Part shown: positions 1-43,809 of the stretch, piece by piece
How the letters are laid out: each line of letters opens with the position of its first letter
Position numbering within the stretch: position 1 is the stretch's first letter
From: Chthonomonadaceae bacterium
GTDB lineage: Bacteria > Armatimonadota > Chthonomonadetes > Chthonomonadales > Chthonomonadaceae
Reading direction: 5' to 3'
DNA length: 43,809 bases
Assembly (NCBI GenBank): GCA_025054835.1
Contig: JANWZQ010000165.1
Location: forward strand, 1 to 43,809
Translations under genes and position numbers: made by a program
Notes under the pieces: model-generated
The model's input: the letters and a program-made list of their open reading frames with translations, nothing else
What the model was told of the DNA's origin: nothing
The model's database searches: none

Positions 1-1404
1 CGATTGAGTTCGGGGCGGCGCATCCTGACCCCCGCGGATGACCCGGCGGGTTTCGTGATCGCCAATCAGATGGAAGTGCAGGCTGACAGTTTGCAGCAGG
101 CGTTGACGAGCGTGCAGAACTCTGCCAGTATGGTCAAAACGGCCTCGAGTGCGCTCTCTCAGATCAGCTCCCTGCTTCGATCCATTCGCACCTCGGTGCT
201 GAGCGCCTCGGCCAGCCTGGCGTCCAATCCGGCGCAGGCCGCGGCAGAACAGCAGGCCATTCAGCAGGCAATCCAGAGCATCCACAACATTGCCGCGACC
301 ACGCAGTTCGGCAACAAGAACCTTCTGGACGGCACGGCAGGAGTGTCGGCCTCGGTGACCAATTCGGCGGTGATCGAAGGGATCACGTTCGGCGGGACTT
401 TTGCCGGAGGTGTCACGCAGGCAGGCAATGTGACCATCACGGTTGTCAATGCAGCGACGCGCGCGCAGGCTTCCGGTGCCGGTCTGGCCACTTATGCGAG
501 CGTCAACGCCTCGCTGTCCACGGTCAACGGAGGCACCTCTGGCAACGGAGGCACCTTTACGATCAACGGGCAGTCGATCACAGTATCCGGATCCGATACC
601 GTGCAGACATTGATCAACAGGATCAATGAGATCTCGGCGACTACAGGAGTGTCCGCGCAGGCGGTCACAGCCAACGGTTCCACGGCCATCCAGCTGGTGC
701 AATCGCGCTTCGGGGCCAACTACAGAATCGTCACTTCGGAGTCCAGTCCTCTGGTGCTGGGCACCGCGGGAACCAACGTCGCCGGGACCAACGCTACCGT
801 CACGGTTACGGCACCGACTCTGATCAATGGCGCCATCTCGTACGCAACGGTCACCTTTGTCGGGGGACGTTACAGCACGGACACCGGGCTGCGCGTGAGC
901 GACGTTTACGGCAACTCCATCCTGCTGACCGAGGCTGGCAACACGACCGGGACCAGCAACGCCGGTGTCGGCAGTATCACCGCCAGTGCGGTCTCCTTCC
1001 AGATCGGTCCTGGCGCAGGACAGACAGCGTCTCTAACGTTCCCTGCAGTGTTCCCCTCCAGACTGGGAGCCAGCGCGGTAGCCGGTCAGAACCTCTCCAC
1101 AATCGATGTGACGACCAGTACAGGTGTGAGCAATGCCCTGCTGGTGGTGGATGAGGCCATCCAGCAGGTAGCGCGCTACGCCGCGCAACTGGGTGGCTTC
1201 GAGAAGCATGTGTTGCAGGCTTCCACCAGTGCGATGAGCAACACGTTATCGTCGCTGCAGAGCACGATCAGCAGGATCCAGGATGTGGACATTGCGGAGG
1301 AGACAACTCGCCTGGGCCGTCTGCAGACGTTACAGCAGGCTGCGCTCCTGCTGCTGCGCAATACGCAGGACAGTACATCGTTCTATCTGAAGCTGCTGCA
1401 GTAA
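1..1404 (+). CDS. Flagellin, 5'-truncated by window edge
   Basis: Structural subunit of the flagellar filament. The first visible residues (RLSSGRRILTPADDPAGF) are the conserved flagellin N-terminal motif that normally lies about 25-30 residues into the protein, so the true start is outside the window and the TTG at 4 is not it. About 467 residues are visible. A helical N-terminal D0/D1 region is followed by a Ser/Thr/Gly/Ala-rich variable centre. That centre contains a hook-IN-like segment (FTINGQSITVSGSDTVQTLI, about residues 180-240). The C-terminal helical D1/D0 domain has the typical DVDIAEETTRLGRLQTLQQA pattern. The tail ends in FYLKLLQ rather than the usual SLLR/SLLG-like end. No other flagellar gene is in the window. 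The downstream neighbour tsaB is convergent, 38 bases away. Confidence 0.93.
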   Translation, partial: RLSSGRRILTPADDPAGFVIANQMEVQADSLQQALTSVQNSASMVKTASSALSQISSLLRSIRTSVLSASASLASNPAQAAAEQQAIQQAIQSIHNIAATTQFGNKNLLDGTAGVSASVTNSAVIEGITFGGTFAGGVTQAGNVTITVVNAATRAQASGAGLATYASVNASLSTVNGGTSGNGGTFTINGQSITVSGSDTVQTLINRINEISATTGVSAQAVTANGSTAIQLVQSRFGANYRIVTSESSPLVLGTAGTNVAGTNATVTVTAPTLINGAISYATVTFVGGRYSTDTGLRVSDVYGNSILLTEAGNTTGTSNAGVGSITASAVSFQIGPGAGQTASLTFPAVFPSRLGASAVAGQNLSTIDVTTSTGVSNALLVVDEAIQQVARYAAQLGGFEKHVLQASTSAMSNTLSSLQSTISRIQDVDIAEETTRLGRLQTLQQAALLLLRNTQDSTSFYLKLLQ

Positions 1405-1442
1405 GCGATAGCCTCGTTCGAAATAAAGGCAACGGTGTGCTG

Positions 1443-2186
1443 CTATACCGGGGGCATCTGCGTGGGGATGGGCGTGCGAGGTAGCGTGATGGGCGGGGGA
1501 GCTATGTAGAGCGGAGCCAGGTGCATCGGGTCGTCGGCGGGGCGTCCGGCGGCCCGATGCAGGCAGGCGATCCGGGCTACCTGCCCGGCAGACGGGAACT
1601 CTGGAGCCCCGAAGCACACGGTGGCCACACGATCCTGCAGCATCTGTGACAGTGCCTGGCGATAGCGGGCGACTGCAGAGCCACAGAACAAAACCTGGGG
1701 GCTCTGAAGGCTGGCTACCAGATCAGCCAGATCAGGAAGGGGGCACGCGGCCACAGGGGCCAGGGGATGTGGGATCGCTTCTTCCACCGCAAACGGGCAG
1801 GCAAAAACAACCCCGGTGCGACACGGCAGAACCGGTACCACGACAGTCGGGTGCAGCCCGGCGTAAACCGACGCCAGAGCCTCCAGACTGCCAACGGCGT
1901 GGGCCGGACGCCCGGTCACCACAGCGAATGTCTGGACTGTCATCACACCGACGCGGGTTCCGGTGAACGATCCGGGGCCGACGCCGACTGCAAAAACGTT
2001 CACCTGTGACAGAGTGATGCCTGCCGCGTGCAGCACAGTGTCCACGACGTCCAGAAGGTGTTCCGAGAGGTGCATCGCGTGCTGGAAGGCATGCTCCACC
2101 ACCAGCTGTCCGGAACGCAGCAGAGCTACGCTGCACACATCGCCGGACGTGTCCATCGCCAGCAAGTACTCACCGGGCGGGGTCAT
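1443..2186 (-). CDS. tsaB: tRNA t6A biosynthesis protein TsaB
   Basis: Non-catalytic partner of TsaD in the TsaB-TsaD-TsaE machinery that adds threonylcarbamoyl to A37 of ANN-decoding tRNAs in the cytoplasm. The 247-residue product starts MTPPGEYLLAMDTS, matching the family start (LLAIDTS). It carries the typical VGVGPGSFTGTRVGV stretch near residues 67-81. I chose the ATG at 2186 because it overlaps the tsaE stop codon as ATGA (2183-2186), a classic translational-coupling arrangement; a longer frame to 2216 would add ten residues that do not fit the family. It is the last gene of the dppA-pyrF-GH172-tsaE-tsaB operon. tsaC and tsaD are not in this window. Confidence 0.93.
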   Translation of the reverse strand: MTPPGEYLLAMDTSGDVCSVALLRSGQLVVEHAFQHAMHLSEHLLDVVDTVLHAAGITLSQVNVFAVGVGPGSFTGTRVGVMTVQTFAVVTGRPAHAVGSLEALASVYAGLHPTVVVPVLPCRTGVVFACPFAVEEAIPHPLAPVAACPLPDLADLVASLQSPQVLFCGSAVARYRQALSQMLQDRVATVCFGAPEFPSAGQVARIACLHRAAGRPADDPMHLAPLYIAPPPITLPRTPIPTQMPPV

Positions 2187-2689
2187 GCAGGCCCTCCGGC
2201 TGGCTCTGTATTCCACTGTGCGGTGAGCAGCTCCAGCAACTGTCGGGAACGCGCGCCGGTTGCAGAGGCGCGCAGGATCCGCGGAGCGTCTTCAGCTGGA
2301 TCCCCGACGTTCTGGATCTCCAGCAGCAGCAGCAGGTGATCGGGTGGAAGCAACGAGGCGATGCGATCGGCCCATTCGATGAGTAGCACGCCGTCACGCT
2401 CCAGATATTCGGTGAAGCCCAGTTCCAGCACCTCCTCGGGGACTTGCAGGCGGTAGACGTCGAAGTGGAACAGAGGCACCGGACCGGGGTGCTCCTGGAT
2501 CAGCGCAAAGGTCGGACTGGTGACCGGATCTGTAATGCCCATGCCCCGGGCGATCGCCTGCGCCAGCGTGGTCTTCCCGGCGCCCAGTGCGCCCGCCAGA
2601 GCCAGCGTGTCGCCGGGGCGCAATAGACGCCCCAGTGCCGCGCCCAATCGTTCAGTGTCCTGACGAGAGAGGAGCCGGAATACGGTCAT
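2183..2689 (-). CDS. tsaE: tRNA t6A biosynthesis ATPase TsaE
   Basis: P-loop ATPase required for turnover of the TsaB-TsaD complex during t6A37 synthesis. The 168-residue length is normal for the family. The Walker A motif GALGAGKTT is at residues 33-41, followed by the family signatures VTSPTFALIQEH and LFHFDVYRL, and LLIEWADR. The start ATG at 2689 lies 14 bases after the GH172 stop codon; the upstream sequence has only a weak ribosome-binding site (AGGGTG). The frame is open for another 59 codons upstream, but that part is the shadow of the GH172 gene. The 3' end overlaps tsaB by four bases. Confidence 0.94.
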   Translation of the reverse strand: MTVFRLLSRQDTERLGAALGRLLRPGDTLALAGALGAGKTTLAQAIARGMGITDPVTSPTFALIQEHPGPVPLFHFDVYRLQVPEEVLELGFTEYLERDGVLLIEWADRIASLLPPDHLLLLLEIQNVGDPAEDAPRILRASATGARSRQLLELLTAQWNTEPAGGPA

Positions 2690-2703
2690 GCGTGTCGGGC
2701 ACC

Positions 2704-5547
2704 CTACGGTTCTGGCTCCAGGCCAATGGCGTCCACGCCGATCAGGTAGTTCGACGAGGCCGGGTTCTTGCCCACCGCACGGAAAGTGATCCGGTGATTG
2801 CCGGCCGGCAGCTCGATAACGCCCAGCGTGACTTTGCCACTGGCTTTCACCTCCGGCGTGTAGCAATCGGTGGGTGGCCCGACTGGTTGATCGTTCACCA
2901 GGACCTGCACGATGGCGTAATCTCTCGCGGTGGTGTAGTAGACGCTCAGCCGATACCGCCCTGCCTTCTCAACAGGCAATTCCAGCGTGGCCTCAGCACC
3001 CTGCCTGGAGCCGAGGAACCAGAACTGCTCGTCGTCGCTCCATCCGCTGCCGAAGCCGGCCATGCCCTGCCGGGTGGCAGTGCCATCCCGGGCACTCAGA
3101 ACTTTCAGGGACTCTCCTTCCAGAGTGTGAGGGTAGAGGCTCCGACGCAGGTGCAGAAAGTCGAGCTGGAGCGCCGGCTGAGCGACATCAGCAGGCTTGC
3201 CCCGGTAGATCAGTGTCAACGTATGCCTGCCGGCTTTCAGATCTGTCAATCGCCCGAAGCGAACGCGCTGCACTGTACCTTTGCTGTCGGCCTGCGCCAG
3301 TTCCCGGGTATCCAGCACGAGGTCGTCGAACTGCACCCCGAGGATCGGACTGCTGGCATCGCGTACCACACCCAGCTCCAGCGCGTAGTTGCCGTCTGCC
3401 TCCAGCGTTACAGGGAACGTGAGCGTGGCGTTCTCCTGCTCGGGATACCAGATCAGTCCGCTGTTTCCACTCCATCCTTCCCCGGTGTCCAGACGGATTG
3501 CCCGACCTCCGGTGGTCTGTACTGTGGCCTCGAAGGCCTCTGCTTCGAGCACACCTTTCTCCTTGCGGCTCGGGTCGAGCTTGATGTAGTCCAGCGCAAT
3601 CACTTTGCCTGCATCCGGTGTAAGGGAGAGGGTATGACTGCCGGGTTTGAGCCGGATGGGCAGCGTGGCCTCCCAGCGGTCACCGGGTTTCAGATCCCCG
3701 ACGTTGCCCTGGTCGAAGTCGTACAGGCCTTCGGCCGTGTTGCCGTCAATGGCGACACGGACCCGATAGGTTGTTTCCGGCAGGGCCTGCTGGACAATGC
3801 GCAGGGAGTAAACATCTTCCTGCATGACCTGGAAGGTGGCTGCAGGTCCCTCACCGGTGAGCAGTGCGACCTTACCGCCACTGGCCTCGGCAGGTAGTTC
3901 CCGATCCTCTTTCATTGCAACATGACCGCCTGACCAGGACAGGGTTTCTGCTTCCAGCACACCGGCAACCCGGAAGGTGGCAGGCGTTAGCTGAGCGATT
4001 TCAACGGAGGCGCCCTCATGCTCCGGCGTATCCTGATACCAGTAGGCAACCGTGGCATAGTCGGCGCCCGGGTAATCATTGGTGCCGCCGTGCTCGATAT
4101 GAACCAGAATTTCCTTCTGGAAGGGCACACAGTCCGGGATCTGATAGCGGTAGGCAGAGACACGGGAGAGGTCATCGCGTTTCACGATACACCCGTGCAG
4201 AGGCAGATGGAATGGGCCTTCATCAAAGTACCATCCGCCAGTGTAGTAGTCTTCCGAGCCGGTGCCGTAGATCGATGGAAATGCCTCGCCATCCACGTAG
4301 ATCTGCTCGTCGCCCTCAAGGAACCAGAGGCCATGGTCGCCCTGCATACTGGCCTGCGCGCCGACGAAGTGCCCGCGTCCTTTCGTGTGCAGCAGGGTGA
4401 TCGGTTGTCCCTGCACTGCGGTCTGCCGGCGCCATTGCGCATGGAAGTAGCCAGCGCCGGCCATCGGTCGGGGCAGGCGCTGGTAGGACACCTTCCAGAT
4501 CACTTCCCGCAGGGGAGTGTTGCCGGTGTTGACAATCTCGATCCGGGCGCGCTTCCGGAACGGCATGGGCCAGAACGCGGAGTACGCTGTATCGCTCATG
4601 GCGAGCGGGAGGGAGGTGAACTGCTGCAGACCGAACCCGGTGCCGAAGAAGTCCCCCAGCGGGGACAGAATGGCCGGGGAGCGGGCATCATCCCATGTGA
4701 TGCGGAGCAACGTCTGCCGGAGGGTGAAGCGGTCGGCCGGGGTAATTTTCATGCGCAGGAGCGTGATCACACCGGGGCCTTCCAGTACCTCCAGCGTGCG
4801 GGTCGCTCCCGGGGCGCAGGAGGTGCGTCCGGAAGTCTCACCCGGGGACCCCTGTGGTGGCGGGAATTCCCGACCGGGCGCGTTCCACAGCGCCTGCACC
4901 GTCTGCAAAGCGCGCTGGTCCTCCGGGGTCAACCGGGGCGTGAAGGTACGCACCCGGGTGTTATCCGGAAAAAGCTGATACTGCACGTGGTAGTACATAT
5001 TGCCCGGGTTGACCACCTCAATCCGGCATGCTTTCTGGAAGGGGATCGGGAAAAAGCAGTACCACCCGCCACTCTTCTTGCCGACCAGAGGCGCAACAAA
5101 GGGGGGGACCTTGCCGAGGAAGAGGTCCTGCATTGGACAATCGATCCGTGGCTTTGCCTCGCCATCGAGGAAGATCTGCAGCTGTCCTGTCGCGTTGGCA
5201 GACCAGATACGGTAGATGCATCCCGGCCCACGGATATCGGCCAGTACCGCGCGGTCTCCCTCTTTACGCAGGAAGTTGCCTGCATCGCCGTTACCGCCCG
5301 AGCGGTCGAAGCTGGAATCCATCACGCACCGCGTGTTGCGGAGCAGTGGCAGCAGATCCGGGCGGGCCAGTAGTTGCAGGCCGTAGGGCAACGCGGGGGA
5401 GCGTTCTCTCTCTGGCCGGGGCTTCTGCGAGAGGGTCGATCCCGGCCCATTAACCGTATCCGCAACCTTCGGCACGCGCGCCTGCTGTGTGGCCCCGGTT
5501 GACACGAGCACCGTGCCGAGCGCAAGAAGCAGGATGACTCTTTTCAT
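2704..5547 (-). CDS. Secreted GH172 (DUF2961) glycoside hydrolase with three C-terminal beta-sandwich-like modules
   Basis: Probable extracytoplasmic glycan hydrolase. The 947-residue protein starts with a signal peptide (MKRVILLLALGTVLVSTGAT) and a Pro-rich linker. The DUF2961/GH172 catalytic region spans about 65-525, with the hallmark GTGSEDYYTGGW. Characterised GH172 members act on difructose dianhydride or arabinofuranosyl linkages. From memory the catalytic pair in the bifidobacterial enzyme is two Glu 21 residues apart; here E411 (in FLEGDE) and E432 (in GSEDYY) have exactly that spacing. Three modules follow (about 530-655, 660-790, 795-947), each starting LEAE or LEGE and rich in beta-strand patterns, like carbohydrate-binding CBM6/35-type domains. 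The ATG at 5547 follows a GAGGAAG site, 14 bases after the pyrF stop. The substrate is unknown. Its place in a pyrF/tsaEB operon is odd. Confidence 0.85.
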   Translation of the reverse strand: MKRVILLLALGTVLVSTGATQQARVPKVADTVNGPGSTLSQKPRPERERSPALPYGLQLLARPDLLPLLRNTRCVMDSSFDRSGGNGDAGNFLRKEGDRAVLADIRGPGCIYRIWSANATGQLQIFLDGEAKPRIDCPMQDLFLGKVPPFVAPLVGKKSGGWYCFFPIPFQKACRIEVVNPGNMYYHVQYQLFPDNTRVRTFTPRLTPEDQRALQTVQALWNAPGREFPPPQGSPGETSGRTSCAPGATRTLEVLEGPGVITLLRMKITPADRFTLRQTLLRITWDDARSPAILSPLGDFFGTGFGLQQFTSLPLAMSDTAYSAFWPMPFRKRARIEIVNTGNTPLREVIWKVSYQRLPRPMAGAGYFHAQWRRQTAVQGQPITLLHTKGRGHFVGAQASMQGDHGLWFLEGDEQIYVDGEAFPSIYGTGSEDYYTGGWYFDEGPFHLPLHGCIVKRDDLSRVSAYRYQIPDCVPFQKEILVHIEHGGTNDYPGADYATVAYWYQDTPEHEGASVEIAQLTPATFRVAGVLEAETLSWSGGHVAMKEDRELPAEASGGKVALLTGEGPAATFQVMQEDVYSLRIVQQALPETTYRVRVAIDGNTAEGLYDFDQGNVGDLKPGDRWEATLPIRLKPGSHTLSLTPDAGKVIALDYIKLDPSRKEKGVLEAEAFEATVQTTGGRAIRLDTGEGWSGNSGLIWYPEQENATLTFPVTLEADGNYALELGVVRDASSPILGVQFDDLVLDTRELAQADSKGTVQRVRFGRLTDLKAGRHTLTLIYRGKPADVAQPALQLDFLHLRRSLYPHTLEGESLKVLSARDGTATRQGMAGFGSGWSDDEQFWFLGSRQGAEATLELPVEKAGRYRLSVYYTTARDYAIVQVLVNDQPVGPPTDCYTPEVKASGKVTLGVIELPAGNHRITFRAVGKNPASSNYLIGVDAIGLEPEP

Positions 5548-5561
5548 GGCCGTGCACTTCC

Positions 5562-6314
5562 TCAGCTGGCAGTCCTGCTGGCGTGGGCAATCTCTTCTGC
5601 GATGCGTCGGGCCGCCGCAACCGGGTCGGGAGCTGCAGTGATGGGGCGGCCGATCACCAGGTAACTGGCGCCTCTGCGCAGGGCCTCTGCCGGGGTCAGG
5701 ATCCGCGCCTGATCGCCGGGATCCGCGCCAGCAGGGCGCACCCCCGGAGTGACGATCAGAAAGTCCGGATCGGGAACCGCGCCGCGGAGCGCTTCGATCT
5801 CCTGCGGGGAAGCGATAACGCCGTCGCACCCGGCCTGATATGCCAGTTGCGCCAGGTGTACCACATATGCCTCCAGAGGGTCCGCGACGTGCAGCTCCTG
5901 ATGGAGCGCGGTCGCATCGATGCTCGTCAACACAGTCACACCCAGCACCAGGGTCTGCGGGGGGGTGGCGTCATCGGGCCCGGAGTGGATGGCCTGTCGT
6001 GCAGCCTGCACAGCGGCCTCCAGCATGGCCCTGCCCCCGGAGGCGTGCACCGTGACGCCCCATACGCCGAGCCGCGCCACCCCGCGCATCGCTCCGGCAA
6101 CAGTGTTGGGGATGTCATGCAGTTTGGCGTCGTAGAAGATCCGTTGTGCGCCCGCGTCGCGCAGCTTGTCGAAAATCTGAATGCCAGTAGCGGTTACCAG
6201 CTCCAGCCCGACCTTGAACACGCCGACAAGATCGCGCAGTTGCTGGACCAGCTGAATGGCGCGATAGGCGTTATCCACGTCCAGGGCGCAGATGATCCGT
6301 TGCGCGGGTTCCAC
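5562..6314 (-). CDS. pyrF: Orotidine 5'-phosphate decarboxylase
   Basis: Converts OMP to UMP, the last step of de novo pyrimidine synthesis, as a cytoplasmic TIM-barrel dimer. The 250-residue product begins near the strand 1 motif IICALDVD. It has the catalytic DAKLHDIPNT segment (D-x-K-x-x-D) and the phosphate-binding VTPGVRP and YLVIGRPI segments near the C-terminus, as in the short bacterial class. The start is the GTG at 6314: an AGGGAG ribosome-binding site lies eight bases upstream, and this leaves 29 bases after the dppA stop. A longer frame to 6395 would run into dppA. It is the second gene of the five-gene minus-strand operon, 14 bases before the GH172 gene. Confidence 0.94.
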   Translation of the reverse strand: MEPAQRIICALDVDNAYRAIQLVQQLRDLVGVFKVGLELVTATGIQIFDKLRDAGAQRIFYDAKLHDIPNTVAGAMRGVARLGVWGVTVHASGGRAMLEAAVQAARQAIHSGPDDATPPQTLVLGVTVLTSIDATALHQELHVADPLEAYVVHLAQLAYQAGCDGVIASPQEIEALRGAVPDPDFLIVTPGVRPAGADPGDQARILTPAEALRRGASYLVIGRPITAAPDPVAAARRIAEEIAHASRTAS

Positions 6315-6343
6315 AGTGTTTTCTCCCTGTGAGACGGCATGGG

Positions 6344-7183
6344 TCACATGGTCAGCAGCGGATGGCCGGACAGGTCCGGCCAGAGTTGCGACCACGCCTG
6401 CCAGAAGCTCTCTGCTGTGGAGACAACCCGGCGCGCTTCCAGGATCTGCACACCCGGTCGGCCGGCGAACTCGGCGGCGCGATCCGGGGAGGCCAGATCC
6501 ACCGTGAAACGCACGGGGGGCGGAAACCGGAGGGGGGCAGGCCAGTTTTTGCCGATCAAGGCGGCATAAACCCGGCCTTCAATCAGGGCGCAGGCGTCGA
6601 CTGCGGGCAGATGACGCGCTGCAAAGCGCCCGAGGCCCGTCTTGACCGGCGCGGTGACAATACGGTCTCCGACCAGGGCGCTCACCTCCCGGCAGGTAGC
6701 AGCGTCTCCAGAGACGAACACGCAGGGACACCCGAAGTCGCCACAGAGGGCCGCCAGAATGCCCGACTCGCCAACCGGTGTCTCGTTGATGCACGCGTTG
6801 TACCACGCCTGCGAGGAAACCGTGTGGCTGAGGATACCGTCCGGTGTGCCGGCCATGGCGTGCGCGCCAACGAACAGCGCAGCATCGCACCCGGCACTCA
6901 GTGGCGCTACGTAGCGTGCCCAGGAATAGCCCAGTACATACTCTGCGCCGCTCTCCAGCTGCTCCGGGATCAGGCTTTTGAAGTTCCACGGGCCGCCCGC
7001 GCCATGTCCGTCCACAACCACAATCTCTGTGGCTCCCGCACGCTTGCACCCGCGCACAGCTGCATTGACCTCTGCCGTGTAGAGCCGACGTCCCTCCTCA
7101 TACAGGGGCGCACCGCCGTTGACCTGCTCCCAGACCGAGATGCCGGCCACGCCCTCCATATCGCACCAGAGCACGACGCGCAT
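6344..7183 (-). CDS. dppA: D-aminopeptidase DppA, M55 family
   Basis: Zinc-dependent M55 aminopeptidase; the Bacillus homologue cleaves N-terminal D-residues from short peptides. The 279 residues cover the family length. The metal-ligand positions known for B. subtilis DppA are visible: D8 and E10 in CDMEG, H60 in VDGHGAGG, H108 in GAHAM and E139 in NETPVGE. Around the position where I recall a proposed nucleophilic Cys, this protein reads SHTVSS with no Cys; I am not sure of that alignment. An AAGGAGG site lies about seven bases before the ATG, and a near-consensus promoter lies just upstream. As the first gene it heads the dppA-pyrF-GH172-tsaE-tsaB operon. A role in recycling D-amino-acid peptides, for example from cell wall, is plausible. 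Confidence 0.9.
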   Translation of the reverse strand: MRVVLWCDMEGVAGISVWEQVNGGAPLYEEGRRLYTAEVNAAVRGCKRAGATEIVVVDGHGAGGPWNFKSLIPEQLESGAEYVLGYSWARYVAPLSAGCDAALFVGAHAMAGTPDGILSHTVSSQAWYNACINETPVGESGILAALCGDFGCPCVFVSGDAATCREVSALVGDRIVTAPVKTGLGRFAARHLPAVDACALIEGRVYAALIGKNWPAPLRFPPPVRFTVDLASPDRAAEFAGRPGVQILEARRVVSTAESFWQAWSQLWPDLSGHPLLTM

Positions 7184-7205
7184 GGCGCTCCTCCTTCCGG
7201 GCCAT

Positions 7206-7235
7206 AGTATGGGCGCAAGCCCTTCGAACTGTCAA
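7206..7235 (-). promoter_or_regulatory. Promoter of the dppA operon
   Basis: On the minus strand a TTGACA -35 box (7230-7235) is followed after 18 bases by CATACT (7206-7211). TACTAT two bases further on is an alternative -10 box. Transcription would begin near 7199, giving a short leader of about 16 bases that just holds the AAGGAGG ribosome-binding site of dppA. Confidence 0.65.
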
Positions 7236-7251
7236 GAGGATCGGGGGCGAG

Positions 7252-7348
7252 CTGACAGGCGATCCGGGCGCAGGAGCACTCAGGTTTCCGCCTCTCCGGG
7301 TTGCAGAACGTGGCGCGGCTGCGCTTCTCCAGCTCCTGCTTCTGTCAG
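7252..7348. repeat. Nested inverted repeats in the dppA / aldo-keto reductase divergent region
   Basis: Outer heptamers CTGACAG (7252-7258) and CTGTCAG (7342-7348) are perfect reverse complements. Nested inside them, CAGGAGC (7271-7277) and GCTCCTG (7332-7338) are also perfect reverse complements. The right outer arm sits just before a TATACT -10-like box. This could be an operator or DNA-looping site shared by the divergent genes, but chance is not excluded. Confidence 0.35.
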
Positions 7349-7366
7349 GATCTGGCAAACGCGGGA

Positions 7367-7372
7367 TATACT
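7367..7372 (+). promoter_or_regulatory. Possible -10 box for the aldo/keto reductase gene
   Basis: TATACT lies 64 bases before the ATG at 7436. The only -35 candidate is weak (CTGTCA at 7342-7347, a 19-base spacer). It is the best promoter candidate in the gap, but it is not consensus. Confidence 0.35.
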
Positions 7373-7435
7373 GTGTAGGGGCAGACGCACGATGCCCCGG
7401 AAGCAGAACGACCTGCAGGAGGATGAGAAGAAGAT

Positions 7436-8476
7436 ATGGAGTACCGTTTGCTGGGACGTTCCGGGTTCAAAGTGCCGGTGTTGAGCTTCGGGACAGGCAC
7501 GTTTGGCGGCAAGGGCGATTTCTTCCAGGCATGGGGATCGACCGATGTGGAAGAGGCAAAGCGGCTCGTGGATATCTGCCTGGACGCCGGGTTGACACTG
7601 TTCGACACGGCCGATGTCTACTCATATGGCGCTGCCGAGGAGATCCTGGGGCAGGCGATCAAGGGGCGACGAGATCGGGTGCTGATCTCCACCAAGGGTA
7701 CGTTCACCATGAGCAGTGACCCCAACGATGTCGGATCGTCTCGATACCATTTGATTCGATCTGTGGAAGGGAGTCTGCGCCGGCTGGGGACCGACTACAT
7801 CGACCTGTACCAGTTGCATGGCTTCGACGCCTTCACGCCCATGGAGGAGGTTCTCAGCACGCTGGATCAGATGGTACGTGATGGCAAGATCCGCTACATC
7901 GGGTGCTCCAACTTCTCCGGATGGCACCTGATGAAGGCTCTGGCGGTCTCGGACCGTTACGGGTGGCCGCGTTACGTGGCCCATCAGGCGTACTACTCGC
8001 TGATCGGGCGCGACTACGAATGGGAACTGATGCCTCTCGCTCTCGACCAGGGCGTGGGCGCGGTGGTCTGGAGCCCGCTGGGGTGGGGACGGCTGACGGG
8101 CAGGATCCGCCGGGGAGTGCCATTGCCAGAGAACAGCCGATTGCGCTCGAAAATGGTGGCAGAAGCAGGGCCCCCGGTGGACGACGAATATGTCTTCAGA
8201 GTGGTAGATGCGCTGGACGAAATCGCGCAGGAGACGGGCAAAACCATTCCGCAAATCGCGATCAACTGGCTCCTGCAACGCCCGACGGTGTCCACGGTCA
8301 TTATCGGGGCACGCAACGAGCAGCAGTTGCGCGAGAACCTCGGGGCGGTAGGGTGGAACCTGACACCGGAACAGGTAGCACGGCTGGATGCGGCGAGCGC
8401 CCGTCCACCCGCTTACCCCTACTGGCATCAGATCGGATTCCACCGTAACCCGCACCCCACGCTGGACCCGAAGTAA
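7436..8476 (+). CDS. Aldo/keto reductase (voltage-gated K+ channel beta / YajO-type)
   Basis: NADPH-dependent oxidoreductase of the aldo/keto reductase superfamily; the substrate cannot be told from sequence. The 346 residues form a TIM barrel starting LLGRSGFKVPVLSFGTGTFG. The catalytic tetrad is visible: D and Y in FDTADVYSYG, K in LISTKG and H in YQLHGFD. The family motifs GCSNFSGWHL and the C-terminal cofactor-binding TVIIGARNEQQLREN are also present. Length and motifs are closest to the AKR11/12-like bacterial group. An AGGAGG at 7417-7422 is 13 bases from the ATG, which is long; a GAGAAG nearer by may serve instead. It is monocistronic, divergent from dppA and convergent with rarA, whose stop lies 45 bases beyond. 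Confidence 0.93.
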   Translation: MEYRLLGRSGFKVPVLSFGTGTFGGKGDFFQAWGSTDVEEAKRLVDICLDAGLTLFDTADVYSYGAAEEILGQAIKGRRDRVLISTKGTFTMSSDPNDVGSSRYHLIRSVEGSLRRLGTDYIDLYQLHGFDAFTPMEEVLSTLDQMVRDGKIRYIGCSNFSGWHLMKALAVSDRYGWPRYVAHQAYYSLIGRDYEWELMPLALDQGVGAVVWSPLGWGRLTGRIRRGVPLPENSRLRSKMVAEAGPPVDDEYVFRVVDALDEIAQETGKTIPQIAINWLLQRPTVSTVIIGARNEQQLRENLGAVGWNLTPEQVARLDAASARPPAYPYWHQIGFHRNPHPTLDPK

Positions 8477-8521
8477 TATGAACCATGGCGGGGTGCGGCG
8501 CATCCAGCAGGGGCACGAATC

Positions 8522-9898
8522 TCAGGAGGGCCTGCGGTCCGGCGCGTTCTGCCGGGTGCGCTCCTGCATGCGCTGGCGGATCTTTGCCTCGGTGCCCTGT
8601 TCGGTCGGCTCGTAGAACGGGAGCCCCTGCACGCCTTCTGGCAGGTAGGACCGGGGCACATAGTGGTCCGGGTAATCGTGCGGGGAGAGGTACGCCTGCG
8701 ATGCGTTCCTGCCCCGCACCGAGTGCGTGTCGGCCAGATGCACCGGAACGGGCTTTGCGCCATGCGTACGGATCTCGTCCATGGCGCGGCTGATGGCGAC
8801 CGTGCAGGCGTTGCTTTTGGGTGCAGTAGCCAGGTAGGTGACGGCCTGCGACAGGATGAGTTGCGCCTCGGGCATGCCGACGAACATCACGGCCTGCGCG
8901 GCGCTGTTGGCCACGAGCAATGCGAGCGGATCGGCGTTGCCGACATCTTCGGAGGCCAGGATCACCAGCCGGCGGGCAATGAACCGGATATCCTCTCCGG
9001 CCAGCAACATCCGGGCGAGCCAGTAGAGCGCGGCGTCCGGATCAGACCCGCGTATGGACTTGATCAGAGCCGAGACGGTATCGTAGTGTGCATCGGTCGG
9101 GTGATCGTAGCTCAGTGCTCGTTGCTGCGCGCCCTCTTCTGCCAGTGCCCGCGTGATGTGGCGGCGCCCTCCGGCGTCTGCAGGTGCGGCGAGGGCGGCA
9201 GCTTCCAGAGCGTTCAGGGCGCGCCGGGCATCACCCTGTGCGATGTCTGCAAGAAGTTCGAGCGCGTCTGGATCCGCTGTCACATTGAGGGAGCCCAGGC
9301 CGCGCGACGTATCTGTCAGCGCACGTTCCAGCAGGGTACGTACCTGCGCGTGCGACAGAGGTTCCAGCCGGAACAGGCGGGAACGCGAGAGCAGAGGGGC
9401 ATTGACCTCGAAGTACGGGTTCTCGGTGGTAGCGCCGATGAGGATGATCGTACCGTTTTCCACATGTGGCAACAGAGCGTCCTGCTGAGCCCGGTTCCAC
9501 CGGTGGATCTCGTCGACAAAAAGGACAGTCCTGCGGTTCTCCCGGCGTCTGCGCTCCATGGCGCGCTCGATGACCCGGCGCACATCGGACACGCCACTGG
9601 TGATCGCACTGTAGCGCTCGCAGTACGCCCGGGTGGTGTGTGCAATGACGTGCGCCAGGGAGGACTTGCCGGATCCCGGAGGACCCCAGAAGATGACGGA
9701 TGTGAGCCGGTCCTGTTCGATGGCGCGGCGCAGGAGCGTGCCCGGCCCGACTGCATGCTCCTGCCCGACGAATTCCTCCAGAGTGCGCGGGCGCATGCGA
9801 GCGGCCAGTGGCGCGAACGCGTCCGGTTCTGTGGGCGGTCCTGTGGTCAGGGAAGCGTCGGCCTCGTCGAACAACCCTTCAGGTTCTGATGCAGGCAC
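8522..9898 (-). CDS. rarA: Replication-associated recombination ATPase RarA (MgsA)
   Basis: AAA+ ATPase of the RarA/MgsA/WRNIP1 family, acting at stalled replication forks with SSB. The 458-residue product has the N-terminal LAARMRPRTLEEFVGQEH clamp-loader-like region, Walker A GPPGSGKS at 72-79, Walker B FVDEIHRWNRAQQDALL, and sensor 1 (IGATTENPYFEVN). A C-terminal tetramerisation region carries the signatures DPDAALYWLARMLLAGED and RRLVILASEDVGNADP. I favour the GTG at 9898 with a GGAG site upstream; an in-frame ATG at 9982 would lie across the divergent glycosyltransferase promoter and adds unconserved residues. The first 25 residues are poorly conserved in any case. A weak minus-strand promoter (TTGTAG-16-TATCAT, 9938-9965) is possible. 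Confidence 0.93.
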   Translation of the reverse strand: MPASEPEGLFDEADASLTTGPPTEPDAFAPLAARMRPRTLEEFVGQEHAVGPGTLLRRAIEQDRLTSVIFWGPPGSGKSSLAHVIAHTTRAYCERYSAITSGVSDVRRVIERAMERRRRENRRTVLFVDEIHRWNRAQQDALLPHVENGTIILIGATTENPYFEVNAPLLSRSRLFRLEPLSHAQVRTLLERALTDTSRGLGSLNVTADPDALELLADIAQGDARRALNALEAAALAAPADAGGRRHITRALAEEGAQQRALSYDHPTDAHYDTVSALIKSIRGSDPDAALYWLARMLLAGEDIRFIARRLVILASEDVGNADPLALLVANSAAQAVMFVGMPEAQLILSQAVTYLATAPKSNACTVAISRAMDEIRTHGAKPVPVHLADTHSVRGRNASQAYLSPHDYPDHYVPRSYLPEGVQGLPFYEPTEQGTEAKIRQRMQERTRQNAPDRRPS

Positions 9899-9975
9899 GA
9901 TGCACGGCTCCGCAGGGTAGAGTACAGGCTTTTGTGGATGATACCTCACGTGGGCGCAACTACAAAACTTGCGTG

Positions 9976-10005
9976 TTGACACCCTTATTTCCTGCAGATT
10001 ATAAT
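9976..10005 (+). promoter_or_regulatory. Consensus promoter of the polysaccharide operon
   Basis: A perfect TTGACA -35 box (9976-9981) and a perfect TATAAT -10 box (10000-10005) are separated by 18 bases. Transcription should start near 10011-10013, which coincides with an in-frame GTG at 10012 in the first glycosyltransferase frame. Confidence 0.85.
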
Positions 10006-10038
10006 GCCTGCGTGGCCGCGCAGGCCAGCGATATCCGG

Positions 10039-10911
10039 ATGCCGCCTCTCCTCCTTTCCATCGCCATCGTGAACTGGAACACGCGCGATCTGCTGCTGGG
10101 TGCGCTGGACAGCATCTATCGCTATCCCCCTTCGTTCCCCTTCGAGGTCATTGTAGTCGACAACGCCTCGGCAGACCGTAGCGCGGAGGCTGTGGCCGGG
10201 CGTTTCCCTCAGGTGATACTGATCGCTAACCCGGAGAATGCAGGGTATGCGCGGGGCAATAATCAGGCGATCGCACGGGCACGGGGCGCGTATATCCTGT
10301 TGTTGAACCCGGACGTGCTCCTGCCCCCCGGGGGATTGGAGCGCGCAGTGGCTTTCATGGAAGCACACCCGGACGCGGGTGCGCTGGGCGTGCGTCAGGT
10401 ACACCCCGACGGGACCGTGCAACGGTCTGTACGCGGGTTCCCGACGCCTCTGGCAGTGTTCTGGGAGTTGATCGGCGCAAGCCGATTATGGCCACAGAGC
10501 CGGTTCTTCGGCGCGTACCGGATGACATGGTTCGACTACGCGCGCGTAGAGAAAGTGGATCAACCGATGGGCACCTTTCTGTTGCTGCGACGTCAGGCTC
10601 TGGAGCAGGTGGGTGTGCTGGATGAGAACTTTCCGATCTTCTTCAACGAGGTGGACTGGTGCCTGCGATGCAGGCGGGCCGGGTGGCAGATCTACTTCAC
10701 ACCGGAGGTGGAGATCGTGCATTTTGGAGGGGCAAGCACCATGCAGGTTGGCGCGGCGATGGCCTGGGAGTCCCGGCGCGGTTTGTTGCGCTTCTACGCC
10801 AAGCACTATCGGAAGCCATGGTACTGGCCCCTGCGCACCCTGATTGCGCTGGTCTCCTGGCCACACGCCTGCCTGCAGGCATGGCGTAGAAGCCGGGGGA
10901 TGTCACGATGA
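10039..10911 (+). CDS. Family 2 glycosyltransferase (rhamnosyltransferase/WbbL-like)
   Basis: Probable nucleotide-sugar-dependent transferase of an envelope polysaccharide, cytoplasmic or membrane-attached. From the ATG at 10039 it has 290 residues. The GT-A fold is visible as LSIAIVNWNTRDLL, the nucleotide-binding VIVVDNASADRSAE, NAGYARGNNQAI, and the DxD-like LLNPDV. A GTFLLLRRQALEQVGVLDENF segment and the acceptor-side NEVDWCLRCRRAGW are typical of the WbbL/dTDP-Rha transferase group. The C-terminus is amphipathic and basic and may contact the membrane. There is no convincing ribosome-binding site for this ATG. An in-frame GTG at 10012 at the predicted transcript start would add nine residues and make the message leaderless. 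First gene of a four-gene operon. Confidence 0.88.
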   Translation: MPPLLLSIAIVNWNTRDLLLGALDSIYRYPPSFPFEVIVVDNASADRSAEAVAGRFPQVILIANPENAGYARGNNQAIARARGAYILLLNPDVLLPPGGLERAVAFMEAHPDAGALGVRQVHPDGTVQRSVRGFPTPLAVFWELIGASRLWPQSRFFGAYRMTWFDYARVEKVDQPMGTFLLLRRQALEQVGVLDENFPIFFNEVDWCLRCRRAGWQIYFTPEVEIVHFGGASTMQVGAAMAWESRRGLLRFYAKHYRKPWYWPLRTLIALVSWPHACLQAWRRSRGMSR

Positions 10912-10936
10912 GAGGCATGGCGAGCAGGGGGTGCGC

Positions 10937-11878
10937 TTGGATCTCTCGGTGATCATCCTGAACTGGAATACCTGTGCATTGCTGGAGAAATGCCTGCACT
11001 CGCTCGAGTGCCCGCAACCGGGCATCGTCTTCGAGGTGCTGGTGGTGGACAACGCCAGCGAGGATGGTAGCCGGGAGATGGTGCGCGACCTGTTCCCGCA
11101 TGTACGCCTGAAAGTGAATCCGACCAACATAGGATTCGGGGCGGGCAACAATTCCGGCATTTCCGGGACCGCGGGCCGTTACATTCTGTTTCTGAACTCA
11201 GACACTGTGGTGCTGGAAGGCTCTCTGTCGCGCCTGGTGCAGTACGCCGACTCTCGTCCGGAAGTGGGGATTGTGGGGCCTAAACTGCTCAACGAAGATG
11301 GTTCCCTGCAGTACTCCTGCCGGCGGTACCCGAGCCTGGGAGCAGGCTTCTTCCGGAACACGCCGCTGGGGCGCCTGTTCCCCCACAATCGCTACGCAGC
11401 GGACTACCTGATGCAGGACTGGGACCATTCCGAGCCACGTGATGTCGACTGGGTTTCCGGGGCCGCGCTCATGATCCGGCGCCGGCTTGTGGAGCAGATC
11501 GGGGCTTTCGATGAGGACTTCTTCATGTACTGTGAGGATGTGGACCTCTGCTGGCGCGCCAACCATGCGCCCCACCCCGATCTGCCCGGGCAGAACTGGC
11601 GCGTCGCGTACTATCCCGGCGCGGTGATCTACCATTTCATTGGCAAAAGCTCCGATCAGGTTCCGACACGCATGACCTATGAGTTTCACCGCAGCCAGTA
11701 TCTCTTCTACAAGAAGCACTATGCTGCCAGCATGTTCCCGTTGTTGCGTCCGTTGATACCGGTGGGAATTGCTGCGCGTGCAGTCGGGCAGCTGGTTCGC
11801 TATCAGTGGCGCAACTGGAAGAAGCGCCTGCGAGGGGAGCCGCTCTCGCCACACCATCGCCGTGGAGGTGATCGTTGA
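10937..11878 (+). CDS. Family 2 glycosyltransferase (WbbL-like), second copy type
   Basis: Second GT2 enzyme of the same operon, related to but clearly distinct from its upstream neighbour. It has about 313 residues starting LDLSVIILNWNTCALL. The motifs VLVVDNASEDGSREMV, NIGFGAGNNSGI and the DxD-like FLNSDTV are followed by VGPKLLNEDGSLQYSCRR, DWVSGAALMIRRRLVEQIG and the MYCEDVDLCWR acceptor motif. I chose the TTG at 10937 because it gives the usual MDLSV start and has a GGGGG run five bases upstream; the GTG at 10931 is the alternative. A stretch PHPDLPGQNWRVAYYPGAVI suggests an inserted loop near residue 205. It starts 25 bases after the first transferase and overlaps the next gene by four bases. 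Confidence 0.88.
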   Translation: MDLSVIILNWNTCALLEKCLHSLECPQPGIVFEVLVVDNASEDGSREMVRDLFPHVRLKVNPTNIGFGAGNNSGISGTAGRYILFLNSDTVVLEGSLSRLVQYADSRPEVGIVGPKLLNEDGSLQYSCRRYPSLGAGFFRNTPLGRLFPHNRYAADYLMQDWDHSEPRDVDWVSGAALMIRRRLVEQIGAFDEDFFMYCEDVDLCWRANHAPHPDLPGQNWRVAYYPGAVIYHFIGKSSDQVPTRMTYEFHRSQYLFYKKHYAASMFPLLRPLIPVGIAARAVGQLVRYQWRNWKKRLRGEPLSPHHRRGGDR

Positions 11879-14199
11879 AAGAACGCCCCCCGTTACGACT
11901 GGTGGAGTTCGATACACAACCCGATCCTGCCGCCCTCTCCACGCCCGATCGGGTGGTTGTGGGCCTTCTATCGGCGACGTTCCTCGGTGCGCCGTGGGTG
12001 GCCGCAACCTTTCCGACTCCCCCTCAGACCCCATTGATGGTTCCCACCACTGCAGGCGACTATCTGATCGCTGCGGGAATGCCGCTTCTATGGGTGCTGA
12101 TCGGTGTGGCGGCCGGGGTCCTGTTGTGGCGCGAGTGGCGGCACCCGGTCACTATCGGGGCAGTGCGCTTTCTTTCCGGGGCTACGGCATTGCTCTGTGC
12201 GAGTGCGCTTCTGTCGCTGACACGTTCACCGGCCATGGGGCAGAGCCTGAACGCTCTTGCGGCCCTGATGGCGATTGTGCTTGTCGGGGCGATGGTCTCC
12301 CGTCTTTCACGCGACGCGCGAGGGTTTCAGGTGTTCCTCCTCACGCTGGCGGCCGCCGGTTCCTTGCTGGCAGGCTACGGCGTGAACGAGTTTCTGATGA
12401 AATGGCGGTCCGGTGACCCACAGCTACGCAGCTTCGCCACCTTCTTCAATCCCAATTTTCTTGCAGGATACTTGCTACTGACCTTGCCGGTCACACTGGG
12501 GGCGTTCGCCGGCGCACGCGAGCGTGTGACCGCGCTGGCACTGGGAGCTGGCATCGGATTGCAGAGTGCCTGCTTGATGTTCACAGTCTCGCGTGCCGGT
12601 GCACTGGCAGGCATGGCAGCTGTGGTGATCTGGGTACTGCTGGCGGCGTTTGCTGGCGCACTCAGGAGCTCCTGGAAGCGCGTGGTCGCAGGGGTGGCGA
12701 TCTGTGCGCTCTGTGGAGGGATTGCTGCCGCTCCAACCCTGGGACGGATCGCGCGCAGCGCGCCGGGCATGTCCACAGCACCATCCACGACGGCCGGAGT
12801 ACGCTCTCATTCCGAGACGTATCGCCGCCTGACCTGGGAGGGAACTTTCCGGATGGCGTTGAGCAATCCCGTTGTTGGGGGCGGGGTAGGGTGTTTCGAT
12901 CTGGTCTACCCGCGCTACGCGCTCGCAGCGCCTACCGCACACGCGCACAACAGCTTTCTGCAATGGGCCGCTGAGACAGGTTTCCCGGGATTACTGGGAC
13001 TGCTCTCTGTGCTGGCAGCGGCTGCCGCGTTCGGCGTGCACGTGCTGCGATTGCAGGGCTTGCGCGTGCGGAGCCTCTCTGTCGAGCAGCGGAGTGGAGC
13101 GTTGCGCAGCCTGTCCGTCCCCGAGCCGGCCTGCTCTCTGAACCTGGCAGGATTGCTGACTGCTCTGACCGCTTCCATGCTGCATTGTCTTTTTGACTCG
13201 GACTGGTATGTGGTCTGCACGGCCCTGACCCTGAGTGTGGTAATCGCCCTGCTGGTCGCTCAGGCCCGGGATCTCGCTCCACTGGCAACCCTGCGTCCTG
13301 CTCCCCTGTCTCTTGCGGCGCGCGTTACAGCCGGGATCCTGATTGCGTTCGTTCTCTGGAGGGCCGGGACCGTCGGGGTCGCGCGATACGCTCAGACCGA
13401 GGGGCGCGATGCGCTCTACCGGGCGCTCGCGGCAGCACAACAGGGCGGTGATCCGGGGACCCTCCTGTTTCAGGCGCGTCGGGCTCTGGAGCGTGCGGTA
13501 GCTGCCGACCCGCTCGATCCGGAGGCACGGCTCTTGCTGGCGCAGACCCTCATGGGCGATCCGGGAGCAGCACGCCAGGAACTGGAGCGCGCGACACGCG
13601 TGGCGCAGACCGGGAAAACGTTCTACCGCCTCGGGCGCTTCCATGCGCAACGCAGGGACTGGCTGGAGGCAGTGAAGGCCTTTGAGCAGGCACGACAGCT
13701 GGAGCCGAAAAACCTTCAGAACTTACGCCAGCTGGCCGATGCTCTGATGCAACTGCAGCGCGAAGAGGAAGCGCGTACAGTCTTCGAGACCATCGTTGCG
13801 TTACAGCAACAAGCGTACGGGCAGGTGCGCGCCATCCCGGAAATGGTCGAGACGGATTTCGCCTACGGCTATCTGGGATTGGCCCGGATTTCGGTCCGAA
13901 GGCGGGAATGGGAGCGCGCCATAGAGGCTTTCAGCGGTGCTGCCCGGGTGTTCGAGGAGTACTGGCAGAAGCGCCGCGCCCCGGAAAACCTGCAGCGAGC
14001 CCTGAGCAACCCGGAACGCCATACAGAGATCCTGACCGACTACGAGAAGACGTTGCGGGAGTGGGCAGATGCGGCTGCTCGCGCTGGACGGAACGACGTG
14101 CGGGCACGCGTCCTGGAGCAACTCCAGAGGTTCCAGCAGGAGCGCACGGAGGATGCGAGGGCTGCGGAAGCAGAGGAGCAGGGCAATACCACACCATGA
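11875..14199 (+). CDS. O-antigen ligase/polymerase-like membrane protein with C-terminal TPRs
   Basis: Polytopic inner-membrane protein of the Wzy/WaaL (PF04932-like) type, expected to polymerise or ligate lipid-linked glycans on the periplasmic side. The 774 residues hold about ten to twelve hydrophobic segments up to residue about 500. The conserved FNPNFLAGYLLLTLP segment and a periplasmic loop with AHAHNSFLQWAAETGFPGLL are typical of the family. After the last membrane segment a soluble region (about 520-770) carries TPR-like helices (YRLGRFHAQRRDWLEAVKAF; LRQLADALMQLQREEEAR). The start TTG at 11875 has GGAGG six bases upstream and overlaps the previous stop (TTGA). The stop overlaps the next gene's start as ATGA. 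Whether it is a ligase or a polymerase cannot be decided here. Confidence 0.87.
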   Translation: MKERPPLRLVEFDTQPDPAALSTPDRVVVGLLSATFLGAPWVAATFPTPPQTPLMVPTTAGDYLIAAGMPLLWVLIGVAAGVLLWREWRHPVTIGAVRFLSGATALLCASALLSLTRSPAMGQSLNALAALMAIVLVGAMVSRLSRDARGFQVFLLTLAAAGSLLAGYGVNEFLMKWRSGDPQLRSFATFFNPNFLAGYLLLTLPVTLGAFAGARERVTALALGAGIGLQSACLMFTVSRAGALAGMAAVVIWVLLAAFAGALRSSWKRVVAGVAICALCGGIAAAPTLGRIARSAPGMSTAPSTTAGVRSHSETYRRLTWEGTFRMALSNPVVGGGVGCFDLVYPRYALAAPTAHAHNSFLQWAAETGFPGLLGLLSVLAAAAAFGVHVLRLQGLRVRSLSVEQRSGALRSLSVPEPACSLNLAGLLTALTASMLHCLFDSDWYVVCTALTLSVVIALLVAQARDLAPLATLRPAPLSLAARVTAGILIAFVLWRAGTVGVARYAQTEGRDALYRALAAAQQGGDPGTLLFQARRALERAVAADPLDPEARLLLAQTLMGDPGAARQELERATRVAQTGKTFYRLGRFHAQRRDWLEAVKAFEQARQLEPKNLQNLRQLADALMQLQREEEARTVFETIVALQQQAYGQVRAIPEMVETDFAYGYLGLARISVRRREWERAIEAFSGAARVFEEYWQKRRAPENLQRALSNPERHTEILTDYEKTLREWADAAARAGRNDVRARVLEQLQRFQQERTEDARAAEAEEQGNTTP

Positions 14200-14975
14200 G
14201 TATTCCTGTCACGGAACAGGTTCTGCCGGTCCCGTATCTGCCGGCAGCGTTACGTGGCCTGCGGGTAGCGCACCTGACCGACCTGCATCGTTGCTACCTG
14301 ACGCCGGATCCTCTGTTGCATGAGGCCGTGCACCGTACCGTTCAACTCTGCCCGGATCTGATCGTTCTGACCGGCGATTTTGTCTACCGAGCTCCTACTG
14401 ACATCGAGCCCTGCGCGGAGATCCTGTCTCCTTTGAGGGCGGATCTAGGGGTGTATGCTATCCTGGGCAACCATGACTACGATGCAGGAGCGGCAGCAGT
14501 GGTCAGTGCGTTGCAACGCATCGGCTTTCAACTGCTGATCAACCGTCGCGCGTATCTGGCTCCGGGTCTCTGGATTGCAGGGGTGGACGACGACCGGGCA
14601 GGGCGGCCCGATCCTGCTGCGGCGTTCGACGGGGTGGGGACAGAGGAGCCCGTGCTGACACTGATCCACAATCCCCGCCTCGTACGGCGTCTCCCAAACC
14701 GACCCATGATCGCACTGGCCGGGCACACGCACGGCGGGCAGGTGATACTGCCGTGGGTTACCGCCTGGAAATTGAGACAGATTGGCGCGGAGTGTTTTCG
14801 GGCGGGGTGGTACACGGTCGGTAACATCCGGATGTACGTGAACCGGGGTATCGGCAACGCGGGGGTGCCTTTTCGTCTGGGCGCGCCTCCGGAAATCGCG
14901 CTCTTCGTTCTGAAACCCGCTCCGATGCCATACCCGGCTGGTTGGAATGGCGACGCCCTGATCTGTACGCGATGA
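14196..14975 (+). CDS. YkuE-like calcineurin-type metallophosphoesterase
   Basis: Binuclear metal phosphoesterase of 259 residues. All five family motifs are visible: HLTDLH (D-x-H), LTGDFVY, LGNHDYD, a single metal His in TLIHNPR, and LAGHTHGGQV. This order and spacing match the YkuE/LpxG-like subgroup. Known members are linked to lipid or cell-wall phosphoesters, for example UDP-diacylglucosamine pyrophosphate cleavage. There is no N-terminal membrane segment, unlike many YkuE proteins. The ATG at 14196 overlaps the ligase stop codon by four bases, so it is translationally coupled to the polysaccharide operon. A job in removing a phosphate or pyrophosphate from a lipid-linked precursor would fit, but this is inferred only from context. 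Confidence 0.88.
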   Translation: MSIPVTEQVLPVPYLPAALRGLRVAHLTDLHRCYLTPDPLLHEAVHRTVQLCPDLIVLTGDFVYRAPTDIEPCAEILSPLRADLGVYAILGNHDYDAGAAAVVSALQRIGFQLLINRRAYLAPGLWIAGVDDDRAGRPDPAAAFDGVGTEEPVLTLIHNPRLVRRLPNRPMIALAGHTHGGQVILPWVTAWKLRQIGAECFRAGWYTVGNIRMYVNRGIGNAGVPFRLGAPPEIALFVLKPAPMPYPAGWNGDALICTR

Positions 14976-14992
14976 TAAAATGCGCCTGCCGA

Positions 14993-15937
14993 TCAGGTCA
15001 TGAGGGCCTCGATCTCAGCCAGCTCCTCTGCCGTCAGATGCCATCCGGCCGCCCCTGCGTTCTGCTCGACCTGTTCCGGCCGCCGTGCACCGACGATAGC
15101 GCCCGTCACTGCCGGGTGCGCCAGCGTCCATGCAATTGCCAGCTGCCCTACCGTCCTGCCATGGCGCTCTGCAATCGGGCGGAGGCGTTCCACAAGAGCC
15201 AGATGCTGCGAGAGTTGTGGCTCCTGGTACATCGGGTTGCGCCGGCGCCAGTCGTCCGGGGCCACACGCGCGATCTGAAAGCTGCCGGAGAGCAGGCCGC
15301 CCTGCATGGGGCTGTAGACAATCACGCCCGTGCCGTTCCTCTGGCACCAGGGCAGGACCTCTTTCTCCACCTCCCGGCGCAGAAGATTGTAGGGAGGCTG
15401 CAACGAGTCCACGTGTCCGATAGCCTCACAGCGTTCCAGCAGGGGCACGTCAAAGTTGCTGACACCAATCCAGCGCGTTTTCCCTTCCCGTTGTAGTGCC
15501 AGAAGCGTCTCCCAGGATGCCTCGATCGGGGTTCCAGTCTCATGGTCTGGCCAGTGGATCTGATACAGATCCACGTAGTCGAGCCGGAGGCGCTTCAGGC
15601 TCTGTTCCATCTCGCGCCGTATGGATTCGGGCCGTAGATCCGAGTGCGGAGTGCCTGTCGCGTCCGGCACGCGTCCGCACTTGGTGAATACCAGCACCTC
15701 CTCGCGGCGGAACGATCGGATCGCCTTTCCGACAACCTCTTCCGAATGACCGAGACCATAGATAGCTGCAGTATCGATCCAGTTGCACCCGAGCTCAATC
15801 GAGCGTCGGATGGCAGCAATGGAGTCCGTATCGCTCTGCGGCCCCCAGCCAGCCAGCCACGGACCTCCTGCGGCCCATGCACCGAAGCCAATGACAGAGA
15901 TCTCCGGGCCGTTGCGGCCCAGTTTGCGCCTCTCCAT
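14993..15937 (-). CDS. Aldo/keto reductase, general stress type
   Basis: Second NADPH-dependent aldo/keto reductase of the window (314 residues), not a recent copy of the first. The start is MERRKLGRNGPEISVIGFG. The tetrad is visible as D and Y in WIDTAAIYGLG, K in VFTKCG and H in YQIHWPD. RWIGVSNFDVPLLER and the C-terminal GAIVGARRPEQVEQN complete the barrel. It most resembles the AKR11/IolS/GSP69 group. The ATG at 15937 has a GGAAG site about 11 bases upstream, and a strong promoter places the transcript start some 36 bases upstream. The open frame up to 16018 runs past that promoter and is not used. It ends 17 bases beyond the convergent metallophosphoesterase stop. Confidence 0.92.
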   Translation of the reverse strand: MERRKLGRNGPEISVIGFGAWAAGGPWLAGWGPQSDTDSIAAIRRSIELGCNWIDTAAIYGLGHSEEVVGKAIRSFRREEVLVFTKCGRVPDATGTPHSDLRPESIRREMEQSLKRLRLDYVDLYQIHWPDHETGTPIEASWETLLALQREGKTRWIGVSNFDVPLLERCEAIGHVDSLQPPYNLLRREVEKEVLPWCQRNGTGVIVYSPMQGGLLSGSFQIARVAPDDWRRRNPMYQEPQLSQHLALVERLRPIAERHGRTVGQLAIAWTLAHPAVTGAIVGARRPEQVEQNAGAAGWHLTAEELAEIEALMT

Positions 15938-15979
15938 TCCCGGAGGAACTTCCTTTCGCAAGGAGTCGGCCTTGCGTCG

Positions 15980-16008
15980 AGTATAACATGCGGTTCTGTC
16001 GGCGTCAA
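15980..16008 (-). promoter_or_regulatory. Promoter of the second aldo/keto reductase
   Basis: On the minus strand TTGACG (16003-16008) and TATACT (15980-15985) are separated by exactly 17 bases. This is one of the best promoters in the window and fixes the gene start at the ATG at 15937. Confidence 0.8.
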
Positions 16009-16025
16009 GGCGCATCAACGTCCTG

Positions 16026-16034
16026 TGCTATAAT
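16026..16034 (+). promoter_or_regulatory. Extended -10 promoter of lepA
   Basis: TGC followed directly by TATAAT forms an extended -10 element; no good -35 box is present. The transcript would begin near 16041, immediately before the AGAGGT ribosome-binding site (16041-16046) of lepA, so the leader is very short. Confidence 0.65.
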
Positions 16035-16057
16035 GTAGCCAGAGGTCAACGCAGTCC

Positions 16058-17860
16058 ATGGATCAGGATCACATTCGCAACTTCTGCATCATCGCTCATG
16101 TGGACCACGGTAAGTCCACACTGGCTGACCGCATCCTGGAGGCAACCAACGCTGTCTCGCAACGCGAGATGCAGGATCAGTTGCTGGACACGATGGATCT
16201 CGAGCGTGAGCGGGGCATTACCATCAAGATGACCGCGGTACGCCTCTACTACACCGCCCGGAACGGGCAGGAGTACCAGTTCAATCTGATCGATACGCCG
16301 GGACATGTGGATTTCACCTACGAGGTGAGCCGGAGCCTGGCGGCCTGCGAGGGCGCACTGCTGGTGGTGGACGCTGCGCAGGGGGTCGAGGCGCAGACAC
16401 TGGCGAACGTCAATCTGGCCTACCAGAACCATCTGGAGTTGATCCCGGTGATCAACAAGATTGACCTGCCAGCCGCTGACCCGGAGCGCGTGCGAGAAGA
16501 GATCGAGAACGTTCTGGCCCTCGACGCGTCCGAGGCGATCCTGGCCAGCGCCAAGCAGGGCATCGGGATCGAAGAGATCCTCGAGGCTGTGATTCACCGG
16601 ATACCACCTCCCTCCGGTGACCCGGAGGCCCCGTTGCGCGCGCTGATCTTCGATAGCAAGTTCGACAACTATCTGGGCGTCATTTGCTACGTCCGCGTGG
16701 TGGACGGCGCGATCCGACCGGGGCAGCGGATCCGGTTCATGGCCACGGGAAAAGAGTTCGAGGTCAGTGAGGTCGGTACGTTTGCTCCGGACCGTCGCGT
16801 CGGGGAGTGTATTGCCACAGGCGAAGTCGGCTATGTTGCGGCCGGGATCAAGACCATTGGCGACGCCAACGTTGGCGACACGATTACCGACGCGCTGCGC
16901 CCCGCGGAAGCGCCACTGCCCGGCTATCGCAAGGCGAAGCCCATGGTCTTCTGTGGCCTCTATCCGGTGGAAGGGGCAGCCGAGTACAGTGAGTTGCGCG
17001 AGGCTCTGCTCAAGCTCCAGCTGAACGATGCTGCGCTCTCCTTCGAGCCAGAAACAAGTGCGGCTCTGGGGCACGGCTTCCGGTGCGGTTTTCTGGGATT
17101 GCTGCACATGGAGATCGTGCAGGAGCGTCTGGAACGCGAATTTGGCCTCTCATTGATCGCTACCTCGCCGTCCGTCATCTACCGTGTGACCCGAACCGAC
17201 GGCACCTGCGTGGAGGTTGACAATCCCGCAGACTTCCCCCAGCCCAACTACATCCAGAAAATGGAGGAGCCCTATGTGGAGGCGACGATCCTGCTACCCA
17301 CGCAGTATGCCGGCACCATCATGGAGCTCTGTCGAGAGCGGCGGGGCGAAATGCTCAAGATGGAACACCCCGCACCCGACCGCATGATGCTCACCTACCT
17401 GATACCCCTCTCGGAAATTCTGCTGGACTTCTTTGATCAGCTCAAATCCCGCACCAAAGGGTATGCCAGTTTCGACTATGACCTGAGCGGGTATCGTGAG
17501 TCACGGCTGGTGAAAATCGACGTGCTGCTCAACGGGGATCCGGTCGACGCGCTCTCGTTCATCACCCATCGGGACAAGGCACAGTCACGCGCACGTGCGC
17601 TGGTGGAGAAGCTGAAAGAGGTCGTGCCGCGGCAACAGTATGAGGTGCGAATACAGGCGGCCATCGGGGGCAAGGTGATTGCCGCCGAGAGCGTGCGCCC
17701 CTTCCGCAAGAACGTTACAGCAAAGTGCTACGGCGGCGATATCACACGGAAGCGCAAACTCCTCGAACGTCAGAAAGAGGGCAAGAAGCGGATGAAGCAG
17801 GTAGGCAGCGTCGAAATACCGCAGGAAGCTTTCCTCAGTGTGCTGAAAATCGGGGACTGA
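16058..17860 (+). CDS. lepA: Elongation factor 4 (LepA), ribosome back-translocation GTPase
   Basis: Translational GTPase that binds the ribosome and affects initiation and back-translocation under stress. The 600 residues are the standard length. G1 is AHVDHGKST at 13-21, switch II is DTPGHVDF and G4 is NKIDLP. Domain II, the EF-G-like domains III and V, and the LepA-specific C-terminal region follow. The latter ends [20 protein letters not shown], then [17 protein letters not shown]. The ATG at 16058 has AGAGGT about 11 bases upstream. It is divergent from an aldo/keto reductase, with separate non-overlapping promoters in the 120-base gap. The GH43 gene begins 45 bases downstream on the same strand and may be co-transcribed. 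Confidence 0.97.
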
Positions 17861-17905
17861 GCGCTGACCTGCTGTCATCTGTTGCCATTCTGAAGGTGGT
17901 TGCCG

Positions 17906-19180
17906 ATGCGCGGCTTCTGTGTCCGTGGAAAACTGGCGCCGGGTGTTACCCTGATTGTTCTCCTGTCTCTCGCCCTCTGTGCTCCGGGTGATAGCAATCT
18001 CCCTCTGACAGGCGATATCCGCGGCGTTCACGATCCGGCTGTCATTCGCGTCGGTAACAGGTACTACCTGTTCAGCACTGGACCGGGCATCCCGATCTAT
18101 GTCTCGGAAGATCTGCGACAATGGAAACGGATCGGTCAGGTGTTCCGGGAAATCCCGGAATGGGCGAGAAAGCATGTTCCGGATGCCCGTGACATCTGGG
18201 CACCCGACATCTCTTACTACAGGGGACGTTATCGCCTCTACTACGCAGTTTCCCGCTTCGGGACAAATCGTTCGGTGATCGGGCTGGCGACCAGTGCCAC
18301 ACTCGATCCGCAGGATCCGACGTACCGGTGGCGTGATGAGGGGCCGGTCGTTGCCACAGAACCGGAGCGCGACAACTGGAATGCGCTCGATCCTCACTTC
18401 ACGGTGTCACGCGACGGGACGCCCTACCTGGTAGTGGGCTCCTACTGGTCCGGTATTCATCTGGTCCGTCTCAACCCGGCGACAGGGAAGCCGGCGACCG
18501 ATCCGCCGGAAAGGATCCCTCTTGCTGAACGGCGTGTTGCCAGAGCCGTTGAGGCACCGTTCATCGTCTGGCGGGATGGATATTACTACCTGTTTGTCTC
18601 GCACGATTTCTGTTGTCGGGGTGTTTTCAGCACCTACCGGGTGGTAGTCGGGCGGTCGAAATCGATTACCGGTCCGTATCTGGATGCGCAGGGCCGACGC
18701 ATGACCGATGGAGGCGGCACGGTCGTTGTGGAGGGAGACGCGCGCTGGCGCGGACCCGGGCACAATGCCGTGCTGCAGTCCGGAGCACAGACGTATCTGG
18801 TTTATCATGCCTACGATGCGCAGGCCGACGGTGTGCGTACGCTGCGCATCGCTCCGCTGCAGTGGAGTCGGGACGGATGGCCGGCTGTTCCCGCGCCTCC
18901 ACGCACCATACCCTCGACACCTGTTGTCGGCTTCTGGGAACATACGGCCGGTGAGGACGCTACAGGCATGATCCGCTTGCTGCCCGACGGGACGATACAG
19001 GATCGCGGGGGCGCGCGCTGGACCCTGGAGGGAGATCGGCTGGTGTTGCGCTGGCCAGACCCGAATGCTCCCGGGGGAGCGTGGGTGGATCGGGTACGCC
19101 TTGACCCGGACTGGCTGACCTATCGGGGCAGCAATCAAAATGGGGTAGCCATTCGGGGCAGGCGGATCAGCGATCGGTAG
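17906..19180 (+). CDS. Secreted GH43 arabinanase-like glycoside hydrolase
   Basis: Probable extracytoplasmic arabinan endo- or exo-hydrolase, a five-bladed beta-propeller. The 424 residues start with an export signal (GVTLIVLLSLALCA). The three catalytic acids of GH43 are recognisable: base D43 in VHDPAVI, pKa modulator D162 in NALDPHF, and acid E217 in VEAPFI. DIWAPDISYY and a structural His in GPGHNAV fit the arabinanase subgroup. After about residue 335 a small beta-rich domain (GFWEHTAGEDATGMIRLLPD onward) resembles the GH43 C-terminal domain of long arabinanases. The ATG at 17906 has AAGGTGG six bases upstream; the in-frame TTG at 17900 abuts that site and is not favoured. Together with the GH172 gene it suggests use of arabinose-containing glycans. 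Confidence 0.88.
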   Translation: MRGFCVRGKLAPGVTLIVLLSLALCAPGDSNLPLTGDIRGVHDPAVIRVGNRYYLFSTGPGIPIYVSEDLRQWKRIGQVFREIPEWARKHVPDARDIWAPDISYYRGRYRLYYAVSRFGTNRSVIGLATSATLDPQDPTYRWRDEGPVVATEPERDNWNALDPHFTVSRDGTPYLVVGSYWSGIHLVRLNPATGKPATDPPERIPLAERRVARAVEAPFIVWRDGYYYLFVSHDFCCRGVFSTYRVVVGRSKSITGPYLDAQGRRMTDGGGTVVVEGDARWRGPGHNAVLQSGAQTYLVYHAYDAQADGVRTLRIAPLQWSRDGWPAVPAPPRTIPSTPVVGFWEHTAGEDATGMIRLLPDGTIQDRGGARWTLEGDRLVLRWPDPNAPGGAWVDRVRLDPDWLTYRGSNQNGVAIRGRRISDR

Positions 19181-19245
19181 CAGCAGGTGCCCGCACGGGT
19201 TATTCAACACCCCGCAGAGCGGTGAATTCCGGAGAGGAGAGCGAC

Positions 19246-20154
19246 ATGCAGGTTGGCGTGATCGGTCTGGGGATTATGGGGCGGGCCATGGCAGCGAAGC
19301 TGCTTGAGGCAGGGTACCCGGTTGTTGTCCATAACCGCACACAATCCAGAGCAGCTGACCTGATCGCACAGGGCGCACGCTGGGCGGAGACGCCGGCCTG
19401 TCTTGCCGCACAGTGCGATGTCGTTATCTCGGTTGTGACCGATCCGCACGCGGTCATGCAGATCAGTCTGGAGAGCAATGGCGTTCTGGCGCAGTTGCCT
19501 GCGACCAGCGTGCATTGTGACATGAGCACGATCACACCGGAGGCCGCACGGCAGATAGCAGAGCGATACCGGGCACAGGGAAAGCGCTTTGTGCAGGCTC
19601 CGGTGCTGGGGAGCCGGAAGCAGATTGCTCTTGGCGAACTGCTGGTATTTGGCGGGGGCAGTGAGGCCGATGTGCAGCGGTGCGAGCCGGTATGGAAGGT
19701 TTTCAGCCAGCGTGTCTGGCATCTGCCAACTGCAGAGGCTGCGGCGACGCTCAAACTCGCCTGCAATCTGCTCATCGCGCACATGATCCTTGGCCTCGGT
19801 CAGTCATTGATCTTCGCTGGAAAGGGTGGCGTCGCGCCTGCGTTGCTGCTGGACGTGCTCAGCGCGTCCGCTCTGGCCTGTCCGATGTACGCCAGCAAAG
19901 GCAGAACGCTGCTGGAGCGTAACTTCAACGCAAACTTTGTGGTGCGTAACATGTTGAAGGACCTCAATCTCGCGACCGAAGCGGGACAGCAGTGCGGTGC
20001 ACCGTTGTTGCATAATGCGCTCAGTCGCGAGTTATTCTCCATGGCGGTGCAACAAGGCTTCGGTGAGGAAGATTACTCCGCGGTAGTGAAGGTGCTGGAG
20101 GGGCTCGCCGGATACACACTGGCAACAATGGAGGAAAGAGCGGGCGCGTCTTGA
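19246..20154 (+). CDS. NAD(P)-dependent beta-hydroxyacid dehydrogenase (GLYR1/GarR-like)
   Basis: Oxidoreductase of the 3-hydroxyisobutyrate/tartronate-semialdehyde/glyoxylate reductase family, 302 residues. The Rossmann motif VGVIGLGIMGRAMA begins at residue 3, followed by VVVHNRTQSRA; the Arg after Asn suggests NADP preference. The substrate-loop DMSTITPEAARQIAE, APVLGSRKQIALGEL and the catalytic-Lys helix LKLACNLLIAHMILGL are clear. The C-terminal helical domain ends with the NMLKDLNLATEAG signature. In many homologues the loop reads APVSGG; here it reads APVLGS as in glyoxylate/succinate-semialdehyde reductases of the GLYR1 type. The ATG at 19246 is six bases after a GGAGAGGAG site. It follows the GH43 gene by 65 bases. 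The stop codon overlaps the -35 box of the next promoter. Confidence 0.9.
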   Translation: MQVGVIGLGIMGRAMAAKLLEAGYPVVVHNRTQSRAADLIAQGARWAETPACLAAQCDVVISVVTDPHAVMQISLESNGVLAQLPATSVHCDMSTITPEAARQIAERYRAQGKRFVQAPVLGSRKQIALGELLVFGGGSEADVQRCEPVWKVFSQRVWHLPTAEAAATLKLACNLLIAHMILGLGQSLIFAGKGGVAPALLLDVLSASALACPMYASKGRTLLERNFNANFVVRNMLKDLNLATEAGQQCGAPLLHNALSRELFSMAVQQGFGEEDYSAVVKVLEGLAGYTLATMEERAGAS

Positions 20155-20180
20155 CAAAATGGCCGAAAACGGCCTACAAT
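20151..20180 (+). promoter_or_regulatory. Promoter of the M28 peptidase gene with inverted repeat in the spacer
   Basis: TTGACA (20151-20156) and TACAAT (20175-20180) are separated by 18 bases. The spacer holds the perfect inverted repeat GGCCG-AAAA-CGGCC (20161-20174), placed where a repressor would block RNA polymerase. The -35 box overlaps the stop codon of the upstream dehydrogenase. Confidence 0.75.
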
Positions 20181-20196
20181 GGCGCATTCCTCTGCA

Positions 20197-20225
20197 GGGC
20201 AGCACGGGGTAATTCCCGACTGCCC
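20197..20225 (+). promoter_or_regulatory. Stem-loop in the M28 peptidase leader
   Basis: GGGCAG (20197-20202) pairs with CTGCCC (20220-20225), and inside it CGGG pairs with CCCG, followed by a U-rich stretch (TCTTCATTTCATC). It lies about ten bases after the predicted transcript start. It may be an attenuator or a stabilising 5' hairpin. Confidence 0.45.
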
Positions 20226-20271
20226 TCTTCATTTCATCTCATCTTGATCCCGGGAAGGAATGTGTAACGCC

Positions 20272-21984
20272 ATGTTTCGTCTTGTTTGCACACGCGCAAT
20301 CGTCACACTGGGGCTGGCGCTGGGCACGACCGCGCTCGCTGCACAGCAGGCTCCGTCCATCGAGGAGGTTATTGCCCGGATCCGGGAAGAGGGGTTGCAA
20401 CGTTCTCAGGTGATGCAGACGCTCAGCTACCTGACCGATGTGATCGGTCCGCGGCTTACCGGCTCCCCGAACCTGAAGCGCGCCAATGAATGGACGCGTA
20501 ATCAACTGACAACATGGGGACTGGAGAACGCGCGTCTGGAACCCTGGGGGCCCTTCGGAGTGGGCTGGACTCTGGAGCGGTTCTCGGCACAGATCATTGC
20601 GCCGCAGTGTATCCCGCTTATTGCCTGCCCGAAGGCGTGGTCCCCGGGAGTGCGCGGCACGCATGTGGGCGAGGTGGTCTATGTGGAAGCAAACACGGAG
20701 GCCGAACTGGAGAAGTATCGCGGCCGTCTGAAGGGAGCTATTGTGCTCAACGGCCCGACGCGGGATGTGCCGGCGCGCTTTGATCCTCTGGGAAGACGCT
20801 GGACAGAAGAGGATCTGGCACGCATGGCGCAGGGACGTCGGGACGCTCCCCGTGGTCCCGGAGAGACACCGCGTCGTCCGGTCGGCCCGGGGAGCACGGC
20901 AGGAAGCCCGGCCGGGAATCCCACGGCGTCCGGAGGGCAGTCTCCCCGGCTATCCCCGGCGCGTCGGCTCGCGTTTTTCCTGCAGGAGGGGGTTGCCGTG
21001 GTGGTGGACCCCAGCACGCGTGGTGATGGGGGCACGCTCTTTGTGCAATCTGCCGCGCTGCCTGCGACAGGTTCCTCGAGCAGCAGGGCGCAACGCGCAC
21101 CCCGCCCCTGGGACCGGAAAGCTCCGAAGACAGTGCCGCAGGTGGTGATGGCCATTGAGGACTACAATCGTCTGGTGCGGATGATCCGTCAGGGGGAGCG
21201 GCTACGCATGGCAGTACAAATGGCAGTGCGCTTCCACGATAGGGACCTGATGGCCTACAACACGCTGGCCGATCTCCCCGGTACCGACAGGAAGGACGAG
21301 GTTGTGATGCTCGGGGCCCATCTGGACTCGTGGCATGGGGCGACCGGCGCAACCGACAACGCAGCAGGATGCGCCGTGGTGATGGAGGCCATGCGGATCC
21401 TGAAAGCGGTCGGGGTACAACCACGGCGCACTATTCGAGTCGCGCTCTGGACCGGTGAGGAGCAGGGGTTGTTTGGCTCTACAGCTTATGTGGAGCGGCA
21501 TCTCTCCGCTCTGGAGCCGGTGCCGACAACCGGGGAGCAGGGTGGTACCGCGCAACGCCGGCGCATCAACAAACCCGACTACGAGAAGTTCTGCGTTTAT
21601 TTCAATCTGGATAATGGCACAGGCCGGATCCGGGGCATTTACGCACAGGGCAATGAGGCTGCTGCCGTGCTCTTCAAGGAGTGGCTTGTCCCGTTCCATG
21701 ATCTGGGCGCTACTACTGTAACTCTGAACAACACGGGCGCTACCGACCACGTGCCATTCGATCGGGCAGGACTGCCGGGCTTCCAGTTCATTCAGGACCC
21801 GATCGAGTACAGCACGCGCACGCACCACTCCAATCAGGACAATTACGACCGGATCCAGCCAGAAGATGTGAAGCAGGCCGCGGTGATCATGGCCGCTTTT
21901 GCGTATCAGGCCGCCATGCGCGAGGAGCTATTCCCACGCAAGGCGGCACGGGCATCGACGGTTGCACAGGGAACTGCCCGGTAG
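20272..21984 (+). CDS. Secreted M28 family zinc peptidase
   Basis: Extracytoplasmic dizinc aminopeptidase or carboxypeptidase-like enzyme of 570 residues. A signal peptide (AIVTLGLALGTTALAAQQA) comes first, then a PA-domain-like insert (about 110-330) and the M28 catalytic core. Expected metal and catalytic residues are seen: H350 in LGAHLDSW, D362 in GATDNAAG, E396/E397 in TGEEQG, D447 in FNLDNG and H519 in THHSNQDN. Between about 188 and 232 there is a Pro/Gly/Arg-rich low-complexity linker (GETPRRPVGPGSTAGSPAG) that is unusual for the family. The ATG at 20272 lies 11 bases after GGAAGGAA; an ATG at 20260 overlaps that site. It has its own promoter and a strong downstream hairpin, so it is probably monocistronic. 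Confidence 0.9.
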   Translation: MFRLVCTRAIVTLGLALGTTALAAQQAPSIEEVIARIREEGLQRSQVMQTLSYLTDVIGPRLTGSPNLKRANEWTRNQLTTWGLENARLEPWGPFGVGWTLERFSAQIIAPQCIPLIACPKAWSPGVRGTHVGEVVYVEANTEAELEKYRGRLKGAIVLNGPTRDVPARFDPLGRRWTEEDLARMAQGRRDAPRGPGETPRRPVGPGSTAGSPAGNPTASGGQSPRLSPARRLAFFLQEGVAVVVDPSTRGDGGTLFVQSAALPATGSSSSRAQRAPRPWDRKAPKTVPQVVMAIEDYNRLVRMIRQGERLRMAVQMAVRFHDRDLMAYNTLADLPGTDRKDEVVMLGAHLDSWHGATGATDNAAGCAVVMEAMRILKAVGVQPRRTIRVALWTGEEQGLFGSTAYVERHLSALEPVPTTGEQGGTAQRRRINKPDYEKFCVYFNLDNGTGRIRGIYAQGNEAAAVLFKEWLVPFHDLGATTVTLNNTGATDHVPFDRAGLPGFQFIQDPIEYSTRTHHSNQDNYDRIQPEDVKQAAVIMAAFAYQAAMREELFPRKAARASTVAQGTAR

Positions 21985-21989
21985 TGGTG

Positions 21990-22028
21990 TGCGCCCGACA
22001 GAACCTGTGCTTTGTTCTGTCGGGCGCA
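21990..22028. terminator. Bidirectional terminator-like hairpin, perfect 15-bp stem
   Basis: TGCGCCCGACAGAAC (21990-22004) is a perfect reverse complement of 22014-22028, with a nine-base loop. It sits five bases after the M28 peptidase stop and seven bases before the stop of the convergent GT-C gene, so it can end both transcripts. No long T-run follows on either side. Confidence 0.75.
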
Positions 22029-22035
22029 TCGGGGT

Positions 22036-23790
22036 TCAGCGGCGTCGATACACGCCAATCACATCCCGGCAACCGGGTGGAGCCGGTGGATTCTCGAAAG
22101 CCGCAATGCACTCGTACGCGCCGTCCAGCACGTCCTGCGTGCGGACCCGGTCCAGCGCGATGGTGAAGTCCGAGGGGATCTGATCTCCCTCAAAGCGCAG
22201 GCCCCAGAGGATGTAGTCCGGCCTGCGCTCGTTCTTCAGGTAGGCGCCGACGGGGGTGCTGGCGTTGATGTACTCGTCGGTAACGCCGACCTGTTCGTGG
22301 CGGGTACCTGGCAGACGCGCAATTCCCCGGTCGGTCAGGCCACGCACGTCCAGGAAGCGTAGCTGCGGGCTCAGGTGGGGGGTAACTCCCATCTCGCTAT
22401 AGGCGATCTCGGAGCCGGGCGGCAGGTGCGCGTTCAGCCAGTCGCTCAACACGACCGCTTTATTCAACATCCATCCGGACAGTAACTCGCGATCCCTGAC
22501 AGCGAAGCGTTTCTCGGCCCAGGCGATATAGCCGATGTAGGGGCGATCGTGATAGTCTTTGTGTCCCCAGAGGCTGACACCCAGCAGGGCGATGCAGAAC
22601 GGGATCGCGATCAGCGTTGCAGTGCGCGGTGTTTTCCCGATGGCGTCGCCGATCTCGGCGATCCCGGCCAGCGAGAGCAGGACCAGCAGCACCAGCACCG
22701 GCGCCATGTAGCGCCAGGAAGACATCCAGTCGCCGCCGGTGCGAGCAGCGAAGAGCATCTGCGCCCCCACGCACAGGGGGAGGATGATCCCGGGCACTGT
22801 GCGGAACGGCATCCTCCAGACCCCGAGAGCGACCAGCAACCACCACAGGCCGCCAATTGCGGCGTACACCAGGCTCTCGTTGACAAAGCGGAAGAAGGTG
22901 CGCAGCAGGTAGGGCAGGCCTTTCTCCGCAGCCAGATGGAGCGGGACGTTCTTGGCGTAGTAGGTGTTGGGCATGAGGGAGCCGTAGTACAGCAACCGGA
23001 AGACCCACCATGCAATCACCGGGAGCAGGAACAGGCCTATCCACAGTATCCCGTAACGCCCGATCCGCCCACGCCGCCCGATCAGCAGTATGCTGAGAGC
23101 GGCCAGGCCCATGAGCACGCCTTCCGGGCGGGTCAGACTGCATGCCGCAAACAGCAGGCCAGACCAGGGGAATACTGGCAGCCCGGCGTCTTGCGACTGC
23201 CATTCCTGTAGAAAGCGGCAGGTAGCCCACGTGGTCCAGAGAGTTGCCAGTATCGTTTCCATGCCGTCCACACTGCTGACAACGAACACAGCATGAGTGG
23301 CAACCAGCACAGGCAGCGCAACCCGTGCCCAGGCAGGCATGCCCAACAGGGCAGCCAGTCTGGGCGACAGGAACAGCAGGGCGATTCCACAGCAGATCCC
23401 CAGCAACTTCGCCTTGATCACCAGATCCACGCCCAATGGCAGCTTCCACAGCGCAGCCATCAGGAACATAAAGAGCGGGCAGGAGTAGCCCTCGGTGCGG
23501 TCAGAAGCCGGGGCATTGCGGTTGAAGACAGGGCCGTAACCTTCTGCAAGATTGACCGCGTAGCGATAGGTGATGTAGGCGTCATCAGGGGTGTAGACGA
23601 AGACGCGATGCGCCAGCAGAAGAAAGATCCCGATAGCCGGCCAGAGAGCAAGACGTTCTATCTTTGTCATATACGCGTCGTGTTCGGACTGCCGCGTGGA
23701 GGGATATGCTTGCTGCAGCATGCGTCCATCAACCTGCCGGGGGGGCGTGCAGTTGCCGGTGGATGGAGTGGATGGATTGGTTACAGCCAT
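22036..23790 (-). CDS. AftB-like GT-C polyprenyl-phosphate-sugar glycosyltransferase (membrane)
   Basis: Multi-pass membrane protein of 584 residues with about ten to eleven hydrophobic segments and a soluble C-terminal domain of about 150 residues. The first periplasmic loop reads YTPDDAYITYRYAVNLAEGY. This is the GT-C acidic motif pattern seen in mycobacterial arabinofuranosyltransferase AftB and related enzymes that use decaprenyl-phosphate sugars; TEGYSCPLF follows, as in that group. I chose the ATG at 23790 because AGGAAAG lies seven bases upstream. The ATG at 23670 (MTKIERLALW) is the alternative and would remove a polar 40-residue N-terminus. It is downstream of the Wza-like gene but separated by a terminator-like hairpin. 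The sugar transferred is unknown. Confidence 0.75.
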   Translation of the reverse strand: MAVTNPSTPSTGNCTPPRQVDGRMLQQAYPSTRQSEHDAYMTKIERLALWPAIGIFLLLAHRVFVYTPDDAYITYRYAVNLAEGYGPVFNRNAPASDRTEGYSCPLFMFLMAALWKLPLGVDLVIKAKLLGICCGIALLFLSPRLAALLGMPAWARVALPVLVATHAVFVVSSVDGMETILATLWTTWATCRFLQEWQSQDAGLPVFPWSGLLFAACSLTRPEGVLMGLAALSILLIGRRGRIGRYGILWIGLFLLPVIAWWVFRLLYYGSLMPNTYYAKNVPLHLAAEKGLPYLLRTFFRFVNESLVYAAIGGLWWLLVALGVWRMPFRTVPGIILPLCVGAQMLFAARTGGDWMSSWRYMAPVLVLLVLLSLAGIAEIGDAIGKTPRTATLIAIPFCIALLGVSLWGHKDYHDRPYIGYIAWAEKRFAVRDRELLSGWMLNKAVVLSDWLNAHLPPGSEIAYSEMGVTPHLSPQLRFLDVRGLTDRGIARLPGTRHEQVGVTDEYINASTPVGAYLKNERRPDYILWGLRFEGDQIPSDFTIALDRVRTQDVLDGAYECIAAFENPPAPPGCRDVIGVYRRR

Positions 23791-23888
23791 GCCGTTACTT
23801 TCCTGTTTGCAAACCGGTGACGTGGCGTGCGGGCAGCCATGCCGCTTGATGATTATCGGCAATTCGCGGCGGGACAGAGAGGTAACAA

Positions 23889-23933
23889 ACGGAAACCCGT
23901 GCCGGACCAGAGCAATCCGGCGCGGGTCTCCGT
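23889..23933 (-). terminator. Terminator hairpin after the polysaccharide export gene
   Basis: Two 18-base arms (23889-23906 and 23916-23933) are reverse complements at 16 of 18 positions, with a nine-base loop. On the minus strand one of the two differences is a G-U pair, and the stem is followed by TTTGTTA. It starts 28 bases past the export gene stop. Confidence 0.7.
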
Positions 23934-23961
23934 GCAGAGATCGGTGAAAGTCGCCGTGGCG

Positions 23962-25308
23962 CTACCGGCCACCCCACCATCGACCGGAAAGGATCATGTA
24001 GGTCCAGGCCGCACTGTTGAGCGCGTTGAGCGCGGTCAGCAGGTCAACTGGCGGGCGGCTCGGCGGCGTACCGGGCGTGATCCAGACCGTGTCGCCCGGT
24101 TGGAGCTCGATATCCGGTTGCTTCCCGGAGGCGATGTCTCGCCAGTTGAAGGAAATGACCATGGTGTTCTTCGGATCGCTGTCAGGGTGCCGGAAGATCC
24201 GACCTTCTTTGACACGCGCATAGGGCGCAACCCCGCCAGCCTCCATGATTGCCTGCGTCAGCGTCATACGCCGGTCATAAACGAATTTACCTGTCTTGAC
24301 GAAACCGCCGTTGACGTTGATGTAGGCGTTCTCCTCCAGCTTGCCGACGTAGACCGCATCGTCGGGGCGGATTTCAATGTTGTTGACCAGATCGCCCTGC
24401 TCGGCCTTATCCAGATCGATCACCAGAGGGCGGTCCAGCGTGGGACGGCGGATCGTGACGGCCTTGCGGTTGGCATTGGGTGTCGTGCCACCAACCAGGT
24501 TGATCACCTCGCGAACGGTCATGGGCGGGTTGTTGCGCAGGGGGATACCTACTGTCGGCTTGGCAACCTCGCCCTGCACGCTCACCACACCGTTGCCCGG
24601 GAGGCTCTTGAATCCGATGAAGATCCGGTCCTTGTCCTTGAGGACCGGGTTCTGGGCCTCGTCCGGCACTTTGCCTTCGCCAATCTTGATGTAGCTCTCG
24701 AAGTTCACGATGATCGGAACGGTCTTCTCAGTGCCGTCATCGGCCTTCTCGCGGCGCGTGATACGCACCTGCGTCAGGTCCGCGTTCTCCGTCCACTCGG
24801 CACGTGAGAGCACATCCACCAGAGTGGTATCCGGGCCAATCACAATGGGGCCGGGCTGCTTCACCGCGCCGCCAACGAAGACGATGGGGCGTGGCACCTG
24901 GACGATGGTCACCTTGACCTGCGGGTTCTTGATGTAGGTCTTCAGGAAGAGTTTGATGGCGTCTTCCGCCTGCGCTGGCGTCAACCCCTTCACGGAGACC
25001 GGGGTCATGATGCCCGCGTACCGGATGCTCACGTTGCCGGCCTGATCCACTGTGTAGACACCGCTGGGTTCTGGCTCACCAACGACGCTGACGTTGATGA
25101 CAAAGTCCGGCTTGATGGGCTGGTTGGGATCGATCTGTTCGTCGCCAAACAGAGACATTGGACGGGCCGGAGGCTGTTGCGGGGGCTGGTTCTGGTTATT
25201 ATTCTGCTGTTGCGCACCTGCTGGCAACGCGCCAATCCCCAGCAGCAGCACCATGGCTACCTGAACCCAGTTCCGTCTGAAGTTACGGAACACACACATG
25301 TCACTCAT
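23962..25308 (-). CDS. Wza-like polysaccharide export protein with SLBB domains
   Basis: Periplasmic/outer-membrane protein for capsular or exopolysaccharide export (OPX family), 448 residues. A signal peptide (VQVAMVLLLGIGALPAGAQ) is followed by an Asn/Gln/Pro-rich linker. The Poly_export domain (about 65-155: FVINVSVVGEPEPSGVYTVD) comes next. SLBB-type beta-grasp repeats follow, seen as VFVGGAVKQPGPIVI, VSVQGEVAKPTVGIPL and INVNGGFVKTGKFVYD. There is no lipobox Cys, so it is not the lipoprotein type. A short hydrophobic stretch near the C-terminus (LNSAAWTYMIL) might be amphipathic, as in the Wza outer-membrane helix. AAGGAG lies eight bases before the ATG at 25308. It presumably works with the glycosyltransferase and ligase operon at 10-15 kb. 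Confidence 0.9.
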   Translation of the reverse strand: MSDMCVFRNFRRNWVQVAMVLLLGIGALPAGAQQQNNNQNQPPQQPPARPMSLFGDEQIDPNQPIKPDFVINVSVVGEPEPSGVYTVDQAGNVSIRYAGIMTPVSVKGLTPAQAEDAIKLFLKTYIKNPQVKVTIVQVPRPIVFVGGAVKQPGPIVIGPDTTLVDVLSRAEWTENADLTQVRITRREKADDGTEKTVPIIVNFESYIKIGEGKVPDEAQNPVLKDKDRIFIGFKSLPGNGVVSVQGEVAKPTVGIPLRNNPPMTVREVINLVGGTTPNANRKAVTIRRPTLDRPLVIDLDKAEQGDLVNNIEIRPDDAVYVGKLEENAYINVNGGFVKTGKFVYDRRMTLTQAIMEAGGVAPYARVKEGRIFRHPDSDPKNTMVISFNWRDIASGKQPDIELQPGDTVWITPGTPPSRPPVDLLTALNALNSAAWTYMILSGRWWGGR

Positions 25309-25406
25309 CCCGAATACTCCTTCTCAATTCTCGAACCGCAACGCATCGCAGGGCGGTCAACGTGTCTGAAATGATACGCCACAGGGGCGGTAAATCCTAC
25401 GATTAC

Positions 25407-25436
25407 TTGACTTCCCGGGGGCTGGAAAAGTATAAT
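25407..25436 (+). promoter_or_regulatory. Promoter of the DnaA-domain-I-like gene
   Basis: TTGACT (25407-25412), an 18-base spacer, and a perfect TATAAT (25431-25436). The predicted transcript starts near 25443, leaving a leader of about 93 bases that holds a terminator-like hairpin. Confidence 0.8.
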
Positions 25437-25454
25437 CCTCACCGATCGTAGCCG

Positions 25455-25510
25455 GCGTGCTCCCTGTACGGGCAACCCCGATACCCGCACGCTGCGTGCG
25501 CTTTTCTTCC
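25455..25510 (+). promoter_or_regulatory. Attenuator-like leader with two mutually exclusive hairpins
   Basis: CGCACG-CTG-CGTGCG (25486-25500) forms a perfect six-base-pair stem followed directly by CTTTTCTT, like an intrinsic terminator. GCGTGC at 25455-25460 can instead pair with GCACGC at 25487-25492, which would break that stem. All of this lies between the promoter and the start of the DnaA-domain-I-like gene. Confidence 0.45.
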
Positions 25511-25535
25511 GACTCTCGTCAAGGAGCCATCCCCC

Positions 25536-26174
25536 ATGAATGCGGCTGCCCTGCCCACGCTCTGGGCTAACTGCGTTGAGCGCCTCAAAGATCGGGTCAA
25601 CAATCGCTCATTCTGGGAAGCGATCGAGGCCACGCAACCCATCACGATTGAAGACAGCACTCTGATTATCGGCTTGGACGCATTGAACTTCAATCTTGCC
25701 AGCCATATCCAGCAAACGGCCACGATGCACGCGGTCAACGAAACCGTTCGCGAGGTGTTCCAACAACCCCTGCAGGTCCGCCTGATTGAGGGAACCACGC
25801 TGGCCGACTGGGAGATGCTCAAAGAGCGTGAGGCGCAGCTGGCTGCCTCCAGACAGCAGTCCGAGGTACGTCCGGCTCCCGTAGATGTCCATGCGGACTC
25901 CTGGGATGCTCTGTACGATCAGATCGCCCGGCTCTACGCTACCACTCCCTATCGCTCCCTGCCTCAGGGGAAAGCGCGCTACGCCAATGAGGCACTCTAC
26001 ACGCTGGTCGAGGCGATGGACACACTCTACCCGGCAGATGCCGACGAGATGACAGAGCGCAGTCTGGCCCGGATCCTGGATCGCATCGCTGGCGCCTCGG
26101 AAATCCCCGCATCGGTGCTCGCTTTCGAGTTGGAACGCCTGCGCGCATGGCGCAAATCCGAGGCAGGCGGGTAA
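25536..26174 (+). CDS. Standalone protein with DnaA domain I-like N-terminus
   Basis: Unknown function, 212 residues. Residues about 8-90 (LWANCVERLKDRVNNRSFWE onward, then IEDSTLIIGLDALNFNL and VNETVREVFQQPLQVRLIEG) follow the pattern of the DnaA N-terminal domain I (DnaA_N). Domain I in the initiator binds DnaB helicase and regulators. There is no AAA+ module and no domain IV helix-turn-helix. After a Glu/Gln-rich linker (about 95-125) residues 125-212 form a predicted all-helical domain with SWDALYDQIARLYATTPYRS. No membrane segment is present. AAGGAG is nine bases before the ATG. The gene has its own consensus promoter and an attenuator-like leader. It could be a replication regulator or an unrelated KH-like fold; the assignment rests on pattern only. 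Confidence 0.6.
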   Translation: MNAAALPTLWANCVERLKDRVNNRSFWEAIEATQPITIEDSTLIIGLDALNFNLASHIQQTATMHAVNETVREVFQQPLQVRLIEGTTLADWEMLKEREAQLAASRQQSEVRPAPVDVHADSWDALYDQIARLYATTPYRSLPQGKARYANEALYTLVEAMDTLYPADADEMTERSLARILDRIAGASEIPASVLAFELERLRAWRKSEAGG

Positions 26175-26212
26175 CAACGCGCGTTCTCTCCCCTCCTGTA
26201 TCCGCCAGAATG

Positions 26213-26254
26213 CAAAAAGTGTGCCAACTCGCCGGTGATTGTGCCAGCTTTTTG
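26213..26254. terminator. Possible bidirectional terminator between convergent genes
   Basis: CAAAAAG (26213-26219) and CTTTTTG (26248-26254) are perfect inverted repeats 28 bases apart, in the gap between two converging genes. The inner stem is imperfect. A direct repeat TGTGCCA occurs at 26220 and 26240. Confidence 0.35.
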
Positions 26255-26265
26255 GCGCCCGGAAC

Positions 26266-28161
26266 TCAGGACTGGTAGATGCGCCGGTGATACACCCACC
26301 ACTCCACCATGAGAATGATCAGGGCAGCTGTCACGACAACAGGGAGCCATGAGCGGCGATAGATGACCCGGGCGCCCCGGTGTTCCGCTGCAGTGGATGG
26401 GAGGGCAGAGTGAGGGCGCGGGCGCAGATCGGACTCCTGCTCGTCTGTCAGGTTCACCGCGACCATGTGCGAGACTCCTGCTCCTGCGATCTGATAGAAC
26501 CCGATCCGCTCGACGTGGTCGAGCACGAAACGCCCCGGCGCAACGGGGTGCAGCGTGCGGCGAGATCCGTCGGGCGCGGTCACCGTCAGTGGGGATCCAG
26601 CGGATCGCAGGGACAGGGAAACTGGCTTCCCGGCGACGGCCTGCGTCCGGTCGTACGCGTCGTTACCGGTACCCAGCCACCGTACACAGTTGGCAATCAG
26701 GATCGGGAACGCCACACGCAGGGCGAACGACGGCGTGTCCAGCGCAAATCCGAGGAATATCGTACGTGTGTCTCCATGCTCTCCAACTGCGATCAGAGTT
26801 CCTGACGTGGCGGTTGCGATTTCCTGCCCCCATGCGCGCGGAGTGGCCTGCAGGGCCCGATCGAAGCGCTCCTGCCCGAGGTCCACAAAGCGCAACACCG
26901 GATGGTCGCGCTCCCAGTCGATGGGCATAACGTTCCGCTCCTCGCCGGTCACGCTGACCGGAGCCTGTTCGGAGTGACAGTGCAGGAAAAGGTAGTTGCC
27001 CGGAGGCAAATGTGCGGGCGCAACTTCCGAGAACACAACCACGTCGTACTCGTCTGCCTGTTCGGGCACAAAGGAGGCCGCCGTGCTCAATGCAACCGAG
27101 GGATCCACGCGTAGAGCATTCTCCAGAAACAGGTTCTCTCGCCCGATCAGAAGCGTTTTCAGGCGTCTGATCGGGTTCAGGACCAGCATGGCGTGGTTGT
27201 CGACTGCCAGGTCATCGCGCAGGTCGAGATATGCCCGGACCCGCACCGGTCGATCTGGATCAGGCAGGTCATACGTGAAGGTTCTGGTGGCGTGAGGCGC
27301 GAGAACCGTCTCCGCAGCATCCACCAGACGCTCTTCCACAGAGATCTCCTGTGTGAACGTGCGCGGTTTTTCGCCGAAGTTACGGGTTACCACCAGTAGC
27401 TGCACTACACCGGCTTTGCTCGATGAACGCCGGTAGTCGATTGTGACGATACCGACGTTCTCGCTGCGTCGGCCTATTGGGTGAAACACGATCTCCGCAG
27501 AGTCCCGACTCAGGCCTGTGCGGCTGGATGACGCTTCTGACACTGCCGGGAGTCCATCCCCGTCAGAGAACACTTCGATCCTTCCCGGAACGCCGTTGCG
27601 TTCCGCAGCGACAAGATCCGAGGAGAAACGCAGGGCCTCACGCAGGTTCCCCGGAGTATCCTGTGGCCTGAGAGATCGTACGGCCTGCCGCAATGTGACG
27701 CGATCGGCGGTGAATCCTGTCAACACTTCCGGACGCCATCCGCAGGCGATGATCATCATGCGGTCGCCGGGGCCGAGGCGATCGATCCGCTCCAGCGCGT
27801 TGCGTTTCGCAACTTCCAGACGCGAGGGAGTTACGTCGGTCGCCTGCATGGAAGCCGAGACATCGATCAGGATCGCAATGTTACGGCCTCTGGTTCCGGT
27901 GACGCGCACGTAAGGACCAGAAATCGCAAGCACCAGCAGCGCGGCCAGAAGCAGTTGCAGCCAGAGCAGCAGGTGCCGGCGCAGTTTCTGAAAGGGCGTG
28001 TGGGCCTGCACGTCCTGAAGGACCTGCTCCCAGAGGAGGGTCGAAGAGATCACCACTTCCCGGCGCTTCTTCTTCAACAGGTATAACAGGAGGATCAGGA
28101 CACCCGGAGGAAGGAACCAGAGCAGATACAGCGGGGAGGAAAGGCCCATCGAGTGGCTCAC
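26266..28161 (-). CDS. BatA-type membrane protein with VWA domain
   Basis: Membrane-anchored von Willebrand factor A protein of 631 residues. The N-terminus is the BatA domain: two hydrophobic helices (LYLLWFLPPGVLILLLYLL and LLLWLQLLLAALLVLAI) with a basic KKKRRE stretch between them. A VWA domain follows with MIDAS D100-V-S102-A-S104 in LIDVSASM. A beta-rich central region (about 235-330), a further alpha/beta region and one C-terminal helix (VVVTAALIILMVEWWVY, about 605-625) complete it. Such proteins accompany MoxR ATPases in Bacteroides aerotolerance-like loci, but no MoxR is seen here. The GTG at 28161 overlaps the upstream stop codon (GTGA); ATG at 28149 is possible. It is the last gene of the histidine operon, so a link with the two coiled-coil proteins before it is likely. 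Confidence 0.82.
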   Translation of the reverse strand: MSHSMGLSSPLYLLWFLPPGVLILLLYLLKKKRREVVISSTLLWEQVLQDVQAHTPFQKLRRHLLLWLQLLLAALLVLAISGPYVRVTGTRGRNIAILIDVSASMQATDVTPSRLEVAKRNALERIDRLGPGDRMMIIACGWRPEVLTGFTADRVTLRQAVRSLRPQDTPGNLREALRFSSDLVAAERNGVPGRIEVFSDGDGLPAVSEASSSRTGLSRDSAEIVFHPIGRRSENVGIVTIDYRRSSSKAGVVQLLVVTRNFGEKPRTFTQEISVEERLVDAAETVLAPHATRTFTYDLPDPDRPVRVRAYLDLRDDLAVDNHAMLVLNPIRRLKTLLIGRENLFLENALRVDPSVALSTAASFVPEQADEYDVVVFSEVAPAHLPPGNYLFLHCHSEQAPVSVTGEERNVMPIDWERDHPVLRFVDLGQERFDRALQATPRAWGQEIATATSGTLIAVGEHGDTRTIFLGFALDTPSFALRVAFPILIANCVRWLGTGNDAYDRTQAVAGKPVSLSLRSAGSPLTVTAPDGSRRTLHPVAPGRFVLDHVERIGFYQIAGAGVSHMVAVNLTDEQESDLRPRPHSALPSTAAEHRGARVIYRRSWLPVVVTAALIILMVEWWVYHRRIYQS

Positions 28162-28481
28162 GGGAGACCAATGCGTTGTGTCGCTTCGTCAACAGAGGTA
28201 TGTGCTCTCTGCCGTTCCAGTTGTGCGACACGCGCTTCCAGACGTTGAAGTGCCGTATCGAAGCTCAGGTCGTACTGTAGCGTGGTATCTCGCAGGGATT
28301 GGATCTCGGCGCGCAGGGCGTCTAGCTGTGCCTGCAATTGCCGCTCGGCAGTCGCGTTGCGCTGCAACTGGAGTTCTTCCATCTTGCGCCGGTGATACGT
28401 CCAGATGGCGAAAGATGGCAGGAAGATGAACAGGCCGCCAAACATAAGAAGGAAAATTGCAAGGATAGCCCATGGCAGCAT
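28158..28481 (-). CDS. Small membrane-anchored coiled-coil protein (PspB-like topology), paralogue 2
   Basis: Unknown function, 107 residues. One N-terminal transmembrane helix (AILAIFLLMFGGLFIFLPSF) is followed by a basic turn (YHRRKMEELQLQR). A heptad-patterned coiled coil then runs to about residue 95. The topology resembles the phage-shock protein PspB, but I would not call it PspB. The segment SLRDTTLQYDLSFDTALQRL is shared almost exactly with the next gene upstream. AGAGGAAG lies seven bases before the ATG at 28481. It overlaps the BatA/VWA start by four bases and begins 17 bases after the stop of its paralogue. The three form a compact membrane cassette. Confidence 0.75.
   Translation of the reverse strand: MLPWAILAIFLLMFGGLFIFLPSFAIWTYHRRKMEELQLQRNATAERQLQAQLDALRAEIQSLRDTTLQYDLSFDTALQRLEARVAQLERQRAHTSVDEATQRIGLP
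28240..28277. repeat. 38-base perfect direct repeat, copy A
   Basis: This stretch is identical to 28581-28618. It encodes the conserved part of the coiled coil in the two paralogous small membrane proteins. The surrounding codons have diverged, which points to duplication followed by gene conversion or strong constraint. Confidence 0.9.
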
Positions 28482-28498
28482 GATGACGCTTCCTCTGA

Positions 28499-28810
28499 TT
28501 ATTCGTTCCGCGTGAGTGGAACGATGGGCTCCTCTGCAACGCTCCGGGAGCGTCGCTCCAGTTGCGTGACCCGTGCCTCGAGACGTTGAAGTGCCGTATC
28601 GAAGCTCAGGTCGTACTGCAACGCGGTATCCCTCAGGGACTGGACTTCGGCCCGGAGTTGTTCTACTGTTTCCCGGAGGTTGGTGTCCTGGTGCTGACGC
28701 AGTCTCAACTGCAGCTCCAGCATCTTCTGCCGATGCCGGGTGAGGATCGCAACGATCGGGATGCTAAAAGCGCCCAGGATTGCGGCAAGACCGACCAGTG
28801 CTTCTATCAT
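28499..28810 (-). CDS. Small membrane-anchored coiled-coil protein, paralogue 1
   Basis: Unknown function, about 103 residues. It has an N-terminal transmembrane helix (ALVGLAAILGAFSIPIVAIL), a basic turn (RHRQKMLELQLRLRQ) and a coiled coil ending SLRDTALQYDLSFDTALQRL-EARVTQLE. The same architecture and the same C-terminal motif occur in the gene downstream. I chose the ATG at 28810 (AGAGG five bases upstream). The ATG at 28825 would add five residues and lies 16 bases after the hisA stop. Its position directly behind hisA and ahead of the BatA/VWA gene suggests that it is transcribed from the his promoter. A role as a scaffold or sensor in the membrane is a guess. Confidence 0.72.
   Translation of the reverse strand: MIEALVGLAAILGAFSIPIVAILTRHRQKMLELQLRLRQHQDTNLRETVEQLRAEVQSLRDTALQYDLSFDTALQRLEARVTQLERRSRSVAEEPIVPLTRNE
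28581..28618. repeat. 38-base perfect direct repeat, copy B
   Basis: Identical to 28240-28277; it lies in the upstream paralogue and is offset by 341 bases. Confidence 0.9.
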
Positions 28811-28841
28811 TGTGGCCTCTGTCATCAGGGGAATCTCTCTT

Positions 28842-29594
28842 TCAACCGGCTGATCGGGCTGCACGGGCCAGCAGATCCGGCAGGGTGAGAGTGCCCGCGT
28901 AGAGCGCCTTACCAACAATAATTCCCTCCAGGTTAGGAGCACCGGTCGCACGCAGGTGAAGCAGGGCATCCAGATCCTGCAGGGAAGTCACTCCCCCGGA
29001 GGCGATCACAGGTATCTGCGGTACGGCGGCAGTGATCTGGGCAACCGCGGTCAGGTTCACACCCTGCAGCATGCCATCACGGGCGATATCTGTGAAGATG
29101 AAGCGTTGCGCGCCGAGCCGGGCCATACGCTGCACGAACGTGACCGCGTTCTCGTCGGTGCTCTGCACCCACCCCTGAATGGCAACCCGGCCATCCCGCG
29201 CATCCACACCTACCGCCACACGGTCGCCGTACATCAAGAACAGGCTCTCGGCCAGAGCCGGATCATTGGCGACTGCAGTGCCAGCAATCACCCGGCTGAC
29301 ACCAATTCGCAACATGCGCTCGACAATCTCCGCGTTGCGTACGCCTCCGCCAAACTGCACTGGCAGGCCGGTCTGCCGGAGGATCTGCCGCAGAACGTCC
29401 AGGTTCTGCGTGTTCGGGCTGCCCATCCGTGCGCCGTCAAGGTCGACGACATGCAACCACTGCGCCCCCTCTTGCTTCCAGCGCTTTGCGACTTTCACCG
29501 GGTCTTCCGAGTAGGTTGTGATCTGTTCGAACTGCCCCTGGCTGAGCCGCACACACTTGCCACCTTTGATGTCGATTGCCGGGTAGATGTCCAT
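28842..29594 (-). CDS. hisA: Phosphoribosylformimino-5-aminoimidazole carboxamide ribotide isomerase
   Basis: Amadori isomerase converting ProFAR to PRFAR in histidine synthesis. It has 250 residues in a two-fold TIM barrel. The general base/acid pair is visible as D8 in PAIDIKGG and D131 in VGVDARDG, each at the end of its half-barrel. Phosphate loops include FGGGVRN and IASGGVTSLQD. In some lineages PriA replaces HisA and TrpF; the sequence alone does not exclude dual specificity. It lies 53 bases after hisH and is followed closely by the paralogous coiled-coil genes. Confidence 0.95.
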   Translation of the reverse strand: MDIYPAIDIKGGKCVRLSQGQFEQITTYSEDPVKVAKRWKQEGAQWLHVVDLDGARMGSPNTQNLDVLRQILRQTGLPVQFGGGVRNAEIVERMLRIGVSRVIAGTAVANDPALAESLFLMYGDRVAVGVDARDGRVAIQGWVQSTDENAVTFVQRMARLGAQRFIFTDIARDGMLQGVNLTAVAQITAAVPQIPVIASGGVTSLQDLDALLHLRATGAPNLEGIIVGKALYAGTLTLPDLLARAARSAG

Positions 29595-29647
29595 CGTCGT
29601 CTCTCATGTTCGCTCGCGGGCAGGTGCCTCCGGACACTTTCCACTAC

Positions 29648-30283
29648 TCAATTCCAGCGGACGAAGTTTCGCAGGATTTGCAGGCCGACGGTGCCACTTT
29701 TCTCCGGGTGGAACTGTGTGGCTGCGATGTGATCGATCTCAATAGCACAGCAGAAGTCCACCCCGTAGTCGGTGGTTGCAGCAACCACGGACGCGTCAGA
29801 GGGTTCCGGGTAGTAGGAGTGTACGAAGTAGACCCGGGCGCCCTCTTCGATATCACGAAACAGGCGTGATGAGCGGGGCAGGTGCAACGCATTCCACCCG
29901 ATGTGCGGTACCTTCAGGGGCATGCCGTCCGGGAGGGTGGGCGGAGGGGCGTTTTCGAAGAAACGGACGACATGACCGGGGATCAGGCCAAGCCCCCGGG
30001 CTCCGCCCATTTCTGTGCTGGACTCGAACAGCAACTGCAGGCCAAGGCAGATGCCGAGGAAAGGCTTGCCCGCGGCAATAGCCTGCAATACAGCGTCACG
30101 CAGGCCACTCTGCTCGAGGTTGGCCATAGCGGCGCAGAACGCGCCAACGCCGGGCAGAACGATCTGGTCCGCCCGTGCCACGACGTGCGGATCGCTGGTG
30201 ATGATCGGGTGGCCGCCCACGCGCAACAGGGCTTTCTCCACGCTGCGCAGGTTGGCCATTCCGTAGTCAACGATGGCAATCAT
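29648..30283 (-). CDS. hisH: Imidazole glycerol phosphate synthase, glutaminase subunit
   Basis: Class I glutamine amidotransferase that supplies ammonia to HisF for imidazole-glycerol phosphate formation. It has 211 residues. The catalytic triad is visible: C79 in LGICLGLQLL, H192 and E194 in QFHPEKS. The oxyanion-related LPGVGAF is at 43-49. The ATG at 30283 overlaps the stop codon of the preceding small membrane protein (ATGA), so translation is coupled. Its partner hisF is not in the window; hisA follows after 53 bases. Confidence 0.95.
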   Translation of the reverse strand: MIAIVDYGMANLRSVEKALLRVGGHPIITSDPHVVARADQIVLPGVGAFCAAMANLEQSGLRDAVLQAIAAGKPFLGICLGLQLLFESSTEMGGARGLGLIPGHVVRFFENAPPPTLPDGMPLKVPHIGWNALHLPRSSRLFRDIEEGARVYFVHSYYPEPSDASVVAATTDYGVDFCCAIEIDHIAATQFHPEKSGTVGLQILRNFVRWN

Positions 30284-30582
30284 GGTGTTCGTCTGAGTTC
30301 CCTGACCGGTCTGGCAGGCGGTTCTTCTGGTTCGATGATTGGCCCGGGGATGACAGAACGCACCCCGGGTTGTGTGACCGGTTGTTCGAACTGGTTCCGG
30401 ATGCGACTCAGATTGCGAGATACCTGCCGCGCGTTGGCCCGGGTCACATCCATAGCCCATCGCAGGGAACCGACCAGGGCAACAAGCAGCAGCGCAACAA
30501 GAGCCAGTCGGAACAGGATGCCGGACTCGCGCACGGGCGAACGTCGGGACGGTCCATCACATGACCTGCTCGGTGTAGCCAT
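30280..30582 (-). CDS. Small single-pass membrane protein of unknown function
   Basis: 100 residues. A basic Ser/Arg-rich cytoplasmic start (MATPSRSCDGPSRRSPVRES) precedes one transmembrane helix (LFRLALVALLLVALVGSLRW, about 24-44). A polar, Pro/Arg-rich tail (QPGVRSVIPGPIIEPEEPPA) follows and is predicted to lie outside the cytoplasm. AGGAGG is six bases before the ATG at 30582; the longer frame to 30615 is not needed. It lies between hisD (72 bases away) and hisH (4-base overlap). I recognise no domain and have no functional call. It is a further membrane protein inserted in the histidine operon. Confidence 0.68.
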   Translation of the reverse strand: MATPSRSCDGPSRRSPVRESGILFRLALVALLLVALVGSLRWAMDVTRANARQVSRNLSRIRNQFEQPVTQPGVRSVIPGPIIEPEEPPARPVRELRRTP

Positions 30583-30654
30583 AGGGTGCCTCCTGAAAAG
30601 CCTGTTCGAGTTCACCTTTCAGGAGCAGAATGCTTCACAGAGGGCGCACGCATG

Positions 30655-31944
30655 CTAGTTGCCCGTTGTCTGCCGGGCTGTCACAGCAGTGGCGTGAGCG
30701 TCGAACCCTTCGGCACGAGCGAAAGTTTCCAGAAGGGGCGCGACTGTGCCGAGTGCCTCCCGGGTGTAGTAGATGATGCTGCTCTTCTTCAAGAAGGTAT
30801 CCACATGCAAAGGGGAAGCGAAGCGCGCCGTACCGCTGGTCGGCAGGGTATGGCTCGGGCCGGCCAGGTAGTCCCCGAGTGTCTGCGGGGTGTACTCTCC
30901 CAGCAGGATCGCACCGGCATTGCGCACCCGCCCCAGAACGCTCAGAGGATCGCGCACCATGAGGGACAGATGCTCCGGCGCGCAGATGTTGGCCAGATCC
31001 AGGGCCTGCTCCAGCGATGTCGTGATCAGGATCACGCCGTTGTTGTTCAACGACTGCCGCAGGATCTCGCGACGCGAGAGCAGCGACAGCTGCCGCTCGA
31101 TCGCATCCTGCACGCGTGCTGCGAGCGACTCCGATGGCGTAATCAGGAACGCTGCGGCCTCTGTGTCGTGCTCGGCCTGAGTCAGCAAATCCATTGCGAC
31201 AAAGACCGGGTTGGCGGCATCGTCAGCAACCACGCACACCTCGCTGGGACCGGCGAGCATGTCCATGTCCGTTATGCCCCAGAGCAGCTTTTTGGCGAGG
31301 TTCACGTAGATGTTGCCTGGCCCGACGATCTTATCTACCGCAGGGATTGTCTGCGTGCCGAAAGCCAGTGCCGCGATTGCCTGCGCTCCGCCCACTGCGA
31401 AAACGCGTTGAACCCCCGCGACCTGCGCCGCGTAGAGCACCAGCGGATGTACAGTGCCGTCATGTCGGGCGGGAGTGCAGAGCACAATCTCAGGAACACC
31501 GGCGACCCGGGCCGGAACAGCCGTCATCAGCACGGTGCTCGGGTAAACCGCAGTGCCTCCGGGAGCGTAGACACCAACGCGGTCCAGTGGCCGCACCAGT
31601 TGCCCGACGATGCACCCGGACCGGGTGTCCATCCACCCCGTGCGCTTCTGCTTTTCATGGAACTGTGTGATGTTCCCGGCTGCTGTGAGCACGGCCTCAC
31701 GGAGTTCGGTCGGGATCTGTGCCTCCGCTTCCAGCCAGAGCGTGCGCGGTACTTCCAGCGCAGTGAGGTTCGGCGCATCGAAGCGCCGGGATAACTCCAG
31801 CAGGGCCGCGTCGCCGCGTGCGCGAACATCCGCGATGATGTCACGCACAATCGCTTCGGCCTGCGGATTGTCCTGCAGGTTCGTACGGCGTACTGCCGCA
31901 TGCGCGGCAGCGTACCCTTCCTGCGCAACACGCAGAATGCGCAT
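30655..31944 (-). CDS. hisD: Histidinol dehydrogenase
   Basis: NAD-dependent zinc enzyme that oxidises histidinol to histidine in two steps. It has 429 residues, the normal length. Recognisable segments are VGVYAPGGTAVYPST, the signature VDKIVGPGNIYVNLAK, AGPSEVCVVAD, LTQAEHDTEA with Zn/catalytic Gln and His, ICAPEHLSLM and GPSHTLPTSGTARF. AGGAAAG lies seven bases before the ATG at 31944. It is the first gene of the seven-gene minus-strand operon, read from a near-consensus promoter about 120 bases upstream. The leader has a hairpin whose arm touches the ribosome-binding site. No His-codon-rich leader peptide is seen. Confidence 0.96.
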   Translation of the reverse strand: MRILRVAQEGYAAAHAAVRRTNLQDNPQAEAIVRDIIADVRARGDAALLELSRRFDAPNLTALEVPRTLWLEAEAQIPTELREAVLTAAGNITQFHEKQKRTGWMDTRSGCIVGQLVRPLDRVGVYAPGGTAVYPSTVLMTAVPARVAGVPEIVLCTPARHDGTVHPLVLYAAQVAGVQRVFAVGGAQAIAALAFGTQTIPAVDKIVGPGNIYVNLAKKLLWGITDMDMLAGPSEVCVVADDAANPVFVAMDLLTQAEHDTEAAAFLITPSESLAARVQDAIERQLSLLSRREILRQSLNNNGVILITTSLEQALDLANICAPEHLSLMVRDPLSVLGRVRNAGAILLGEYTPQTLGDYLAGPSHTLPTSGTARFASPLHVDTFLKKSSIIYYTREALGTVAPLLETFARAEGFDAHATAVTARQTTGN

Positions 31945-31955
31945 CGAGAGCTTTC

Positions 31956-32000
31956 CTGACAGAAAAAATAGCGCGCAGGCGGTAGGGCGGTGCCTGTCAG
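31956..32000 (-). promoter_or_regulatory. Inverted repeat in the hisD leader overlapping the ribosome-binding site
   Basis: The heptamers CTGACAG and CTGTCAG at 31956-31962 and 31994-32000 are perfect reverse complements. In the mRNA the 3' arm runs into the AGGAAAG ribosome-binding site of hisD, so pairing could reduce access to it. The 31-base loop contains a run of six U. Confidence 0.4.
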
Positions 32001-32069
32001 ACGTATGACCATAACGGGCGCGAGCCCCGGGTTGGATCTTCAGGTCCGTATCCGACCACCGTCGGCGTC

Positions 32070-32099
32070 ATTATACGTTGCGCGTCGGCAGGAAGTCAA
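32070..32099 (-). promoter_or_regulatory. Promoter of the his operon
   Basis: On the minus strand TTGACT (32094-32099), an 18-base spacer and a perfect TATAAT (32070-32075). Transcription would begin near 32063, giving an approximately 120-base leader before hisD. Confidence 0.8.
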
Positions 32100-32184
32100 C
32101 GGGGCCCTGTGTGCCGCAGTATCATCATCGGCAGGGCCTGCCTTGCTGCCTCAGACAACTTTGCACTTCAGGAGGGCACTGGCC

Positions 32185-32856
32185 ATGTTCCACTGGCACC
32201 CGATCCGCACACGGAGGCATGCGTTTACTCTGATCGAGTTGCTCGTAGTGATCGCAATCATCGCGGTGCTTGCCGGTCTGTTATTCCCGGTATTCCTGAC
32301 CGCGCGGGGCAAAGCGCGCGAGATCCATTGTCTGTCCAACCTGCGTCAGATCGGGGTGAGCATCTCAATGTATGCGCAGGATCACGACGGGCTCTACCCC
32401 TATGCCGTGGATCCGGCCGATCGATACACCCCGCAGATCTGGGCCGGCTTCCCTGAATTTCAGGCGCAGATCCCCTCCATGAGCATGCTCCATGAGGTGT
32501 TGCAACCCTATGTGAAGTCCCGCGAACTGTTTCGGTGCCCTGCGGATACCGGATTTGATGTGGAAGATTTCACCGGGCTGGAGATCGATCCAACGGGCAA
32601 CCCCAGAAACGCGCGCCCGACCAGCTACCTAAAGTTCGGCACCAGTTATTACTATCGCACCGAAATCGCCGCACGTCGAGCCGGCGAAGCGACCTTCCAG
32701 CGGCCAGCAGAAGTGAACGTGCTGTTTGATGGTGCGGGTGCATGGCACGGTAGCCTGCTTCCCCCGGTGCAGCGGTACAACACCGTTTTTGCAGACGGGC
32801 ACGCCAGAAACCTGACGCGCGACCAGCTGGACCGCGTCTGGTCGATGCCGCTGTAG
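32185..32856 (+). CDS. Type II pseudopilin-like protein with DUF1559-type C-terminus
   Basis: 223 residues. The N-terminal prepilin signal is [20 protein letters not shown], with Ala instead of the usual Gly before the cleavage site and the conserved Glu five residues after it. The transmembrane helix leads into [20 protein letters not shown], the pattern typical of large paralogous families in Armatimonadota and Planctomycetota. The C-terminus has the H-x9-DG-like end ([13 protein letters not shown]), where these proteins place a conserved DGH. AGGAGG lies nine bases before the ATG at 32185. The next gene starts eight bases after the stop, so they are co-transcribed. It is likely assembled or displayed by a type II secretion or type IV pilus system encoded elsewhere. 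Confidence 0.87.
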
Positions 32857-32864
32857 GAGTGCGT

Positions 32865-34259
32865 ATGACATTGCGATTGCGGGCACAGTGGGTTCTGCCC
32901 ATCACGGGCCCTCCCATAGGGAACGGGGAGGTGGTCGTGGAAGCGGGGCGTATTGCTGCCGTGCGGCCGGCACCACCGGCGGTGCCCGATGCGCGCGACC
33001 TGGGCAATGCGATCCTGATGCCCGGTCTGGTCAACGCGCACACGCATCTAGACTACACGGTGATGCGCGGTGCTCTGGAAGATCGCCCCTTTTTTGCCTG
33101 GGTGCGCGCGCTGGTCGCCTGCAAGACAGTTCTGGACCCGGAGGACTGGCTCGCCTCGGCGACCTTCGGGGCTGCCGAGGCCGTCGCAGGAGGCATCACG
33201 ACTGTGGGCGACTGCACGGATAGCGGGGCTGCGCTCCACGCTGCTATCGCACTCGGACTCTCCGGGGTGATCTACCAGGAAGTGTTCGGGATCGATGAGA
33301 GCCGGACGGTGGACGCCATCATGACCGAATTGCGTGGAAAGGTAGAGCGTATGCAATCCGATGCCACCGGCACGGCACTGACCATCGGGATCTCCCCGCA
33401 TGCGCCCTACACGGTGCGCCCTGCACTGTTCCGGGCCCTGGCAGATTATGCGCGTGGTGCGCAATTGCCGCTCTGCATCCATGCTGCTGAGTCGCGCGCC
33501 GAACAGGAGTTGCTGCAGGCGGGTGCGGGGCCGATTGCCCGGATGTTTGCCCGGCGTGGCATTGCCTGGCAGGCGCCCGGAGTCAGTACGATCGCCTATC
33601 TGGACGCACAGGGCGTGCTTGGGCCGCACACGTTGCTGGTGCACGGCGTGCAGGTAACAGAGGCCGACAGGGCGCTCTGGAGGGAGCGTGGCGCTGCCTG
33701 GGCGCATTGTCCAAAGTCCAACGCGAAGCTGGGCAACGGGGTGGCACCACTTACGTTGCTTGCGGGACGGGATGATCCGACGGATTGTCCCCGGGTGGGT
33801 CTGGGTTCCGACAGCGTGGCCAGCAACAACACAATGGACCTGTTCGAAGAGATGCGCGTTGCTGTCCTGCTGCAACGCGCCGTGCAGCAGGACGTGGGAG
33901 CCCTGACCGCTCGGGAAATTGTGGAGATGGCCACGCTGGGCGGTGCGCGTGCGCTGGGCATGGACGCGCAGGCAGGCTCTCTCGAGCCGGGGAAACGAGC
34001 CGACCTGTGTGCGGTATGTCCGGGCGCCCTGCACGGCGTACCCGTCTATGACCCTTACAGCACGCTGGTGTACACCGCGCGCGCTTCCGACGTGATGCTA
34101 ACGATGATCGGGGGCGAAATTCGCTACGATGCCACCCGCGGAAACCGGATCGAGGACCGGTTTCCACATCTGGACCTGCGTCCGATCCGGCGCAGGCTGG
34201 ACGTCGCGGCCAGAAAAATACGCGCCCGGTATCCGTTCGACACCGAAGTTACCAGTTGA
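32865..34259 (+). CDS. Amidohydrolase, MTA/SAH deaminase-like
   Basis: Metal-dependent deaminase of the amidohydrolase superfamily, 464 residues. After a beta-sandwich start comes the metal motif H59-T-H61 (PGLVNAHTHLDYTVMRG), then GISPHAPYT, LCIHAAESRAEQ, HCPKSNAKLGNG and the catalytic Asp in GLGSDSVASNN. The C-terminal beta part with LEPGKRADLCAV is typical. The set fits 5-methylthioadenosine/S-adenosylhomocysteine deaminases. An aminofutalosine deaminase role, or another aminopurine substrate, cannot be excluded. The ATG at 32865 is five bases after TAGGAG; an in-frame GTG at 32859 overlaps that site. It follows the pseudopilin by eight bases, and its last 11 bases overlap the convergent membrane-protein gene. 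Confidence 0.87.
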   Translation: MTLRLRAQWVLPITGPPIGNGEVVVEAGRIAAVRPAPPAVPDARDLGNAILMPGLVNAHTHLDYTVMRGALEDRPFFAWVRALVACKTVLDPEDWLASATFGAAEAVAGGITTVGDCTDSGAALHAAIALGLSGVIYQEVFGIDESRTVDAIMTELRGKVERMQSDATGTALTIGISPHAPYTVRPALFRALADYARGAQLPLCIHAAESRAEQELLQAGAGPIARMFARRGIAWQAPGVSTIAYLDAQGVLGPHTLLVHGVQVTEADRALWRERGAAWAHCPKSNAKLGNGVAPLTLLAGRDDPTDCPRVGLGSDSVASNNTMDLFEEMRVAVLLQRAVQQDVGALTAREIVEMATLGGARALGMDAQAGSLEPGKRADLCAVCPGALHGVPVYDPYSTLVYTARASDVMLTMIGGEIRYDATRGNRIEDRFPHLDLRPIRRRLDVAARKIRARYPFDTEVTS

Positions 34260-36237
34260 TCGGGTACGCGTTAATCCCGAGGAAGCAACCGAGCAGAGTC
34301 GTGAGGCCTCCGGCGAGGAAATCGCCGATGATGACGCCATAGAAGAACGGTAATGAACGGCGGTACAGCTGGATACCGCCGTAGCGCAGAGCCACTACCT
34401 TGAGCAACCAGGCAATGAAAAAGGGTAACCAGACCTGATTCATGGTGCCGGTATTGGCTACAGCGTAGCCGACCGGATGGAATATCCACCAGGTGATCCG
34501 GGTACGCAGCAGCATTAACGCCGTGGTGATCCCGAAGCCTGCGCCGATCGCAAGGCTTCCAGAAACATCCGCCTTCACCGGAGTTTTCAACGCATCGGAA
34601 AGCTGATCGAAGGGCATCCGGCCCATGCTGGTACGCCACGCATCCGTTTTCGCGCCAGCGCCGTAGGCGTACCAGATCATCAGCGCGATAGCGAACGACA
34701 GAACCAGTCCGAGGACCACGGCGAGGGCAAGGGCAAACGTCAGATGCCGCCTGGATACCGGCACCGTGTCCGCCATGCGATACGCGTCGAACTGATGGGG
34801 CATCGACAGGCAACGCAGATCAAAAGTGGAGATCGCGTTGCGGATGTAGGCCATAACGGTCAGGTCTGCAGGAGAATAGACCATGGTGCCGAAAGTAGTC
34901 GTCATTACCTTGTAGGCGTCTACGTCCGGGCCAAACAGCCACGCGTTGCCCGTCTCCGCCCGAATGCGCGCCGCCGCGATCATGTAACAGAGCGAGAGCA
35001 AGATCAGTGTCAGAGCCACGCCACTGCGCATGCCGGCCGCAATACACCACCCTGTGGCAAAGGCCAGACAGGCAAACAGGCCAAGGAAAGCCCACCGGTA
35101 AGGAAGAGGCTCCTCCTGATCTGCTGCAGGGCCGCGAGGCCGCGGCCCGAAGGCGATATGCCATGCCTCTACGAGATATGCGCGTGAGAGCCAAAGACCT
35201 GCCAGCGTCAGTGCGAGGAAAGCCCCGGCGCCCTGATGCCCCAGGAAAGGCCATGCGCTCTGCCCACCCCCTGTCGCACCGGAGGAGAGTCCTGAGGCCG
35301 CACCATAAACGCGCAGCAGCTTGGTAATAAGCCAGAAGAACCAGCAGGAAAAGGTCATCTCCACGGAGAGCAGGTAGGCAATGCCGATGACGAAGGGGTA
35401 GAACGAGATTGGCGTCGGACCTATGGCGTTCCATGGAGGTGCCGCAAAAAACGTGCTGATGTCGGGCTGATCGGTAGTGCGCGTGGGCAGGTACGGCACG
35501 GGTGGGATGTTCAGGTGCAGGGTGTTCATGATATCGATCCCGAACGGGATCGCAAACCCCAACCAGAGCAGGCGATTGCGCAGGAAATGCTCGCCATCGC
35601 GGATCATTTCCACCGGGACGACCACTGTGGGAAAAGTGAGACGCTCCCGATCCACCCATTGCCGTCGCAGGATCGCCACCAGGCAGAGAGTGCCCAGAGT
35701 GAAAATGGCCAGAAACGCAATCCACGCGCTCATCGGGCGTACCCACTCTGCCCAGGGCACGGTCGCATTGCCAACGTAGAATCCGCGCAGAGCGTCCCGA
35801 TCACGTTGCGCGATCCACTCCGGGATGTAGGCATGAAACAGGTTCGCCCACCCGTTGCTCTCATCAGCGTACCAGAATGCTGCAGTGATAGTCGGGATCA
35901 GGAAGTGGAGACCTCCAGAAGAAGAGACCACCGTGGAGACTGTCATCATCACGTAGATGACCAGCAATTCTGCTGGCGAAAAGGCGAGAGGCCGCAACAC
36001 CCGGTGTAGCAGGAGGTTGGTCACAACCAGCAGAAACAGCACGTTGAACGCGCCCACCGGGATCGCCGTGCCAGCCAGCGCCGTGTGCCCTCGACCTCCA
36101 AGGACCAGCTCGGCCCAGTGGATCCACAGGTCTGTCAGGCCGGTAAAGAGAATACCCAGCACAAGCGCGCGCACTGTCAGTCCAGAGCGACGTCCACTTG
36201 CGGACCGGTCAGGGGGTGAGGAAGGCGAGGAAGACAT
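34249..36237 (-). CDS. Large multi-pass membrane protein, DUF6785/DUF6784-like
   Basis: 662 residues with about 13-15 hydrophobic segments and no signal peptide. Features seen include VRALVLGILFTGLTDLWIHW at the start, SPAELLVIYVMMTVSTVVSS, RRQWVDRERLTFPTVVVPVE and GQSAWPFLGHQGAGAFLALT. FALALAVVLGLVLSFAIALM and IIGDFLAGGLTTLLGCFLGI occur near the end. The arrangement recalls the OPT-like DUF6785/6784 proteins common in Armatimonadota and Planctomycetota, whose function is not known to me. AAGGAAAG is nine bases before the ATG at 36237. It is divergent from kynureninase and overlaps the amidohydrolase tail-to-tail by 11 bases. A transport role is a reasonable but untested guess. Confidence 0.78.
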   Translation of the reverse strand: MSSSPSSPPDRSASGRRSGLTVRALVLGILFTGLTDLWIHWAELVLGGRGHTALAGTAIPVGAFNVLFLLVVTNLLLHRVLRPLAFSPAELLVIYVMMTVSTVVSSSGGLHFLIPTITAAFWYADESNGWANLFHAYIPEWIAQRDRDALRGFYVGNATVPWAEWVRPMSAWIAFLAIFTLGTLCLVAILRRQWVDRERLTFPTVVVPVEMIRDGEHFLRNRLLWLGFAIPFGIDIMNTLHLNIPPVPYLPTRTTDQPDISTFFAAPPWNAIGPTPISFYPFVIGIAYLLSVEMTFSCWFFWLITKLLRVYGAASGLSSGATGGGQSAWPFLGHQGAGAFLALTLAGLWLSRAYLVEAWHIAFGPRPRGPAADQEEPLPYRWAFLGLFACLAFATGWCIAAGMRSGVALTLILLSLCYMIAAARIRAETGNAWLFGPDVDAYKVMTTTFGTMVYSPADLTVMAYIRNAISTFDLRCLSMPHQFDAYRMADTVPVSRRHLTFALALAVVLGLVLSFAIALMIWYAYGAGAKTDAWRTSMGRMPFDQLSDALKTPVKADVSGSLAIGAGFGITTALMLLRTRITWWIFHPVGYAVANTGTMNQVWLPFFIAWLLKVVALRYGGIQLYRRSLPFFYGVIIGDFLAGGLTTLLGCFLGINAYPINW

Positions 36238-36297
36238 TATGACGCGCTTTCCTTTTGCGTATGAGGACGTAGAGTACCACATACAATGGCCGCAGGC

Positions 36298-36316
36298 GCC
36301 CCCTCTCACAGGGGGC
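36298..36316 (+). promoter_or_regulatory. Short GC hairpin upstream of kynureninase
   Basis: GCCCCCT-CTCAC-AGGGGGC is a perfect seven-base-pair stem with a five-base loop. A TACAAT box at 36282-36287 just upstream could be a -10 element, which would put the hairpin at the very start of the transcript. No good -35 box is present. Confidence 0.4.
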
Positions 36317-36349
36317 ATCGGCGTATCCGGATCTGAAAGATAGGGTCCT

Positions 36350-37633
36350 GTGTTGCAACGCGATACACACGATACACAGGAAACGCAGCAGAATGAGCGA
36401 GAAGACGGGTTGACCTGCTTCCGGGAAGAGTTCTACCAGATCCCCGGAAAGATCTATCTGGATGGCAACTCCCTCGGTCTGTTGTCTGTGCGAGCCGAGA
36501 AATCCTTGTTGCGCTGTCTGGAGGCATGGAAATCGCTGGGGATTGACGGATGGATGCGTGCCAGTCCTGCCTGGATAGATCTGGCAGAGGAGATAGCACG
36601 GTTGACTGCCTCTCTGATTGGCGCCCATCCGGAGGAGGTCGTTGTTGCCAATTCCACAACGGTCAACCTGCACCAGCTGCTCGCCACGGTGTACGAGCCC
36701 GACGCAACACGTCCGCGCATTGTCACGGATGCTCTGGCTTTTCCCTCCGATCGTTATGCACTGGAGAGCCATCTCCGCCTGCGGGGGCGAGATCCGGGCG
36801 TCGACCTGATCACAGTGCCTCCACGAGATGGTCGGATCCTGGACGAGGAGGACATTCTGGCCGCTCTATCAGACGACGTGCAGTTGCTGATCGTGCCTTC
36901 TGTGGTCTACACCAGCGGGCAGTTGCTGGACTTACCGCGCCTGACGCATGAGGCTCATCGACGGGGAGTGCGGATCGGGGTGGACTGTGCGCATTCCATT
37001 GGGTGCGTACCGCACCGGTTGAGCCTCTGGGGGGTGGACTTCGCGTTCTGGTGTGGCTACAAGTATCTCAATGGCGGGCCGGGCGCGTCCGGGGGGTTGT
37101 ATCTGAACCGCCGTTACCATGACCGTTCGCCGGGGCTGGCCGGCTGGTTCGGCTCCTGTCGGGATAAGCAGTTTGACATGCTCCCGCACATGGATCCGGC
37201 GCCGGGTGCCGCACGCCTGCAGATCGGTACCCCGAACATCCTGAGTATGGCGCCCTTGCTGGGTGCGCTGGAGATGATAGCCGAGGCCGGGATCGAACGC
37301 ATCCGGGCGAGGTCTCTGGCGCTTACTGACTACCTGATGCAACTGGCCAGTGCCGAGCTGACATCGTTCGGGTTCCAGTGTGTGACTCCCCGTGCACCGG
37401 AACGACGTGGCGGGCATATTGCCCTGGCGCATCCAGAGGCTGTGCGGATCTGTCGTGCGCTCAGAGCCCATGGAGTGGTACCGGACTATCGTCCCCCTGA
37501 CATCGTGCGGCTGGCTCCGGTGGCTCTGTACAACACACGACAGGAATGTCAGGAAGCGATCCGGAGGTTGCGCCACATCATGGAAACGGAAGAGTACAGA
37601 CGCTATGCCACAGAACGCGAGTACATTGTCTGA
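36350..37633 (+). CDS. kynU: Kynureninase
   Basis: PLP-dependent hydrolase that splits kynurenine into anthranilate and alanine. It has 427 residues of the aspartate aminotransferase fold. YLDGNSLGLLSVRAE is the family start, NSTTVNLHQLL binds phosphate, D212 in GVDCAHSIG contacts the PLP ring nitrogen and K238 in WCGYKYLNGGPG forms the Schiff base. The C-terminal GTPNILSMAPLLGAL and RAHGVVPDYRPPDIVRLAPV are also typical. The start is uncertain: GTG at 36350 and TTG at 36353 are adjacent, and no clear ribosome-binding site is seen. It overlaps the formamidase-like gene by 29 bases. Tryptophan 2,3-dioxygenase is not in the window. Confidence 0.93.
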   Translation: MLQRDTHDTQETQQNEREDGLTCFREEFYQIPGKIYLDGNSLGLLSVRAEKSLLRCLEAWKSLGIDGWMRASPAWIDLAEEIARLTASLIGAHPEEVVVANSTTVNLHQLLATVYEPDATRPRIVTDALAFPSDRYALESHLRLRGRDPGVDLITVPPRDGRILDEEDILAALSDDVQLLIVPSVVYTSGQLLDLPRLTHEAHRRGVRIGVDCAHSIGCVPHRLSLWGVDFAFWCGYKYLNGGPGASGGLYLNRRYHDRSPGLAGWFGSCRDKQFDMLPHMDPAPGAARLQIGTPNILSMAPLLGALEMIAEAGIERIRARSLALTDYLMQLASAELTSFGFQCVTPRAPERRGGHIALAHPEAVRICRALRAHGVVPDYRPPDIVRLAPVALYNTRQECQEAIRRLRHIMETEEYRRYATEREYIV

Positions 37634-38273
37634 TCCGGGAAACCGCGTGCAGATCTATGACATCACATTGCCACTGGACCGTACGCTGGCCTGCTGGCCG
37701 GGGGACACGCCGTACCGGTATCGTCCCCAGCTGCGTATGCAGGAAGGGGCTAGCATCAACCTTGGTGCTCTCGAGATGAGCGTGCACTCCGGCACGCACA
37801 TCGACGCACCCTACCACTATCTGGCAGACGGGGCAACGATCGAGGCGCTCGATCCGGCCATCTTCCTGGGGCCTGCGCGACTGCTGGACGTCACCGGCAG
37901 AAACCCGATCCGTATCACGGACCTGCAGGCTCTGCGCGAGCGACCGGCGCCGCGCATACTGCTACGCACCGGTGCCTGGCCCGACCCCACGCGTTTCCCG
38001 GAAGCAATCCCGGTGATGGACGAACAGGTGCCCGGGTTCCTCAGGGAGTGCGGGGTGATACTGGTCGGCATCGATCTGCCGTCAGTGGATGTGCTCGACA
38101 GCAAAACGTTGCCAATCCATCATCTGCTGGGGGCCTGCGGTATCCATATTCTGGAGTCGCTCGCGTTACGCCATGTGCCGGAGGGCGATTATGAGTTGAT
38201 CGCTCTCCCGCTCCGGCTGGTTGGTGCGGACGGGGCTCCCGTGCGTGCAGTGCTGCGGGCGGCGGGCCAGTGA
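37605..38273 (+). CDS. kynB: Cyclase-family metal hydrolase, probable kynurenine formamidase
   Basis: Metal-dependent hydrolase of the cyclase family (PF04199) that in KynB cleaves N-formylkynurenine. It has 222 residues from the ATG at 37605, or 208 from a GTG at 37647 preceded by GGGAAA. ACWPGDTPYRY near residue 30 and the metal motif H61-x3-H65-x-D67 in HSGTHIDAPYHY are typical. GVDLPS-like segments appear as GIDLPSVDVLDSKTLPIHH. The C-terminal LRHVPEGDYELIALPLRL is also characteristic. The pairing with kynU, overlapping by 29 bases, supports the kynurenine role over other cyclases. Together they give anthranilate from formylkynurenine. Confidence 0.88.
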   Translation: MPQNASTLSDPGNRVQIYDITLPLDRTLACWPGDTPYRYRPQLRMQEGASINLGALEMSVHSGTHIDAPYHYLADGATIEALDPAIFLGPARLLDVTGRNPIRITDLQALRERPAPRILLRTGAWPDPTRFPEAIPVMDEQVPGFLRECGVILVGIDLPSVDVLDSKTLPIHHLLGACGIHILESLALRHVPEGDYELIALPLRLVGADGAPVRAVLRAAGQ

Positions 38274-38275
38274 AG

Positions 38276-38304
38276 TTGCCCGGCTCGCGAATTTCGGGTA
38301 GACT
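38276..38304 (+). promoter_or_regulatory. Promoter of the zinc-ribbon / pgi unit
   Basis: TTGCCC (38276-38281) and TAGACT (38299-38304) are separated by 17 bases, directly after the formamidase stop codon. The leader would be about 57 bases. Confidence 0.55.
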
Positions 38305-38367
38305 CAATCCCGCGAGGTATTCTGCCGACAACAACATCGTTGATACTACTGTCAGGGAGTAGGGCCT

Positions 38368-40337
<1,970 letters not shown>

Positions 40338-40341
40338 CGTC

Positions 40342-40354
40342 GAGCGAAGCGCTC
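40342..40354. terminator. Possible short terminator between pgi and the ABC-F gene
   Basis: GAGCG-AAG-CGCTC is a perfect five-base-pair hairpin between the converging stop codons. Imperfect outer arms CGCCGGTGA and TCACCCGGCG extend it. There is no T-run after it. Confidence 0.3.
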
Positions 40355-42149
40355 ACCCGGCGCGCTTTCTCTCCAGCTCTTCCCAGCGTGCGTACAGAGC
40401 GGTCACACGCTCGACCGCGCGGTTGTGTTCCTCCCAGCAAGCCTGCAACTTCACCGGGTCCGTCGCGATCTCGGGCGTATTCATCTGCTCCCTGAGGCGT
40501 TCGACTTCTGCCTCGGCGGCGAGGATGGTCTCTTCCATGCGGGCCAGCTCCCGGCGCTCGGCGGCAGAGAGCCCTCTGCTCCCGGAAATGGGGGCTCTGC
40601 CCGATGAGGGTTGAGAGGTCCGTTCCGTCTGCTTCTGCCGTTGCTTCTGTTCCCATTGAGCATAATCGGCAAAGAACTCCGCATGTCCTGCACCATCCAG
40701 CGCCAGCAGCAGATTCGCCACGCGGTCCAGCAGGTAGCGGTCATGCGTGACCAGCACCAGGGCCCCTGAGAACTCCACAAGGCTCTCTTCCAGCACTTCC
40801 AGCGAGGGAATATCCAGGTCATTGGTTGGCTCGTCCAGGATCAGCAGATCGGCAGGCTCCAGCATCAGGCGGGCGATCAGGACCCGGGCTTGCTCGCCAC
40901 CTGAGAGCGCGCCTACCGGTTGCTCCAGCTGCTCCGGGGCAAAAAGAAACCGCTTTGCCCACGCCGCGACATGAATCGAAGTGCCCCTGTAGCGCACGTA
41001 ATCGCTGTTGAACGCGAGCGCGTGCCGTAGCGGCTGGTTCGGGTCCAGTGTGGCCCGATGCTGGTCCAGATAGACCGTACGGAGCCCTTCGGCACGGACG
41101 ATAGTACCCTGGTCCGGGGTGATCTCGCCGGTCAGCAAGCGCAGGAGCGTGGTTTTGCCGCTGCCGTTGGGGCCGAGCAGGCCCAGCTTCACGCCCGGCC
41201 CCAGGGCTAAGTGCACACTGTCAAACAACAGACGATCCCCCAGACTTTTGCGCAGGCCCTGCGCAACCAGCAGCTGTCGGGTGCGTCGCCCGGACACTGT
41301 GAAGTCCAGCACCGCCTTCTGCCCTTGCGCGTTCCGCGTGCGCAACTCTGCCAGCTCTGCGAGCAACCTGTTGGCCTCACGGATGCGGCTCTGCGCTTTG
41401 GTGCGTCGTGCCTCGGCATTACTGCGGAGCCACTCGATTTCCCTGCGTGCCTGCGTCTCCAGAGCGCTCTGCTGGTTCCATTGTGCCTGTAAATAGGCTT
41501 CCTTTTCCTCGAGAAAGTGGCTGTAGTTCCCCTCTACGCTCAGATAGCCGTCCCGGTATTGACGGCTCAGCTCCACAATACGCGTTGCGACCTTCTCCAG
41601 AAAGTAACGGTCATGAGTGATCATGATCACAGCAAAGGGCGCGCGCAACAACGTCTCTTCCAGCCACAGCACGCCCTCAATATCCAGGTGGTTGGTTGGC
41701 TCATCCAGGAGCAGCAGATCCGGATCACGGATCAGCGCGCGGGCGATCGAGAGACGCTTGCGCCATCCACCGGAAAGAGCGTTAACTGATTGATCTTCTT
41801 CCGGGAAGCCGATCTTTGTCAACAGCAGGCGCATCGCCTGCTGTTGCTCGTGCAGGTCCAGAGGGCTGTCAACCAGCGCACCCAGAAGCGTCGTGTGGAC
41901 CGTTGCATCTGCAGGAAAGGTATCCTGCTGGGCAACATAGCTCACGCGCAGACCACGACGCATCGACACAACACCGGAGTCAGGGGGCTCCAGACCTGCC
42001 AGTGTGCGCAGTAGCGTGGACTTGCCCGCGCCATTGGGGCCGATCAATCCCACCCGTTCCCCCCCGGTAATGCCGAACGTGATGTCACGGAACAGCGGCC
42101 GGCTGGCAACAGATCGGGAAAGCGACTGACAGCTGAGCAGGAAACTCAT
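40353..42149 (-). CDS. uup: ABC-F ATPase, Uup type
   Basis: Soluble ATPase with two ABC domains and no membrane part, acting on ribosomes. It has 598 residues. Domain 1 has Walker A GPNGAGKST at 37-45, signature LSGGWRKRLSIARAL and Walker B LLLLDEPTNHLD. A charged P-site tRNA-interaction linker (about 230-305) follows. Domain 2 has GPNGSGKTT, LSGGEQARVLIARL and LLILDEPTNDLD. The C-terminal coiled coil (EETILAAEAEVERLREQM to about 598) is the Uup-specific DNA/ribosome-binding extension, which separates it from EttA. No ribosome-binding site precedes the ATG at 42149. A perfect 14-base palindrome lies 46 bases upstream. Confidence 0.93.
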   Translation of the reverse strand: MSFLLSCQSLSRSVASRPLFRDITFGITGGERVGLIGPNGAGKSTLLRTLAGLEPPDSGVVSMRRGLRVSYVAQQDTFPADATVHTTLLGALVDSPLDLHEQQQAMRLLLTKIGFPEEDQSVNALSGGWRKRLSIARALIRDPDLLLLDEPTNHLDIEGVLWLEETLLRAPFAVIMITHDRYFLEKVATRIVELSRQYRDGYLSVEGNYSHFLEEKEAYLQAQWNQQSALETQARREIEWLRSNAEARRTKAQSRIREANRLLAELAELRTRNAQGQKAVLDFTVSGRRTRQLLVAQGLRKSLGDRLLFDSVHLALGPGVKLGLLGPNGSGKTTLLRLLTGEITPDQGTIVRAEGLRTVYLDQHRATLDPNQPLRHALAFNSDYVRYRGTSIHVAAWAKRFLFAPEQLEQPVGALSGGEQARVLIARLMLEPADLLILDEPTNDLDIPSLEVLEESLVEFSGALVLVTHDRYLLDRVANLLLALDGAGHAEFFADYAQWEQKQRQKQTERTSQPSSGRAPISGSRGLSAAERRELARMEETILAAEAEVERLREQMNTPEIATDPVKLQACWEEHNRAVERVTALYARWEELERKRAG

Positions 42150-42194
42150 GGCACAATCGTGATATCAAGTAGCAGTGGATACAGGTAAAAAGTG

Positions 42195-42208
42195 TACCCG
42201 ATCGGGTA
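42195..42208. repeat. 14-base perfect palindrome between divergent genes
   Basis: TACCCGATCGGGTA is its own reverse complement. It lies 46 bases before the ABC-F start and 80 bases before the small-protein start, where a dimeric repressor site would be expected. Confidence 0.4.
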
Positions 42209-42288
42209 AAATCCCCCGTGCAGGGGAAGCGCGCGCAGTGCGATCGGAGCTACAATACGGATTATCCATCACAGCAGGGAGAACACCA

Positions 42289-42498
42289 ATGAACGCTCCG
42301 AACGAACGGGGGTATGCGTCGTATCAGGAGGCAGTGCAACCGCCTGCAGAGGCCATTGTACAGGCCGCTCTACCTCACGATCGCACTGTATGGATGCTCT
42401 ACCAGCGCCTGCGCAACGAGGGCTATCCACCGGAACAGGCGCTGGCAGTAGCGCTGTTCCACTGGCAGGAGGCCAGCGACGCGCGCCTGCGTGCGTGA
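42289..42498 (+). CDS. 69-residue hypothetical protein
   Basis: Unknown function. The protein is soluble and probably helical: NERGYASYQEAVQPPAEAIV, then DRTVWMLYQRLRNEGYPPEQ and ALAVALFHWQEA. The NEGYPPEQALAVALFHW part looks like a UBA- or helix-turn-helix-sized three-helix bundle, but I cannot assign it. AGGGAG lies eight bases before the ATG at 42289; the open frame to 42175 has no support. It is divergent from the ABC-F gene, with a palindrome between them, and 156 bases upstream of a DUF2490 gene. No promoter of good quality is seen. A TACAAT at 42251-42256 lacks a -35 partner. Confidence 0.65.
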   Translation: MNAPNERGYASYQEAVQPPAEAIVQAALPHDRTVWMLYQRLRNEGYPPEQALAVALFHWQEASDARLRA

Positions 42499-42654
42499 TA
42501 CCAATTTCGTTCCGCGCCGGCACATAGCACACCACAGGCCCCTGCAGATCCAAACGGGTGCAGATTCGCTGGCACGCTGAGACAGACGCATCCGGTACGG
42601 CATCTGAACAGGATCTGCCACGCGAAACCCGTTTCAGGCGCAAGGGAAGAGGGT
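42499..42654. other. Intergenic stretch without recognised promoter or gene
   Basis: 156 bases between the 69-residue protein and the first DUF2490 gene. I see only a spaced inverted pair AAACGGGT and ACCCGTTT (about 60 bases apart) and the AGGGAAGAGGG ribosome-binding region before 42655. Confidence 0.5.
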
Positions 42655-43338
42655 ATGGTGCGTCGCTGGGTGAGGGTGGGGCTGTGGAGCCTGCTTGGCA
42701 TGCTCTGCTGTGCGTCGGGAGCACGCGGTGCCGAGTTCGACTCGCAACTCTGGACCCAGTACAACTTCCATGTTCAGCATAGAGACCGCTTCCGGCTGCT
42801 GGTCGATTTCAACTTCCGCTGGGGAGACAACTACGGCCGCACATCACAGGTGGTTGTCCGGGCGACTGCTGGCTATCAGTTACGTCGGAACCTGTCGTTG
42901 TGGATCGGTCACGCATGGACCCCCACGTTCATCCCGGAGTTCAACAGCGAGGATCGATGGTTTCCGCAGGTCCTGCTCGAGGACCGCTACCCGTGGGGCC
43001 AGATGATCAACCGCACCCGTCTGGAGTTTCGCGCCATCGCCGGCGCGGGAGGAACCTCGGTGCGGTTGCGCCACCTGCTGCGCTTCTCCCGTCCTGTGGA
43101 CCGGGCGAAACGCTGGAGTGCGATTGTCTGGGACGAGCTGTTCTGGAACCTGAACAGCACGCCTGCGGGTCCGGAGGCGGGGTTTGATCAGAACCGGATC
43201 TTTCTGGGTGTCGGATACACGATCGATCAGCACACGCGTGTGGATCTGGGGTACATGGCCAATCACATCAACCCGCCGCGGAACCGGCCAGACAGACATC
43301 TGGATGTCCTCTGGATAACGATGAACTACAGTCTGTAG
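42655..43338 (+). CDS. DUF2490 outer-membrane-barrel-like protein, copy 1
   Basis: 227 residues. A signal peptide (VGLWSLLGMLCCASGARGAE) is followed by alternating beta-strand patterns with many aromatic ends (FDSQLWTQYNFHVQHRDRFR, WSAIVWDELFWNLN). It ends in a C-terminal aromatic-hydrophobic strand (LDVLWITMNYSL), as in outer-membrane beta-barrels. The pattern DSQLW and the final strands match DUF2490, whose function is unknown. AGGGAAGAGGG directly precedes the ATG at 42655. A second, collinear copy begins 829 bases downstream; the two share 114 perfectly identical bases in the middle of the gene. It is followed by a terminator-like hairpin. Confidence 0.85.
   Translation: MVRRWVRVGLWSLLGMLCCASGARGAEFDSQLWTQYNFHVQHRDRFRLLVDFNFRWGDNYGRTSQVVVRATAGYQLRRNLSLWIGHAWTPTFIPEFNSEDRWFPQVLLEDRYPWGQMINRTRLEFRAIAGAGGTSVRLRHLLRFSRPVDRAKRWSAIVWDELFWNLNSTPAGPEAGFDQNRIFLGVGYTIDQHTRVDLGYMANHINPPRNRPDRHLDVLWITMNYSL
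42867..42980. repeat. 114-base perfect repeat, copy 1
   Basis: Identical base for base to 43696-43809. It lies in the same reading frame and at the same position of the two DUF2490 genes. The sequence just before it is clearly diverged between the copies. Confidence 0.95.
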
Positions 43339-43404
43339 AAAGCCCGGGTGCTGGCAGAGCATATCAGTGATATGAACAATCGCTGCCGGGACTGCCGGTA
43401 CAGC

Positions 43405-43425
43405 AGTGCTCGCGCAGCGCTTTTT
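43405..43425 (+). terminator. Intrinsic terminator after DUF2490 copy 1
   Basis: AGTGCT (43405-43410) pairs with AGCGCT (43416-43421) through six base pairs, one a G-U wobble. The loop has five bases, and the stem runs into TTTTT (43421-43425). Confidence 0.6.
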
Positions 43426-43483
43426 ATGTGCAGGCAGGTTCTGTCGCAAAAAAGCCCGGCAGGTCACGGGGAGAAAAGGGAAC

Positions 43484-43809
43484 ATGAGGCGTTGTTGGAG
43501 AGGAATGAGCGCAGGGCTCTTGCTGATCATGGTCTTCTATGCATCAGAGGCGCGGGGCGTCGAGGTAGACTCTCAGCTCTGGACTCAGCACAATTTCAAC
43601 TTCCGCTATAGAGACCGCTTTCGTCTGCTGTTCGAGGTCCAGCCTCGATGGGGCGATAACTATGGTCGCACGTCGCAACTGCTGATCCGGACCATTGCTG
43701 GCTATCAGTTACGTCGGAACCTGTCGTTGTGGATCGGTCACGCATGGACCCCCACGTTCATCCCGGAGTTCAACAGCGAGGATCGATGGTTTCCGCAGGT
43801 CCTGCTCGA
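43484..43809 (+). CDS. DUF2490 protein, copy 2, 3'-truncated by window edge
   Basis: The first 108 residues are present. A signal peptide (MSAGLLLIMVFYASEARGVE) is followed by VDSQLWTQHNFNFRYRDRFR, RWGDNYGRTSQLLIRTIAGY and then WIGHAWTPTFIPEFNSEDRW, as in copy 1. The first 71 codons align with copy 1 without gaps but with many differences. From 43696 to the window end the DNA is identical to copy 1. GGGGAGAAAAGGG precedes the ATG at 43484. The rest of the gene is outside the window. Confidence 0.85.
   Translation, partial: MRRCWRGMSAGLLLIMVFYASEARGVEVDSQLWTQHNFNFRYRDRFRLLFEVQPRWGDNYGRTSQLLIRTIAGYQLRRNLSLWIGHAWTPTFIPEFNSEDRWFPQVLL
43696..43809. repeat. 114-base perfect repeat, copy 2 (reaches window end)
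   Basis: Identical to 42867-42980, at an offset of 829 bases equal to the distance between the two gene starts. The repeat may continue beyond the window. Confidence 0.95.

Follow-up and report, generated by a model that had tools for sequence, protein, structure and literature searches.

An uncharacterised family of membrane coiled-coil proteins, encoded in tandem and linked with the histidine operon across Armatimonadota

At the end of a histidine operon of a Chthonomonadaceae bacterium, two small related membrane proteins are encoded directly before a BatA/VWA protein, which raises the question of what these small proteins do and whether the three proteins belong together. The window, i.e. 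the whole stretch of 43,809 nucleotides that was analysed, is one whole contig; the genome it belongs to has 3.7 Mb and is assigned to Armatimonadota. Its minus strand carries, in this order, hisD (30655-31944, TIGR00069), which is the first his gene of the run, a 111-aa TM ORF, hisH (29648-30283, TIGR01855), hisA (28842-29594, TIGR00007), the small genes A (28499-28825, 108 aa) and B (28158-28481, 107 aa) and the BatA/VWA gene (26266-28161, 631 aa); the three his assignments are all above cut-off. The gaps are 16 nt between hisA and A, 17 nt between A and B and -4 nt between B and the VWA gene, whose start lies over the stop of B in a GTGA overlap. The BatA/VWA protein displays N-terminal hydrophobic segments, a VWA domain with the MIDAS motif DxSxS (read from the sequence as DVSAS) and a C-terminal hydrophobic segment; its Pfam matches to VWA_2 (PF13519, 1.1e-17) and BatA (PF07584, 1.6e-12) are both over cut-off, besides a DUF7408 match (3.7e-9). 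Neither MoxR nor DUF58 genes were found beside it. All this corroborates the arrangement given in the preliminary description, that is two paralogous TM/coiled-coil proteins behind his genes and before a BatA/VWA protein devoid of an adjacent MoxR, including the open reading frames and the overlap.

Some other features of the window should be mentioned. No hisB was found on the contig, and the 111-aa single-TM ORF (30280-30615, minus strand) occupies the place between hisD and hisH that hisB takes in relatives; no other locus of the set has a match to this ORF. A promoter-like site (TTGACT-18-TATAAT, 11/12; 32070-32099, minus strand) upstream of hisD is a possible but weak candidate for the operon promoter, one such site being found vs 1.1 expected by chance. 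A 212-aa protein (25536-26174, plus strand), convergent with the VWA gene, weakly resembles the N-terminal domain of DnaA (PF11638, 0.0069; TIGR00362, 0.0031), with both scores far below cut-off.

A and B each possess one N-terminal hydrophobic stretch followed by a basic turn, RHRQKM in A and YHRRKM in B, and, after this turn, a coiled coil with the end SLRDT(A/T)LQYDLSFDTALQRLEARV; both turns and the nearly identical ends are present as first described. The AF2 model of A is one continuous helix from residue 2 to residue 97 (pLDDT 93), a single-chain model that is silent on oligomers. Among 118 members of the family, the 19-residue hydrophobic maximum is over 1.6 in 90%, and K and R average 3.9 after the TM helix vs 0.02 before it, with more after than before in 118/118 members. 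Since these residues follow rather than precede the helix, the positive-inside rule predicts that the N-terminus is outside and the C-terminus inside. The PspB-like single-TM coiled-coil topology proposed in the preliminary description is therefore supported by these hydrophobicity and charge statistics together with the modelled helix.

The present search, with A as query, identified relatives of the small proteins in 147 of the 291 Armatimonadota genomes, i.e. about half of the phylum. They are encoded in tandem sets of one (26 loci), two (33), three (16), four (3), five (2) or seven copies (1) at 81 loci; some of these are truncated where the contig stops, and frameshifts occur in a few sets. 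The profile and alignment built from the fetched loci yield a consensus with (i) a TM helix ending in IPIvAI.T.H.RKM, (ii) a linker and (iii) the stretch LR.E...LRDT.tQYDLSFD.ALQRLE.RV..LE; His31, Leu64 and Arg65 are nearly invariant. Members of one family, f15, keep the N-terminal signature and have a different end. Purifying selection acts on copies 1, 2 and 3, with dN/dS of about 0.07-0.26. Profile HMM searches of both small proteins, as suggested in the preliminary description, were run with Pfam, NCBIfam and PHROGs; they gave nothing above cut-off and returned coiled-coil noise only, as did a sequence search of the PDB. No relatives were found in viral contigs and plasmids with the small proteins, and other family variants had chance-level matches only to plasmids and phages. 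The wider contig scan beyond Armatimonadota used a single protein as query, so that distant relatives may occur in other phyla; the sole match (L042, Alphaproteobacteria) was rejected as chance, since it covers only a few coiled-coil residues in the N-terminal region of a protein that is secreted and porin-like. Literature searches found no paper naming both Armatimonadetes and phage shock protein, and the combination of Armatimonadetes, histidine biosynthesis and operon led to a metagenomic survey only. The small proteins form a phylum-wide family for which there is no name or domain model and for which we found no paper.

The conserved neighbour of the small genes in the phylum is the his operon and not the VWA gene. 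As scored by tblastn, 56 of the 78 scorable loci, from 36 genera and eight families, have his genes upstream in the same orientation, mostly with short gaps. The genes downstream of the arrays vary by clade: the VWA gene adjoins the small genes in nine of the 81 loci, all in family f1, sucD follows in several genomes of family f2 and rpoB in nine loci of f15. In six of the f15 loci (L192, L194, L197, L198, L199 and L201), the small genes stand directly before rpoB, often after his genes.

The resemblance with PspB (PF06667) deserves a closer look. Like PspB, the small proteins are small, with a short N-terminus, one TM helix, a conserved His where the chain leaves the membrane and, in the cytoplasm, a helix that ends in a stretch similar to R-x-x-x-R-[IV]-x-x-LE. 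However, they are not surrounded by a pspF/pspA/pspC operon and lack the conserved C-terminal P-x-[WF]-[RK] end of PspB, which itself is devoid of a long coiled coil with the LRDT-QYDLSFD core. In Pfam, A and B have no PspB match at E <= 1, none of the 291 Armatimonadota genomes has a PF06667 match over the curated cut-off, and one family member reaches 1.3e-5. The third copy in family f19 (L086:7589-8505 and L083:8825-9739) gives the strongest PspB-like signals within the small-protein family (PF06667, about 6e-4 to 6e-3), also below cut-off. The E. coli PspB reference sequence was 100% identical to an annotated pspB record. With hhalign, the family matched a small PspB set (six sequences) at 88% (18 columns); when the PspB set was deepened to about 30 sequences and a larger family alignment was used, the match dropped to 44% (19 columns), only somewhat better than the 26% of the soluble control XseB. 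XseB, the small subunit of exonuclease VII, has a short helical motif, FExALxxLExxVxxLE, that resembles SFDTALQRLEARVTQLE; XseB has no TM helix, and the likeness, which covers about 19 residues only, is treated as convergent. Overall, the topology and the exit His agree with PspB and the sequence tests fall short of membership, so that there are moderate odds that these proteins work like PspB, and we do not file them as PspB. Duplicates of PspB have been reported in some psp operons (PMC11237479).

Links with envelope stress are indirect. PspA is encoded in 139 of the 147 genomes with the family vs 84 of the 144 genomes without it (223/291 overall), an excess that is confounded by ancestry and concerns a protein that is common anyway. 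In G021 (L067:7064-9633), a small gene lies 85 nt behind genes for a Toastrack DUF4097 + SHOCT protein and a DUF2089 protein, and in G161 (L074:1-3211), two small genes are followed by genes for a 277-aa membrane protein and an SPFH/Band_7 protein. Each of these neighbourhoods was found in one genome. The Toastrack/SHOCT, DUF2089 and SPFH classes have been placed in the PSP network (PMC11237479), and these two neighbourhoods point indirectly to an envelope-stress role of the small genes. No psp genes were recognised beside the arrays, the recognised neighbours being his genes, VWA, sucD, rpoB and others.

The reading that we tentatively prefer is that the small proteins could be membrane-anchored coiled-coil scaffolds involved in envelope integrity, acting as PspB-type partners of PspA, the VWA protein having docked late in f1. 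They would be bitopic inner-membrane proteins with the N-terminus outside, one TM helix and the coiled coil in the cytoplasm, and their genes would have a housekeeping role, being expressed constitutively along with the his operon. Oligomerisation through the coiled coil would give a scaffold at the membrane that helps to maintain the envelope and interacts, in the manner of PspB, with the PspA encoded in the same genomes. The tandem paralogues would be kept as distinct types, occasionally mixed by gene conversion, and would probably enter mixed oligomers. In f1, a lone relative of the BatA/VWA member of MoxR-DUF58-BatA/VWA systems would have docked behind the array, which may serve the VWA protein as a partner in the membrane. 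Against this reading stand the absence of any known domain, the ancestry effect on the PspA excess, the single-genome neighbourhoods and the short profile similarity with PspB; the his linkage is itself silent on envelopes. Such a scaffold would show how bacteria with PspA and without a recognisable PspB equip their membrane-stress response; if the proteins are not PspB-like, the family nevertheless remains an obvious candidate for an initial knockout among the cultivable Armatimonadota.

Somewhat unlikely, the first alternative is a membrane coiled-coil housekeeping protein not related to stress, for instance a division or shape tether of the ZapG/EzrA sort, for which the his operon would be a convenient promoter. 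The small proteins belong to the same topology class as ZapG (PF06295) and, like it and DivIC-FtsB (PF04977), combine a single TM helix with a coiled coil; they also have weak coiled-coil matches to the EzrA and DivIC models, and the several copies and the rpoB linkage in f15 suggest a growth-linked gene. However, there is no profile similarity with either, the comparisons with ZapG and DivIC being at noise (4% and 3%; 10% and 3% as controls on the deeper alignment), and division genes were not recognised beside the arrays. Furthermore, the topology of FtsB/DivIC is opposite to the one predicted for the small proteins.

A more elaborate form of our preferred reading would make the family a phylum-specific replacement of PspB, with sub-specialised paralogues in mixed oligomers serving PspA, expression from his or rpoB operons and a VWA effector captured in one family; taken as a whole, this combination seems improbable.

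The preliminary description had also suggested, as a possibility, a system for envelope stress or complex assembly with the two small subunits as a heterodimeric coiled coil, and had asked whether the three genes travel together. In its strict form, this reading makes A, B and the VWA protein one dedicated complex with an obligate heterodimer. A link between small gene and VWA gene holds in f1 (Chthonomonadaceae-like) and not at the level of the phylum. In f1, the VWA orthologue is present in ten genomes and lies directly behind a small gene in nine of them; in the tenth (G044), the array is at one contig end and the VWA gene near the start of another contig (L046, L131). In G045 (L063), the small gene-VWA unit persists although the his genes are gone. 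This coupling, to which the GTGA overlap in the window may be added, is real yet local to this family. VWA relatives were found in 35 of 61 genomes (E <= 1e-10), and in the phylum most VWA orthologues are away from the small genes or absent: many genomes have just one of the two, both are present on different contigs in several (G037, G179, G187, G155 and G026), and the VWA gene also occurs alone, with neither MoxR nor small genes (e.g. L119 and L120). Homologues scattered without VWA neighbours, which the preliminary description had named as the outcome that would speak against the complex, are thus what the phylum displays, and neither the pair nor the VWA gene is a fixed component. Furthermore, the VWA gene also adjoins single-copy small genes (L052, L054, L055, L063 and L065), which argues against an obligate heterodimer. 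A and B share one heptad register, and their e/g charge scores (A-A, 2 to 4; B-B, 0 to 4; A-B, 2 to 3) favour neither homo- nor hetero-pairing. A dedicated complex of this kind is therefore quite improbable.

In this locus, the VWA gene would rather be a late neighbour in one family. Along its whole length, its product shares about 32-42% identity with related BatA/VWA proteins encoded in the MoxR-DUF58 operons of the phylum. VWA orthologues outside f1 often belong to such operons, which lack the small genes: genes for MoxR (AAA_3) and DUF58 lie beside them in L116, L117, L124, L127 and L129; L121, L123 and L128 look similar on inspection of the sequence alone. The window protein has the BatA N-terminal domain and the VWA domain like the members of these cassettes, but its gene stands alone behind the small genes, illustrating how a lone BatA/VWA gene has settled, outside a MoxR cassette, beside an unrelated membrane gene. 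Since its genome contains four DUF58 matches, all on other contigs, a MoxR system could act on it in trans.

The his linkage might also suggest that the small proteins act on histidine synthesis, for example by tethering HisA or HisH to the membrane or by tuning them, as no neighbour is more conserved than hisA, hisB or hisH. This is very unlikely: f16 (12 scorable genomes) and others keep the small genes although his genes are absent nearby, and the sequences of the small proteins suggest no enzyme partner.

Lastly, the relationship of A and B should be considered. Within the genome, A matches B at 1.7e-22 (61% over 74 residues), far above chance, and the two are true paralogues. A tree of 55 family members of the order, based on only 105 columns and with many forks unresolved, places B apart from A and together with copies that are second or penultimate in the arrays of five other f1 genomes (support 98/88). 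This grouping points to old, separate paralogue types that predate the genera. Their coiled-coil ends are nevertheless covered by a 104-nt direct repeat, 84% identical between the copy in B (28213-28316, minus strand) and the copy in A (28554-28657, minus strand). Inside this repeat, a 38-nt tract is identical in both genes, synonymous sites included, a length that did not arise in 2000 codon shuffles, which puts p at the floor of the test, about 5e-4. Constraint at the protein level alone, with no recombination between copies, might be invoked since the SLRDT-end motif is broadly conserved across loci and codon identity over whole pairs is mostly as expected (a weak excess, with 2/84 pairs at z > 3), but it hardly accounts for this tract and for those of L057 (104 nt), L077 (41 nt) and L045 (32 nt), which are at the same floor. 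Among the 84 paralogue pairs examined, only this longest-tract test was significant, its strongest cases being at the test floor with uncorrected p values. The simplest explanation is gene conversion among the tandem copies, and the near-identical ends would partly reflect it. The identical 104-nt tract between the tandem copies of L057 (L057:9218-9891) is the longest of the set.
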